Position numbers and translations under genes: made by a program | Origin: Helicobacteraceae bacterium | GTDB lineage: Bacteria > Campylobacterota > Campylobacteria > Campylobacterales > Sulfurimonadaceae | DNA length: 50,309 nt | Direction: 5' to 3' | NCBI GenBank assembly: GCA_027052175.1 | Contig: JALUFE010000034.1 | Span: 1-50,309, forward strand | Part shown: positions 1 through 50,309 of the stretch, in pieces | Position numbering within the stretch: position 1 is the first letter of the stretch | Layout of the letters: the number at the start of each line of letters is the position of its first letter | The notes under the pieces: model-generated | What the model was told of the DNA's origin: nothing | The model's input: only the letters and a program-made list of their open reading frames with translations | Databases searched by the model: none

Positions 1-74
1 TTCGTGTTTGGAAATATACCGGCTATTAATGTCTGTATTTCTTGAGGAAACATTTCTTTTTTTTCTTCTCCCAT
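1..74 (-). CDS. 5' end of an unidentified gene, cut by the window edge
   Basis: Reading leftward from an ATG at 72-74 gives 24 open codons (MGEEKKEMFPQEIQ...) that run off the window. A purine-rich stretch (AAGGGGAAAGAG) lies just upstream of the ATG and would serve as a ribosome binding site, and an AT-rich region with a TATAAA-like hexamer follows further upstream. The N-terminus is polar and charged, with no signal peptide. Too little is present to name the protein. Confidence 0.5.
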   Translation of the reverse strand, partial: MGEEKKEMFPQEIQTLIAGIFPNT

Positions 75-606
75 TTCTCTTTCCCCTTTTTATAATTTTC
101 TTCTACCTTCAACCTTCCCCCTTCTACCTATTTTTATGTATAATACAAATACAACAATATTTCAACTTACCTTGACATTTTTTTTGATTTTTTATAGATA
201 TAGCTGAACTCTTTGTGAGTCTTGACTATCTCAAATCCACTTAGACTGACAATCTTTTGCGACCTTTCGCTCTGCGGCGATTAATGATTTTTCTTCCGTT
301 CTTTGTCGCCATTCTCGCTCTAAAGCCATGCGTTCGCTTTCTCGGCGTGTTATGTGGCTGGTATGTTCTTTTCATCAGACATATCCTTGTTAAAATTTTA
401 GTGGCGAATTTTACTGAAATATTGCTTAAATTATATTGAAATCATGTATCTCATTGAATCCTCGTCCTGCTCAAAAAAAGTAAATAAACAGGAACAAAAA
501 GCATCATCATGTATTTTCCGTTTTTTAGCTGCACTTAATGTTTGACACTGTATCATATAAACTATAATCTTTTTTAATGTAGAAAATCTCAAAAAACAAG
601 AGAAAA
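75..606. other. 532 bp intergenic spacer between divergent genes
   Basis: The spacer is mostly AT-rich and separates the leftward partial gene from the rightward trio starting at 607. From about 250 to 345 there is a patch richer in GC with several TCGC/GGCG words. A short open frame there (257-439) has no start signal or recognisable protein character, so I do not call it a gene. No tRNA, repeat copy or insertion sequence end is visible. Confidence 0.5.
542..568 (+). promoter_or_regulatory. Candidate sigma70 promoter for the 607 gene
   Basis: TTGACA at 542-547 and TATAAT at 563-568 both match consensus, but the 15 nt spacer is shorter than the usual 16-18. Transcription would start near 575, about 30 nt before the ATG at 607. 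Confidence 0.45.
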
Positions 607-888
607 ATGCAAAAATATAGAACAATCACTCTCTCATCGGTTCTGTTTTTATGGATTACGCTCGCATCGGCTTGGGCGTCGCAGGAAGAAGGAGCGAGTA
701 TTGCGAGAGAGTTCCATCTCGTTCCCGGAACAAAAGCTTCCATCCAATGGAAACGAATCTTTAAAAACAGGCTCAAACGCAAACGATACGGCCTTGACAC
801 CCTCTCGCAAAAACAGTTGCATGAACTCGAAGACTATCTTCTCGAACATGCGGCCGATTCACCGAAACCCATCGTACCAGGACTTTGA
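607..888 (+). CDS. Small exported protein of unknown function
   Basis: A 93-residue protein with a clear N-terminal signal peptide: charged QKYR, a hydrophobic stretch, then an ASAWA-type cleavage region near residues 20-24. The mature part is short and basic in the middle (KNRLKRKRYG), then predicted helical (LSQKQLHELEDYLLEHAADS). There are no CxxCH haem motifs and no lipobox. It ends one base before the ATG of the DUF3373-type barrel at 890, so the two are almost certainly co-transcribed and may be made together. The size and the conserved-looking 'HAADSPKPIVPGL' tail suggest a real periplasmic protein, possibly serving the downstream porin. I cannot assign a function. Confidence 0.75.
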   Translation: MQKYRTITLSSVLFLWITLASAWASQEEGASIAREFHLVPGTKASIQWKRIFKNRLKRKRYGLDTLSQKQLHELEDYLLEHAADSPKPIVPGL

Positions 889-889
889 C

Positions 890-2380
890 ATGGATAAACA
901 TTTTACGATGCTTCTCATCCCCGTCTTGGCGACTCTGCCGCTCTTTGCCGGATCCGACAATGCGGCTTTGAAAAAGATTGAATCGCTCCAGCAAGAACTA
1001 CAACAGCTCAAACAACAACTCGAATCTCAAAATGAAAACATCCTGGAAAATGAGGATATCCTTGAAAAAGTGGAGACAAAAAGTATCCTTGATAAGATCA
1101 ATTTTTCTCCGGATCTTGAACTTCGTTTCGACAAATTACGCTATGAAAACAGCTCCATAGAAGGAGAAAACACGAAAATAGCCCCATCAGACTATACAGG
1201 AAACGCTCCCGCACCAGGTACGCTTAATCGTCGCAGCGGCTATACCAAACATTTCGACATCGCGACAACGATCTACTTCGACTTGCAAATGAGCGCACAA
1301 CTTGATGAACATACAAAATTTCATGGAAAACTCTCGTTCGCCAACACAACCCAGTCACACCAGCGTATGTGCATCCTCTCTCGCGATATCAAAGCCCAAA
1401 ATGCGGAGAGTGCATTCGACGTCACACTTGCCTATATCGACTACACCCCGCGACCGAACACCGATTACAGCTCCACACTGAGCATAGGTATTCTTCCTAC
1501 CTCCAACGGCACACCGATGCAGTACACACAAAACTCACAGCGTTCTTCAATGTTCCCGGCTCTCGTGTTCGATATGAACAGCTACGGCCTCATCTATACC
1601 CAAAAACTCAAAAGCATCTATGCACGCGCCGTTTTCGCTCAGGCCTATACACTGCGCAACATCTTCTACCCCTACCAGTGCAACAGGGAAAACATAGATA
1701 ACGCCACCATCACGGGAATCTATCTCGATGACACTTTCAGAGTGTTGGGATCACGTGCTCTACTCTCGGCAGGTTTCAATGCACTGCTTGATTTCAAAGC
1801 ACACCCCTATTTAGGCCCCGATGTCACCAGTGCCGATACAAAAGTACTCGGAAGCATCTACACGACGGGAATAGGCATAGATCTGCCCAAAATAAACGAA
1901 AGTGCTTTGGATCTTTTCGTTCATACCGCACTCTCCATTCCCAACAGCAACGGCAAAATACAAGATTATAAAATAACGCATTACCAAAACGGGAAAGGGC
2001 TCACTGCCACCAATACACCCGGCTTCACGGAAGCGGACTATGCAAGTGGCACAATGCTCACAAAAAACGGCTATGCTCTCTATTTTGGAACGAAATATAC
2101 TCTCAACGATCGTTTCGATATCGGTGCGGAGTTCAATCACGGCAGCAAATACTGGTTCGCCGCCACCCAGGGAGCGAAAAATATGTTCAACAAACTCGCC
2201 CTGCGAGGAAACGGGTACGAGTTCTATGCTCACTGGATGTTCACTCGTCATATATTTGCGAAATTCGGTTTTCTGGATATGCATGAGAGATATACAGGGA
2301 GCGGCTGGCACTTTGGTGAGCCTGCAAAGAAAAAAGCGGATCAAGAGATCAGCTATGTCTCGCTTCATGCAAAATTTTAA
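890..2380 (+). CDS. DUF3373-type outer-membrane beta-barrel protein
   Basis: The open frame extends upstream to 701, but the ATG at 890 is the sensible start. It follows the previous stop by one base and gives a classic signal peptide (MDKHFTMLLIPV...LFAGS, cleavage near residue 20). The 496-residue product then has a heptad-like coiled coil at about residues 25-60 (IESLQQELQQLKQQ). A long stretch of alternating aromatic/polar strands follows, ending 'SYVSLHAKF' with the C-terminal aromatic residue expected for BAM-dependent barrels. This layout of signal, short coiled coil and barrel is typical of the Campylobacterota DUF3373 porin-like family. The transported substrate is unknown. It lies between a small exported protein and a c-di-GMP protein. 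Confidence 0.85.
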   Translation: MDKHFTMLLIPVLATLPLFAGSDNAALKKIESLQQELQQLKQQLESQNENILENEDILEKVETKSILDKINFSPDLELRFDKLRYENSSIEGENTKIAPSDYTGNAPAPGTLNRRSGYTKHFDIATTIYFDLQMSAQLDEHTKFHGKLSFANTTQSHQRMCILSRDIKAQNAESAFDVTLAYIDYTPRPNTDYSSTLSIGILPTSNGTPMQYTQNSQRSSMFPALVFDMNSYGLIYTQKLKSIYARAVFAQAYTLRNIFYPYQCNRENIDNATITGIYLDDTFRVLGSRALLSAGFNALLDFKAHPYLGPDVTSADTKVLGSIYTTGIGIDLPKINESALDLFVHTALSIPNSNGKIQDYKITHYQNGKGLTATNTPGFTEADYASGTMLTKNGYALYFGTKYTLNDRFDIGAEFNHGSKYWFAATQGAKNMFNKLALRGNGYEFYAHWMFTRHIFAKFGFLDMHERYTGSGWHFGEPAKKKADQEISYVSLHAKF

Positions 2381-2389
2381 AGGATTGTG

Positions 2390-4423
2390 ATGCAGCAGCG
2401 AACCAAGACATATCTCCTGGTGATAGGAGCCATCACGATCCTGCTCTTCTCAGCGGTAGTTATGATACGAAATCTCAGAGAAAACACGAAACTGCTCGAC
2501 GAGATAGCCACGACACAGCTCAAACTCTCATCCTACTCCACAAGGCTTACCAAAGCCATCCAGCACAATCAGGCAAAAACGATCGAAGCACTGGTCATGC
2601 GGGATGAAAGTCTCGAAAAATCAATCAAAACAAGCACAGACGAAATCGTCTCGACCATCAAACAACTCAGCCGCTGCATCGAAAGACATCGACAAATGCT
2701 TCCCACCCAAGTACTCGATGTAATCAAAATACTCAACAGTCGTCTCATCGCCTATGAAAATATGGAAAACTCGGTACTGCAAGCTACCAAAAACAAACGT
2801 CTTGAAGATCTTCAAGACGCTCTTGTCGGATTCAACGCAACGGCAGCCGCCTTCAGTAACGATGTTTTATTGCTGGTAGATCTGACGAACAAACTGCTTC
2901 AGTACAAAATCACACAACTACAGCAACATAACGAACAAACCAATCGTTTTCTGTATACGAGCTATTTCTTTGTAACCCTGCTTTTACTTTTGAGTCTCTA
3001 CCTTATGCAGCGTTATCAAAAAAAGATGATCCAGCAGCTCCACAGAGCCGAAAAAGCGGAAAAAGAGACCAGGCTGCTCTCCCAACGACTTCAAAACTAC
3101 TCCCAAGAACTCGAAATCGAGATCGCAAAAAAAGAGAACGAACTCTATGAAAAAATCTACACAAATCCTATCTCCGGCCTTCCCAACCGTTATAAACTTC
3201 TCCAACAGATGCAAAACAACGAATTTAAATATCTCGCACTGCTCAATATAGACAATTTTCAAAAATTCAACGACGTATACGGAGAAAATATCGGCAACGA
3301 AGCACTCAAGGCAACGGCAGCTTTTCTCCAAGATATCCTTCCAAACAAACACGCTTTGTATCATCTCGGCGGTGACGAGTATGCCATAGCGGCCTTTTAC
3401 GACTCACCGATTGCCAAAGATCAGTTTTTGGAAAACATCCGACAGATCCTCAAAGCTTTCCGAAAAAAAGAGTTCCACATCAAAAACAGCAAGTACACCC
3501 TGAGTATGAGTGCCGGAATCTCTTTTGGAGGCCTGCAAAAGATACTCGCCTATGCAGACATGGCACTCAAAGATGCAAAAAAGAAAAGTACCTATATAGA
3601 AATATATCAAGGCAAAGAACTCGAATCAAAACACAAAGAAGATCTCCGATGTTATCAAAAACTTCTCGATGCACTCCAACACAAAAGAATCGTTCCGTTT
3701 TTACAGCCTCTTCTTCCTCTTCAAAATCCCAATCTACCGATAAAATACGAATCGCTCGTACGACTTGTCGACAAAGAGGGTAAAGCGATACCGCCGATCA
3801 ATTTTCTTCGCATAGCCAAACAGAATCGCGTCTATCACAAAATAACCGGCACAATGATCAAGCAAACCTTTGCATTGATCGAGAAATACAATCTCTTTCT
3901 CTCCATCAATCTCTCGATGGCAGATATAACGAATGAAAAAACCAAGCGGATGATTTTCGAAAAACTTGAAAACTTCGAAGCGTGTGAAAAGATCACTTTC
4001 GAGCTGCTTGAAACGGAGGATTTCGAAGACTACAGCAGTGTCTACGAATTTTGCATCCAAGCCAAAAGCTACGGTGTCTCCCTTGCCCTCGATGATTTTG
4101 GAAGCGGATACTCAAACTTCTCCCATATCATTCATCTTCCTGTGGACTATATCAAAATCGATGCTTCCCTAGTCTCCAATGTCGCACGTGATCATGCCTC
4201 CCAGCTTATGATAGAGATGATTGTCCTGCTTGCAAAAAAAATAGGAGTAAAAACTGTAGCGGAGTTTGTCAGCTCAAAAGAGATTATGGAACTTGTCATG
4301 CAGCTTGGAGTCGATTATGCCCAGGGGTTTTATCTTGGCCGGCCTGAGCCTGTGGAGTATTATTTGAAACATCCTCCGGCTTTGCCCGCACGGGGAGACA
4401 AAGCAGAGGGGATGAATATATAG
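2390..4423 (+). CDS. Membrane GGDEF-EAL protein (c-di-GMP turnover)
   Basis: A GTG at 2387 precedes an ATG at 2390. The Shine-Dalgarno AAAGGA (2379-2384) is too close to the GTG, so the ATG is preferred. Order of parts: TM1 (about residues 8-25), a periplasmic helical region of about 160 residues, TM2 (about 190-208), a cytoplasmic coiled coil, GGDEF (about 260-410) and EAL (about 425-665). The GGDEF signature reads GGDEY and there is no RxxD inhibitory site before it, so cyclase activity is uncertain. The EAL domain keeps YESLVRL (EAL written ESL), NLS, FELLETE, DDFGSGYSN, YIKID, AEF and AQGFYLG. The metal and catalytic residues are therefore in place and phosphodiesterase activity is likely. 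The helical periplasmic part suggests sensing of an external signal, perhaps linked to the upstream porin pair. Confidence 0.9.
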   Translation: MQQRTKTYLLVIGAITILLFSAVVMIRNLRENTKLLDEIATTQLKLSSYSTRLTKAIQHNQAKTIEALVMRDESLEKSIKTSTDEIVSTIKQLSRCIERHRQMLPTQVLDVIKILNSRLIAYENMENSVLQATKNKRLEDLQDALVGFNATAAAFSNDVLLLVDLTNKLLQYKITQLQQHNEQTNRFLYTSYFFVTLLLLLSLYLMQRYQKKMIQQLHRAEKAEKETRLLSQRLQNYSQELEIEIAKKENELYEKIYTNPISGLPNRYKLLQQMQNNEFKYLALLNIDNFQKFNDVYGENIGNEALKATAAFLQDILPNKHALYHLGGDEYAIAAFYDSPIAKDQFLENIRQILKAFRKKEFHIKNSKYTLSMSAGISFGGLQKILAYADMALKDAKKKSTYIEIYQGKELESKHKEDLRCYQKLLDALQHKRIVPFLQPLLPLQNPNLPIKYESLVRLVDKEGKAIPPINFLRIAKQNRVYHKITGTMIKQTFALIEKYNLFLSINLSMADITNEKTKRMIFEKLENFEACEKITFELLETEDFEDYSSVYEFCIQAKSYGVSLALDDFGSGYSNFSHIIHLPVDYIKIDASLVSNVARDHASQLMIEMIVLLAKKIGVKTVAEFVSSKEIMELVMQLGVDYAQGFYLGRPEPVEYYLKHPPALPARGDKAEGMNI

Positions 4424-4424
4424 A

Positions 4425-7001
4425 TTATGAGATATTGACAATCACTTCGTTGCCGTCGTAGTCGAACTCGACTTTATTGCCCTCTTTGACTCTGTCTTCG
4501 AGGATAAGCTCTGCAAGTCTGTCTTCGACGATCTCATAAAGAGCACGTTTGAGCGGTCTCGCACCAAAGACAGGATCGAATCCTGCCTCGGCGATATACT
4601 CTTTGGCGCGCTCTGTAAGAGTGATAGTGATATCTCTCTCTTCAAGCTTCTTGGCGATTTCGCTGAAGAAGATCTCAACGATCCCTTTGATCTCCTCTTT
4701 GCCAAGAGCGTTGAAGATGACCACTTCATCCAGACGGTTGAGGAACTCCGGCTTGAAGTGCGCTCTCAGGTCTGGCTTGATGAGTTCTTCGACATCATCG
4801 CCCGGCTTGGCATCCATGATCTTCGCACTTCCGATGTTGGAAGTCAGGATGATGATCGTGTTGCTAAAATCAACCGTTACACCCTTGTTGTCGGTAAGCC
4901 TTCCATCATCGAGTACCTGCAAGAGGATGTTAAACACATCCGGATGCGCTTTTTCGACCTCATCGAAGAGTACGACGCTGTATGGCTTTCTTCTAACAGC
5001 CTCCGTAAGCTGTCCGCCCTCTTCATAGCCGACATAACCCGGTGCCGCACCGACAAGTCGAGAGACCGCATGTTTCTCCATATACTCACTCATATCGATG
5101 CGGATCATCGCATCTTCGCTGTCGAAGAGGAACTTCGCAAGCGTCTTGGCAGTTTGTGTCTTCCCGACTCCCGTCGGTCCAAGAAAGAGGAAGCTTCCTA
5201 TCGGTCTGTTCTTATCACTTAGACCCGCTTTGTTACGCTTGATTGCACGTGCGACGGCATGGATCGCTTTTGGCTGACCGACAACCGCTTTTTTAAGCTC
5301 ATCTTCGATGTGAAGGATCTTGTCCTTCTCGCTTTGGAGCATCTTATTAACCGGGATGCCTGTCCAGCGGCTGATGATATTGGCAATCGCCTCTTCATCG
5401 ACTGCGTTTTTAAGCAGCGTTCCCTCTTTTTGCATCTCCTTCCACTGCTCCTGAAGACGCTTCTCCTCCTCTTGAAGTTTTGGAATCTCACCATATTCGA
5501 TCTCGGCCGCCTTATTGTAATCGCCCTGATTTTTCGCTAGCTCGGCCTCACGCTTCTTATTCTCGATATCGATCTTGATAGAAGCGATACGCTCGAAGAT
5601 CTCCTTCTCACGGTTGAACTGCGCCTCAAGGCGGCGTTTCTCTTCTTCGGCATCGGCGAGCTCTTTTTCTATCTCGTCAAGGCGCTTTTTGTTCTGCTCG
5701 GTCTCTTCCATCTTGAGCGCCTCTTTCTCGACATTGAGCTCCTGGATCTTTCTTTTGATCTTGGCAAGCTCATGCGGCTCGGACTCGATCTGCATCTTGA
5801 GCTCTGCTGCTGCTTCGTCGATCAAGTCGATCGCCTTGTCCGGCAAGAAACGATCAGTGATATAGCGTGCACTGAGCTTCGCTGCCGCTACAAGTGCACT
5901 GTCGGTGATCGTTACGTTGTGATGCGCCTCAAGCGACTCTTTGATACCACGAAGGATCTGGAGCGCCTGGTTGATTGTCGGCTCATCGACACTGACCGGT
6001 TGGAAGCGTCTCTGGAGTGCGGCATCTTTTTCGAAGTACTTTCTGTACTCTTTGAGCGTTGTCGCACCGATGGTGTGCAACTCACCACGCGCAAGTGCCG
6101 GTTTGAGGATGTTCGCAGCATCCATACTTCCTTCACTCGCACCCGCTCCAACAATCGTATGGATCTCGTCGATAAAGAGAATGATATTACCGTTCTCTTT
6201 GACCTCATCCACAACCGCCTTGAGTCTGTCCTCGAACTCACCGCGATACTTCGCACCGGCAATGAGTGCGGTCATATCGAGTGCTATAACCTTTTTGTTC
6301 TGCAAGCTTGTAGGCACCTCTTTGTTGAAGATGCGCTGTGCAAGCCCCTCAACCAGTGCCGTTTTACCAACCCCAGGCTCACCGAGCAGGATCGGGTTGT
6401 TCTTCGTTTTACGAATAAGGATCTGCATGACACGGTTGATCTCTTCATCACGTCCGATAACCGGCGGCAGTTCACCCGCAGCCGCCTTGGCTGTGAGATC
6501 TATACCATACTTACTGAGACTGTCTAACGTCTCATCCGCACTCTGGCTGTCTATCTTTGCACCCCCACGAGCGGCTTCAATGTTTTTCTCAAGCTCCATC
6601 AGATCCACATACTTGGAGATGATGGACTTAAACGGCTCGCTTCTGAGATTGGCGAGGATGTAAGTATCGACTGCAAGGAACTGATCCCCCATCTCCGTCA
6701 TTTTCCCCATCGCTCGCTGCAATGAGTCGGCAAACTCTTTGGAGAGTCTTATGTTCTCTTTCGTTACACTCGAAACCTTTGGCAGCTTGTTCGCTTCACT
6801 CTTGACATCGAGCTCCATCGCCGCCTTGTCAACGTTCATTTTGTTAAACATCTGATTGAGCACACTGTCGGTATTTGTCAGCTGAGCCCAGAGAAAGTGG
6901 ATCGGTGTCACCTCCTGGTTTTGGTTATGCAGTGCTAACGATATAGCGGACTCTATCGCCTCGGTCATGTTGTTGGTTAATTTTTCAAAAATCTGTTTCA
7001 T
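4425..7001 (-). CDS. clpB: ClpB, ATP-dependent protein disaggregase
   Basis: An 858-residue Hsp100 disaggregase, which works with DnaK to dissolve heat-induced aggregates. Order: N-terminal Clp repeat domain (about 1-145), AAA-1 with Walker A GEPGVGKT and Walker [10 protein letters not shown], a coiled-coil middle domain rich in K/E (about 405-525) that sets ClpB apart from ClpA and ClpC, AAA-2 with GPTGVGKT and [11 protein letters not shown], then the C-terminal small domain. The length is normal. AAGGAG lies 5-10 nt before the ATG. Its leader is unusual: a consensus promoter at 7301-7329 would start transcription at the edge of a 273 bp palindromic element that fills nearly all of the 5' UTR. 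The 3' end abuts the convergent GGDEF-EAL gene with one base between them. Confidence 0.98.
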
Positions 7002-7019
7002 TTTTCTCTCCTTTTTTAT

Positions 7020-7292
7020 TAACTGACCTTACGCACCATATCATAAACTGAGCGAAAAGCCAAAGCGTCAGCTGCAAGGCGGAGGTTTTTCAGCGTAGCC
7101 AAAGCTACGGTGAAAGTTCTCCAACGAAGTCAGATGATGCTTTATCTTTTCGCCCTACGGGTGGCTTTTGCGACACGCGATTGACTTCGTTACACCTCCT
7201 CAGTGTAGCTTTGGCTATGCTTCGTCGGTGTGCCTTGCACTCACATATCGTAAAAACCACTCAGTTTATGATATAGTGCGTAAGGTCAGTTA
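7020..7292. repeat. Palindromic Y-shaped intergenic element, copy A (clpB leader)
   Basis: Outer inverted arms of 33 nt (7020-7052 and 7260-7292) match at 32 positions; the single mismatch becomes a G-U pair in leftward RNA. They begin TAACTGACCTTACGCAC. Between the arms lie two further imperfect stem-loops, 7052-7153 and 7161-7260. The first has an apical hairpin at GTAGC/GCTAC (7095-7108) and the second at TAGC/GCTA. In both inner stems a GCAAGGC word on one arm faces AACGAAGTC on the other. Copy B (31991-32302) is the same element in the opposite orientation. It lies wholly in the clpB 5' leader, 18-19 nt before the start codon. There is no open reading frame inside. Confidence 0.9.
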
Positions 7293-7300
7293 TTAGAACT

Positions 7301-7329
7301 ATTATACTGATTGAGTTCTTTTATGTCAA
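7301..7329 (-). promoter_or_regulatory. Consensus sigma70 promoter of clpB
   Basis: On the minus strand TTGACA (complement of 7324-7329) and TATAAT (complement of 7301-7306) are separated by exactly 17 nt. Transcription is expected near 7294, two bases before the edge of repeat copy A. The spacer contains ACTCAA, which resembles half of an HspR-type heat-shock operator, but no inverted partner is present. Confidence 0.8.
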
Positions 7330-7365
7330 TCTATTTTCATAAATCTGGCGTAATTATACTGAGAT

Positions 7366-7394
7366 AAAAAAAGAAATAGTGCCACTTTAGTGGC
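7366..7394 (-). terminator. Probable intrinsic terminator of the 7450 gene
   Basis: In the minus-strand transcript GCCACT and AGTGGC (complement of 7381-7394) form a six-pair hairpin with a two-base loop. After five bases it is followed by a U-rich run (complement of 7366-7375). The offset of the U-run makes it weaker than a textbook terminator. Confidence 0.5.
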
Positions 7395-7406
7395 GAAGAG
7401 GATTGA

Positions 7407-7477
7407 GGGTTCAGATTTCAGGTTTCAGTTTTAGAGTTCAGAACAAGGTTTATAAAACTACCCTGAAATCTGAATCC
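7407..7477. repeat. Heptanucleotide repeat patches forming an inverted pair
   Basis: Two patches are built from TCAGATT/TCAGGTT-like 7-mers. One is intergenic (about 7410-7440, reading TTCAGAT TTCAGGT TTCAG) and one is in the opposite sense within the last codons of the 7450 gene (about 7462-7488). The best matching 16 nt (7407-7422 and 7462-7477) are inverted with one mismatch, so they could also pair in RNA. Confidence 0.55.
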
Positions 7478-8337
7478 TGATTCCTGAGCGCCATTCTTTC
7501 ATACCTCTCAATCATACTCTCATTGCCCCTCACACCTCCACTGTGAATATAACAAATCTCTTCATCTGTCTGTTCAAGCAACATCTTCCACATCAGCGGC
7601 GCATAGAGCAGATCGAACTCTATACCTGTTTCCTCTTTAAGTTTACTATATATCTGCCACAATTCCCTGTAAGGTCTGCCGAATGCATACTTTCTGTCAC
7701 TTTCAAGGATTATCAGATTTGAAGGGATGTCGGCCAATGCACGCATCTGCTCTTTGAGATACTCGGCATCTCCCACTGCCGGCGTCGTGTATATACGGTA
7801 CTCCGGCAGAGAGTGTGCCAAAAAGAGTGCCGTCGTTCCCGTTCCGCTTGGAGTGGCCAAAGCTTTACCGGGCACTTCCTGTTTTCTGATCTCTTCGGCA
7901 AGTTTCTCTATGCCTTTTTTGGCATCACTGCCCGCTCCCCCCTGATGTACGATCAATGTCCTGGAATCCTCCTCTATCGTCAATGAAGCGATAAACTCTT
8001 TATAGAGTGGATGCTCTATTTCGTAGTGGCGCATGCCGAGTTCAAGTGCGTAGCGATAATTACCCTTTGGCATAGCCTTTTGCGTTTTGGAGAGAGGTTT
8101 GGTATAGTAGTGAAATTCCCAGCCTTTGTCTTGACAAACCTTGGCAATGGAGAGCATCGCATTTGACTGTGTTCCGCCATACGATATCACTCGATCGAGT
8201 GTATGCGAAGCAGTTTGAATAAGCGAGTAGAGTTTTCGATATTTATTACCACTCAAATAGGGGTCTATAAGATCATCCCGTTTGATGAGGAATTCTCGAC
8301 CGTTGATTTCAACAGCCGAGAGCGGTGTCGGAAGCAT
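7450..8337 (-). CDS. PLP enzyme of the ACC deaminase / D-cysteine desulfhydrase family
   Basis: A 295-residue fold-type II PLP enzyme. The N-terminus carries IKRDDLIDPYLSGNKYRKL, in which the lysine of GNKYRKL is the expected Schiff-base residue. It is followed by YGGTQSNA, which is the substrate carboxylate and PLP contact region, and PSGTGTTALF, the phosphate-binding loop. Proteins of this family deaminate 1-aminocyclopropane-1-carboxylate or release H2S and pyruvate from D-cysteine. The exact substrate cannot be told from sequence alone, and D-cysteine desulfhydration is the commoner role in bacteria outside the plant environment. It follows the PEB4-like gene by 6 bp on the same strand. 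The last ten codons coincide with a heptanucleotide repeat patch, so the C-terminus (QDSDFRVVL) may be a recent addition. Confidence 0.8.
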   Translation of the reverse strand: MLPTPLSAVEINGREFLIKRDDLIDPYLSGNKYRKLYSLIQTASHTLDRVISYGGTQSNAMLSIAKVCQDKGWEFHYYTKPLSKTQKAMPKGNYRYALELGMRHYEIEHPLYKEFIASLTIEEDSRTLIVHQGGAGSDAKKGIEKLAEEIRKQEVPGKALATPSGTGTTALFLAHSLPEYRIYTTPAVGDAEYLKEQMRALADIPSNLIILESDRKYAFGRPYRELWQIYSKLKEETGIEFDLLYAPLMWKMLLEQTDEEICYIHSGGVRGNESMIERYERMALRNQDSDFRVVL

Positions 8338-8343
8338 AGAGGA

Positions 8344-9183
8344 TTATTTGCCGTATTTGATCTTCGCCTTACTTTTGAGTGCCTGTAACTTCTGCTGCAT
8401 AACTTCACGGAATTTTTCCATCTTGAGTCTCTGCTCAATATACGGTTTGACCTCGTTAAACGGTTTAATGGCCGGCTTTTTCTTATCCTCTACATATATG
8501 ATATGATAACCAAACTCCGTATGCACCGGTGTCGTCGTAATGTGACCGACCTTCGTCCCAAACGCCGCCTTTTCGAAAGGGGGAACCATTTGACCTTTTG
8601 TAAAGTAGCCAAGGTCGCCTCCTCTTGGACCGCTTGGACCCGTCGACTTTTCCTTTGCAAGTTCTATGAATTTTTTCTTGAGCGCTTCGCCGTGAAGACC
8701 TTGAAGCTGAGCAACAATTTTCTTTGCTTCATCTTTGTCTTTGACAAGAATATGTCGGGCATGCACACTCTCTTTTTGCATAAATTCTTGTTTGTTCTTA
8801 TTATAATAATCACGAAGATCTTTATCGCTTATCTTGATTCCCTCAAAAAGCTTCTTCTGCCATAATTTGATAGCGAGATCTTTTTTGATACTCGCTATGA
8901 TTTTATCGAGCTGCTCTTTGTACTCTTTGGAGTTGGTGATCCCCTTTTTCTTCGCATCTTCGAAAATAACCTGTTTTGCGATGAGTTCCTCAAGAAACTG
9001 CTTTTTGAGCTGTTGCTGTTTGTCCGAGGGAAGCTGTGCAAGTCTTCCCTGTGTCGCCTGCATAAGAGCATTATTGACATCTTCCTCACTTATCTTCGTT
9101 CCATCGACTGTTGCAAGTGTCGCGGCAAACGACAAAGAAGAGGTAAGTAGAAGTGAGGTCGCTAACTTTGTTATCACTTTCAT
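8344..9183 (-). CDS. PEB4-like periplasmic peptidyl-prolyl isomerase / chaperone
   Basis: A 279-residue protein with a signal peptide (MKVITKLATSLLLTSSLSFAA, cleavage near 20). A SurA-like helical chaperone region (about 25-125) follows, with a parvulin PPIase domain (about 130-235, with HARHILVKDKDEA and GGDLGYFTKGQMVPPFEKAAF) and a final helix returning to the chaperone part. This matches the Campylobacter PEB4/Cj0596 and H. pylori HP0175 family, which helps outer-membrane proteins cross the periplasm and fold. The length is typical. A clear leader with AAGGACACCCA lies before the ATG. It is upstream of, and probably co-transcribed with, the PLP enzyme, with which it has no obvious functional tie. 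Confidence 0.93.
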   Translation of the reverse strand: MKVITKLATSLLLTSSLSFAATLATVDGTKISEEDVNNALMQATQGRLAQLPSDKQQQLKKQFLEELIAKQVIFEDAKKKGITNSKEYKEQLDKIIASIKKDLAIKLWQKKLFEGIKISDKDLRDYYNKNKQEFMQKESVHARHILVKDKDEAKKIVAQLQGLHGEALKKKFIELAKEKSTGPSGPRGGDLGYFTKGQMVPPFEKAAFGTKVGHITTTPVHTEFGYHIIYVEDKKKPAIKPFNEVKPYIEQRLKMEKFREVMQQKLQALKSKAKIKYGK

Positions 9184-9238
9184 TGGGTGTCCTTTGGGTT
9201 TTATTGCGAAAATTCTATATACATTAAACTAACAGTTA

Positions 9239-11182
9239 TTAAATAACTTTATCTTCATACTCTTTATTCGCAAAATACTTTTTCAGGATCGCTTCAAGTT
9301 CTTCATTTTGGATCGGCTTGGACATATACTCATCAAACCCTTTGGAAAGCAACTCCTCTCTATCTCCTTCCAATGCTTTCGCCGTAAATGCGACAACCGG
9401 AGTTTTGGCATTGTATCTTGAATACTTTCGTATCTCGGCAGTAGCGGTGACACCGTCTTTTTTCGGCATATCTATATCCATAAAAATAATATCATAAGGA
9501 TCTTTCACGGCCATCTCGACCCCTTTTTGCCCGTCTGAAGCCGTCGCCACTTCGATACCTCTTTTTTCGAGTATGATTTTAATCAGTTTCTGATTGATGA
9601 CATTATCCTCCACCACAAGTGCATGCAAATCTTTTTTGAGCTCTATCGCGGCGGCAGAAGGCTTGCGTGACTTTCGACTACCTATTTCTACCATTTGTTT
9701 ATAAATGCGCGTAGGCAAATAAGGCTCTTTTAAGATCACATCAAAATGAGCTCTGTAGCGCATTTCAAGATCTTCTCCAAGTGGCTGTATAAGGATGAGC
9801 GGTGCTTTCTTTTTTATTTTAAGAAGCTCTTCCAACTGATCCGCCTGCTTCATCGAAGCGGCGACATAAACAAAATCCGCTCCTTCATACAGCATCTCAT
9901 CCACTTTTTTATACCGGTGTGTCTCAAAACCAAACGATTTAAAATAATGCACCAAGATATTGAAACCGTTTTGTCTGGAAGGGTCCAAAAGAAGCATATG
10001 TATTTTCGGATGATTGAGCTCTTTGTACTCTCTTGTTCCTCTACAACGCAAATGCAGTGTAAATTTAAAAAGACTTCCTCTGTCTATTTCGGATTCTATA
10101 CTCAGTTCGGAACCAAGCAGTTGCACATACTCGTTTGCAAGTGTCAACCCTATATCGAAAGCTTTGGTGTTTACGGAACTAAAAGGTTTCGAAATCGCTT
10201 CGATTTCCTCTTTCGTAAGCCCTCTTCCGTTATGACGTACACCGAAACTGACATCACAATCTCCCTCATCCGTTTTATTGACGACTTTGACATCGAGAAA
10301 TATCCACTCCCCTCTATCGGTATAGTCGATACTGTGCTGTAGCAGAGCTCTGACAATCTGTTCGATTTTCTTCGCGTCACTGAATATTTCCACAGGAAGT
10401 GTCGGATCGATAAAAGTATAGAGTTTGCTTCTGCCTTCATACGCTATAAAAGTAAAATAACTCGCAACTTTTTCAAGATGCCGAAGTATATCGACATACT
10501 GATAGTTCGGTTCAAGTTCACCGTTTTGGAGTTGCGAAAGTGCAAGCAGCGCTTCGATATTAAACACCAAGGATTCACTTGAACGCTTGAGCATTGTCAA
10601 ATAATTCTGTTGACGTGCATCCAGGGTCGTTTGCGAAAGCAGTTCGGCAAATCCGAGCACACCGTTCATCGGAGTGCGAAGCTCATGTCCGATACGGGAG
10701 AGAAATGTCGATTTGAGATATTCGATCTCTTTGATCTTTTTTATGGCGAGATCGAGCTTGGTAACATCGGCAAGCTCGACGATAAAAAGCTCCGGGAATC
10801 GAAAAGAGTGTGTCACTGAAAGATTGAAGAATCGAACCTCTTTTTGGATGCGGATCGTCACCTTGTAAGAACCATTCCTCTGATCTTTGATATATTCGAC
10901 CCAGCTTGTATCGTCATTTTTGAAGATCTCTTCACTCTCTGTAAAGAAAAGTTCACGTATACTTTGATGATACTTTAAAAACTCATCCATATTTTCAAAC
11001 CTGAAAAGATCGAAAAAAGCTTTGTTCGCTCCTATCCATCCATCCTGTTCAGAATAAAAAGCCAACAGATTGCTTCCACTGCGCAGCAAATCCAGTGCGA
11101 GCTCTTTAGAAAGATAGTGCTCAAATTTTGACAGCGCATTCTCCCCTTTTTTGCCGCTTCGTGTAAAAAGTCTTTTCATCAT
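9239..11182 (-). CDS. Soluble hybrid sensor histidine kinase with degenerate ATP-binding domain
   Basis: The frame opens at a TTG at 11221, but GAGAAAGG (11187-11194) fits the ATG pair at 11182/11179, so 11182 is used (647 residues). There is no membrane segment. Order: a PAS-like sensor (about 35-140), HisKA with FLSRIGHELRTPMNG (His near 166), an ATPase-like domain, a second receiver-like domain lacking the phospho-Asp (about 395-505), and a C-terminal receiver with VVEDN, MDIDMP and FTAKA (about 525-640). In the ATPase domain the N-box Asn is His (LLQHSIDYT), the G1 Asp is His (RHNGRGL) and the G2 glycine loop is eroded (FDIGLTLAN). Autophosphorylation may therefore be lost while the His and Asp relay sites remain. 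No cognate regulator is adjacent. Confidence 0.88.
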   Translation of the reverse strand: MMKRLFTRSGKKGENALSKFEHYLSKELALDLLRSGSNLLAFYSEQDGWIGANKAFFDLFRFENMDEFLKYHQSIRELFFTESEEIFKNDDTSWVEYIKDQRNGSYKVTIRIQKEVRFFNLSVTHSFRFPELFIVELADVTKLDLAIKKIKEIEYLKSTFLSRIGHELRTPMNGVLGFAELLSQTTLDARQQNYLTMLKRSSESLVFNIEALLALSQLQNGELEPNYQYVDILRHLEKVASYFTFIAYEGRSKLYTFIDPTLPVEIFSDAKKIEQIVRALLQHSIDYTDRGEWIFLDVKVVNKTDEGDCDVSFGVRHNGRGLTKEEIEAISKPFSSVNTKAFDIGLTLANEYVQLLGSELSIESEIDRGSLFKFTLHLRCRGTREYKELNHPKIHMLLLDPSRQNGFNILVHYFKSFGFETHRYKKVDEMLYEGADFVYVAASMKQADQLEELLKIKKKAPLILIQPLGEDLEMRYRAHFDVILKEPYLPTRIYKQMVEIGSRKSRKPSAAAIELKKDLHALVVEDNVINQKLIKIILEKRGIEVATASDGQKGVEMAVKDPYDIIFMDIDMPKKDGVTATAEIRKYSRYNAKTPVVAFTAKALEGDREELLSKGFDEYMSKPIQNEELEAILKKYFANKEYEDKVI

Positions 11183-11437
11183 CACACCTTTCTCTGCAAC
11201 AGACGGCAAACGGTTTCTCAACCGACAACATCCTCTTCTTTTTTAAGCTGTCCTTTCAATGACGATCCAAGCTGTGAAAAATTTGAAACTGCCATCAGTC
11301 CCGCGATCCTTCCATCCTCTCTTTCATCGCTTCGATTGTCAAGAATATGAAACTACTTATCGTCCATTGCTGTTTATTGCAATTTATCAATTATATCTTA
11401 TAATATGTTATATTATTTATAGAAGAGTGAAAAAGCG

Positions 11438-12091
11438 ATGAAAAAAGTCAAAAAAGCGACAAAAGAAGAAATAGAAGAGATAAAAAAACGCTTTATCGAA
11501 CGTTACAGCGGTGCGGTGACGGAGCTGCACTACAAAAATCTGTACGAACTTCTCGTTGCAGTCGCCCTCTCGGCTCAATGTACCGACAAACGTGTCAATC
11601 TCATCACACCCGAATTTTTCAAACGTTTTCCATCTCCAAAAGAGCTTGCCGCCGCACCGCTCGAAGAGATAAAAGAGCTGATAAGGACATGCAGTTTCTT
11701 CAACAACAAGGCAAAAAATCTCAAAGCGATGGCCAAGAAAGTAATGCAAGACTACAACGGTGAAATCCCGCTTGACGAAAAGGAGCTTGTCAAACTCCCG
11801 GGTGTAGGCCAAAAAACCGCCCATGTCATCATGATAGAATATACAGGGGCCAATCTGATGGCGGTCGATACCCATGTTTTTCGGGTTTCACATCGTCTTG
11901 GTCTTTCCCAGGACGAAACGGCCATCAAGACGGAAGAAACACTGACAAAAATTTTCAAAGACAATCTCCAAACTCTTCATCAGGCAATGGTACTCTTCGG
12001 ACGCTATATCTGCACGGCAAAAAATCCAAAATGCGATCAATGTTTTTTAACCGAATTCTGCAAAAGCAAAGAAAATTTCAAACCGCGTTAG
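11438..12091 (+). CDS. nth: Endonuclease III (DNA glycosylase/AP lyase)
   Basis: A 217-residue base-excision repair enzyme that removes oxidised pyrimidines. The helix-hairpin-helix LPGVGQKTAHV carries the catalytic lysine (near residue 125), and AVDTHVFRVSHRL carries the catalytic aspartate (near 143). The C-terminal four-cysteine iron-sulfur motif has the canonical C-x6-C-x2-C-x5-C spacing (CTAKNPKCDQCFLTEFC). Length and start are standard. The ATG is preceded by GAGTGAAAAAGCG, a weak ribosome site. The lipoprotein gene follows 9 bp later and is probably in the same transcript. Confidence 0.97.
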   Translation: MKKVKKATKEEIEEIKKRFIERYSGAVTELHYKNLYELLVAVALSAQCTDKRVNLITPEFFKRFPSPKELAAAPLEEIKELIRTCSFFNNKAKNLKAMAKKVMQDYNGEIPLDEKELVKLPGVGQKTAHVIMIEYTGANLMAVDTHVFRVSHRLGLSQDETAIKTEETLTKIFKDNLQTLHQAMVLFGRYICTAKNPKCDQCFLTEFCKSKENFKPR

Positions 12092-12100
12092 GACAAAACT

Positions 12101-12346
12101 ATGAAAAGAAGACTGATACTATTTGGATTTGCCGCTTTTGCGCTTGGCGGCTGTGTGAACAGACATGGAGTGTCTCTGAAGTACTACAGTGAGTGTAAAG
12201 AGTATTATGATTTACAGGGATACTACCATAAAGAGTGTGGAAAGGATGATATCATCACCTATAAAGGTGCCGCACAGAATGTAAAAAAGATCTTTGTCAA
12301 AGAGAAAAAGGATCCCCGTATTATCGAAGGAGATCCTGCTTTTTAA
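12101..12346 (+). CDS. Small lipoprotein
   Basis: An 81-residue protein with a lipoprotein signal: KRRLILFGFAAFALGGC, in which LGGC is a clean lipobox with cysteine at residue 18. After the lipidated cysteine the remaining 63 residues are polar. They include a CKEYYDLQGYYHKEC segment whose two cysteines could form a disulfide in the periplasm. The absence of Asp after Cys+1 suggests outer-membrane sorting by the usual Lol rule. Its stop codon directly abuts the stop of convergent fabI. I see no recognised domain; it resembles short lipoproteins found across Campylobacterota genomes. Confidence 0.85.
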   Translation: MKRRLILFGFAAFALGGCVNRHGVSLKYYSECKEYYDLQGYYHKECGKDDIITYKGAAQNVKKIFVKEKKDPRIIEGDPAF

Positions 12347-13180
<834 letters not shown>

Positions 13181-13894
13181 TTAGTTTTGATTTTCTATTT
13201 CGCGTGCCGTTTGAATCATCGTAAAAAAATCTTCGACTCTCAACGCGCCGCTGCCGACAAGCACGCCATCGACAGAAGGCAGCTCCATAATCTCACGCGC
13301 ATTGCTTACTTTGACACTTCCACCATACAGCAAAGGGGCGGAAAATCGTGTTTTAAGCGCTTTGTGCACACTTTCTATCTCTTCGAGTGTCGGCGTCAAT
13401 CCGCTTCCAATAGCCCAGACAGGCTCATAAGCAACAATTAATCTGCCATACTCAAGATCGATTCCTTCAAATTGCGCATCGAGATATTCCAGTGTCGCTT
13501 CGAGCCCTTGCTCTTTCGTACGCAACGGCTCTCCTATACAGTAGATAATCTCAAATCCCCGCTCTTTGAAGAAGTCGAACTTCTTGGCGATATCTACTTG
13601 TGATTCATGCATAATATGACGACGCTCGCTGTGACCTACAAGTATGCTTTTGATGCCAAATTCTTCAAGATGGACAACTCCTATCTCTCCTGTAAATGCA
13701 CCACTTTGCGCCGGATAGGCATTTTGTGTTCCAACGACCGCTTCTCCTCTGTGAGCGATCAGGCTCGAAGTTGCGGGAAAGATGCGTACCTGCACATTCT
13801 CTTCAATTTTACCGACAAGACTTTCAAGCTCCCCAAGATACTCTCCCGTCTCTATGCGAGTCAAGTTGGTCTTGAAATTCGCGGCTACAATCAT
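13181..13894 (-). CDS. tpiA: Triosephosphate isomerase
   Basis: A 237-residue TIM barrel interconverting dihydroxyacetone phosphate and glyceraldehyde-3-phosphate. The catalytic residues are visible: Lys in ANFKTN, His in LVGHSERR and Glu in [12 protein letters not shown]. The phosphate-gripping GVLVGSGAL lies near the C-terminus. It is slightly short for the family (about 250), as is common in Campylobacterota. The start codon overlaps the pgk stop by 4 bases, implying translational coupling. Confidence 0.97.
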
Positions 13895-15102
13895 AACGTC
13901 ACATCCTCTTTGGGAACCATAAGCGGTTTGACACCTGGCAACACCTTACCTTCAAGCAGCTCCAGGCTCGCGCCGCCTCCCGTAGAGATAAAGGTCATCT
14001 CGTCATCGACCCCAACTCTCTGCACAAGATCAGCCGTGTCACCGCCGCCGACAACCGTTGTGGCATAACTGTCGGCGACAAAGTGCGCTATCTTCGATGA
14101 ACCACGTGCAAAACGCTCCATTTCATATACTCCCATCGGTCCGTTCCAGAGAATAGTTTGAACATCACTCAATGCCTCGCGGTACAAACGTACCGTCGCC
14201 GGACCAATATCCAGCCCCATCCAGTTATCCGGGATCTCCTGTGAAGTGACAATTTTGCTGACCGCATCCTCTGCAAACTTCTCCGCCGCGATCACATCCA
14301 TCGGCAGATAAAATTTTACACCGAGCTTTTTAGCCCGCTCCATAATACGCTGTGCCTCCTCCAGCAAATCATCTTCAACCAATGAAGCACCGATGTTGTA
14401 GCCAAGCTGCTTGAGAAAGGTAAACGCCATTCCGCCTCCGATGAGGATCTTGTCCACTTTCGGCAAAAGATTTTCAAGTGCTTCGAGTTTGCCCGAAACT
14501 TTGCTCCCGCCAACTATAGCGGCAAAAGGACGTACAGGGTGGTTCACAAGTTTACCGAAAAAGTTGATCTCCTTTTCAAGCAGGAATCCAGCCGCCTTGT
14601 GCTCGTTGTCATAATAGTGGGTAATCCCTTCTACTGACGCGTGCGCTCTATGACTCACACCAAAAGCGTCATTGACATAAAACTCACCGAACTCGGCAAG
14701 TTTTTTGGCAAACTCCGGATCGTTTTTGGTCTCTCCCACCTTAAAACGCAGATTTTCCAAAAGCAGCACCTCGCCCTCCTTGAGCTCTGCCGCTTTTTTT
14801 CTCGCGTCTTCTCCTATGACATCTTCCGCCATTTTGATCTCGCGATGCAGAAGCTGATGCAGTCTACGTGCTACTGGTCTGAGAGAATACTTCTCGTCAA
14901 ACTCGCCTTTGGGACGTCCAAGGTGCGAAGCGAGCACCACTTTGCAGTCCTCGTCGAGACAGTAGTTGATCGTCGCAAGTGCGGAACGTATGCGCCTATC
15001 ATCGGTAATATTGCCGAACTCATCCATCGGAACGTTGAAATCACACCGTATAAAAACCTGTTTCCCCGCCAAATCCAAATTTTTCAAATGTAGTAATTCC
15101 AT
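13891..15102 (-). CDS. pgk: Phosphoglycerate kinase
   Basis: A 403-residue two-domain kinase that interconverts 1,3-bisphosphoglycerate and 3-phosphoglycerate. Signatures: [11 protein letters not shown] near the N-terminus, [16 protein letters not shown], a nucleotide-binding [14 protein letters not shown], and GGGDTADLV near the C-terminus. Normal length. It lies 7 bp after gap and overlaps tpiA by 4 bp, so gap-pgk-tpiA is one tightly coupled glycolytic/gluconeogenic unit. Confidence 0.98.
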
Positions 15103-15109
15103 GCTGCTC

Positions 15110-16108
15110 CTATCTTTTTTGATTTACAAAACGTGCCATCTCTATCAATCTGTTCGAGTAGCCGCACTCATTGTCATACCATGCCATTATTTTAAGCATA
15201 TTGCCACCTATCACCTGCGTAAGATCGGCAGCGATGACACTGCTAAAAGAGGCTCCCAGAAAATCGCTTGAGACCCGTTTTTCATTATCTACGGCAATGA
15301 TACCATTAAACTCATTTTGTGAAGCTTTATTAAAAAGATCATTGATGTTTTCTTTTTTCATGTTTCCGGACAACACAACCGTCAGATCCATAATGCTGAC
15401 ATCGGCAACAGGTACACGTACGCTCTGCCCGTCTAATTTACCCTTTAAAGCAGGCAAAACCCGGTATATTCCCTGTGCGGCATGAGTAGTGGTAGGAATA
15501 AGATTTTCAGCTGCCGCCCGTGCACGTCTGATATCATTCGGGTGTTTGCTATCAAGCAGGTTCTGTCCGTTTGTATACGAGTGAATCGTCGTCATAAGAC
15601 CTTTTTCGATTCCGTAGTGTTCATCAAGAATTTTGGCTATAGGAGCGAGACAGTTAGTCGTACAGCTTCCATTGGAGATAATAGGTTCACCTTGATACTC
15701 ATTCGCATTGACGCCAAGAACATAAGTCGGAGTATCATCCTTTGCAACGGCGGAAATGATAACATGTCTCACCCCTTTTTGCAGATGATGTTCTACCTCT
15801 TTTCTTGTAAGAAACAAACCGGTACACTCCAATACAACATCCGCTCCAAAATGAGCGAAATCAAGCTTCTTGGGATCAGCCTCACATGTATAGGCCACCT
15901 CTTTTCCGGCTATAAGAAGCGTCTTGTCGTCGGCTACTTCACAGGTATGTTCAAAACGACCGTGCACAGAATCATACTTCAAAAGATAGCAGGCCATTTC
16001 AATCTCTGCCAGATCGTTTATAGCGACCAGTTCCATATCGCTGCTTGCGGCAAGAAGTCTCGTTACCATCCGGCCGATACGACCAAAACCGTTTATCGCT
16101 ACTTTCAA
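15110..16108 (-). CDS. gap: Glyceraldehyde-3-phosphate dehydrogenase
   Basis: A 332-residue enzyme with the N-terminal NAD(P)-binding [10 protein letters not shown] and the catalytic [12 protein letters not shown] (Cys near residue 150). The partner His lies in [14 protein letters not shown], and the end is the usual [15 protein letters not shown]. The residue after the first nucleotide-binding strand is Asn-Asp (AINDL), which often goes with NAD preference. It is the first gene of the leftward gap-pgk-tpiA-fabI run. The divergent spacer to nadD carries a fragment of the palindromic element. Confidence 0.98.
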
Positions 16109-16158
16109 TCTCTCTCCTCACACATCTTCAGCTGCCTGACTAAAAACCCTCTACTCAT

Positions 16159-16192
16159 AACTGACTGAACTTACGTACCACGTACCATATCA
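16159..16192. repeat. Single-arm fragment of the palindromic element
   Basis: AACTGAC, TTACG and ACCATATCA occur in the same order as in the outer arm of copy A, with two small insertions between them. No second arm is visible in the 127 bp gap-nadD spacer, so this is at most a decayed end. Confidence 0.45.
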
Positions 16193-16220
16193 CAAGTGCG
16201 CAATTTTACAAACTTTTAGC

Positions 16221-16226
16221 TATAAT
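16221..16226 (+). promoter_or_regulatory. -10 element of nadD, giving a nearly leaderless mRNA
   Basis: TATAAT at 16221-16226 lies only 9 nt before the nadD ATG, with a T-rich stretch upstream and no recognisable -35. Transcription would begin at about 16232-16234, leaving two to four bases of leader. No Shine-Dalgarno is present. Confidence 0.5.
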
Positions 16227-16235
16227 TCCAATTAA

Positions 16236-16811
16236 ATGAGTAGCGTGGCACTTTTCGGCGGCAGCTTCGACCCGCCGCATATCGGACATATGGAGATCGT
16301 CAAAAAACTGAAGGGATTGAAGTTTATTGACAAAATTGTCGTGATGCCGACCTTTCTCAATCCGTTTAAAGAGAGTTTCAGTGCTCCGCCGAAAAAACGG
16401 CTGGAGTGGCTTGAAAAAATCTTCAAAGAGGATCCCATGGTAACCGTAAGCGACTTTGAGGTGCGACAACAGCGTAAAGTACCTACAATCGAAACAGTAG
16501 AAGAGCTTCAAAAAGAGTATGATGACGTCTATATTGCCATAGGAGCCGACAATCTCAAAGATCTCTCAAAATGGCATCGCTTTAAAGATTTGTCAAAAAA
16601 AGTGAAATTTATCGTTTTTGCCCGCGGAGCGGAAGAGCTTCCAGCCGGAGACTTTATCCCGATACCGCTCAATATACCGATCTCCTCGACAGCGCTTCGC
16701 AAAGAGATAAAAAAAGAGCTACTCCCCGTCGAAGCAGCGGCAGAGATATACAACTATTACAAGGAACACAATGAAAAAACGCATCGAGAACATAACCTCA
16801 ATCTTGGATAA
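16236..16811 (+). CDS. nadD: Nicotinate-nucleotide adenylyltransferase
   Basis: A 191-residue enzyme that forms nicotinate adenine dinucleotide in NAD synthesis. The N-terminal LFGGSFDPPHIGH is the nucleotidyltransferase GxFxPxHxGH motif and ISSTALRKEI is the C-terminal ISSTxxR motif. The start is fixed because the motif begins five residues in. The gene overlaps rsfS by 41 bp. In many bacteria nadD and rsfS are adjacent, so this is a conserved pairing. See the -10 note for its near-leaderless start. Confidence 0.96.
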   Translation: MSSVALFGGSFDPPHIGHMEIVKKLKGLKFIDKIVVMPTFLNPFKESFSAPPKKRLEWLEKIFKEDPMVTVSDFEVRQQRKVPTIETVEELQKEYDDVYIAIGADNLKDLSKWHRFKDLSKKVKFIVFARGAEELPAGDFIPIPLNIPISSTALRKEIKKELLPVEAAAEIYNYYKEHNEKTHREHNLNLG

Positions 16812-17103
16812 ACACAAGGCGGAAAACATAGAAGTTTTCGATCTCACCGACAGAGACTATATCGTCGAGGAGGCAATCATCGCCTCCTCGCTGGGACAAA
16901 AACACACACTGGCTCTGCTCGACCATCTGAAAAAAGAGCTCAAGCCCGATGAGAAATTCAACTATGTCGATGAAAGCGGAGACTGGGTTGTGATTGATCT
17001 TGGCGACATTCTCATTCATATCATGACCCCTGAGTATCGTGCCAAATATGATCTCGAAAGCTTCCTTGGAAGTTTAGGGAAAGTTAAAGAAGAAGAGATT
17101 TAA
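16771..17103 (+). CDS. rsfS: Ribosomal silencing factor RsfS
   Basis: A 110-residue protein of the RsfS/Iojap family, which binds ribosomal protein uL14 on the 50S subunit and blocks subunit joining when nutrients are short. The family core DLTDRDYIVEEAIIASSLGQKHTLALLDHL and DWVVIDLGDILIHIMTPEYRAKYDLE are both evident. It starts inside the end of nadD (41 bp overlap) with AACTATTACAAGGAACACA upstream, where AAGGA is a good ribosome site. Its stop overlaps the convergent histidine kinase stop by 4 bp. Confidence 0.95.
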   Translation: MKKRIENITSILDKHKAENIEVFDLTDRDYIVEEAIIASSLGQKHTLALLDHLKKELKPDEKFNYVDESGDWVVIDLGDILIHIMTPEYRAKYDLESFLGSLGKVKEEEI

Positions 17104-18392
17104 ACACTTTTCGGTGCATGAGTAAAGATAAAGATATTTTTCCCCTCTTTGTATTCATGAGCGAGCACTTCCCCATGCGCTTTGAGGATTGAATCTACCA
17201 AATAGAGTCCCAGCCCAAAACTGTTTTTGGATGGATTCTCTTTCGTAAAGGGTTCTATGTAATATTTCAAAGGGTATTTGATACACTCTCCCTTGCTTGC
17301 AAACCAGAGTTCTCCCTCTCTGTAAAGTATATCTACATGCCCATCGTCGGAATATTTGATCCCGTTGTCTATCATGTTTTTTATGGCTGTTGTATAGAGA
17401 CGATAACTTGCTTTTTTCTTGACAGTTGCAGGAACATCCACACTTACCTGTCCCTCTTCCGTCATCGCCATATCGATCGCACCGTCAATGATGTCGATAA
17501 GCCGATACTCCTTGAACTCGCTACGCTCGACCATCGAATTCACCTCTTCGATCATCGCGAACTCGTTAACAAGTGTTTCAAGGCGCTTGAAAATCGATTC
17601 GAAACGTTTTTGCTGTTTTTCATCTTTTAACATAGCCGTAGCCAGACGCCCTTTTGCTATGGGGGTTTTGAGTTCATGCATAATATTTCGTAAAAAGAGC
17701 GTTCTCGCTTCGAGCATCGCTTTTATTCTGTTTCTCGCATCTTCAAGCGCATTGGCGATCAGACCTATCTCGTCTTGTAGACGTGTTTTGAAAGAGACTT
17801 CAAGATCCCCTTTTGCGAAACGTTCTATCTTCTTCCTTAGCAAAATGAGAGGGCGCAGTTTAACGAAAATCATAAAGAAAGAGAAAGCGATTACGGCAAA
17901 AACGCTTGTATAGGCATAAAGAACCGGCCAAATTTTATAGGGATGGAGTTGATTGTCACGTATCAACACCACTCCTACGGGTGTCTGAATGTAAAAATAA
18001 ATCTTCGAATCATACAGCAACATCGAAACTTTGAGATCTTCTATGATTCTTTTCGTATAAAATCCACCCTCTTTGAACAGAACGGCTTCGTTGTAAGTCT
18101 TGATCGTTTCTCGTTTGAGAAGTTTGGCATGCCGAACGATGTTTTGTATTTTTCCGATATTGCGGACGAGTTCGAGATCATATACGGCAAGGTTCGCTTC
18201 CAGTGTAGCTATGGAGGATGGATTTTGCTCATATTCACGGTATATCTGTGTTATGAGTGCATAGCGTGTGAACATATGTTCTATATACTGCTTTTTGTTG
18301 AGTTTGTAAAATTCCCAAAAGACAATACTAACGCTCACTATCGATACAAGAAGCGCAAAAAGTATTGTCAGCAGTACGGCGTGGCGTCGCAT
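17100..18392 (-). CDS. Sensor histidine kinase, ArsS/HP0165-like
   Basis: A 430-residue membrane kinase: TM1 (about 7-27), a periplasmic sensor of about 120 residues, TM2 (about 155-180), a HAMP linker (ERFAKGDLEVSF), HisKA with FLRNIMHELKTPIAKG, and an intact ATPase domain with NMIDNGIKYSDDG and SFGLGLYLVDSIL. The partner response regulator ends 4 bp upstream on the same strand. The layout resembles the H. pylori HP0165/HP0166 acid-response pair and C. jejuni CprS. The signal here is unknown; a periplasmic domain with no Cys and few His is all that can be seen. Confidence 0.92.
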   Translation of the reverse strand: MRRHAVLLTILFALLVSIVSVSIVFWEFYKLNKKQYIEHMFTRYALITQIYREYEQNPSSIATLEANLAVYDLELVRNIGKIQNIVRHAKLLKRETIKTYNEAVLFKEGGFYTKRIIEDLKVSMLLYDSKIYFYIQTPVGVVLIRDNQLHPYKIWPVLYAYTSVFAVIAFSFFMIFVKLRPLILLRKKIERFAKGDLEVSFKTRLQDEIGLIANALEDARNRIKAMLEARTLFLRNIMHELKTPIAKGRLATAMLKDEKQQKRFESIFKRLETLVNEFAMIEEVNSMVERSEFKEYRLIDIIDGAIDMAMTEEGQVSVDVPATVKKKASYRLYTTAIKNMIDNGIKYSDDGHVDILYREGELWFASKGECIKYPLKYYIEPFTKENPSKNSFGLGLYLVDSILKAHGEVLAHEYKEGKNIFIFTHAPKSV

Positions 18393-18396
18393 CGAG

Positions 18397-19089
18397 TTAC
18401 TTTACGAGTTTGTAGCCGACTCCGCGAACAGACTCGATAAGCGCTTTGTTGCCAAGTTTGTTACGAATACGTCCAACCATCACGTCGATCGATTTGTTGG
18501 AACTGTCCTCGTTGATGGCGTTGACATTATGGATGAGATCCTCTCTTGAGACAACAAGCCCCTGTTTTTGGATCATATAAGAAAGAATGCCGAATTCCGC
18601 ATTGGTCAGATCGATTACACGGCCTTTATAGGTGATTGTCATCGTCTCTTTATCGCATTTGAAATCGCTTTTGTTTTCATTTTTGTTTTTCGCTTTTTGC
18701 TCGTAGCGACGAAGAACCGACTGAATGCGCGCTTCAAGTTCTCGCGGATCGTAAGGTTTGGGCAGATAATCATCCGCTCCCAGTTCAAGCGCTTTGACTT
18801 TGTCGGTCACATCGCTTCTTGCCGAAGAGATGATGATAGGAATATCCTGCCGCTCCCGAATGGACTCACACACCTCAAGCCCATCCATCCCCGGCAGCGT
18901 AAGATCGAGTATCACCAGATCAAACGGCTCAAGATTGAGGATGCTGACCGCTTTGAAAGGATCATCTTCAACCTTGATGTCGAAATCGAACTGTTCAAGA
19001 TACTCCGTCAAAATCTCCGCTAACTCCAGATCATCTTCGATCATCAAAATTTTCTTCTTTTCTTCTGTCTTCTCTTTTTTCTCCGCCAT
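18397..19089 (-). CDS. OmpR-family response regulator
   Basis: A 230-residue regulator. The receiver (about 12-125) has the acidic pair IEDD, phospho-Asp in VILDLTLPGMDG, Ser in ISSARSD and Lys in LPKPYDP. The winged-helix DNA-binding domain (about 140-228) has LTNAEFGILSYM and the recognition helix SNKSIDVMVGRIRNKLG. A Lys/Glu-rich N-terminal extension of a dozen residues (AEKKEKTEEKKK) precedes the receiver. It lies directly upstream of its histidine kinase. Similarity is closest to the HP0166/CprR type. Target genes cannot be read from this window. Confidence 0.93.
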   Translation of the reverse strand: MAEKKEKTEEKKKILMIEDDLELAEILTEYLEQFDFDIKVEDDPFKAVSILNLEPFDLVILDLTLPGMDGLEVCESIRERQDIPIIISSARSDVTDKVKALELGADDYLPKPYDPRELEARIQSVLRRYEQKAKNKNENKSDFKCDKETMTITYKGRVIDLTNAEFGILSYMIQKQGLVVSREDLIHNVNAINEDSSNKSIDVMVGRIRNKLGNKALIESVRGVGYKLVK

Positions 19090-19152
19090 AACATCACCTT
19101 ATAACAAAATATTCTTCAAATTATAACGAAAAGTTACATAATCAACGGCAAA

Positions 19153-21291
19153 TCAGCCTCCCAAAACAGCTAAAGAAACTCTGTAAGCTATAAACGCTAA
19201 GACATATGCCGTAATCGAAGTAAAGGCGAAAAGATAAAAGAAATACTTGATATGTCCCGCCTCTTTGGTAAAGACGACCGAAGCTGCCAGACACGGCAGA
19301 TAGATCATAATGACGACGATAAACGCGATGGCCGAAGGGAGTGGAATCTCCTGACGGATTCTGTCTTTTAGGCTTGTCGTATCATCCAGCTCGTCACCCA
19401 ACGAGTAGAGTACACCAAGAGTGGAAACAACGACCTCCTTGGCGGCAAGTCCGGCCTGAAGAGCCACATTCATCTTCCAATCAAGCCCAAGCGGTTTTAC
19501 TATTGGTTCGCTCAGTTTGCCGATACGACCGAGATAACTGTTTGCAAGCATCTCCTCGGTAAGCTCGTTTTGCAGTTTTTGTTTCTGCTCTTGTGAGGTA
19601 GCATGCTCCATCTTGGCGGCATACGCTTCTTCTATTTGACGGTCATGCGGATAGTTGCTCAAAAACCAGATTAACACCGTTGCGCCGGCAATAAACGTTC
19701 CCGCTTTTTTAAGATACATCCAAGTCTGGGTATAGACATTGTGCCAGACGAGTTTGAAACTAGGCAGGCGGTACTTGGGCATTTCCATGACAAACGGCTC
19801 ATCTATCCCTCTAAATGCCGTCATCTTTAACACTTTTGCAGCTATCAGTCCAAGAAACGCACCGGAAATATAAATGATAAAAAGTACCGTTCCGCTCATG
19901 TCTGCAGGAAAAAAAGCACCTGCAAAAAGCACATACACCGGAAGTCTTGCCCCGCAACTCATAAACCCTATGATAAAAAGGGTCAGAAGTCTGTCACGAT
20001 CGTTTTTGAGAATACGTGTACTCATATACGCGGGAATGGAGCAACCAAATCCCGTCACAAGGGGAATGAAACTCTGTCCGTGCAGACCGAACTTGTGGAA
20101 AAGCCCATCGAGCAAAAAAGCCACCCGACTCATATAGCCTGTCGTCTCAAGCAGTGTAATACCGATAAAAAGAATGATAATGTTGGGCGTAAAGAGCACA
20201 ACCGCCCCAACCCCTCCGATAAGACCATCCACAATAAGACTGCGCATATCGTCATTTCCGATCGTACTGCCGACTACATCACCCATCCAGCCGAAAAATG
20301 CGTCTATATAGTCCATCGGGACGGCGCCAAGCTCGAATGTCAGCTGAAACAGTGCCCACATAAAGAACAAAAAGATAGGAATCCCCAAAACAGGATGAAT
20401 CAAAATGCTGTCTATCTTCTCCGTCAGTGTCTGCTCTCTTTGCGGTTTTGTCGTCTTCACCGTCTCGGTAAGTATTCCGCGGATAAAACTTGCATACTCC
20501 TCCGCAAACGCTTCTTTGACATCATCGGTGTCATGGTGTAGCTCTATATGTCGTGTAGCTTCAAGAACTACCGGCTGCAGCTCTATCCAGATAGGCTTTT
20601 TGCGTATCATATTGTAGACGATCTCATTCTCTTTAAGCAGATTGATCGCCAAATCTCTTGGAGAGTAACCAAGCTCGCAGTGGTGGTTTTTCAAAAAAGA
20701 GACGATCTTCTCTATCTCCTCCTCGACCGCTTCACTAAAAACCAGTTTGGGTTCTTTGCGCTCCTCTTTGTGGATTTTGACGACGGTATCGAGAAGTTCG
20801 TCTATCCCCTCTTTCGTCGCTGCGGATGTTTTGATGCAGGGCACTCCAAGAAGTTCACTCATATACTCTGCATCAATCTCGATCCCCTCTTTTTTAGCTT
20901 CATCACTCATATTGAGGGCGATGACGATCTTCCTGCCCATAGTAAGGAGCTCAGCGGTAAGCTGAAGATTTTTTTCCAGATTCGTAGAGTCTACGACATT
21001 GATGATGACATCATACTGCTCTTGTGTCAGAAACTTATGTGTAACACGCTCTTCAATCGTATAGTCGGTAAAGGCATATGTTCCAGGCAGATCGACAACC
21101 GTGAAGTGATACCCTTCAAAATCAAAAAGTACCTCCGTCTTCTCTACCGTCACGCCAGAAAAATTTCCGACATGCAGATGAGCGTTGGAGATAGAGTTGA
21201 TCAACATACTCTTACCTACGTTCGGCTGCCCGACAAGAGCGACGGTTATATGGTTGGCCGTTACGGGACAAACTTTGGATTCATTGTTCAT
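19153..21291 (-). CDS. feoB: Ferrous iron transporter FeoB
   Basis: A 712-residue inner-membrane protein. The N-terminal G domain has GQPNVGKS (G1), DLPGTYAF (G3) and NMSD (G4), followed by a helical linker and a membrane part with two Gate repeats (FTPNIIILFIGITLLE and the matching second half). It imports Fe2+ using the G domain as a switch. Length is normal. The start overlaps feoA by 4 bp. The unit is preceded by a porin gene and a Fur box, which fits iron-starvation control. Confidence 0.97.
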   Translation of the reverse strand: MNNESKVCPVTANHITVALVGQPNVGKSMLINSISNAHLHVGNFSGVTVEKTEVLFDFEGYHFTVVDLPGTYAFTDYTIEERVTHKFLTQEQYDVIINVVDSTNLEKNLQLTAELLTMGRKIVIALNMSDEAKKEGIEIDAEYMSELLGVPCIKTSAATKEGIDELLDTVVKIHKEERKEPKLVFSEAVEEEIEKIVSFLKNHHCELGYSPRDLAINLLKENEIVYNMIRKKPIWIELQPVVLEATRHIELHHDTDDVKEAFAEEYASFIRGILTETVKTTKPQREQTLTEKIDSILIHPVLGIPIFLFFMWALFQLTFELGAVPMDYIDAFFGWMGDVVGSTIGNDDMRSLIVDGLIGGVGAVVLFTPNIIILFIGITLLETTGYMSRVAFLLDGLFHKFGLHGQSFIPLVTGFGCSIPAYMSTRILKNDRDRLLTLFIIGFMSCGARLPVYVLFAGAFFPADMSGTVLFIIYISGAFLGLIAAKVLKMTAFRGIDEPFVMEMPKYRLPSFKLVWHNVYTQTWMYLKKAGTFIAGATVLIWFLSNYPHDRQIEEAYAAKMEHATSQEQKQKLQNELTEEMLANSYLGRIGKLSEPIVKPLGLDWKMNVALQAGLAAKEVVVSTLGVLYSLGDELDDTTSLKDRIRQEIPLPSAIAFIVVIMIYLPCLAASVVFTKEAGHIKYFFYLFAFTSITAYVLAFIAYRVSLAVLGG

Positions 21292-21509
21292 CTGGCCACC
21301 TCGATTGTCGCAGCTTCGGCTTTACGAAGTGCTATCGTCATTTTTCCCACACGAACCTCCACCGTACTCTTTGCCGGAGCGGTTGCAAGCAGTTCTATCG
21401 CCGCTCCCTTGATAATACCAAAAGAGATAAGTCTGCGTTTGAGATCAGGCGAAGCGTGTATCTTTTTTATCGTTGCACTTTCACCTACTTTAAGATCCAA
21501 AAGGTTCAT
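21288..21509 (-). CDS. feoA: FeoA, SH3-like partner of FeoB
   Basis: A 73-residue SH3-fold protein: LLDLKVGESATIKKIHAS, RRLISFGIIKGAAIELLATAP and RVGKMTIALRKAEAATIEV form the small barrel typical of FeoA, which assists FeoB at the membrane. The stop overlaps the feoB start by 4 bp, and the gene follows the porin by 10 bp. Confidence 0.93.
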   Translation of the reverse strand: MNLLDLKVGESATIKKIHASPDLKRRLISFGIIKGAAIELLATAPAKSTVEVRVGKMTIALRKAEAATIEVAR

Positions 21510-21519
21510 TCAACCCCTC

Positions 21520-22803
21520 CTAAAAATTATAGTCTATTCGAATAACAACCCGGTTGAAGCGGTTGTCACTGTTTTTCATCCTAAAGTTTGCACCGATGGC
21601 CTGAGCCTGCCATTTTTCATCGAGATTGAAAGTATATATCAAATCATGCTCTTTTATGAAGTTGTCTCTGCAGTGCATATAGCCGTAGGCATATTCAAAG
21701 GAACTGTACCACTCCTTTTTGTCATATCCTGCTGAGAAACGATACATATCGATATCCTCTCCCGGTGCCGATTCGCTCGCATAGGCGATTGTCGCTTCAT
21801 CGAGACTGGTGAAGTATGGCCCTCCGCCAAAACCGTCCGTTATGGAGTTGCCTGCATCCACTTGTGCGAAGTTTGCGGCCGCCCCCATAAAAAAGTCGTT
21901 GTAATGCCCCATCAGCATCGCACCGTACACCTCTCCATCGATATGCGAAGCATCCCTCTGCATAATATCTGCTGCCTGCAGACCATAATCGATATGTATG
22001 AATGCAGTTGCATCGTATGCACCGTTTATCTCACCATAGAGAATATCCGCCATTTTATCGATATGATGATACCATAGACTCGCTTCACTATCCTCATTAT
22101 ATTTATAGAGAATGGAAGCACCGATCATCCCACTGCCACCCTCTACAAGCTTTTTAAATTCGCTTTGAGAAACATTCGCATCCGATGAATCAAATCCAGC
22201 CCATCGCTGCAGGAAAAAAAACTGTGAAGACCACTCTTTTGTATAATGCAGATGCAACCAGCCACCTTCAAAAGTATTTTGACTCATTCTCAAATCATCC
22301 TTGTTGGCATACGGCATATCGATACCAAAACGCCCGATCTTTGCCTGAAAAAAAGTCGAAGCATACTCCATCTCCGCTTCGGCAAGATAAGCATAGGAAT
22401 CTCCATACTCCGTATAAAAATCGTTGGAACGTTTATCGGTATCGTACAAGAAAGGAAGATCTTGTGACACATAGGTCGCTGCGTTGAGGCGGAAACCTTT
22501 ATATACGGCTGTTTGTATACCAAGAATCCCTCCAACCGCGGCAGCGAAGCTGTTTTGAGTTCTGGTTGTCTGTTCCTTGAATCTTCCTCCAAAATAACCC
22601 AACCGAATCTTTCCATAGGCATCGGCATATGCAAAAACTTGCTCCCAGCTCTCGGATTTTTTCGATACTCTTTCATCCACTTGATAGCGGTCCGTCATCT
22701 TTTCCTGTATCAAGCCGATCGAGTGCTTGCGCTCCGCATGCATCTGCTTGGATTGATCTTTTTGCAGAGTGTCATTCATAGCGACTAAAAGTGTATCTAT
22801 CAT
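21520..22803 (-). CDS. Fur-controlled porin-like beta-barrel, no visible signal peptide
   Basis: A 427-residue protein whose body looks like an OprD-type or Campylobacterota porin: repeating strands with aromatic girdles (SWEQVFAYADAYGKIRLGYFGG...) and a C-terminal RVVIRIDYNF ending in Phe. The first 35 residues (MIDTLLVAMNDTLQKDQSKQM...) are polar and do not form a signal peptide. An in-frame TGA five codons upstream (in AAGGAATGAGAG) prevents extension. A good Shine-Dalgarno-like AGAGGAG sits about 40 nt further upstream with no start after it. The 5' end may therefore have been lost or rearranged. It is the first gene of the feo operon, behind a Fur box, so an iron-uptake role at the outer membrane is inferred. 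Confidence 0.75.
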   Translation of the reverse strand: MIDTLLVAMNDTLQKDQSKQMHAERKHSIGLIQEKMTDRYQVDERVSKKSESWEQVFAYADAYGKIRLGYFGGRFKEQTTRTQNSFAAAVGGILGIQTAVYKGFRLNAATYVSQDLPFLYDTDKRSNDFYTEYGDSYAYLAEAEMEYASTFFQAKIGRFGIDMPYANKDDLRMSQNTFEGGWLHLHYTKEWSSQFFFLQRWAGFDSSDANVSQSEFKKLVEGGSGMIGASILYKYNEDSEASLWYHHIDKMADILYGEINGAYDATAFIHIDYGLQAADIMQRDASHIDGEVYGAMLMGHYNDFFMGAAANFAQVDAGNSITDGFGGGPYFTSLDEATIAYASESAPGEDIDMYRFSAGYDKKEWYSSFEYAYGYMHCRDNFIKEHDLIYTFNLDEKWQAQAIGANFRMKNSDNRFNRVVIRIDYNF

Positions 22804-22870
22804 TTTCTCTCATTCCTTGATTTTATCAGATCGAAATAGTACTCCTCTTTTACTTAGATTGAACTTAATA

Positions 22871-22887
22871 ATGATAACAGTTATCAT
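22871..22887 (-). promoter_or_regulatory. Fur box before the porin-feoA-feoB operon
   Basis: ATGATAAC-A-GTTATCAT is a perfect 8-1-8 palindrome that matches the Fur operator well. It lies directly downstream of the -10 of the predicted promoter (22888-22916), covering the transcription start, where bound Fur-Fe2+ would block transcription. Confidence 0.85.
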
Positions 22888-22916
22888 ATTATTTGCTGTC
22901 CGCATTAATCTTTCAA
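22888..22916 (-). promoter_or_regulatory. Predicted promoter of the porin-feoAB operon
   Basis: On the minus strand TTGAAA (complement of 22911-22916) and AATAAT (complement of 22888-22893) are spaced by 17 nt. The start would fall near 22881, inside the Fur box, leaving a leader of about 78 nt. Confidence 0.65.
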
Positions 22917-22942
22917 AATATCTTTCCAGAACAATATTATTT

Positions 22943-22970
22943 TTGGAAAGGTACTCTGATACGATATAAT
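22943..22970 (+). promoter_or_regulatory. Predicted promoter of the CDP-alcohol phosphotransferase gene
   Basis: TTGGAA (22943-22948) and a perfect TATAAT (22965-22970) with a 16 nt spacer. Transcription would begin near 22977, at the left edge of the miniature palindromic element. Confidence 0.65.
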
Positions 22971-22979
22971 TCCATTAAA

Positions 22980-23037
22980 AACCGACCTTGCGCACCCTGT
23001 CATACAGGTTAGAAGTGAGTGATGCATAAGGTCAGTT
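22980..23037. repeat. 58 bp miniature of the palindromic element
   Basis: The ends are AACCGACCTTGCGCAC (from 22980) and the complement of AACTGACCTTATGCATC (23021-23037), matching the outer arm of copies A-C. Only a short hairpin CCTGT-CAT-ACAGG (22996-23008) and a few bases lie between them, so the two inner stem-loops are missing. It fills the 5' leader of the next gene, leaving 16 nt before the ATG at 23054, much like copies A and B. Confidence 0.7.
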
Positions 23038-23053
23038 CAAAAGGCATCGAAGA

Positions 23054-23611
23054 ATGAAAAGCTTTCTGTACGACTCCCGTTCCCATTTCAATCTCGCCAA
23101 TCTTTTTACGATGGTCAATATTTCCGCAGGTCTGCTTGCGACCTATTTTATTACACAAAACAACTTCACAGCCGCCATCATCCTTGCTTGGATAGGCGGA
23201 GCTTTCGATATCTTTGACGGCAAAATCGCTCGAAAATATGCTCTCTCCAACGAGTTCGGCATACAGCTTGACAGCTTTGCGGATTTCCTCAGTTTCGTTC
23301 TGGTACCCGTCTTTTTGATATTTCAGGCTGTTTATACTCATATGCATGACTTGGGACTTATTGCAGCGGCGATAGTCAGCATCTACTATGTCATCAGCGG
23401 TCTTAGACGCCTGATACAGTTCAACATCAACGCCGACGCAGGAAGTGTCGAAAAGTTTTTTGTCGGTGTTCCGACCCCGCTTGGAGCGATACTCCTCTGG
23501 CTTGTATATCTTGGCAATGCATACTCGATTATACCACCCTATGGGGTAATGCTGGCAATGGCACTTATAGGGTGGAGTCTCAATTCCAAACTAAAAGTTC
23601 CGCATCCATAA
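23054..23611 (+). CDS. pssA: CDP-alcohol phosphatidyltransferase, probably phosphatidylserine synthase
   Basis: A 185-residue membrane protein with about six hydrophobic segments. The CDP-alcohol phosphotransferase signature D-x2-D-G-x2-A-R-x8-G-x3-D-x3-D is complete: DIFDGKIARKY, then FGIQLDSFADF, near residues 53-79. The sequence around it (NLFTMVNISAGLLATYF, GVPTPLGAIL) fits CDP-diacylglycerol-serine O-phosphatidyltransferase better than the phosphatidylglycerophosphate synthases. This would supply phosphatidylserine for phosphatidylethanolamine. AAGG lies 9 nt before the ATG. The 5' leader consists almost entirely of the miniature repeat. Confidence 0.85.
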   Translation: MKSFLYDSRSHFNLANLFTMVNISAGLLATYFITQNNFTAAIILAWIGGAFDIFDGKIARKYALSNEFGIQLDSFADFLSFVLVPVFLIFQAVYTHMHDLGLIAAAIVSIYYVISGLRRLIQFNINADAGSVEKFFVGVPTPLGAILLWLVYLGNAYSIIPPYGVMLAMALIGWSLNSKLKVPHP

Positions 23612-23621
23612 AATTTTATGA

Positions 23622-23627
23622 TATAAT
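23622..23627 (+). promoter_or_regulatory. -10 element for the 23656 gene
   Basis: TATAAT at 23622-23627 lies 28 nt before the ATG, with AAGGTG (23645-23650) as the ribosome site. No good -35 is visible. Confidence 0.5.
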
Positions 23628-23655
23628 AGCATTATAGATTTTATAAGGTGCAATT

Positions 23656-24051
23656 ATGAAAAGAAAGATATCCTATTTCACCGATTCTCTGCTGTGCAAC
23701 AGCATAAAAAAAGCATTTGCAAAAGGGGAAGAGAAATTCGGCCTCAATCAACAAAAAGATAAACTCATAGAGGAACTGAAACGATTTGAAGAAGATCCGC
23801 TCCGGTGCGCCATTTTAGACCATGGATCATCGTTTGAAAAAACCGTGAAGTTACAAATGAAATTGTATGTCGGTTTTCTTTTTGTCTTTTTGCCGTTTGT
23901 AACGCTGCTATATATTTCCTATCTGCTGCAGATGAGCTACAGCTACGCTTTTATAGCGACATTTATTCTTGCCATACTCGTCTCACAGAGGGTTGAATAT
24001 CTGACGCAGCGTTATATCGGTCTTCGAAAACTCGAATTTTCCCGACATTAA
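23656..24051 (+). CDS. Membrane protein of unknown function
   Basis: A 131-residue protein. The basic N-terminal half is cytoplasmic in character (LIEELKRFEEDPLRCAIL). Two adjacent transmembrane segments follow (about 73-91 and 97-112: YVGFLFVFLPFVTLLYIS and YAFIATFILAILVS), then a short basic tail (QRYIGLRKLEFSRH). It has its own -10 and a good AAGG ribosome site. A GACAAG-AAG-CTTGTC hairpin (24065-24079) followed by TTCTT may end its transcript, but the U-run is poor. No domain is recognised. Confidence 0.7.
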   Translation: MKRKISYFTDSLLCNSIKKAFAKGEEKFGLNQQKDKLIEELKRFEEDPLRCAILDHGSSFEKTVKLQMKLYVGFLFVFLPFVTLLYISYLLQMSYSYAFIATFILAILVSQRVEYLTQRYIGLRKLEFSRH

Positions 24052-24170
24052 AAAGAAGCTTTTTGACAAGAAGCTTGTCTTCTTCGAGAGATTTGGCTAT
24101 ACTTCGCCCATAAATTTTATAACGAGTGTTTTTTACTCAAGTCGTGTGTTGGTTGATAAGCTATATATTA

Positions 24171-24198
24171 CTTTGCGGGTGAGAGACACTCACAAAGG
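24171..24198 (+). promoter_or_regulatory. Hairpin covering the helicase Shine-Dalgarno
   Basis: CTTT (24171-24174) pairs with AAAG (24094+100, i.e. 24194-24197) and GTGAG (24179-24183) pairs with CTCAC (24189-24193) around an AGACA loop. Four bases bulge on the 5' side. The AAAGG Shine-Dalgarno (24194-24198), 6 nt before the ATG at 24205, is therefore inside the lower stem. Confidence 0.55.
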
Positions 24199-24204
24199 CA
24201 ATAG

Positions 24205-25665
24205 ATGCAAAAAAATGCACAGACACAAACCTTTCAAGACCTTGGTCTGAAGAAGTCGATACTAAACAGTATCAAAAAAGCCGGTTTTACCGTTCCAAGC
24301 CCCATTCAAGCAGAAGCTATTCCCCATATACTGCAAGGAAAAGATCTCGTAGGTCAAGCCCATACAGGTACAGGCAAAACAGCCGCTTTTTCACTGCCCG
24401 CTCTGAACAACATGACTCTCAAAGAGGGTGTGGAGCTCCTCGTCATTACTCCTACTCGTGAACTTGCCACACAGGTAAGTGACGAAATCTACAAATACGG
24501 CCGCGACATCGGTGTCAAAACAGTTACGATATATGGTGGCAGCTCCTACAGAAGACAGCTTGATCTCGTCGAACGGGGTGCACATGTCGTTGTCGCCACG
24601 CCGGGACGACTGCTGGATATACTCAAAAAAAATATGTTCAAAGAGTTCGCACCGAAAATGGTCGTACTCGATGAAGCGGATGAAATGCTTGATATGGGTT
24701 TTTTGGATGATATCAACGAAATTTTCACCTATCTGCCAAGTGAGAGACAAACACTGCTTTTCAGTGCGACGATGCCAAAACCAATAAAAACACTGGCTGA
24801 GCGTATTTTACATGAGCCGGTCTTTGTCAGCATCACAAAGGGAGAAACAACCAACGCCGACATCGAACAGCTCTACTATGTCATCGATGAGAGTGAACGC
24901 GATGCAGCCATTATTCGCTTGATGGACAGCGAAAAACCAAACAAGTCGGTTGTTTTCTGTCGTACCAAAAGCGAAGTCGATCGCCTGGCAACCGTTCTCA
25001 CTTCAAGCGGCTACATCGCCAACGGTCTTCATGGTGATATGGAACAACGACAAAGAGAAGCGGTTATAAGGAGCTTCAAAAATGGCGAAATAGATGTCCT
25101 CGTCGCCACCGATGTCGCAGCACGCGGCATCCACGTAAACGGCATCACGCATGTCTTCAACTACCACATCCCTTTCGATCCAGAGAGTTATGTCCACCGT
25201 ATCGGCCGTACAGGGCGTGCCGGAACAAAAGGCAAGGCGATCACACTGCTTACTCCGCTGGAATTCAAAGAACTCAAGCGCATCAAACAAAAAGTGGGAA
25301 CGAGTATCGATCTCGCTTTCGTTCCCAGTAAAAAAGATCTCAAAGAGCAGAACAAAGAAACAGTGGTCCGGCAAATCCTCGATCAGCATATCTTTGAAGA
25401 AACGCCGGCAATTCTCGACATGCTGAAAGAGGAAATCGACGAAGAGACGATCATCTTCAAGCTTATCTCCTTGGTACTTGACAAAAACAGCGTCCAAGGA
25501 CCTAACAACATAGGCATCCCTCAGGAGAAACTTGCCTATATTCTTGAAAAAATGGAAAAACGACATGCCAGTAGCGGCAAAAATCGCGGCAACTACCGCG
25601 GAGGCAATAGAAATCGTAGTGCCGGCCATCGCGGCGGCAGAAACAGAAATCGCAGCAGACACTAA
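24205..25665 (+). CDS. DEAD-box ATP-dependent RNA helicase (DeaD/CsdA type)
   Basis: A 486-residue helicase. Visible motifs in order: the Q motif (FQDLGLKKSILNSI...PSPIQAEAIP), Walker A AHTGTGKT, PTRELA, TPGRLL, VLDEADEML (DEAD), LFSATMPK (SAT), VVFCRTKSEVD, ATDVAARGIHV and HRIGRTGRAG. The C-terminal tail is rich in Arg/Gly/Asn (NRGNYRGGNRNRS...), typical of RNA-binding tails in DeaD, CsdA or RhlE. It probably remodels RNA during ribosome assembly and mRNA decay, especially in the cold. The ribosome site lies in a hairpin, suggesting translational control. It stands alone between a membrane protein gene and a HIT gene. Confidence 0.95.
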   Translation: MQKNAQTQTFQDLGLKKSILNSIKKAGFTVPSPIQAEAIPHILQGKDLVGQAHTGTGKTAAFSLPALNNMTLKEGVELLVITPTRELATQVSDEIYKYGRDIGVKTVTIYGGSSYRRQLDLVERGAHVVVATPGRLLDILKKNMFKEFAPKMVVLDEADEMLDMGFLDDINEIFTYLPSERQTLLFSATMPKPIKTLAERILHEPVFVSITKGETTNADIEQLYYVIDESERDAAIIRLMDSEKPNKSVVFCRTKSEVDRLATVLTSSGYIANGLHGDMEQRQREAVIRSFKNGEIDVLVATDVAARGIHVNGITHVFNYHIPFDPESYVHRIGRTGRAGTKGKAITLLTPLEFKELKRIKQKVGTSIDLAFVPSKKDLKEQNKETVVRQILDQHIFEETPAILDMLKEEIDEETIIFKLISLVLDKNSVQGPNNIGIPQEKLAYILEKMEKRHASSGKNRGNYRGGNRNRSAGHRGGRNRNRSRH

Positions 25666-25707
25666 ACAAAGTGTGCTATAATCCTTTCAAAAAAGGGTTG
25701 TAGCATT

Positions 25708-26079
25708 ATGATACTCTTCCAAAATGAACACTTCTACATTGAAACAGAACCCCACACTCTCCCATGGCTTAAAATCTTCACTCAAAAACCATACAGAGAA
25801 CTGACCGATATACCACCAAAACTCCGTAATCAAATGTGGGAACTATATTATGGCGTCGAAGAAGAAATGCGAAACTATTTCCAACCTGACAAAATCAATA
25901 TGGCAAGTTTTGCCAATATCCTCCCACGGGTACACATCCATGTTATCGCACGCTTCAAAGATGATGCTTACTTTCCAAATCCCGTCTGGGGAGAAAAATT
26001 GCGTGAAGAAAAACAGATTTCAAAAGATTTTAATCTCTTTTATGAAAAAATAGCCGAAAAATTCAAGGACATACAATGA
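25708..26079 (+). CDS. HIT-family protein
   Basis: A 123-residue histidine-triad protein. The motif reads PRVHIHVIARFKDD: the central and last His are kept while the first is Arg. This is the pattern of the bacterial HIT subgroup that ends in a PxPVWG segment, here FPNPVWGEK. These are nucleotide hydrolases or transferases of poorly known substrate. A -10 (TATAAT, about 25677-25682) and AAGGG precede it. Its stop overlaps the start of the next gene (ATGA). Confidence 0.85.
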   Translation: MILFQNEHFYIETEPHTLPWLKIFTQKPYRELTDIPPKLRNQMWELYYGVEEEMRNYFQPDKINMASFANILPRVHIHVIARFKDDAYFPNPVWGEKLREEKQISKDFNLFYEKIAEKFKDIQ

Positions 26080-26420
26080 AATTAAAAAAAACTTTCATCG
26101 CGCTGCTGGCTGCGACATCACTGTTTGGTGAGTGCAGAGTAATCTCCTCTCCGGCACAGAACCTGGGATTGATAGCGGGAGTGGACGGATATGCAATGAC
26201 CATATCGAGATTTTATTACGACAAAGATGGGAAAATGCAGCTCAAGGGGTATCAGGATGCTTATATCGAGTTTTTCAAAAACGCCTCGAAATATATTCAG
26301 ACAAGCTGCAACAAATACAATATCAAAAATATCTACAACTTTAAAATCGAATCAAATGTTGACAAAGACAATTTTTATTTTAGTGCTCTCTTCGATTTTG
26401 AGTATGCTTCAAAAAAATAA
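26076..26420 (+). CDS. Small exported protein of unknown function
   Basis: A 114-residue protein with a signal peptide (MKLKKTFIALLAATSLFG, then ECRV). The C of GECRV is close to the cleavage site but the preceding residues do not form a good lipobox, so it is more likely a soluble periplasmic protein. Two cysteines remain in the mature part (ECRV and TSCNKY) and could form a disulfide. It is rich in Tyr/Phe/Asn with alternating strand-like segments. Translationally coupled to the HIT gene by a 4 bp overlap. No domain recognised. Confidence 0.75.
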   Translation: MKLKKTFIALLAATSLFGECRVISSPAQNLGLIAGVDGYAMTISRFYYDKDGKMQLKGYQDAYIEFFKNASKYIQTSCNKYNIKNIYNFKIESNVDKDNFYFSALFDFEYASKK

Positions 26421-26428
26421 AGTACCTT

Positions 26429-27427
26429 TTATTCAAAAGGAGCGAAGGGAACGAGTGCGCTCCCCCATGTGAGTCCTCCGCCAAAGGCATCAAGAAGCAT
26501 CATTTCACCCTTTTTCAGATTACCGGATTCATAAAGATCATTGATGGCCATTGGAATGGATGCACCAGACGTATTGCCATATTTGGCAACGGTGAGAACC
26601 ACTTGGTCATCCCGCATTTTAAGTGCATCGCCAACCGCTTTGATGATGCGATAATTAGCCTGATGCGGTATGAAATGGTCAATCTCGTCACTTTTTATAC
26701 CGTTTGCTTCAAGGATGTCACGAACATCCTGCGTAAGTGTACGGACAGCCACTTTGAAGGTTTCGTTTCCTTTCATCTGCATATAACATCCAGCAGTTTC
26801 TCTGTCAAGTGCATCGTGTACGGAACCGCTCCCACCGTTTGGCGTCATCAGCAGGTCTGCGTAGCTTCCGTCACTCGCGGTGTGTACATCGAGGATTGCC
26901 TCCTCTCTCTTTTGTGTTGCCGTAATAACAGCTGCTCCGGCTCCGTCACCAAAAAGGATGCAGGTGCCTCTGTCTTGATAATTCGTTATTGCCGACAGCT
27001 TTTCAGCACCGATTATCAGGACGTTTTTTTTCATACCGCTTTCGACAAAAGCTTTCGCTATGGAAAGCACATATATAAATCCTGTACATGCAGCGGAGAT
27101 ATCAAATGCCGTTGCGTTTTTGATACCGAGATTTGCACTGATGATAGTCGCAGTCGCAGGCATACAGAAATAATCAGGCGAAATCGTAGCGCATACGACC
27201 ATATCAATATCTTCAGGTTGCATCCCTGCACGATCAAGCGCTTTTCGTGCCGCTTTGGTACCCATGTCGCTTGTCTTTTCATCTTTGGCAGCGATATGAC
27301 GCTCTTTGATACCCGTTCTTTTGGTTATCCACTCATCGGAAGTATCAACCATTTTGGTAAGATCTTCATTTGTAAGTACATTTGGGGGTACATACGCACC
27401 TATCGATCGAAAAGCGGCATATGGCAT
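26429..27427 (-). CDS. fabH: Beta-ketoacyl-ACP synthase III
   Basis: A 332-residue thiolase-fold enzyme that starts fatty-acid synthesis by condensing acetyl-CoA with malonyl-ACP. The catalytic triad is visible: Cys in DISAACTGF (near 113), His in IPHQANYRI (near 250) and Asn in KYGNTSGAS (near 280). [10 protein letters not shown] is also typical. Start AAAGGATAAACA-ATG. It lies 3 bp after plsX in the conserved plsX-fabH pair. Confidence 0.97.
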
Positions 27428-27430
27428 TGT

Positions 27431-28426
27431 TTATCCTTTGTTCTTTAACATTTCAAGGCGCTCGATTATATGCTCGTTCACGCCTGTATCGACGTAGCGA
27501 ATAGCTTGATAGATAGCATTCTCAATCGCTTTGGAGTTGCTTTTCCCGTGACTCACGATCGCGCATCCTTTGATCCCGATAAGCGGTGCACCACCTACTT
27601 CGGCATAATCGATCTCTTTTTTAAGAAGTTTGAAAACTTTACGCATCAACAGCGCTCCGGTAATGGCTACGGGAGATTTTCGGATATAGTCTTTAATGAG
27701 CTGACTGATAGTCGATGCAACACCTTCACTCGCCTTGAGAACGAGATTGCCTACAAACCCGTCACAAGTTATAACATCACAGCTACCATTGAAGATATCA
27801 CTTCCTTCGACATTTCCTCGAAATCCTGGGTATCCTTCAAGCAATTTGAATGCACTTTTTGTCACTTCGTTACCCTTTGAGTCCTCTTCACCGTTTGCAA
27901 GAAGACCGATCGAGGGCGTGTCTATTTTCAACATATCTTCGGCATAGCACCCGCCCATTACGGCAAATTGGGCAAGATGTTCCGGCTTGGAGTCAACATT
28001 CGCTCCCACATCCAGCAAGACGGAACGTCTTCCCAGCTTTGTTGGCATCAGTGTCACAAGTGCCGGTCTCTGCACTCCTTTGAGACGACCAAGTCGGAGC
28101 GTTGCAAGCGTCATTGTAGCTCCACTGTGACCCGCCGAGACGACACCATCCGCTTCACCGCTTTTGACGAGTTCCATCGCTTTGTAGATACTGGATTCTT
28201 TCCGTTTCACGGCATCTGTCGCAGCATCTTCCATCGAAATGACATCGTCTGCTTCGACTATAGAAATCTTATCTCTATGACTCTTCGGTAACAGAGGTAA
28301 AATTTCATCTTTTTTACCTACCAGTATAGGCTTAAACTGCTGCTTTTTCAATGCTTTGATGCATCCCCTTACGATTGGTTCGGGACCGAAGTCCCCACCC
28401 ATCGCATCTATTGCGATCGTAACCAT
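27431..28426 (-). CDS. plsX: Phosphate acyltransferase PlsX
   Basis: A 331-residue enzyme that converts acyl-ACP to acyl-phosphate, the donor for glycerol-3-phosphate acylation by PlsY. Family marks: TIAIDAMGGDFGPEPIVRG at the N-terminus, SAGHSGATMTLA, LLDVGANVDSKPEHLAQFA, and CDGFVGNLVLKASEG. The length is normal. It sits between rpmF (3 bp gap) and fabH (3 bp gap), the classic bacterial yceD-rpmF-plsX-fabH arrangement that ties ribosome production to membrane synthesis. Confidence 0.97.
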   Translation of the reverse strand: MVTIAIDAMGGDFGPEPIVRGCIKALKKQQFKPILVGKKDEILPLLPKSHRDKISIVEADDVISMEDAATDAVKRKESSIYKAMELVKSGEADGVVSAGHSGATMTLATLRLGRLKGVQRPALVTLMPTKLGRRSVLLDVGANVDSKPEHLAQFAVMGGCYAEDMLKIDTPSIGLLANGEEDSKGNEVTKSAFKLLEGYPGFRGNVEGSDIFNGSCDVITCDGFVGNLVLKASEGVASTISQLIKDYIRKSPVAITGALLMRKVFKLLKKEIDYAEVGGAPLIGIKGCAIVSHGKSNSKAIENAIYQAIRYVDTGVNEHIIERLEMLKNKG

Positions 28427-28429
28427 TCC

Positions 28430-28579
28430 TTACTTGTACTCACCGGTAGTAGGATTGATTCTATGCGGCATTTTGTATGTGCCGTCTTCGGTTTTTACCG
28501 GTCTTGCAAGTTTGATTTTATAATGTGTTCTTCTCTTTGCCGCTCTAGAGTGCGACACTCTTCTCTTAGGTACTGCCAT
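28430..28579 (-). CDS. rpmF: Ribosomal protein bL32
   Basis: A 49-residue protein read directly from the minus strand: it begins [17 protein letters not shown] and ends INPTTGEYK. This is the standard L32 start (AVPKRR-SH-R). The four-cysteine zinc site of some L32 proteins is absent, so it is the zinc-free form, as expected where no zinc-stress paralogue is needed. GAAAGGATCATT precedes the ATG. It lies between yceD and plsX. Confidence 0.97.
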
Positions 28580-28600
28580 AATGATCCTTTCTTTTTGGTT

Positions 28601-28963
28601 TTAATCTTCGCCCATCTCACAAAACTCACAACAGTGATAATCACTCTTTATAAGTTCTATTTCGGACTCCAGAAGTTCATCGATATCGAGTTCACCGTTT
28701 TTGGCTTCGACAACATCGATCATAGAGTTTTTCTCATCTATGAAAACTCCGTCACTAATGTAAAATTTCAAATCTTCATCTACTTCAAGTTCGAACTCTT
28801 CGCCACAAACGGCACAGTCCGTTACAACTATGCCGCTTAACTTTGCATCCAGTACAACAAGTTTCTCCTTATCATACTGTAAAAAACCTTTCAACTTGAT
28901 TTGATCTCGGTCTTTTTCAAAATGCAGCGGCGAACGTCCGACTTTTCTCAAAGTAATTTTCAT
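28601..28963 (-). CDS. YceD/DUF177 protein
   Basis: A 120-residue DUF177 protein. Four cysteines in two pairs are seen: CAVCGEEF in the centre and CCEFCEMGED at the end. The central CxxC is the family hallmark. YceD proteins are linked to 23S rRNA or 50S assembly and are nearly always encoded directly before rpmF, as here (21 bp gap). The terminal CCEFC is an extra putative metal site. It follows ndk by 7 bp. Confidence 0.88.
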   Translation of the reverse strand: MKITLRKVGRSPLHFEKDRDQIKLKGFLQYDKEKLVVLDAKLSGIVVTDCAVCGEEFELEVDEDLKFYISDGVFIDEKNSMIDVVEAKNGELDIDELLESEIELIKSDYHCCEFCEMGED

Positions 28964-28970
28964 AAAATCG

Positions 28971-29384
28971 TTACGCTATCTCTCTCTGTGCAAAAAAGAA
29001 CGCTATTTCGATTTTTGCATTCTCAAGGCTGTCACTTCCATGTACCGCATTCGCATCAATGTTTTCGGCGAAGTCTGCTCTGATAGTTCCGGGCTCTGCC
29101 TCTTTTGGGTTTGTAGCGCCCATCAACTCTCTGTTTTTTGCTACGGCATTTTCACCCTCAAGAACAGATACGACAACAGGACCGCTTACCATGAAGTCTA
29201 CAAGGTCGTTGAAAAAGGGTCTCTCTTTGTGAACGGCATAAAACGCCTCTGCATCTTCACGGCTGAGTTGCAGTTTTTTCATTGCAGCAATTCTAAGTCC
29301 GTTGCTTTCAAAGCGATCAAGTATCTTGCCTATAACACCTTTCGCTACAGCGTCCGGTTTAATGATTGATAGTGTTCTTTCCAT
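28971..29384 (-). CDS. ndk: Nucleoside diphosphate kinase
   Basis: A 137-residue kinase that balances NTP pools through a phosphohistidine. The catalytic His is in [12 protein letters not shown] near residue 117. Other family marks are [12 protein letters not shown] at the start and [13 protein letters not shown] at 29387 also opens the frame, but AGGAG lies 5 nt before the ATG at 29384, which is used. The leader carries a strong hairpin (29401-29454). Confidence 0.97.
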
Positions 29385-29400
29385 CAATTCTCCTATGTTA

Positions 29401-29454
29401 GGGCACTTCCGCGAATACTTGAAAGTATGCAGAAAAGTACTTGCGGAAGTGCCC
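29401..29454 (-). promoter_or_regulatory. Strong 5' UTR hairpin before ndk
   Basis: GGGCACTTCCGC (29401-29412) and its perfect complement (29443-29454) form a 12-pair stem around a 30 nt loop that can itself pair at TACTT/AAGTA. On the minus strand it lies between the ndk -10 (29473-29478) and the AGGAG site, ending about 8 nt before it. There is no U-run, so it is not a terminator in either direction. Confidence 0.65.
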
Positions 29455-29472
29455 CGAAATTAAATGAGCGAC

Positions 29473-29478
29473 ATTATA
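29473..29478 (-). promoter_or_regulatory. -10 element of ndk
   Basis: TATAAT on the minus strand (complement of 29473-29478). The -35 region is poor. Transcription would start near 29466, just before the 29401-29454 hairpin. Confidence 0.5.
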
Positions 29479-29544
29479 TCAAAATCTTGATGTATTTAAG
29501 TTTAAATGGAAGAAAATGTGTAGGAAAAGTTTCTTTTTATCAGG

Positions 29545-29568
29545 AAAAAGCACGCGAACGTGCTTTTT
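29545..29568 (-). terminator. Intrinsic terminator after the ferredoxin gene
   Basis: AAAAAGCACG-CGAA-CGTGCTTTTT is a perfect ten-pair hairpin with a tetraloop. It ends in a T-run on either strand and starts 16 nt after the ferredoxin stop codon. Confidence 0.85.
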
Positions 29569-29583
29569 AGAGCTCTGAAGCGA

Positions 29584-29868
29584 TTATTCTACGACAGGCT
29601 CGTGATTCTTTCTCTGCTCTTCGGTGACGTCCTCTCTGTGAGCAGGAGACTCTCTCACTTCATCCCAAACGATACATCCCTCTGTCGGGCAAGCAGTTGC
29701 ACATGCCGGCTCATCATGGTAACCAACACATTCAACACATTTGTCTGGATAAACGTAATAGATCTCCTCCCCTGTTGGGTTATCATCTTCGTCAACGATA
29801 GCTTCAACAGGACACTCGTCGATACAAGCACCACAGTTGATACATATATCCGTAATCAATACTGCCAT
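29584..29868 (-). CDS. 2[4Fe-4S] ferredoxin (YfhL/Alvin type)
   Basis: A 94-residue low-potential electron carrier. First cluster motif: CINCGACIDECPVEAI. Second: CVECVGYHDEPACATACP, where the insertion between the CxxC pair and the CxxxCP is the mark of the Allochromatium/YfhL type. The acidic tail (WDEVRESPAHREDV...) is also typical. It is a single gene with its own terminator and AGGAG site. Partner enzymes are not in the window; in autotrophic Campylobacterota this type could serve reductive TCA enzymes. Confidence 0.92.
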   Translation of the reverse strand: MAVLITDICINCGACIDECPVEAIVDEDDNPTGEEIYYVYPDKCVECVGYHDEPACATACPTEGCIVWDEVRESPAHREDVTEEQRKNHEPVVE

Positions 29869-29927
29869 AGTTATTCTCCTATACTAAAGTTATACAAAAC
29901 TATATCTAAACATTTTTAACTTTAGCT

Positions 29928-29960
29928 AAAAAAGAGCCTGACTCGTTAAAAACGTCCAGG
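29928..29960 (-). terminator. Probable intrinsic terminator of metK
   Basis: On the minus strand CCTG-AC pairs with GT-CAGG (one bulged G) around a loop. CTCTTTTTT follows directly (complement of 29928-29936). It starts 21 nt after the metK stop. Confidence 0.5.
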
Positions 29961-29980
29961 AAGGTAACATTCCAATATCT

Positions 29981-31150
29981 TTATAAATCAAGATATTTTC
30001 GTATTGCTTCAACTCTGTCCGTACGCTCCCATGTAAATTCTGGCAGCTCTCGACCAAAGTGACCGTATGCTGCCGTTTTTCTATATATAGGTCGAAGTAG
30101 ATCTAATGATTCGATAATCCCTTTTGGAGACAGATCAAATATTTCCATAACACACTCTTCTATCTTCTTCTCCGATCTCTTTGCGGTTCCATGGGTATCG
30201 ACCATAATCGAAACGGGTTTTGCAACACCGATAGCATAAGCAACCTGAATGGTCGCTCTCTCACATGCTCCCGAGGCCACAAGGTTTTTTGCCACCCATC
30301 TTGCAGCGTATGCCGCACTTCTATCCACTTTTGTCGGATCCTTTCCACTAAAGGCGCCCCCGCCATGCGGACAGCTTCCTCCATAAGTATCCACGATAAT
30401 CTTTCGGCCAGTCAGCCCCGCATCACCCTGCGGTCCTCCTATTACGAATTTGCCCGTAGGGTTAATGTGATAAACCGTCTCATCACTCAGCATCTCGGCC
30501 GGAATGACCTTCTTGATCACTTCATTGATCACATCTTCCCGTATTTTTTCTTGCGAAACCTCCGGCGCATGCTGTGTAGAGACGACCACAGTAGTAACCG
30601 CAGCCGGCTTGTCGCCTACATACTTTACGGAAATTTGCGCTTTCCCGTCAGGTCTGAGATAAGGGAGTATCCCTTCTTTACGTACTTCCGCAAGCTTTTG
30701 CGTCAAACGGTGTGCATAGTAGATAGGAAACGGCATCAACACTTCCGTTTCACGGCAAGCATACCCGAACATCAGTCCCTGATCTCCCGCACCGATATCT
30801 CCACCAACCTGATCGACTCCTTGGTTGATATCGGGCGACTGTTCTCCTATGCCGTTTAAAACCGCTGCAGAACGATAATCAAATCCATAGGTTGCATCGG
30901 TGTAACCGATCTCCTGCACCACCTCTCGTGCTATTTCCTGCATGGGTGCATATGCATGAGTCTTCAATTCCCCCGCTATCAGGCAAAAACCGTTTGAAAC
31001 CAATGTTTCACAGGCAACGCGAGCACTTTTGTCATGCTCTATGATATAGTCCAGAATTGCATCGCTGATCTGATCTGCCATCTTATCAGGATGCCCTTCT
31101 GTTACAGACTCCGAAGTAAATACATACTCTTTTTGAGTACCTTCCGTCAT
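29981..31150 (-). CDS. metK: S-adenosylmethionine synthetase
   Basis: A 389-residue enzyme making SAM from methionine and ATP. Signatures: [19 protein letters not shown] at the start (metal/ATP binding), [12 protein letters not shown] and [19 protein letters not shown]. The length is as expected. AAAGGAAAG lies 5 nt before the ATG. It appears to be a single-gene unit with a terminator at 29928-29960. The 87 bp upstream show no riboswitch. Confidence 0.98.
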
Positions 31151-31237
31151 CGACTTTCCTTTAATGATTGATAATCGAAGTATATCGAAAAAACTTTAGT
31201 GAAAAGAAACGTGCAAACTTATTAAAAAAATTCAAGA

Positions 31238-31972
31238 TTATTGAAAATCTTTAAATATTTTTGGTTCAGGACTTATGAATTCAAGGCCAAAAAGTTTAAC
31301 TTTCCGGGCATGAAGCATCACTCGTTTGGCTTTTCGCCCCCCATACTCGACATCTCCAATGACGGGATGTTCTATATAACGCAGGTGCGTACGTATCTGA
31401 TGAGTACGTCCATAATGAATGACCACTTTTACTTTTGTCTTTTTCGCAGCGACCTCAAGCGGATAAACTTCCGTGACGGCAGGTTTGCCTTTGCCGGAGA
31501 CATTGGAGTGTGCTTTGCCGCCTTTTTTTGTCGTGACTATCGGCCTATCTATCACGACCTCTTCTGGGATAATACCCTCCGTCCAGGCGATATACTCTTT
31601 GTAAACTCGGTCATTTTTAAACTCCTCGATCGCCTTTTTGCGAAACTCTTCGTTCTTGACAAGCATCAGCACACCGCTTGTCTCGCGATCAAGCCGGTGC
31701 AGAAGCTGCGTGCCTCGAAACATCCGCTCGATCTCGTCGGAGTTGACATATGCTGGCTTATCGACTACTAGCAGATCGTCATCTTCATAGATCGGCTTTG
31801 GTTTTTCCACCTCCTCTATGCGAAAGCGGGTTCTTGTATCGATCTCACCGCGGGCTATCTGCACCTTTTTGTTACCGACATAGACCAGACCTCGATCGAT
31901 CAGCTCTTTTGCTTTTTTGTTCGATATGCCCTCTTGCTGGGCTAAAACTTTATAGGCTTTTTCTTTAGGCAT
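31238..31972 (-). CDS. RluA-family pseudouridine synthase
   Basis: A 244-residue enzyme. The N-terminus is an S4-like RNA-binding segment (YKVLAQQEGISNKKAKELIDRGLVYVGNKKV). The catalytic motif HRLDRETSGVLML carries the nucleophilic Asp near residue 95. RTHQIRTHLRYIEHPVIGD is the second family block. It modifies uridines in rRNA or tRNA, but the exact target cannot be told. Palindromic copy B ends 18 nt upstream of its start codon, so the element forms its leader if it is transcribed from the waaA side. Confidence 0.9.
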   Translation of the reverse strand: MPKEKAYKVLAQQEGISNKKAKELIDRGLVYVGNKKVQIARGEIDTRTRFRIEEVEKPKPIYEDDDLLVVDKPAYVNSDEIERMFRGTQLLHRLDRETSGVLMLVKNEEFRKKAIEEFKNDRVYKEYIAWTEGIIPEEVVIDRPIVTTKKGGKAHSNVSGKGKPAVTEVYPLEVAAKKTKVKVVIHYGRTHQIRTHLRYIEHPVIGDVEYGGRKAKRVMLHARKVKLFGLEFISPEPKIFKDFQ

Positions 31973-31990
31973 ACTCTTTTATCCTTTTTA

Positions 31991-32302
31991 TAACTGACCT
32001 TACGCACTATATCATAAACTGAGTGGTTTTTGCGATATGTGAATGCAAGGCACACCGACGAAGCGTAGCCGTAGCTACACTGAGGAGGTGTAACGAAGTC
32101 AATCGCGTGTCGCAAAAGCCACCCGTAGGGCGAAAAGATAAAGCATCATCTGACTTCGTTGGAGAACTTTCACCGTAGCTTTGGCTACGCTGAAAACAAG
32201 CGAAGCGCTCGGCGAAGCCGATGTTTCTTTAGTAAAACCTCCGCCTTGCAGCTGACGCTTTCTCTTTTCGCTCAGTTTATGATATAGTGCGTAAGGGCAG
32301 TT
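31991..32302. repeat. Palindromic Y-shaped intergenic element, copy B (with 39 bp insert)
   Basis: Outer arms 31991-32023 and 32271-32302 match with one mismatch. The interior is copy A in reverse order and sense, very similar throughout, except for an extra 39 bp near 32193-32231 containing the hairpin CGGC-GAA-GCCG. The right arm overlaps the waaA coding sequence (32272-32302), providing its last codons and stop. A -10-like TATAGA (complement of 32312-32317) lies 10 nt beyond the right edge, as in copy A. Confidence 0.9.
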
Positions 32303-33441
32303 GTAACTTTTTCTATATCTATCTTCGCATCTACCGTTGATGGCGGTAGATCTTTTGCTTTTTTGAGTGCTTCGTATATCGCATCTTTTTCCACATACTG
32401 CACAGAGCTGACATACTTAAAGAGCTCCTTTTGGTGAAAGAAGTGCTTACCGGTAATGATCTTACAGCCAAAGTGCGCGGGCTCAAGCGGGTTGTGTCCG
32501 CCCACATCCTCTTTGAAGGCTCCCCCAAGGATGGCAATATCGCTGATAGCGTAGGTGTTGTTAAGCTCTCCCATCTTGTCCACAAGCACCATATCGCTTT
32601 TAAGCGTCGCATCCTCACTGAATTTTGTCAAGCTCCAGCCGTTTTTCTCAGCATAATTTCGCATCAAACCATAGACGGCGTTAAAACGCTCCGGATGGCG
32701 AGGCACGACGATCAGCTTTGCTGCGGGGTTGTCCTGCTTGTACTTTTCAAATGCCACAAGCACCGCCTCCTCTTCTCCCTCGTGCGTACTACCGGCGACT
32801 ATCACTTCACCCTCCGGCTTGGTGTACTCTTTGCTTTTTGCTATCTTGGCGGCAAGCTTGATGTTGCCTACCACTTCGACATTCTTTGCTCCAAGCGCTT
32901 CTAAGCGGTACTTGTCGATCTCGCTTTGAGCCAAAACCAGATCGGCATAGGCAAACATCCGTCTGTAAAACCATGCCATCCTCATATACTTCTTGTGCGA
33001 CTTGTCCGATATGCGGGCATTGAGCAGCACCAGCTTCGCACCCCTTCTCTTTGCCGCCCAAAAGAGCATATACCAAAACTCCGCTTCGAGTACGACGACT
33101 ACTTTGTGACTTCTTGTCCAAAAAGGCAAAAAGATCTCATACGGCAGGTAGCGCACCTCGGCGTCGTACTTTTTGGCTTCGGCTTGTCCCGTATGCGTTA
33201 TCGTCGTGATATCCACCCGTTTTTGCAAAGCTTCGAGGATGGGTCTTAGCGCTCTAGCTTCGCCGAGTGAGCAGACATGAAACCATATATCGCTGGCTTT
33301 GCCAAAGGGTGGATTGTGTCGCAGGAAAAAGCGCGCGGGGATGGACTCTTTGTACTTCGGTTTGAAAGAGAGATAGACTAAAAGCGGCAGCGCTACGACA
33401 TAAAGCGCTGCAGCGAGGAGGTAGTAAAAAAGCGTAAACAC
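32272..33441 (-). CDS. waaA: 3-deoxy-D-manno-octulosonic acid transferase
   Basis: A 389-residue membrane-anchored GT-B glycosyltransferase that adds Kdo to lipid A precursor. It has an N-terminal TM (FYYLLAAALYVVALPLLVYLS), HVCSLGEARAL (catalytic Glu of the N-domain), VLLNARISDKSHKKY, VAGSTHEGEEE and GGHNPLEPAHFG (C-domain sugar-nucleotide site). The start is GTG at 33441, 6 bp after the zinc-ribbon gene stop. The last residues (TALTHYIIN) are encoded by the outer arm of repeat copy B, which also gives the stop codon, so the native C-terminus was probably replaced by the element. Confidence 0.93.
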   Translation of the reverse strand: MFTLFYYLLAAALYVVALPLLVYLSFKPKYKESIPARFFLRHNPPFGKASDIWFHVCSLGEARALRPILEALQKRVDITTITHTGQAEAKKYDAEVRYLPYEIFLPFWTRSHKVVVVLEAEFWYMLFWAAKRRGAKLVLLNARISDKSHKKYMRMAWFYRRMFAYADLVLAQSEIDKYRLEALGAKNVEVVGNIKLAAKIAKSKEYTKPEGEVIVAGSTHEGEEEAVLVAFEKYKQDNPAAKLIVVPRHPERFNAVYGLMRNYAEKNGWSLTKFSEDATLKSDMVLVDKMGELNNTYAISDIAILGGAFKEDVGGHNPLEPAHFGCKIITGKHFFHQKELFKYVSSVQYVEKDAIYEALKKAKDLPPSTVDAKIDIEKVTTALTHYIIN

Positions 33442-33447
33442 ACTGTG

Positions 33448-34173
33448 CTACTCTGTGGCAGTCTCTGCCTCTTCTTCGATGTAGAGGATACGACCGCAGT
33501 GTGGACAGGTGACGATCTCTTCGCCTTTGATGACATCGGCGTACACCTTCTCGCTGATAACCATATAGCATCCCATACACGCTTGATCGCGAACGGGAAC
33601 GACGGCGGTGTTTTTCGCCCATCTGCGGATCTTTTGGTAGAACGCAAGCGCTTTTTGGTTCATCTCCGCAATGAGCTGCTCTTTGCGTTTAAAGATCTCT
33701 TCACGCTCTTTTTGGATCTCCGCAAGCTTCGCATCGACCTCCTCTTTGACTTTGGCAAGGCTCTCTTCAATCTCTTTGAGGCTCTCTTTTGCCAGTTCGA
33801 TCTGCTCTTTTTTAGCTTCGATGATCTTCTCCAACCTTGCGATCTCTTCGTTGGCAAACTCGATCTGCTCTTTGGCAATCTCCTCTTCAAGCTGGAGCGA
33901 CTTCATCTCACGCTCGGTCTTGACCTCGCTTGATTTTTTTGCAAGCTCTTCGAGTTTGTCCGAAAGCTCTTTGATATGCAGCTCGTTTTTGCGCTTTTTG
34001 AGTTCCTCTTCCTCTATCTCTTTAGAGAGGTTTTCTATATCTTTTTCGATACTCTCTTTTTTGGCAAGTACGGCTTCATACTTGTAGTTCGCCTCTTCTA
34101 TCTGCGGCTCGAACGCATCTATCTCGTTATCGATCTTGGATAGTTCTATCAGTTGTTTTAGATGCTGGTTCAT
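33448..34173 (-). CDS. Coiled-coil zinc-ribbon protein, HP0958/FlgZ-like
   Basis: A 241-residue protein. A long antiparallel coiled coil (about 1-175, very rich in Glu/Lys) is followed by a C4 zinc ribbon: CMGC at about 200 and CPHC at about 223. This is the DUF164 family, including H. pylori HP0958, which stabilises RpoN and affects flagellar gene expression and flaA mRNA. The same domain pair occurs in related proteins of other bacteria, so the role here is inferred. Start ATG with AAAGGAGAGAG. Palindromic copy C ends 17 nt upstream. Confidence 0.88.
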   Translation of the reverse strand: MNQHLKQLIELSKIDNEIDAFEPQIEEANYKYEAVLAKKESIEKDIENLSKEIEEEELKKRKNELHIKELSDKLEELAKKSSEVKTEREMKSLQLEEEIAKEQIEFANEEIARLEKIIEAKKEQIELAKESLKEIEESLAKVKEEVDAKLAEIQKEREEIFKRKEQLIAEMNQKALAFYQKIRRWAKNTAVVPVRDQACMGCYMVISEKVYADVIKGEEIVTCPHCGRILYIEEEAETATE

Positions 34174-34190
34174 CTCTCTCCTTTGGGATT

Positions 34191-34459
34191 AACTGATCTT
34201 ACGCACCTATATCATCTATGAGTGGCATAAGTTGCAATCAAGCATAAATTTTGCAGCACCTATGAAGTTCTCAAGTACTTCAGATATTTCTGCGTTTACA
34301 CATTTGCAACTTCTGCCACCCCGCAAGGGCAAAGAGATAAAGCATCATCTGCTTCGTTGGAAAACCTCCACCGTAGAACAACTACGCTGGAGAACTTCCG
34401 CCTTGCATCTGACGCTTTCTCTCTTTGCTCAAAGAGGATATAGGTACGTAAGATCAGTT
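34191..34459. repeat. Palindromic Y-shaped intergenic element, copy C (diverged)
   Basis: Outer arms (AACTGATCTTACG... from 34191 and its complement to 34459) pair over about 32 nt with three mismatches. One inner stem-loop (TGGCATAAGTTGCAA / TTGCAACTTCTGCCA) is unlike copies A and B. The other (about 34325-34432) is close to the A/B stem, with the AAAGAGATAAAGCATCATCTG arm facing TTGCATCTGACGCTTTCT. It sits between the Nif3-like stop and the zinc-ribbon start. A TATAAC hexamer (complement of 34471-34476) lies 12 nt beyond its right edge. Confidence 0.85.
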
Positions 34460-34493
34460 TGTAATATGGGGTTATATATGGCTATAATTTTTC

Positions 34494-35216
34494 TTAAATA
34501 TAGCTAAATGGATTAACCGATTGTGAAATTATAGCTTGTATGCCTAAATTTTTCAACTCTTTTTGCAAAATAGGCGCAAAATAGTGCTCACTCTCATAGT
34601 GACCGATATCGATCATCGAGATGCCAAGCGCCTTGGCAAGCATCGCATCGTGGTACTTGATATCGCCGGTGAGATAGAGATCGGCTCTCACATCACGCAA
34701 CATACTCGTGCCACTGCCCGTACACAAAGCCACACGCTCTATCCTGTCGTGACACTGCACGGTTTTAAGCACTTCCAACGAGAACACATCCTGCACTCTT
34801 TTTGCAAAGGCCTCAAAATCGCTATCTACTTGCATATAAGCCAAGAAGCCATCTTTTTGCTCTATCTCCAGACCCAAGACCTCTGTTGCCACATAGTCGT
34901 TGAGATGGGTGATATCGAAGTTGGTATGCATTGCAATGGCGCTGATGTTTTTTAGTATCATCTTTTTGATGAAGTTTGGCGGAAAGGTATCGAAGTCAAA
35001 GCTTTTGATACCGCCAAAGATAAGCGGATGATGAGTGATAAGCAGCGTATTTGGCGCCACACTCTCCAAAAGTGCCTCATCGATGTCGATGCTTAGTACT
35101 ATATGCTCGACCTCATCGCTCATACTCCCAACCTGCAGTCCCGAGTTGTCCCAGCTCTCTTGGAGCTCAAAGGGGGAGATTTGATTGAGTTTTTCATATA
35201 TCTCTCGTAGTTTCAT
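34494..35216 (-). CDS. Nif3-like dinuclear metal protein (YbgI family)
   Basis: The frame is open to 35252, but AAAGG 7 nt before the ATG at 35216 and the family start (MKLREIYEKLNQISPFELQESWDNSGLQVG) favour 35216, giving 240 residues. Metal ligands are visible: ITHHPLIFGG, MHTNFD, and HYESEHYF near the C-terminus. It is the NIF3/GTP cyclohydrolase type 2-like family, conserved but of uncertain activity. It is commonly encoded beside the zinc-ribbon protein, as here. It begins 4 bp after the methylase stop. Confidence 0.9.
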   Translation of the reverse strand: MKLREIYEKLNQISPFELQESWDNSGLQVGSMSDEVEHIVLSIDIDEALLESVAPNTLLITHHPLIFGGIKSFDFDTFPPNFIKKMILKNISAIAMHTNFDITHLNDYVATEVLGLEIEQKDGFLAYMQVDSDFEAFAKRVQDVFSLEVLKTVQCHDRIERVALCTGSGTSMLRDVRADLYLTGDIKYHDAMLAKALGISMIDIGHYESEHYFAPILQKELKNLGIQAIISQSVNPFSYI

Positions 35217-35220
35217 TTTC

Positions 35221-36225
35221 TTACCTTTTTTCCAATATATGCAGATACTCAAAAGTCCTATCAGCTTTATGGTTGCGATTTTGCGTTTTGTCCGCTTTGA
35301 AGCGTTGATACTCTTTGGTTTCTAAATGATACGCTCCATACTTTTGCATCACAGCTTTTACCTCATCTTCGCTCATAAGTCCTTCATTATTATAACTTAA
35401 AAAGATGTATCTAAAGTTTGCGTTTCGTATCAGCTCTTCAAAGCTGTAGAGTACTTCACTTTTCTTACAGTAGCTTGAGCGGTTGTACTCTCTTAACCCT
35501 GTTTTTCCTTTTGGGGTGAAGTTGTCGTATTTGGCTATGGTGTTGAGCAGATGGTAGTTTGCACCATATTGTCTTTGGTTGTAGGGTGGATCGAGGTAGA
35601 GGATATCACCCTCTATCCTCTTTATAAGTTCGTTACTGTCTTCGTTGTAAACTTCATGGGTATTGTCATTTATGATAAATTCCGCACCCTCAATTGTCAT
35701 CTCTTTTTGTGCCGATTTTTTGAGGTGTTTTAAAAACGCACCGTAAACACTTGCGGTGTTTGCTACCTTGTCGGCACTCTCGATCAGCGAAGCAAGCAAA
35801 AAGTAGTAGAGATCTTCATCCATCTCTTTATCTTCATACCACCGCTCTATCTGCACTCTTGCGCTATCGATCTTTTTGCCGTTTTCATCACTGAAGTAGC
35901 ATCGCCCGCTCCCGCTTCCAAGGCAGTAGTTGTTATAGATAAAGCCTGAGTCGATAAGGGAGGAGTTGTTGAGTTTTTCGAGGTATTTTTCTTTATTTTC
36001 TATCTCTTGATGGTTTTGGATATAGTTGCGATTGAGCACATAGCTATAATACTCCAAATCGTTAGCTATCACTTTTTTGACCTCTCTTTTAAAGGTGCGT
36101 CCAACTATCCCCGTCCCGGCAAAGATATCGCAAAATGTTTTCTCATTCAAGTCATCTCCGACGACATCTTTCACCGTTTGCTCTATCCAAGAGGAGAGCT
36201 TGTATTTGGAGCCTATATAGTTCAT
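35221..36225 (-). CDS. DNA adenine methyltransferase (D12 class), orphan
   Basis: A 334-residue N6-adenine methyltransferase of the Dam/D12 class. The SAM site is DIFAGTGIVGRTF near residue 33. The catalytic DPPYNQRQY is near 214, preceded by the opening MNYIGSKYKLSSWI typical of the class. No restriction endonuclease or specificity gene is adjacent; its neighbours are housekeeping genes. It may therefore be a solitary methylase controlling expression or repair, or the remains of a lost restriction system. It overlaps the TPR gene by 4 bp and runs into the Nif3-like gene. The recognition sequence cannot be predicted. Confidence 0.9.
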   Translation of the reverse strand: MNYIGSKYKLSSWIEQTVKDVVGDDLNEKTFCDIFAGTGIVGRTFKREVKKVIANDLEYYSYVLNRNYIQNHQEIENKEKYLEKLNNSSLIDSGFIYNNYCLGSGSGRCYFSDENGKKIDSARVQIERWYEDKEMDEDLYYFLLASLIESADKVANTASVYGAFLKHLKKSAQKEMTIEGAEFIINDNTHEVYNEDSNELIKRIEGDILYLDPPYNQRQYGANYHLLNTIAKYDNFTPKGKTGLREYNRSSYCKKSEVLYSFEELIRNANFRYIFLSYNNEGLMSEDEVKAVMQKYGAYHLETKEYQRFKADKTQNRNHKADRTFEYLHILEKR

Positions 36226-36857
36226 TTCTCTTCATTTAGCTCTTTTTCTAACTTTTCTATCTCCTCTTTCGCCGCTTCTAACTCGCCATCGAGTTCGAGT
36301 GCTTTTTTGTACTCCCCTATGGCATCTTGGATGTGTCCGAGGTCTTGGAGGATGTTGGCGTAGTTGAAGTGGTAGATGGCATTTTCAGGCTCAAGCCGCA
36401 AAGCTTTGCGGATCATCTCACCCGCTTTTGCGTACTGCTTTTTGGCTCGGTATGACGATGCCATCAGCGCATAGGTGGCTGGATCCTTGTCATCCCCTTT
36501 GAGGGCATCTTCAAGTGCTTCGATGGCATCTTGGTAGACCCCCTTTTTATAGTGGATAAAGCCGATCTTGTAGAGGATCTCCGCGTCAAAGGGTTTGCGG
36601 TAGTTAGCCTCTCTAAGAATCATCAATGCCTTATCGAGATCTCCATTTTCATACGCTTCATCCGCCTGCTCTATCAGCTCTTTGACGGTATAGATAGTTT
36701 GTGGGGAGAGTTCCTCTATATCTTTGTGTATCCCGCCATCATCGAACGGCTTTGGCGCACCGCCGCTTGGCTTGTCCTCAAGCGAGTTGATATGCTTGTA
36801 AACCTGATATGCGAAAAATGCGGTCAGTCCAAGTAAAATAAGTTGAAACAGTGTCAT
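36222..36857 (-). CDS. Membrane-anchored TPR protein
   Basis: A 211-residue protein with one N-terminal membrane segment (LFQLILLGLTAFFAYQVYKHI). After a Gly/Pro/Asp-rich linker come about four tetratricopeptide repeats (about 70-205: EQADEAYENGDLDKALMILREA, IGFIHYKKGVYQDAIEALEDAL, and so on), ending in a charged helix. It probably acts as a scaffold on the inner membrane, facing either side. Its ATG lies only 2 nt from the edge of palindromic copy D, and the AGGU in that arm would serve as the Shine-Dalgarno. It overlaps the methylase gene by 4 bp. Confidence 0.88.
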   Translation of the reverse strand: MTLFQLILLGLTAFFAYQVYKHINSLEDKPSGGAPKPFDDGGIHKDIEELSPQTIYTVKELIEQADEAYENGDLDKALMILREANYRKPFDAEILYKIGFIHYKKGVYQDAIEALEDALKGDDKDPATYALMASSYRAKKQYAKAGEMIRKALRLEPENAIYHFNYANILQDLGHIQDAIGEYKKALELDGELEAAKEEIEKLEKELNEEK

Positions 36858-36859
36858 AC

Positions 36860-37128
36860 GAGTACCTATCCATGAATCTTCTCAACTACTAGCGTTAAGA
36901 AAAGGGTACAGATGCAAGGCAGATTTTTGAAATCATAATGGCTCTACGATGAAAAAATCTAACGCCGTCAGATGTGCCCTTTTCTTAACGCCCACAGGGA
37001 GGTTCAAAATGATACCAACTACTGCGTTAAAAAGACTTGAAGCTACTTGTAGCGACTGCGTCTTTTTGCCTTGTACTTGGCGTCATTTTGAGCCTCTAGT
37101 AATTGAGAAGATTCATGGATAGGTACTC
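36860..37128. repeat. Palindromic Y-shaped intergenic element, copy D (unrelated outer arm)
   Basis: Outer arms 36860-36892 and 37096-37128 are 33 nt with one mismatch, which again is G-U in leftward RNA, but they begin GAGTACCTATCC and are unlike the arms of A-C. Two inner stem-loops follow: 36893-36990 (GCGTTAAGAAAAGGG and its complement) and about 37000-37095 (GAGGTTCAAAATGA and GTCATTTTGAGCCTC). The CAAGGC word facing an AACGCCGTC/ACTGCGTTA arm is kept. The element fills the whole space between the smpB stop codon, which it overlaps by 2 nt, and the TPR start. Confidence 0.88.
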
Positions 37129-37579
37129 ACAGTCCTTTGAGACTTCGCTCAATATCGCGCTTTTGATCTTTGGCTTTGAGATCGGCACGCTTGTCGTGGA
37201 GTTTTTTCCCCTTGGCGATGGCGATCTGGACTTTTGCGATATTTTTGTGGTTGAAGTAGATAGAAAGCGGCACGATCGTATAGCCCTCTCGCTCGACTGC
37301 CTTTTTGAGCTTTTCGATCTCTTTTTTGTGCAGCAGCAGTTTGCGCGCTCCGCGCTCCTCGTGTCCGTAGTAGTGGTGCGTGGTTTCCAGACGACCTATA
37401 TGCATATTAAAAAGGATCGGTTCGTCTTTGACGATTTTGATAAAGCTGTCTTTGAGATTGACCCGTTTTGCGCGCAGGGCTTTGACTTCGCTGCCTTGAA
37501 GCACGATGCCCGCTTCAAACTTCTCTATGATCTCGTAGTCATGATACGCTTTTTTGTTTCGTGCGAGTGTTTCGCCCAT
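37127..37579 (-). CDS. smpB: SsrA-binding protein SmpB
   Basis: A 150-residue protein that carries tmRNA to stalled ribosomes. Family blocks: [61 protein letters not shown] and the basic C-terminal helix [15 protein letters not shown]. The stop codon TGA uses the first two bases of palindromic copy D (TGAG...). The C-terminal tail after RSL is short (KGL), so the element may have set the end of the protein. No ssrA RNA gene is visible in this window. Confidence 0.96.
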
Positions 37580-37589
37580 AAATCACCTT

Positions 37590-37961
37590 CTATAATAATT
37601 TACAATCATACATTTTAAACTTACTATCAACACTGATAACTTTATACTCATTGACAATAGCTTGAGAGATGATCATCCTATCAAACGGATCACGATGATG
37701 AAACGGCAATATCCCAAGCATCATAGCACTTTTACCATCAAAATCCAAAATCTCTATCCCCATCTCTTTGGCTACGCTCAAAATATTACCCTCAAACTCC
37801 AAATGTCCGATCGATTTTTTGATCATTATCTCTGCGATGCTTAAAGAACTCAGATAGATATCATTGTCCAAATCTTCGATATAACGCATATACTTTTTAT
37901 CGATTTTTTCGACATCCCCTGCCAACCACAGAAATATATGCGTATCGATAATGATCTTCAC
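37590..37961 (-). CDS. PIN-domain toxin of a VapBC-like pair
   Basis: A 123-residue PIN ribonuclease of the Sll0205 subgroup. Start IIIDTHIFLWLAG with the first catalytic Asp; SSLSIAEIMIKKSIG with the Glu; HHRDPFDRMIISQA with the third acidic residue; VISVDSKFKMYD with the fourth. Such toxins cut specific RNAs when the antitoxin is lost. The start overlaps the antitoxin stop by 4 bp, as in most toxin-antitoxin pairs. It lies between smpB and ispE. Confidence 0.92.
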   Translation of the reverse strand: MKIIIDTHIFLWLAGDVEKIDKKYMRYIEDLDNDIYLSSLSIAEIMIKKSIGHLEFEGNILSVAKEMGIEILDFDGKSAMMLGILPFHHRDPFDRMIISQAIVNEYKVISVDSKFKMYDCKLL

Positions 37962-38206
37962 AGTCTGCTTCCATAAAACAGATCGTTTATCTCTTGGTTT
38001 TCATCATCAAAGTTTTCGGGTATTTTGATCTTTCCTTTGAGTTGTCCAAATTTTCTTATTTTTTTCTCTTCATCATAAGGCACAAGCATCGCCACTTTTT
38101 TGTGTTTTTTGCCAAACTCTATGACATACTTTTCACCATATTTTTGAACCTGTTCCAATATTGATGAAAATTCCGCTTTAAGCTGTCCTACTTGTATCGA
38201 TTGCAT
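37958..38206 (-). CDS. Antitoxin, Phd/YefM-like
   Basis: An 82-residue protein: an N-terminal strand-helix DNA-binding part (MQSIQVGQLKAEFSSILEQV, then GEKYVIEFGKKHKKVAMLVPY) of the Phd/YefM type, and an acidic C-terminal tail (PENFDDENQEINDLFYGSRL) expected to wrap the toxin. AAAAAAGGCTCTTCA precedes the ATG. It is the first gene of the pair and probably represses the operon. Confidence 0.88.
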   Translation of the reverse strand: MQSIQVGQLKAEFSSILEQVQKYGEKYVIEFGKKHKKVAMLVPYDEEKKIRKFGQLKGKIKIPENFDDENQEINDLFYGSRL

Positions 38207-38242
38207 TGAAGAGCCTTTTTTAGCTAATTATGCTCATTATAT

Positions 38243-39022
38243 CTATTTTTTTGACAAGTTGTCAAGATAAAAAAAGCTACTCCCGCTTCCACTGAAAAAC
38301 CACCCATCTTTTTTATACTTCTCAAGCTTTGGATAGAGTTTGAGCGCAGGTGCAAAGAGGTCGTTTGCCTCCATGGCGTCGTATCGCTCCAGCACCGCTT
38401 TGGAAGGCAGAGAGAGCCACCTATCTTGCTCCTCTTTGGAGATGGGATTAAAAAAGTTTTTTCTATACTCTTTATAGACCGCGGGGGTGGAGATCTCTAT
38501 CTTTGGGGTGAAGGTTTGAATATCCAGCGGCACTTCATCGAACTCTTCGACGATCTCCCCTACACCCGTGACATTGGCGCTTTTGTAGTTGTAAAGAAAA
38601 AAGGGCACATCCGCACCCACTTGCATCCCGACTCCTACAAGCTCCTCTATGCCAAGCCCCAAAGAGAGTTCCTCGTTACACATATGCAAAAAGGTCGCCG
38701 CGTCGCTGCTGCCTCCTCCAAGTCCGGCAAAAGCGGGGATGCGTTTTTGTACACCCACACCTTTTTCTTTAAAAAATGCCGTAAGCACATCGATTTTTGT
38801 CTTTTGCTCAAGCGCTTTGTAGGCTTTGTAGATCGTATTTTGCTGTGTCGTACAGCCAAAATCCCCCTCTATCAAAAACGCTCCGCTTCTATTGGGGATG
38901 AACTCCAGTTCATCATAGAGACTCTCTATGCGCATAAAGCGAGAAGCAAGTGTGTGATACTGCCCTCTTGTGCCCGTGATCTTTAAAAATACATTGACTT
39001 TGGCAAAGGCTTTGCGGCTCAT
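38243..39022 (-). CDS. ispE: 4-diphosphocytidyl-2-C-methyl-D-erythritol kinase
   Basis: A 259-residue GHMP kinase of the non-mevalonate isoprenoid pathway. [11 protein letters not shown] at the start and the ATP loop [17 protein letters not shown] (near 95-110) identify it, with [13 protein letters not shown] as a third block. It overlaps csrA by 4 bp. It is slightly short for the family but complete. The unit uvrD-truB-csrA-ispE has been seen in other Campylobacterota and looks like one operon. Confidence 0.95.
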
Positions 39023-39249
39023 TTTTTGATAAGTTTACTGAGATCTTCGAGGTTTTCAGTCTTGGCGTGTTTGGAAGCTTCGATGTTCATATCGGCAACA
39101 TCTTGAGCGAGTTCATCTCTGATGATAGTGACATCTTTTGGGGCGTCGATGCCGAGTTTGACGATCCCTTTTTCTATCGAGATCACTTTGACGTGGATAT
39201 TGTCCCCTATAAGGATCGACTCATCGGTTTTTCTGGCTAACACTAACAT
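39019..39249 (-). CDS. csrA: Carbon storage regulator CsrA
   Basis: A 76-residue RNA-binding dimer-forming protein. [25 protein letters not shown] and [18 protein letters not shown] are standard; the Arg in ARK and in IIRDE form the RNA site. The C-terminal 20 residues ([19 protein letters not shown]) extend past the core, as in the Campylobacter/Helicobacter form. It binds GGA-containing leaders and controls flagellin and other mRNAs. It overlaps truB by 7 bp and ispE by 4 bp. Confidence 0.96.
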
Positions 39250-40061
39250 ATAACTCTCCCTAGTTCGTAATGGACACTGCCGTTTTTTATCGTCACAACA
39301 CAGAGAAACTCTCCGCTGTCAAGATAGTAGGTGCCCTCGTTTTTGATCTTTAGATCCTCCAAAGCAAGTTTCCTTCCATATTTGAGATTGTCACTCTCTC
39401 CAAGGTATTCGTTCTTTGGTATCGCAAGCGCTTCTTTGATATCAAGCGGCTTTTCATCTTCATAGACAAAGCGCCCCTCACGCACACGCTCTAGCATACT
39501 GAGACTTCCATCCACTCCAAGCTTCCTGGCTATCAACTCTCCAAGCGAGCGGATATAGGTGCCCTCGCTCACTATCGCTTCAAAAGTAACAAAGGGGTGC
39601 ATATAGTGCAGCAACTTGATATCGTGGATCGTGGAGGTGACTTTTTTGAGTTCTACCTCCTTCCCCTCGCGCGCCAGATCGTAAGCTCTCTTACCATCTA
39701 TCTTTTTGGCGCTGAAAATCGGCGGCGTATAGGTCAGCTCTCCTTGGAAGCTCTCTACCGTCTCTTGGACTGCATCCAGCGAAAAAGGAGATAATATCTT
39801 CACATTTTCGATATTTTCGGTATCGAGCGAGGGGCTTTTGGCACCCAGCCAGAGTGTAGCGCGGTAGGTCTTGGGTGTTTTGTCCAAAAAGCGAAAGAGT
39901 TTCGTGTAGCTTCCAAAGCCAATGACAAGCACCCCCTTGGCAAAGGGATCGAGTGTACCCGAAAAGCCGGCTTTTTTCACACCGTACTTGCGTTTAAGCC
40001 GCCCCAAAAAGGCGTTTGAACCGATGCCGGCAGGTTTGTAAGCGACAAAGAGTCTCTTCAC
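39243..40061 (-). CDS. truB: tRNA pseudouridine-55 synthase
   Basis: A 272-residue enzyme that forms pseudouridine 55 in the T-loop of tRNAs. Catalytic block [19 protein letters not shown] with the nucleophilic Asp near residue 41. [20 protein letters not shown] at the N-terminus and the RNA-contact [21 protein letters not shown] also match. It overlaps uvrD by 4 bp and csrA by 7 bp. Confidence 0.96.
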
Positions 40062-42106
40062 AGCTTCTCCACAAACGAAGCGAGGATCTCTCTTTTTGTA
40101 CCGCCGAAGTTGATAGTCAACTTGTACTCTTTCCCGCTTTTGCCAACCCCGATCACGCGCCCGGCACCAAAGATCTTGTGACGCACCAAGTCACCCTTTT
40201 TAAAGCTCGCACTCTTTTCTACCTTGAGCGAACCTTCGCAGAGTCCCGCTTCGTTGAAAAAGCGGCTCTTCTCCAGCTCACTGCGTCGCCCTTTATAAAA
40301 GCGGCTCTTGGCATGGGAGAGTGTAAGCGTATCTTTGGCTCGGGTAAAGGCGACGTAGCCAAGGCGTCTCTCCTCCTCCAAGTCGCTCCCCTCACCCACT
40401 ATAGGCAAGAAGCCCTCCTCAAGCCCCACGACAAAGACATGCCCAAACTCCAGGCCTTTTGCAGCGTGGATGCTCATCATAAAGATGCTCTCCCCCTCGA
40501 CCTCGTCCTGATCGCTTTGGAGCGAAATATCGTTGAGAAACTCAATGAGTTCCGCTTCGGGATTGTTCTTGACAAAGTCGCGGAACATTCCGTAAAACTC
40601 GTCGATGTTGAGTGTCTTTTCCACCTCATCGGGAGTGTTTTTGTAGATATCTTTGATATGGAAGGTCTCTTCGAGCACATCGATGAAGTCATACATCGAC
40701 CGCTTCGCCGACTCGGCGACGAAGCGGACATCCTCGACAAACTTTTTGAGCGTTGCCGTATTTTTCTTTTTCACCAGCGCCTCAAGCTCTGCGACCGTGC
40801 TACTTTCGATATATTCGAAGATAGACTTACTGCTGGCATGGGCGGCAAGCTCAAGCTTCTCTATGCTTGCTTTGCCGATACCCCGTTTTGGTTTGTTGAT
40901 AATGCGCTTGAGCGAGAAGTCATCATGGACATTGACCATCACACGCAGATAGCTCACAAGATCCTTGATCTCCGCACGATCATAAAAGCGAAGCCCGCCG
41001 ACAAGCTTGTAGTTGATCCCTGCGCGATTAAGCCCCTCTTCGAGGGAGCGCGAGAGGACATTGACGCGATAGAGTATGGCGATATCGCTGTGTTTTACAC
41101 CGCTATCGACTAGTTTTTGGATATTTTTGGCTATCTTTCTTGCCTCTTCGTTCTCATCGCCGGAGTTGAGCACCATAATCTCTTCCCCGTCACCTCGTGT
41201 CGATTCAAGCTCTTTTCCCAATCGCCCACGATTGTGGTTTATCAGAGTATTGGCAACTTTAAGGATCTGGTTTGTAGAGCGGTAATTTTTTTGCAGCTTA
41301 ATCACTTCTGCATTTTCGAAATCCTGATCGAATTCGATGATATTGCGTATATGCGCACCCCGCCATCCGTAAATGCTTTGATCATCATCTCCCACCACGC
41401 AGAGATTCTTATGCTCACTGCAGAGCTTTTTGAGCAGCATCAACTGCAATTCATTTGTATCCTGATACTCATCGACCATAATATATTGATATTTCTGCGA
41501 CATTGCAGAAGCTAACTCCGGATTTTTATCAAGTATGTCATAGGTGAGAGCAAGGAGGTCGTCAAAATCGACGAGATTGTTCTCTTTCAGATAGGTTTCA
41601 TACTCCTCATACACCTTGGCTATCTGCTGATAGTTGAAAAACTCCGCCTGTCTGTAAGCTTCATCAGGCGTGATCAATGAATTTTTATAACGCGATATCT
41701 CACTAGCAAGCAATTGAAGAGGAAGTTCGGAGTTGATCTTTTTCAGTATTTTTTTCTTATCGTCCGTATCGATCACGACGAAATTGTTCTCTCTTCCCAA
41801 AAGATGGATGTTGAACTTCAAAAAAAGCAGACCGAATTTATGAAAAGTACACAACAAAGGAGGATAGGTATCACTGCTTATAAGCCTGAGCGCTCTCTCG
41901 CGCATCTCTTTTGCCGCTTTATTGGTAAAAGTGAGTGTAAGTGTATTGACGGCCGGGATCCCCACGTGATCGATCAAATAAGCAAGCCTTGAGACGATTG
42001 TAGTCGTCTTTCCACTCCCGGCACCCGCCAGGATGAGCAGAGGCCCATCTATGCACTCTACCGCCCGCCTTTGATCTTCATTGAGGTTTTCAAATAGTTT
42101 TTCCAT
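40058..42106 (-). CDS. UvrD/Rep-family ATP-dependent DNA helicase
   Basis: A 682-residue superfamily 1A helicase. Motifs: LNEDQRRAVE (Q-motif), GAGSGKTTTIVSRLAYL (Walker A), TLTFTNKAAKEMRERA, MVDEYQDTNELQ, VVGDDDQSIYGWRGAH, LQKNYRSTNQIL, MSIHAAKGLEFGHVFVVGL, and EERRLGYVAFTRAKD. The C-terminus has a short PcrA/UvrD-like Tudor segment (FKKGDLVRHKIFGAGRVIGV...). It unwinds DNA in repair and replication. UvrD, Rep and PcrA cannot be told apart from the sequence alone. It is the first gene of the run uvrD-truB-csrA-ispE. Confidence 0.94.
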   Translation of the reverse strand: MEKLFENLNEDQRRAVECIDGPLLILAGAGSGKTTTIVSRLAYLIDHVGIPAVNTLTLTFTNKAAKEMRERALRLISSDTYPPLLCTFHKFGLLFLKFNIHLLGRENNFVVIDTDDKKKILKKINSELPLQLLASEISRYKNSLITPDEAYRQAEFFNYQQIAKVYEEYETYLKENNLVDFDDLLALTYDILDKNPELASAMSQKYQYIMVDEYQDTNELQLMLLKKLCSEHKNLCVVGDDDQSIYGWRGAHIRNIIEFDQDFENAEVIKLQKNYRSTNQILKVANTLINHNRGRLGKELESTRGDGEEIMVLNSGDENEEARKIAKNIQKLVDSGVKHSDIAILYRVNVLSRSLEEGLNRAGINYKLVGGLRFYDRAEIKDLVSYLRVMVNVHDDFSLKRIINKPKRGIGKASIEKLELAAHASSKSIFEYIESSTVAELEALVKKKNTATLKKFVEDVRFVAESAKRSMYDFIDVLEETFHIKDIYKNTPDEVEKTLNIDEFYGMFRDFVKNNPEAELIEFLNDISLQSDQDEVEGESIFMMSIHAAKGLEFGHVFVVGLEEGFLPIVGEGSDLEEERRLGYVAFTRAKDTLTLSHAKSRFYKGRRSELEKSRFFNEAGLCEGSLKVEKSASFKKGDLVRHKIFGAGRVIGVGKSGKEYKLTINFGGTKREILASFVEKL

Positions 42107-42210
42107 TTTTTTGGGTCTTCATCATCCTAATATTGTTTTATTATACCCTAATTTTTATAAAATTTTTCACTTTTTTCCAAGAAACTCTTGTAATTATTAT
42201 AATTATGGGT

Positions 42211-42226
42211 TATAATTTCAATTATA
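42211..42226 (+). promoter_or_regulatory. Palindrome before the lysR gene, possible autoregulatory operator
   Basis: TATAATT-TC-AATTATA is a perfect 7-2-7 palindrome containing a T-N11-A type core. It lies 22 nt before the ATG at 42249 and overlaps a likely -10 (TATAAT at 42211-42216). A related AT palindrome (TAATTATTATAATTA) lies just upstream. Confidence 0.5.
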
Positions 42227-42248
42227 AACCGCTCTTATAGGAATTATT

Positions 42249-43154
42249 ATGCTAAGAGATTTTGCAAAACTACAGACTTTTATGATGGTAATCAAGGAGA
42301 AAAGTTTCTCCAAAGCTTCGGCCAAACTGGGGATCTCGCAGCCCGCTGTCACCCAGCAGATAAAATATATCGAAGACTACCTTGACACCAAAGTGGTCCA
42401 AAGAAAGAAAAACGGAATTTTACTGACCAAAGAGGGAGAGGACCTTTACCGAATCGTCCAAAAGCTCGAAAAGTGCATCCAAAACAGTGAAAAAGAGCTG
42501 CTCAAAATCATCAACAAAGAGTTCACTTTCGTTATCGGTGCCTCGTATGCCATAGGCAACTACATCCTGCCAAACTACCTGAATGAAATCAAAAAACGCA
42601 TAGGCAACGAAGTCTATATGCATACGGGATTCTCCCAAGAGATCATAGATGAACTTGAGGATCGCAAAATAGATCTCGGGCTTATCGAGTCTCCGATATT
42701 TCATGACGATATCTACTACAGAGAGTGGCTCGACGACGAACTGGTTTTCTTCTCCAACCAGCCTCTTCCACGACAACTCAAAGCGGAAGATCTCTCCAAC
42801 TTCGACTGGATCTGCCGTGATGAAGCGAGCCACACAAGAAGACTGGTAGCGGAAGTATTTGAGGAGCTTGAGATAACCTGCAGCGACTTCAACGTTCTTG
42901 GCGTACTCACTTCACCGACTTCGATCAAAGAGACGATCATAAACTCCGACAAAAATGCCGAACGCCCGTTGGTATCGGTGATGAGTCGCCATGTTATCAA
43001 AAATGAAGTCAAAGAGGGCAGACTCTTCGAAGCACGCATCAAAGGACATAAAATAGAGAGAAAGCTCTATATTGCGTATTTGAAAGAACGCAAACATGAC
43101 GCCTTTGTCAACAACGTCGTGAACTATCTTCTTTCCCTCAACAAAATCTCTTAA
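42249..43154 (+). CDS. LysR-family transcriptional regulator
   Basis: A 301-residue regulator: an N-terminal winged helix (FAKLQTFMMVIKEKSFSKASAKLGISQPAVTQQIKYIEDYL) and a C-terminal periplasmic-binding-like effector domain (about 90-295). The effector pocket residues do not point to a named subgroup. AGGAA lies before the ATG, and there is a palindrome upstream that may be its own site. It stands alone, divergent from uvrD and convergent with the SspB-like gene. Targets are unknown. LysR regulators near cysteine genes often control sulfur uptake, but cysK here is five genes away on the other strand, so I do not infer a link. Confidence 0.92.
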   Translation: MLRDFAKLQTFMMVIKEKSFSKASAKLGISQPAVTQQIKYIEDYLDTKVVQRKKNGILLTKEGEDLYRIVQKLEKCIQNSEKELLKIINKEFTFVIGASYAIGNYILPNYLNEIKKRIGNEVYMHTGFSQEIIDELEDRKIDLGLIESPIFHDDIYYREWLDDELVFFSNQPLPRQLKAEDLSNFDWICRDEASHTRRLVAEVFEELEITCSDFNVLGVLTSPTSIKETIINSDKNAERPLVSVMSRHVIKNEVKEGRLFEARIKGHKIERKLYIAYLKERKHDAFVNNVVNYLLSLNKIS

Positions 43155-43176
43155 AAGAGGGGGGATGCCTCTCTTT
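43154..43176 (+). terminator. Intrinsic terminator of the lysR gene
   Basis: AAAGAGGGG (43154-43162) pairs with CCTCTCTTT (43168-43176) through nine base pairs, one of them G-T, around a GGATG loop. The stem starts at the stop codon. The T-run is short (three), so efficiency may be modest. Confidence 0.55.
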
Positions 43177-43233
43177 ACTGATATGCGCCGGTATCTCGTA
43201 AAGTAAATATTTTTGCATTAAACGAGCGTACGG

Positions 43234-43707
43234 TCAGTCCTTAAAAAACTTCTTGTTCTCCGGATTGGAGAGGAAAACACTCATAGATGCTTCTACACTC
43301 TTTTCATCAATGTCGGCTTTGGGCCGCTCGTCGGTTTGAAGCTCTTCGAGTTTCAGTTCGCTGAGATTGATGAAAATCGGTGTTTCATCGACGATGATCT
43401 GCATGATCGAAAGAAGCGGGACACTCACGACACTCCCGAAGTTCTCTGCACCAAATCCAGCTTCAAAAATCAGGTGATCGCTCTCTACATATGCACTCTC
43501 AAAAGTATATCCGGCAAGAAAAAAAAGCGTGAGATGTGAAAAACCGTCTTGCATGTATTCGGGAAGTTCGGGATTGAAACTAACATCGCTGATCTTGCAT
43601 AAGACACCGAAATTTTGCTCCTTATCGAACAAAAAGGCAAGCAAGTCACTCACATGCTGCTTCATCATCAACGCGAAATCGCGGTCTTTGGTTACATTAC
43701 TTAACAC
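43234..43707 (-). CDS. Possible SspB-like protein (ClpXP adaptor fold), uncertain
   Basis: A 157-residue cytoplasmic protein. GTG start at 43707, chosen because AAGGA lies 9 nt upstream. The middle resembles the SspB beta-sandwich: FLAGYTFESAYVESDHLIFEAGFG followed by VVSVPLLSIMQIIVDETP, where SspB has the arrangement IxLxIxPxAVxNL...DxVxFxARFGG...VSVPLxAVLAIYA. The C-terminus (VFLSNPENKKFFKD) could be the short ClpX-contacting tail. This is by pattern only and no search was possible. The stop TGA lies in a sequence resembling the outer arm of the palindromic elements (43224-43238). The gene overlaps the aminotransferase gene by 7 bp. Confidence 0.6.
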   Translation of the reverse strand: MLSNVTKDRDFALMMKQHVSDLLAFLFDKEQNFGVLCKISDVSFNPELPEYMQDGFSHLTLFFLAGYTFESAYVESDHLIFEAGFGAENFGSVVSVPLLSIMQIIVDETPIFINLSELKLEELQTDERPKADIDEKSVEASMSVFLSNPENKKFFKD

Positions 43708-44303
43708 AGTATTTTATCCTTTTGGATCTCTTTTATCGTAATTATATCAAAATCTATCATCGCATTCAGCAGTGCGATTTTGGAAAAGTTTTCAAGCATA
43801 GTCGGAGTGATATCTCTTTGCCTGAGTCTGCCTTGTGCAAGATGGCGCGCACGGGAAGTGCCTGAGAGCAGCGCTTTTCTTGGGGTAAGCCATTTTTTAC
43901 CGTCAAAAAAAGCGACATTGGCTATAGAGCTATCCGTAATCAGCCCCGCTTTGACGATCAAGATATCGTCACACTCCCCTCTTTTTTCAAACAGCGCATC
44001 CAAACTACTTCGATCAAGATATTTGAAACTGTAGTCTATATCGGCTTTTATCAACTTCAAAGAGGATATAGAGCGTTTTTGATAAGAAGTATAGGCGATA
44101 TCTTCTATTTTTTTGGGCGAATAAATCAGTTTGCAGCGAAATATACCGCTTTGTTTTGGCGGCTGTATCGCTTCTTTAAGACTGTAAGCCTTGTTTTCGC
44201 CAAATTGTTCCAGTGTATGTTCATATCGTCTTTGATGCCACTCCACATTGCAAACTTCTCCATCTTTTATCTTAATGGTCTCGAAAAACAGAGGTTCACT
44301 CAT
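43701..44303 (-). CDS. Class IV aminotransferase-like protein (PabC-like)
   Basis: A 200-residue fold-type IV PLP protein. The PLP lysine is in YSFKYLDRSSLDALF. CDDILIVKAGLITDSSIANVAFFDGKKWLTP is the family C-domain block (normally ELLL-..-G-v-tE-s--N). ALLSGTSRARHL matches the PxxxxLxGxxR segment. It is short for the family (about 260), with a reduced N-terminal domain, as in the aminodeoxychorismate lyases of Campylobacterota. A role in 4-aminobenzoate/folate synthesis is likely but not proven. It overlaps cysK by 8 bp. Confidence 0.82.
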   Translation of the reverse strand: MSEPLFFETIKIKDGEVCNVEWHQRRYEHTLEQFGENKAYSLKEAIQPPKQSGIFRCKLIYSPKKIEDIAYTSYQKRSISSLKLIKADIDYSFKYLDRSSLDALFEKRGECDDILIVKAGLITDSSIANVAFFDGKKWLTPRKALLSGTSRARHLAQGRLRQRDITPTMLENFSKIALLNAMIDFDIITIKEIQKDKILC

Positions 44304-45219
44304 CGAACAGTTCGGTGCTCAAATAACGCTCTCCCGTATCACAGAGTATCGTTACAATACGCTTGCCTTGAAATTCGCTCCGTTTTGCCACCTGCATCGC
44401 AGCATAGACATTTGCTCCCGCACTGATGCCCACAAGCAGTCCCTCTTTTTTGGCAAGCATTCTCGAAGTGGCAAAGGCATCCTCATTGCTGACTTGTATG
44501 ACTTTTCCAAAAACGGAGGTATCGAGGATATCGGGGACAAATCCCGCCCCGATCCCCTGAATCTTGTGTGGTGCGGGGCTGCCGCCGCTAAGGACGGGGC
44601 TGTTTTTAGGTTCGACGGCAAAAATGGCGATATCAGGTATCTCCTTACGTAAAACGCGGCTTGTTCCCGTTATCGTCCCGCCTGTTCCTACCGCTGCAAC
44701 AAAGGCATCGAGTTTGCCCTCCGTATCTCGAAGGATCTCTTTTGCCGTGGTAAGCTCATGAATCTCGGGATTGGACGGATTTTGAAACTGCTGGAGGATC
44801 ACTGCTTTGCCGAGCTCGGCTTTGAGCTCTTCGGCTTTTGCGATGCTGCCTTTCATTCCCTGCGCTGCAGGGGTGAGAACGAGTTCGGCTCCCAAGGCTT
44901 TAAGCAGTTTTCTGCGCTCTATACTCATAGAATCTGGCATCGTAAGGATGAGCTTGAGCCCCAAAGCCGCGCAGTTTGCAGCCAGTGCTATACCGGTATT
45001 GCCGCTTGTCGGCTCGATGATGGTTGTCTCTTTGTCTATCTCCCCACGCTCCAAAGCTCTTTTGATCATATTAAACCCTATACGATCCTTGACCGAGCTT
45101 GTCGGGTTCATAAACTCGCACTTGCCAAGTATCTCCGCACCTGTAAGTCTGGAGGCTTCATTCAGTCTTACCAATGGTGTGTTGCCTATAAGTTCCGTTA
45201 TGTTATTTGCTATATTCAT
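44296..45219 (-). CDS. cysK: Cysteine synthase (O-acetylserine sulfhydrylase)
   Basis: A 307-residue fold-type II PLP enzyme forming cysteine from O-acetylserine and sulfide. PLP lysine in PTSSVKDRIGFNMI (near residue 43), substrate loop TSGNTGIALA, phosphate-binding GTGGTITGTSR and the C-terminal SAGANVYAAMQVAK are all present. The length is normal. It overlaps the tyrosine phosphatase stop by 17 bp and the aminotransferase start by 8 bp, so the three are one unit. Confidence 0.96.
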   Translation of the reverse strand: MNIANNITELIGNTPLVRLNEASRLTGAEILGKCEFMNPTSSVKDRIGFNMIKRALERGEIDKETTIIEPTSGNTGIALAANCAALGLKLILTMPDSMSIERRKLLKALGAELVLTPAAQGMKGSIAKAEELKAELGKAVILQQFQNPSNPEIHELTTAKEILRDTEGKLDAFVAAVGTGGTITGTSRVLRKEIPDIAIFAVEPKNSPVLSGGSPAPHKIQGIGAGFVPDILDTSVFGKVIQVSNEDAFATSRMLAKKEGLLVGISAGANVYAAMQVAKRSEFQGKRIVTILCDTGERYLSTELFDE

Positions 45220-45649
45220 CTATCAAATTCCTTACACAAGTTTCACACATCTCATACACTTCGTGAAATCCCTCGAACCCATCAAAGAAATAGGGATCGG
45301 GGACATCTGCACCGCTATAGCCGAAATCACCGAGTTTAAGCACATTGTGTGCACCCATCGCTTTGAGATCCTCTTTATTCTTTGAATCGAGTGCGACAAT
45401 TATATCGAATTTTTTTATATCCTCTTTTGTGACCTGTCTGGCTCTATGGGATGAAATATCGATCCCATGCATCTTCGCTACCTTCTGACTTCCCTCACAC
45501 GGCGGCTCGCCGATATGCCAGTTGCCCGTTCCCGCACTCTCTATTGCAAAATCAAATCCTTTTTCTTTTATATATGATTTTGCTATCCCTTCGGCCAAAG
45601 GACTGCGGCAAATATTTCCAAGGCAGACAAATAAAACAGACAGATGCAT
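45203..45649 (-). CDS. Low-molecular-weight protein tyrosine phosphatase
   Basis: A 148-residue phosphatase. The P-loop VCLGNICRSPLAEGIA is the C-x5-R(S/T) signature with the catalytic Cys at about residue 10. The general acid is in VPDPYFFDGFEGF. Bacterial members act on tyrosine kinases of polysaccharide export or on protein arginine/tyrosine phosphates; none of these partners is nearby. It is divergent from the 45703 gene and first in the cysK unit. Confidence 0.93.
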   Translation of the reverse strand: MHLSVLFVCLGNICRSPLAEGIAKSYIKEKGFDFAIESAGTGNWHIGEPPCEGSQKVAKMHGIDISSHRARQVTKEDIKKFDIIVALDSKNKEDLKAMGAHNVLKLGDFGYSGADVPDPYFFDGFEGFHEVYEMCETCVRNLIDEYSK

Positions 45650-45702
45650 CTAAACTCCCTTAAATTTGATAAAATTATACAAAGATTTCATAAAGGTAGA
45701 AG

Positions 45703-45903
45703 ATGGGATGGACATGTCAATTCGATCATAAAGGTTTTTGCAAACGGGTCAAGACAATCTGTGAACCGGGTATGAAAGGATGCATTTTGCAAACGACAGG
45801 GATCACCTTTTCCACTGAAAAACTAAGCCGCTACAACCAAGAGGAACAAAAAGAGCAAAAAGAAGAAAAAACGGACTTCGCGGCACTTGCAAGAAGCTGC
45901 TAA
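45703..45903 (+). CDS. Small cysteine-rich protein, unknown
   Basis: A 66-residue protein beginning MGWTCQFDHKGFCKRVKTIC and continuing EPGMKGCIL. Four cysteines in the first 30 residues (near 5, 13, 20, 27) suggest a small metal site or Zn-ribbon-like fold. The tail is charged and disordered (EEQKEQKEEKTDF) with one last Cys. AAAGGTAGAAG precedes the ATG, and the 53 bp spacer to the phosphatase gene is AT-rich and could hold a divergent promoter. It overlaps the ClC stop by 4 bp. Size and spacing resemble a conserved short protein of Campylobacterota, but I cannot name it. Confidence 0.65.
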   Translation: MGWTCQFDHKGFCKRVKTICEPGMKGCILQTTGITFSTEKLSRYNQEEQKEQKEEKTDFAALARSC

Positions 45904-47297
45904 TCTCTCTTTTTCCTCTTTCTTTCGTTGAGACGCTCACGTTTTTCCTGCAGCCTTTTTTTAATGCGTTCTATCTTGCTTAACTCATGCTCTTCCAGTT
46001 CTATCTCGATATCTTCTATCTCTTCACCGACCTTGACCGCAAGCATTTCCGATTTTTTCATAGCCAAAATCTGCGTAGAGAAAATGCTTCGATGTCCTGA
46101 AATCAAAAAAGCTATTACGGCACTCAAAGCTGCATAGTGAGCGATGTCGATCCCAAAAAGTTCGATCGCCATAATGGTAGAGGCGATAGGTGTGTTGGTA
46201 GTAGCACTCAAAACACTGACAAAACCCAAAGCGGCAAATAGCGTGATATGCTCCGGAGAGAAAAAGGTTCCAAACGCATGCCCGCTTGTCGCACCTATGT
46301 AAAAAAGCGGCGTGATAATACCGCCGCTCCCTCCGCTTCCAAGCGTAATGGCCGTAAAAAAAGTTTTCAAGATAAAAGTATACCAGTGAATATGGCTCCC
46401 ATATGCAAGATTCGGATTGAGTGCATCGGCAATCGTATCTAACCCGAGACCGATGTACTGGGTGCCAAAAAGAAGCGTCAAACCGACGATAATCAAGCCG
46501 CCCGCAAAAGATTTGATATAAACACTTTTGTCTATTTTCTTTATGAACTTCTCGACTTGCGTAACCATCGTGATGACGATATCGGAGACAAAACCGAAAA
46601 AAAGTCCGGCTAGCACTACTGTCCCGATCAGCTTTATATCGAGTGAAACATCCTGAAAAAAGTGAAGGTTGTAGTAAGTGTACTTGACACCCAAAAACTG
46701 CGCGGTCGTAAAAGCGGCGAAACCGGCAATGAACGAAGGCAGCAGCACATCATACATGATAACGCCGATGATTAGCACTTCGACACCAAAGATAGCCCCT
46801 GCTACCGGCGTGCCGAAAACTGTCGCAAAACCGGCACTGATTCCACAGATAACAAGTTTTTTACGATCACTTTTTTTAAATTTGAACAAGTCGGAAATAG
46901 CCGAAGCCACCCCCGCCCCTATCTGTGCACCCGGCCCCTCTTTCCCGACACTTCCTCCGGAAAAAATCGTCAAAACCGTTGCGAACAGCTTGATAGGAAT
47001 AACGGCGATATTGATCTTGCCGTCGTGTTTATGTACCGCTTCGATAACTTTCTCTGTCCCATGCCCCTCCGCGCTTGGAGCAAAAGTTTTCACAAGCCAT
47101 ACCGTCAGCACAAGCGCGAAGGGAAGAGTAAAATAGTATGCAAACGGAAGAAACGCCCTGCTGTTTTCAGCATATTCGAGAATATTCAAGAAAAGAGTAA
47201 CCACACTTCCTATCACCACACCGATGATTGAAGAGAGTATCATCCACTTTGTAACACTGAAAAAGATTGCTGTCTGTTCGGTAATATGTCTATGCAA
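45900..47297 (-). CDS. ClC-family chloride channel/transporter
   Basis: A 465-residue membrane protein. The selectivity segments are GSVGKEGPGAQIG (residues 115-127, with the gating Glu at 120), and GSGGSGGIITPLFYIGA. The equivalent of the E202-E203 pair in the E. coli antiporter reads GVEVL (near 173), so the proton-glutamate position is Val, as in animal ClC channels (IEV). Channel-type conduction is therefore possible. A basic coiled-coil tail of about 45 residues (EDIEIELEEHELSKIERIKKRLQEKRERLNERKRKKRD) follows the last helix. It lies next to the potassium uptake genes trkH-trkA, in keeping with a role in ion balance. Confidence 0.92.
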   Translation of the reverse strand: MHRHITEQTAIFFSVTKWMILSSIIGVVIGSVVTLFLNILEYAENSRAFLPFAYYFTLPFALVLTVWLVKTFAPSAEGHGTEKVIEAVHKHDGKINIAVIPIKLFATVLTIFSGGSVGKEGPGAQIGAGVASAISDLFKFKKSDRKKLVICGISAGFATVFGTPVAGAIFGVEVLIIGVIMYDVLLPSFIAGFAAFTTAQFLGVKYTYYNLHFFQDVSLDIKLIGTVVLAGLFFGFVSDIVITMVTQVEKFIKKIDKSVYIKSFAGGLIIVGLTLLFGTQYIGLGLDTIADALNPNLAYGSHIHWYTFILKTFFTAITLGSGGSGGIITPLFYIGATSGHAFGTFFSPEHITLFAALGFVSVLSATTNTPIASTIMAIELFGIDIAHYAALSAVIAFLISGHRSIFSTQILAMKKSEMLAVKVGEEIEDIEIELEEHELSKIERIKKRLQEKRERLNERKRKKRD

Positions 47298-47367
47298 GAA
47301 GATCCCAAAAGCTTTTTTATAATTATGTCACAATTTCCGTATAATGTAGAGTGTCGGTATGCAATTT

Positions 47368-48810
47368 TTAAAATTTTTTCCAAAAAGAGCTGCTGAGTAA
47401 CACAAACACAGTATAACACTCCAGCCTACCCACAATCATCGCGACGGAAAAGACCGCTTTGTCTACATCACTGAAAAAGGCAAAATTGTCTGAAGGCCCT
47501 ACGAGAGAAAAACCGGGTCCTACATTGCCCACCAGCGCAAAAGCGCCCGAAATCGCACTCATTGCGTCATATCCTCTGGCATAAATGTAAATCGTCACCA
47601 TACCGACCGTTATCATAAAAAGCGTAAAAAAACCAAACGTCGAAGCGAGAATACGCTCAGGCTGTTTGACACCGTCGATAAAAACGGAAATGATGCTGTT
47701 GGGATGTAAAATACGTTTGAATTCGCTGAAGAGTGTTTTGGCTATGATAATATGGCGAATAACTTTGATACCTCCTGCAGTTGATCCCGCATTCCCTCCA
47801 ACTAGCATACCGACAAAGATAATGGCGATTGCCAGATGTGACCAGCTGCCATAGTCGACGGTGGCGAATCCCGTCGTCGTGATCACCGAAGCAATCGTGA
47901 AAGAGGAGTGTTTGAAAGCATCGTAAAAGCCATCACCCCCTATGTCCATATGTACAAATGTAAGCGCCAAAGAGAGCAACAGTCCCACAAGCAGATAGAC
48001 TTTTACCTCCTCGCTTCTATACCCGCTCGTATCTTTATGCACCGCTTTGAGATGAGCAAGAAAGTTGATGCCGGAAAGTATCATAAAGAGCGTCGTCGTC
48101 CAGATAATGCCGTCTTGATGAAAGTATCCCATCGAGTTGTTTTTTGTCGAAAAGCCCCCCGTTGAAACGGTCGAAAAGGCATGGTTGATCGCATCGAACC
48201 AGCCCATCCCGAAAAAGCGAAGCAGTGCGGTATCGACAAGAGTGAGAACGACATAGATCAGCCACAAACGCAGTGCGGTATCTTTGATGCGAGGAGTGAG
48301 CTTTTCAAGCTGCACACCCGTAGATTCTGCCTTGAAAAGCGACAAACTTCCTGATGGATTAATGATCGAGAGCAGTCCGACACCAAGCACGATAATCCCA
48401 AGCCCGCCCAGCCAGTGCATAAGGCTTCTGTGAAAAAGAATCATATGCGGGAGTGATTCAATGTCGCTATAAACGGTAGCTCCCGTCGTCGTAAAGCCAC
48501 TGACCGCTTCGAAAAAAGCCGAAAGAAAAGTGATGTTTGTATAAAGCACAAGCGGGATAGCCCCGGCGATCCCCAACAAAATCCATATGAGATTGACCGT
48601 CAAGATACTCTCTTTTATCTTGAGATTAACTTTATGATGCAGCAACGAGAGCCACATCGCAAGATTGAATGTAAAAAAAATCGCCTCATACGCGAGAAAT
48701 CTCATGTAGCGTTCATGATAAAACATCCCTACAAAAACATCGAGCATAAAAATGGCTGAAACAGTCATTCCCAGCAGCGAAAGTACCTTGGCGATATTTC
48801 TAAAGTCCAT
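47368..48810 (-). CDS. trkH: Potassium uptake protein TrkH
   Basis: A 480-residue KtrB/TrkH-type channel subunit with four M1-P-M2 repeats. The pore loops are of the GFTTTGATV, TVSTGGFSTKNNS, ASVITTTGFATVDYG and ALVGNVGPGFS type, which form the K+ filter. It needs the cytosolic TrkA ring encoded directly upstream; the genes overlap by 11 bp. Most substrate-specific residues, including the filter glycines, are present, so it should be active. Confidence 0.95.
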   Translation of the reverse strand: MDFRNIAKVLSLLGMTVSAIFMLDVFVGMFYHERYMRFLAYEAIFFTFNLAMWLSLLHHKVNLKIKESILTVNLIWILLGIAGAIPLVLYTNITFLSAFFEAVSGFTTTGATVYSDIESLPHMILFHRSLMHWLGGLGIIVLGVGLLSIINPSGSLSLFKAESTGVQLEKLTPRIKDTALRLWLIYVVLTLVDTALLRFFGMGWFDAINHAFSTVSTGGFSTKNNSMGYFHQDGIIWTTTLFMILSGINFLAHLKAVHKDTSGYRSEEVKVYLLVGLLLSLALTFVHMDIGGDGFYDAFKHSSFTIASVITTTGFATVDYGSWSHLAIAIIFVGMLVGGNAGSTAGGIKVIRHIIIAKTLFSEFKRILHPNSIISVFIDGVKQPERILASTFGFFTLFMITVGMVTIYIYARGYDAMSAISGAFALVGNVGPGFSLVGPSDNFAFFSDVDKAVFSVAMIVGRLECYTVFVLLSSSFWKKF

Positions 48811-50116
48811 AGATCCACTGCTTTATCTTCGCACTTTTTTCCGCTACGGCAAAAACTACGATAACATCGTTCTCAAACAATACCGTTTTATCATTAAAAA
48901 GGTAAAGCTGCTCATCTCGAATGTAACAGAGTCTTGTGCCTTCAATTTTTATAGGTTTGATGTACTTGTTTATTAGTTTCGATCCTGGAAAAATCTTTCG
49001 CATAAAAACAGTGGCTTTGGAGCCGCAAAACCATTTTTGAACAACCACTCCGGTAGAACTGATCTCTTCAAGTATCTTGTTATACGCACTGATCTTGGGT
49101 CCTCGTACCACTACAATGCCAAGAGAGTGCATCAGATTGTAATACTCCATATCATTGTTGATCGCAACGATTTTGCCGATTCCCTGCTCTTTGGCTTCAA
49201 GACATTTGATAATATTGAATTCGTCATTCCCGCTTGCGGCGATGAACATATCGGCAGCAGAGAGGTTCTCCTCTTCAAAAATATCATGGGAATTATACTT
49301 CGCATTGATAACCGTCGCTTTTCCACCAAGCTCGATATCAGCACGCTCGCACGCCTCGATCTCTTTCTCTATCAATTTAATTTCACATCCCATCTCCAAA
49401 AGTGCTTTCGCTATGGAAATAGCCAACTCGCCTCCGCCGAAAATGACACACCGCTTGATCTCTTCAACAGTTACCGACCGCTCAAGCAGATTGCAAACCG
49501 CTCTTGCCTCCTCCTCCAGTCCAAACAGATAAACAAGATCGTCCGGCTCGATCATCTCGTCTGTCTGCGGCACAAAAAACTCCTTCTCGCGCTCTATACC
49601 CACGATCAAAAGATTGTCACGCTCTATCTGCGTCGGAGCGAAATCCTGTGAAGCACGCACCGAGACAAGCTTATGCTTGGTATACTTGAAAAGCTTGATA
49701 TTGTTCGCTTTTGGATAGTGCAAAAGTGAAGCCACCCCTTTGGAAGCAAGACGCAGCGGAAAGATGATCTCATCCACTCCAAGCTTCTCTTTAATGATAA
49801 AAACATCCTTGAAGTGCTTCTGCAGTCGCACAAACGTGCGTTCGATATGTAAGACAGAATCGGCAATCATCGTCGAAATAAGATTGACGTTATCCTCGTT
49901 TGTTACGGCTATAAAGAGATCAATGGGAGTCTCTTTGAAATAGTCGTACGTTTTGGACTCTTCAAGATCCCCTTTCAGCGGCAGAATATCAAGACTTTCC
50001 TGAATACGATACAGTGCATCGGGATTTTTGTCTATGATTGTGACATTGTGACCAATCGACAGCGTTTTTGCAAGATTGAAGCCAACTTTCCCGGCTCCCG
50101 CAATAATAATGTTCAT
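48800..50116 (-). CDS. trkA: Potassium uptake regulatory protein TrkA
   Basis: A 438-residue cytoplasmic regulator with two RCK repeats. The first NAD/nucleotide site is IIIAGAGKVGFNLAKTLS, followed by a TrkA-C domain (about 140-220). A second Rossmann domain, VIFGGGELAISIAKALLE (near 228), is followed by another TrkA-C domain. It opens the TrkH pore in response to bound nucleotide. The stop lies inside the trkH start region (11 bp overlap). It is preceded by AAAGAG, close to the ATG at 50116. Confidence 0.95.
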   Translation of the reverse strand: MNIIIAGAGKVGFNLAKTLSIGHNVTIIDKNPDALYRIQESLDILPLKGDLEESKTYDYFKETPIDLFIAVTNEDNVNLISTMIADSVLHIERTFVRLQKHFKDVFIIKEKLGVDEIIFPLRLASKGVASLLHYPKANNIKLFKYTKHKLVSVRASQDFAPTQIERDNLLIVGIEREKEFFVPQTDEMIEPDDLVYLFGLEEEARAVCNLLERSVTVEEIKRCVIFGGGELAISIAKALLEMGCEIKLIEKEIEACERADIELGGKATVINAKYNSHDIFEEENLSAADMFIAASGNDEFNIIKCLEAKEQGIGKIVAINNDMEYYNLMHSLGIVVVRGPKISAYNKILEEISSTGVVVQKWFCGSKATVFMRKIFPGSKLINKYIKPIKIEGTRLCYIRDEQLYLFNDKTVLFENDVIVVFAVAEKSAKIKQWIYGL

Positions 50117-50309
50117 AAGACTCTTTATATTTTTGAATAATGCTATTTTACTCCTTTATAATTTATGAAATCTTAAATCCTGGTTGAGAAATCAAGCATT
50201 CAATGCTTTTAAGCAGCTTATACACTTGAGAGCAAAAAATAATTACGCATAAGCAAACTTTATATTTTGTTTAAGATAAACTATTATTTTTTTTTATATT
50301 ATATTTATC
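50117..50309. other. AT-rich intergenic end of the window
   Basis: Contains the trkA promoter region, with several TATAAT-like hexamers, and a perfect AAGCATT-C-AATGCTT palindrome (50194-50208) followed by TTTAAGC. On the plus strand the palindrome could end a gene coming from outside. An AAAGGAG (minus strand, near 50148) has no start codon behind it. No gene is visible. Confidence 0.4.

Follow-up and report, generated by a model that had tools for sequence, protein, structure and literature searches.

The Correia elements (CREE/nemis) of Neisseria are stem-forming MITEs with inverted ends that lie between native promoters and genes and become part of the leader. At mtrCDE, one such element separates the genes from their native promoter; it is transcribed with them, and RNase III cleaves it (PMC2649163, PMC10969869). 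In the Bacillus cereus group, the repeats bcr1–bcr18 are likewise intergenic and often transcribed within UTRs; some are MITE-like and some have a conserved secondary structure (PMC3446304). Between 40 and 51% of the bcr repeats are found within mRNAs, often in UTRs, and carriage was correlated with decay rate for bcr3 only (PMC3446304). A stability effect can therefore not be taken for granted.

Here we analyze an element in the leader of clpB from a Helicobacteraceae bacterium. The stretch of DNA analyzed, referred to as the window, is 50,309 nt long (GCA_027052175.1, contig JALUFE010000034.1). The clpB element resembles the Correia elements in its stems, its inverted ends and its position, but it has other termini, is larger (269 bp), has an IS701-type partner and 5-bp duplications, and adopts a predicted four-way-junction fold. 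Its host belongs to another phylum than that of bcr1–bcr18, and the likeness to these repeats is one of description, not of sequence comparison. With the IS701-type insertion sequences (NF049921) it has 15-bp terminal repeats in common, and its partner in genome G007 also has a 5-bp duplication; unlike these insertion sequences, the clpB element has no transposase and its interior is a cloverleaf core. The promoter of clpB carries a repeat similar to the CTTGAGT-N7-ACTCAAG-like repeat of HspR/HAIR heat-shock promoters in Campylobacter and Helicobacter (PMC7464140), but in the window promoter and ribosome site are parted by a mobile element. As a MITE in a leader, the clpB case adds a new example to a known situation, and the open-licence literature gave nothing relevant on such elements in Campylobacterota.

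The clpB promoter and its empty site

The features of the locus are listed below in the direction of clpB transcription.

7381–7394, minus strand: short hairpin GCCAC-TAAA-GTGGC ahead of a T-rich stretch; a similar hairpin is present in the sister genome
7310–7330, minus strand: HAIR-like inverted repeat ATTGACA-N7-ACTCAAT, a putative HspR operator, overlapping the −35
7301–7329, minus strand: sigma-70-type clpB promoter TTGACA-17-TATAAT, 12/12 match, conserved in other clpB leaders
7291–7295, no strand assigned: target-site duplication next to the promoter, reading TAATA on the minus strand and holding the predicted start at ~7294
7022–7290, minus strand: 269-bp MITE with ACTGACCTTACGCAC terminal inverted repeats and a predicted four-way-junction fold, non-coding clpB leader; recognized by its copies, duplications, partner insertion sequence and covariance model R1
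7017–7021, no strand assigned: target-site duplication next to clpB, again reading TAATA on the minus strand, the other half of the direct repeat flanking the element
7008–7012, minus strand: clpB Shine-Dalgarno sequence AGGAG, outside the element and predicted to be mostly unpaired
4425–7001, minus strand: clpB, encoding the ClpB disaggregase of 858 aa, a match to the ClpB profile TIGR03346 with a score slightly below its cut-off; ATG at 7001

A sequence-only reading of the window had placed a consensus promoter on the minus strand upstream of the element, a start near 7294 and the clpB ATG at 7001, and our analysis agrees with these assignments. In a pattern scan the promoter matched at 12/12 positions (TTGACA at 7329–7324, 17 nt, then TATAAT at 7306–7301), a score that was reached in 0.000 of 540 trials with shuffled clpB leaders. 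Its sequence and its conservation together point to a start at ~7294, 7 nt past the −10, which falls within the promoter-side TAATA; the leader from this predicted start to 7002 would be ~293 nt long. The order on the minus strand is TTGACATAAAAGAACTCAATCAGTATAATAGTTC-TAATA-ACTGACCTTACGCAC...GTGCGTAAGGTCAGT-TAATA-AAAAAGGAGAGAAAA-ATG. The GCCAC-TAAA-GTGGC hairpin is the probable terminator of the gene upstream of clpB. A further −10-like TATAAT, which is kept in the congener G003, lies at 7358–7353 upstream of the clpB promoter and could be the source of an extra, more upstream start.

We compared the leaders of 27 clpB genes of Campylobacterales, that of the window included. The promoter was present with at least 11/12 matches in 26 of the 27 leaders (25/26 without the window), as against 1.1% of shuffles. 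A HAIR-like repeat scoring at least 9/14 was found exactly at the −35 in 25/27, as against 2% of shuffles. The exceptions were L053, the sole clpB leader without the promoter, and L063, whose repeat scores 8/14. Measured against the HspR consensus CTTGAGT-N7-ACTCAAG (PMC7464140), the repeat at clpB scores 10/14 in the window and 12/14 in the sister species. Since the promoter and the operator-like repeat (9–12/14) occur together, in the same register, in 24 of the 26 other relatives, the clpB promoter is very probably real.

The distance from the −10 to the ATG is 20–42 nt in 22 of the 25 other promoter-bearing leaders and 76–98 nt in the remaining three (median promoter-to-ATG distance in the other leaders, 31 nt), as against 299 nt in the window. 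A comparison with related strains lacking the element, as proposed in the earlier reading, is provided by the congener G003, which supplies the empty site. Its clpB is 93% identical and has the same promoter; the element is lacking, and 20 nt separate TATAAT from the ATG. When the flanks in the window were joined with the element and one TAATA removed, the resulting leader aligned with that of G003. The clpB promoter is ancestral. The empty site and the conserved promoter thus suggest that the insertion lengthened the clpB leader from ~20 nt to ~293 nt, as counted from the predicted start. The sister species, with and without the element behind the same conserved promoter, constitute a natural experiment on a folded MITE leader.

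We also searched for HspR itself. In the congener G001 a MerR-type protein passes the NCBIfam HspR model (NF047375), and a MerR_1 protein matching the G001 HspR in size occurs in both G002 and G003. The same search of the genome of the window gave no MerR_1/HspR match in an assembly that is 85.7% complete, and the missing HspR may be a gap. We infer that clpB is controlled by HspR in the species of the window.

Identity of the inserted element

The element had earlier been assigned to 7292–7020. The repeat is real and this span is right to within two bases; the transposon itself comprises 7022–7290, and the two bases in excess are palindromic and belong to its target. Its terminal inverted repeats are 39 nt long and 92% complementary, and no ORF of 60 aa or more lies inside 7022–7290. 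An Rfam 15 scan of the window gave no match at gathering score. The best hit at the element (E 0.98) was far below the gathering score, and as it was a chance-level miRNA match we rejected a known RNA family as the identity of the element.

A DNA search revealed eight near full-length copies in the genome of the window, including the one at clpB, with 79–100% identity. The seven others are 79–92% identical to the clpB copy, and diverged and partial copies are present as well. Long copies of the clpB-type element were also found in G001, G003 and G005. Exact 5-bp duplications are seen at several copies (TAATA at clpB, and TTTTA, TAAAA and TAAGA), and the target duplications of the remaining copies are imperfect or absent. 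Insertion sequences of 1104 and 1113 bp with the ends of the element are present in G007 and G022. The one in G007, which has TAGTA on each side, encodes a 350-aa DDE transposase (NCBIfam NF049921, IS701_2; E 2.6e-102). No IS701_2 transposase was found in the genome of the window (85.7% complete) or in the complete genome G003, and a search among plasmid records gave no DNA similar to the element. Because of its dispersed copies, its target duplications, and the transposase-encoding insertion sequences that carry its ends, we classify the clpB element by sequence as a MITE, an IS701-type non-autonomous transposon. It is short and non-coding, has inverted ends, and has an autonomous partner in G007 and G022.

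Tiny versions of 43–49 bp, which consist of nearly just two back-to-back terminal repeats, were also seen (L194:1746–1788, L200:1984–2028 and L202:2111–2159). They are bordered by TATTA at each end.

Several copies lie 13–34 nt upstream of a start codon, in either orientation relative to the gene. The genes that follow are clpB, carB, hemB, a pseudouridine synthase and, in G005, efp; apart from clpB these names were read off the translations. Short intergenic gaps alone could be the source of this pattern.

The terminal repeat contains an outward-reading, −10-like TATGAT, and as promoters are carried by neisserial Correia elements and other MITEs (PMC10969869) one might expect that the element brings a new outward promoter and that clpB transcription begins inside the repeat or at its far end. 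However, the pattern scan found no −35/−10 pair within the element, on which ground we rejected such a promoter, and the intact, conserved consensus promoter is located directly upstream. We consider this origin of the clpB transcript improbable.

Possible effects on the clpB mRNA

As the promoter lies directly upstream of the element, the element would form nearly the whole clpB leader of ~293 nt, which is what the sequence-only reading had proposed. The leader, described there as fully folded, has a predicted fold of −137.8 kcal/mol (z −10.7 against shuffles). The 269-nt element alone is predicted to fold as a four-way junction, and adding flanking bases shifts the prediction to an alternative.

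The leader had also been suggested to be a temperature-sensitive structure. An RNA thermometer or other switch, in which heat melts or rearranges the leader and frees the ribosome site, is favored by the heat-shock gene and by the strong fold of its leader. We computed accessibility from energy parameters for the leader with and without the element at 20–85°C. The predicted unpaired probability of the ribosome site stayed within 0.84–0.96 across these temperatures, with 0.84 at 20°C and 0.96 at 65°C, and that of the clpB ATG went from 0.41 to 0.94. To two decimals, the values with and without the element were identical up to 65°C; at higher temperatures they differed by no more than 0.01, and the outer stem was predicted to be at least 93% paired still at 85°C. 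The geometry accounts for this independence: the element pairs with itself, and its end lies ~10 nt before the AGGAG ribosome site, which is not part of the outer stem. In these computations the ribosome site is neither sequestered in the cold nor freed in the heat, and we therefore rejected the RNA thermometer. Equal accessibility makes it unlikely that the clpB leader acts as a temperature sensor. Related elements precede apparent hemB, carB and other non-heat-shock genes, and heat control, which the HspR-type operator over the −35 would already cover, is better explained by that operator than by the fold of the leader. We thus give a thermometer or similar switch hardly any probability.

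The explanation that we find best, and regard as probable, is that a MITE sits at about +1 of an HspR-type promoter and that the folded leader acts, most likely, on processing or stability of the mRNA. The sequence itself shows the insertion, the target duplication, the family, the partner insertion sequence, the empty site, the conservation of the promoter and the predicted independence of the ribosome site. The 269-bp IS701-type MITE entered the ancestral HspR-type clpB promoter at about the predicted +1 and duplicated TAATA. With the promoter and the ribosome site intact after the insertion, clpB would be transcribed from the same promoter with a folded leader of ~293 nt, and heat control would remain at the promoter via HspR. 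The outer stem of ~30 bp and the long arms would be expected substrates of RNase III or similar enzymes, and the clpB mRNA could end up trimmed to a short 5′ end that is open to ribosomes, or else have a 5′ end shielded by structure.

By analogy with the Correia and bcr repeats, we favor RNase III processing or altered stability as the likeliest effect of the element, the main rival being no appreciable effect. In the latter case the element would be a neutral passenger, a selfish insertion at an AT-rich spot in the leader that keeps the promoter and the ribosome site intact and does not appreciably alter clpB expression. This would fit with copies that precede unrelated genes in either orientation or adjoin gene ends, with a ribosome site whose predicted accessibility is unchanged, and with the lack of a consistent strand bias in the stems. 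In the neutral register, G-T against A-C counts are 11/10 for the outer stem and 15/15 for the right arm, though 32/16 for the left arm. On the other hand, a double-stranded leader of ~293 nt is, as a general expectation, seldom without any effect, and RNase III processes comparable elements (PMC2649163, PMC10969869). We therefore consider a neutral passenger rather unlikely, though it is the alternative to take most seriously, and retain an effect on processing or stability as the preferred reading.

The strand counts also bear on the level at which the fold is selected. Selection on an RNA strand is taken to leave more G-U pairs than A-C mismatches on the selected strand, and RNAalifold-based counts favor G-U by construction. 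As the outer stem and the right arm are balanced and the left arm is 2:1, we rejected strand asymmetry as a sign of RNA-level selection. Given this lack of a consistent strand preference, DNA-level selection, for transposition or hairpin extrusion, is at least as likely as selection at the RNA level.

The cloverleaf superfamily

Among the clpB-type copies, two-sided changes keep the pairing at 40 of 77 stem pairs, and the covariation score is 0.287, compared with 0.140 for shuffles and no more than 0.090 for slid controls; these values are to be read with the caveat that the structure comes from the same alignment and that kinship of the copies inflates the counts. Elements with the unrelated ends TAGACTTCTTGCAAAAC, TAAGTAATGAGGCA, GGGCACCTCTAAAA and TATTACGCCACCAACTA, from the same genome and its relatives, share the length and the apical hairpin CACCGTAGCTnnGGCTACG. 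Together they form a superfamily of ~270 bp with at least six unrelated termini and one rigid four-way-junction fold, which comprises a stem of ~30 bp, an arm of ~99 nt, a mini-hairpin of 7–11 nt and an arm of ~100 nt. A junction with branches of 95–104, 7–11 and 95–104 nt was predicted for 26 of 30 elements of 260–290 bp, and for 0 of 600 controls in which the ends were kept and the interiors shuffled. Similarity across families is local yet significant (e.g., 55 nt at 85%, E 8e-14), and the basal stems of the families differ at almost all positions with pairing retained.

The training set of the covariance model R1 included other copies of the family but not the one at clpB, which the model recovers at 127 bits (E 8.6e-33; E-values of R1 are rough due to a short calibration). 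R1 matches 90 of 299 sampled Campylobacterales genomes from 29 of 81 genera, with G000, G003, G004 and G039 among them. The distant matches mostly have the same geometry, and their ends vary.

The presence of at least six termini on one strongly covarying fold across the order suggests a structured core riding different transposases. Tentatively, we propose that the core fold is kept by selection and has had unrelated transposon termini swapped onto it, that it could function in transposition or in transcripts, and that the clpB mRNA is one carrier. It can be tested whether DNA or RNA is the form in which the shared fold is required. A cloverleaf superfamily with exchangeable ends is probably new, as it is absent from Rfam and from the open-licence literature searched.

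Model R1 also detected three more cloverleaf elements in the window, at 31994–32302, 34192–34459 and ~36860–37128, which lie ~20, 18 and 3 nt upstream of minus-strand start codons, respectively. The first is a clpB-type copy (L004:1504–1812) whose right arm has an extra insertion of ~40 nt, and the last has a different end, ACGAGTACCTATCC.

Follow-up and report, generated by a model that had tools for sequence, protein, structure and literature searches.

MITEs are usually viewed as decayed transposons, with an interior made of passenger DNA. In prokaryotes, RUP of Streptococcus pneumoniae, with IS630-Spn1, and QMITE2 of Coxiella are MITEs that are mobilized by the transposases of insertion sequences (PMC2229807, PMC10969869). 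Among other small repeats, REPs are 20-40 bp long, carry a tetranucleotide tag at the foot and go with a Y1 transposase, and GTAG and CGTC repeats are known from Sulfurovum NBC37-1 (PMC3733652).

The DNA analyzed here, a stretch of 50,309 nucleotides that we call the window, corresponds to contig C34 of a metagenome-assembled genome (1.78 Mb, 85.7% complete). For one window protein, the top named matches come from vent metagenome-assembled genomes that bear the labels Helicobacteraceae or Sulfurimonas, which puts it in or near Sulfurimonadaceae. An earlier note, made from this sequence alone, had described four long palindromes, and these were found where it had placed them, at 7020-7292, 31991-32302, 34191-34459 and 36860-37128. 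Their predicted RNA folding energies (-130.3, -152.2, -113.7 and -133.2 kcal/mol, respectively) lie 50-90 kcal/mol below the local mean and far beyond the background of 145 randomly chosen 272-nt segments of this DNA (mean -62, sd 12.5, minimum -93 kcal/mol). The single plan that the note had given to all four holds for the interior, which is common to them, but not for the ends: the elements at 7020, 31991 and 34191 carry type A ends (AACTGAYCTTACGCAC), whereas the element at 36860 carries unrelated type B ends (AGTACCTATCC) and has the interior alone in common with the others. The features are as follows.

7023..7289, no strand: element 1, type A, 267 bp, CTGACC to GGTCAG
7020..7052 (left) and 7260-7292 (right), no strand: terminal inverted repeats of element 1
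7053..7153, plus strand: hairpin 1 of element 1, covariance-model match, 73.4 bits
7160..7259, minus strand: hairpin 2 of element 1, inverted, with its motif on the minus strand, covariance model, 85.9 bits
31994..32300, no strand: element 2, type A, 307 bp, orientation opposite to element 1
32024..32123, plus strand: hairpin 1 of element 2, covariance model, 91.3 bits
32130..32270, minus strand: hairpin 2 of element 2, enlarged by an extra ~40 nt, covariance model, 43.5 bits
34193..34457, no strand: element 3, type A, 265 bp
34328..34427, minus strand: intact hairpin of element 3, covariance model, 70.4 bits
36861..37127, no strand: element 4, type B, 267 bp, AGTACC to GGTACT
36893..36992, plus strand: hairpin 1 of element 4, covariance model, 69.5 bits
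36998..37095, minus strand: hairpin 2 of element 4, inverted, covariance model, 71.6 bits

A covariance model of the hairpin recovered seven of the eight inner hairpins, some of which belonged to its training set, and found no other match in the 50-kb window; the eighth (34223-34327, in element 3) is degenerate. In hairpin 1 of element 1, TGCAAGGC stands opposite AACGAAGTCA. This element is flanked by a probable 7-bp target duplication, TTATTAA (7016-7022) and TTATTAG (7290-7296), and the duplications of the window copies are imperfect (6/7, 4/7). Element 2 owes its length of 312 bp to about 40 extra nucleotides inside one hairpin (about 32197-32240) and sits in the 3' end of a kdtA-like gene, element 3 lies directly upstream of AAAGGAGAGAG, the ribosome-binding site of a zinc-ribbon gene, and element 4 occupies the stop/start junction of smpB and a TPR gene. 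The distances to the next start codon (18, 18, 17 and 2 nt) and the tandem gene context had been described correctly. The claim that none of the elements codes for protein was not quite accurate, since the type-A end at 32272-32300 contributes the final codons (..ALTHYIIN) and the stop codon to the kdtA-like gene (ORF 32272-33441), whose native 3' end is missing because the insertion of element 2 cut it off. Elsewhere in the window, the 3' end of gene 7450-8337 has an imperfect inverted repeat of another kind (7391-7493, TTCAGATTTCAGG..CCTGAAATCTGAA), unrelated to the elements, and positions 37590-38206 encode a PIN-domain-like protein and a small partner, which by eye have the look of a VapBC toxin-antitoxin pair.

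Genome searches with R1, a covariance model of the ~100-nt hairpin, detected it in 60 of 397 Campylobacterota genomes, from 22 of 68 genera. When more candidates were scored, this genome had 74 hairpin matches, G326 had 61 and G063 had 49. Searches within this genome, a copy-number check that the earlier note had proposed, added eight type-A copies, full or partial, and one of type B to those of the window. In the common plan, a ~30-bp end is followed by a ~100-nt hairpin; after 3-9 nt comes a second hairpin, inverted, and a repeat of the end closes the unit. Among 93 distinct two-hairpin elements, most are 264-274 bp long, with a few shorter or longer; the gap between the hairpins is 3-9 nt in all but one, and clear inverted arms flank the hairpins in 91. 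The motif lies on the plus strand in the first hairpin and on the minus strand in the second in all 93, i.e., always in the 5' half. At least six end types enclose the core. Intact type A (CTGACC..GGTCAG) and type H (GGGCACC..GGTGCCC) elements both measure 266-267 bp between the bases that adjoin the target duplications, and in this genome the interior alone also occurs within end types C (TAAGTAATGAGGC) and D (TAGACTTCTTGCAAAACT). At these lengths, none comes near to accommodating a transposase gene.

The four palindromes belong to a widespread class of small mobile elements in Campylobacterota, of which we found no earlier description. Rfam gave no match at the gathering threshold, and a permissive search gave chance-level miRNA matches at E>0.7; no relatives were detected in plasmids, phages or viral contigs. 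The papers searched, mostly outside the subscription journals, held no match either; with repeat databases such as ISfinder outside this coverage, an earlier description is possible. The observations that the earlier note had named as counting against it did not materialize, in that the elements are not local, their structure is kept in relatives and no named family was matched.

The empty sites that the earlier note had asked for were sought in a conserved operon (smpB-TPR-NIF3-zinc ribbon-kdtA-rlu), which was compared with that of two relatives, L258 and L259, taken as the same genus from their 89-91% protein identity. The smpB|TPR gap is 269 nt here versus 0 and -1 in the relatives, and the kdtA|rlu gap is 299 versus -14 in both; the sites of elements 4 and 2 are therefore empty in both relatives. 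The NIF3|zinc-ribbon gap is 320 here and 48 in L259; L258 apart, the remaining loci have 14-112. The site of element 3 is thus empty in L259 (a 48-nt spacer), and L258 has a related copy there. The window also carries a DNA-methyltransferase-like gene (35221-36225) between the TPR and NIF3 genes; L258 has it too, and none turned up in L259 or in the remaining relatives of the comparison.

In types A, H and D, the target duplications at the element boundary each have a single peak length: 7 bp for type A (z 5.0, 4/13 exact), 4 bp for type H (z 6.9, 12/26) and 3 bp for type D (z 4.6, 9/18). In G098, a type-H element is nested within a 165-bp element with a net gain of 4 bp (L227, L212), and uninterrupted copies exist. 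G098 has a ~165-bp family (L212, L205, L227) with many copies, type-A ends and an unrelated GC-rich interior, one copy of which retains only the remnant of a type-H insertion. Identical hairpin scores among the copies in G046 and in G326 point to recent spread. Judged from these comparisons of sequence, the elements are non-autonomous mobile elements, as the earlier note had proposed, and they show the features by which MITEs are recognized: terminal inverted repeats, no transposase gene and empty sites and, for types A, H and D, target duplications and ends that match those of autonomous elements (see below).

In the window, each of the four copies sits between tandem genes, a short way before a start codon, and an alternative view would make them structured 5' leaders or attenuators that are selected to control the downstream gene. 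We consider this hardly credible. At two of three comparable junctions the elements are missing from both same-genus relatives, and at the third from one of two; the flanking genes are unrelated housekeeping genes; and, relative to the transcription of flanking genes, the motif hairpin is sense in 12 cases and antisense in 20. Positions vary widely as well: among 87 elements, with crude ORF calls, the context was tandem for 50, divergent for 28 and convergent for 9, with distances widely spread, so that neither the placement before a start codon nor the tandem context of the window copies is a general rule. The start-codon distances of these copies come from insertion immediately before a ribosome-binding site or at a stop/start junction. 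There was likewise no sign of use as terminators, since no excess was seen in convergent gaps. Of the suggestion that the elements are structured leaders, "structured" is upheld by the covariation and strand-specific G-U bias described below, and "leader", in the sense of a cis-regulator, is not, given the absence of a sense preference and of a fixed position.

The earlier note had also advised a search for a transposase with matching ends, and this led to DDE elements rather than to RAYT or Y1 enzymes, which several many-copy hosts lack. An IS5-family element of 1278 bp (L235) has ends GGGCACCTCTAAAAAC (type H) and TTAA duplications, and a 918-bp IS5-like element (L244, L245, L253) has ends TAGACATCTTGCAAAACTCA (type D) and 3-bp ANT duplications. 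IS4-family elements of about 1480-1570 bp have ends CTCAACTTTCGCAC, identical to type A at 11 of 14 positions, and 6-8-bp duplications. The match to autonomous elements is thus close for types H and D and extends to 11/14 positions for type A, for which no full-length insertion sequence with identical ends was present among 299 relatives; no autonomous partner was found for type B/C, E or F. An intact partner transposase was detected neither in the genome of the window, which is incomplete, nor in the many-copy genomes G003 and G046. G324, which is rich in type-H copies, retains a remnant of the IS5 partner next to a type-H end. A type-C element in G326 (L107, 1784-2053) is located at, or within, a degenerate gene for an IS4-family transposase, much as has been reported for RUP in IS genes of the pneumococcus.

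Hairpins were absent from all 30 IS loci searched, among which no autonomous element containing them was found. G046 has a two-hairpin form (266 bp) and a one-hairpin form (158 bp) within the same ends, and G039 has a hairpin-less form of 56 bp. The likeness of the ends to those of partner insertion sequences, the lack of hairpins at IS loci and the existence of one-hairpin and hairpin-less forms together indicate that the ends belong to the transposon and that the hairpins are a separate module. Elements of 47-56 bp that consist of just two ends, of types H and A, were also seen in L341 and L343 (about 100-165).

Near-identical cores occur inside unrelated ends: L067 (type E) and L058 (type D) are 96% identical in the core and 55% in the ends, and for L141 (type H) and L058 these values are 94% and 36%, which argues for repeated exchange of ends. 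A tree of the cores agrees with this and serves as supporting evidence only, as it is weakly resolved (about 60 columns). The end types might instead be the outcome of slow divergence, in which a single ancestral element and its transposase changed together. End type is indeed clustered on the core tree (18 changes versus a shuffled mean of 50), and total length and plan are nearly constant. We nevertheless regard slow divergence as quite improbable, because cores that are 94-96% identical have ends only 36-55% identical and duplications of different lengths, and because the partner transposases come from different IS families, IS4 and IS5. The core tree also needs 18 changes where 5 would suffice, although it is poorly resolved and at least one of its rows (L146) is mislabeled.

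The earlier note had pointed to a CAAGGC word facing an AACG-containing word, and this proved to be the conserved heart of the family, an asymmetric internal loop with C-AA-GGC on the 5' side opposite AAC-G-H-A-G on the 3' side. Hairpin set A1 was picked by the words CAAGGC and AACG, so that their invariance in A1 is by construction; independently of this selection, neither of the two bases that follow AACG is G in any of 60 hairpins, and the second of them is A in nearly all. Of 101 hairpins in a wider, model-derived set, 51 contain exact CAAGGC and most of the rest a close variant. Readings of the loop as a kink-turn or as attC were dropped on inspection by eye, as the pairing pattern did not fit.

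The helices covary strongly, far beyond both controls. Of the cells examined, 88% are paired, versus 59% after shuffling and 35-51% after sliding, and double-sided changes number 256 versus 97 in the control. On the motif strand (CAAGGC...AACG), G-U pairs outnumber A-C mismatches about 3:1 (186:60), and elements selected only by their ends gave 201:64 (108:32 for one half of the element and 93:32 for the other). The outer arms, an internal control, gave 69:66, and the motif strand forms the more stable fold in 93 of 101 hairpins. A mutation bias tied to replication or transcription does not explain the G-U excess, because the two hairpins of one element have the motif on opposite strands. Such an excess on one strand is the pattern to be expected if that strand, as RNA or single-stranded DNA, has to fold, and it strongly supports selection on one strand in folded, single-stranded form.

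Templated correction is common in long palindromes and imitates covariation, and part of the covariation seen here could stem from it. At the extreme, the interior would be functionless, its pairing kept by template-switch correction and its common sequence passively inherited. This seems very unlikely to us. Correction should erase the internal loop, yet AAGGC/AACG stays unpaired across very different stems; nor would correction be expected to make G-U exceed A-C 3:1 on one strand, with the reverse in the second hairpin of the same element, and the outer arms, which are equally palindromic, show no G-U bias.

Selection on a folded single strand leaves the nature of the molecule to be considered. 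It is probably RNA, with single-stranded DNA as the alternative. As the motif hairpin shows no sense-strand bias, its orientation does not speak for an RNA role at the locus, and there is room for DNA. The hairpins might then act as single-stranded DNA, e.g., on the lagging strand, recognized by a host or transposon enzyme in a REP/RAYT-like manner, which would make the elements a large variant of the BIME type. A pair of inverted hairpins whose mismatches are conserved does resemble a BIME, the strand-specific wobble pairing fits single-stranded DNA as well, and by hand count a Y1 transposase is present in 32 of 60 genomes with hairpins versus 81 of 337 without. However, DDE transposases are also enriched in the hosts (12/60 versus 27/337, by hand count), so that the Y1 association may only mirror the load of mobile elements. 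No Y1_Tnp was detected at E<=1e-6 in G046, G326, G003 and G004, which have many copies and are complete or near-complete, and none in G000 at this threshold; a role for a Y1 transposase on the hairpins is thus unlikely, as several many-copy hosts lack such enzymes. In addition, the hairpins are ~100 nt long versus 20-40 bp for REPs (PMC3733652), and the target duplications and the inverted-repeat ends in common with DDE elements point to DDE transposition. Overall, we consider the DNA-level, BIME-like account unlikely.

The explanation that we regard as likely is that these are two-hairpin elements mobilized in trans, in which one core has been joined to different ends and one strand is selected in folded form. 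DDE transposases of insertion sequences would recognize the outer ends in trans, with type A served by an IS4-like transposase, the GGGCACCTCT type (H) by an IS5-family transposase and the TAGACTTCTTGC type (D) by the 918-bp IS5-like element, and would mobilize the ~270-bp unit while duplicating 7, 4 or 3 bp of target. The two-hairpin core does not belong to the transposon and was joined to different ends on several occasions. With the hairpins inverted, whichever strand is read has the loop in its functional form in the first half. Of this account, the sequences show the mobile-element steps and strongly support selection on one folded strand. We lean slightly towards the folded molecule being RNA, from transcripts that would run through the element from either side and be bound by a putative factor. 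A transcript from either side meets a motif hairpin first, which makes an RNA function independent of insertion orientation natural. Such a hairpin may protect or insulate host messages, or may bind a factor that favors the element. More tentatively, and with somewhat less than even confidence, we propose that the core could be an independent module, of folded RNA or single-stranded DNA, that survives by changing its transposon ends as a satellite of many unrelated transposases, and that its loop would bind a Campylobacterota-wide factor that aids its spread or its tolerance by the host.

In this family, the usual view of MITEs is reversed, as it is the interior that is conserved and the ends that are exchanged. 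Should the folded strand be functional, a phylum-wide structured RNA (or single-stranded DNA) motif would lie hidden in a mobile element. The motif is present in tens of copies per genome and occurs in Sulfurimonas, a genus with cultured members, which makes it testable whether a small bacterial repeat structure is selected or is a mere by-product of palindromy.

Several known systems resemble these elements in part. Like REP/BIME repeats with RAYT enzymes, they have paired inverted hairpins with mismatches, and those systems rely on single-strand recognition. Membership in REP/BIME was rejected, as the hairpins are ~100 nt long and their conserved word forms an internal loop instead of a GTAG or CGTC tag at the foot; the elements also have inverted-repeat ends with target duplications, and several of their hosts lack Y1_Tnp. 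ERIC, Correia/NEMIS and CIR are likewise intergenic palindromic repeats for which RNA-level hypotheses exist, and CIR shares two hairpin arms with a linker (PMC2229807). The published descriptions set them apart: they are about 100-200 bp long versus ~270 bp here, their host group differs, CIR is listed without terminal inverted repeats and has GANTC, and neither a CAAGGC/AACG loop nor multiple end types are described for any of them (PMC2229807). RUP and QMITE2 are similar in being short, non-coding and intergenic, with inverted-repeat ends that match an insertion sequence, target duplications and transcripts predicted to be highly folded (PMC2229807, PMC10969869). They differ in that, in these sources, each family is given one set of ends and no conserved core common to the ends of several IS families is mentioned, whereas in the elements analyzed here the hairpin motif is kept across genera and is strand-specific.
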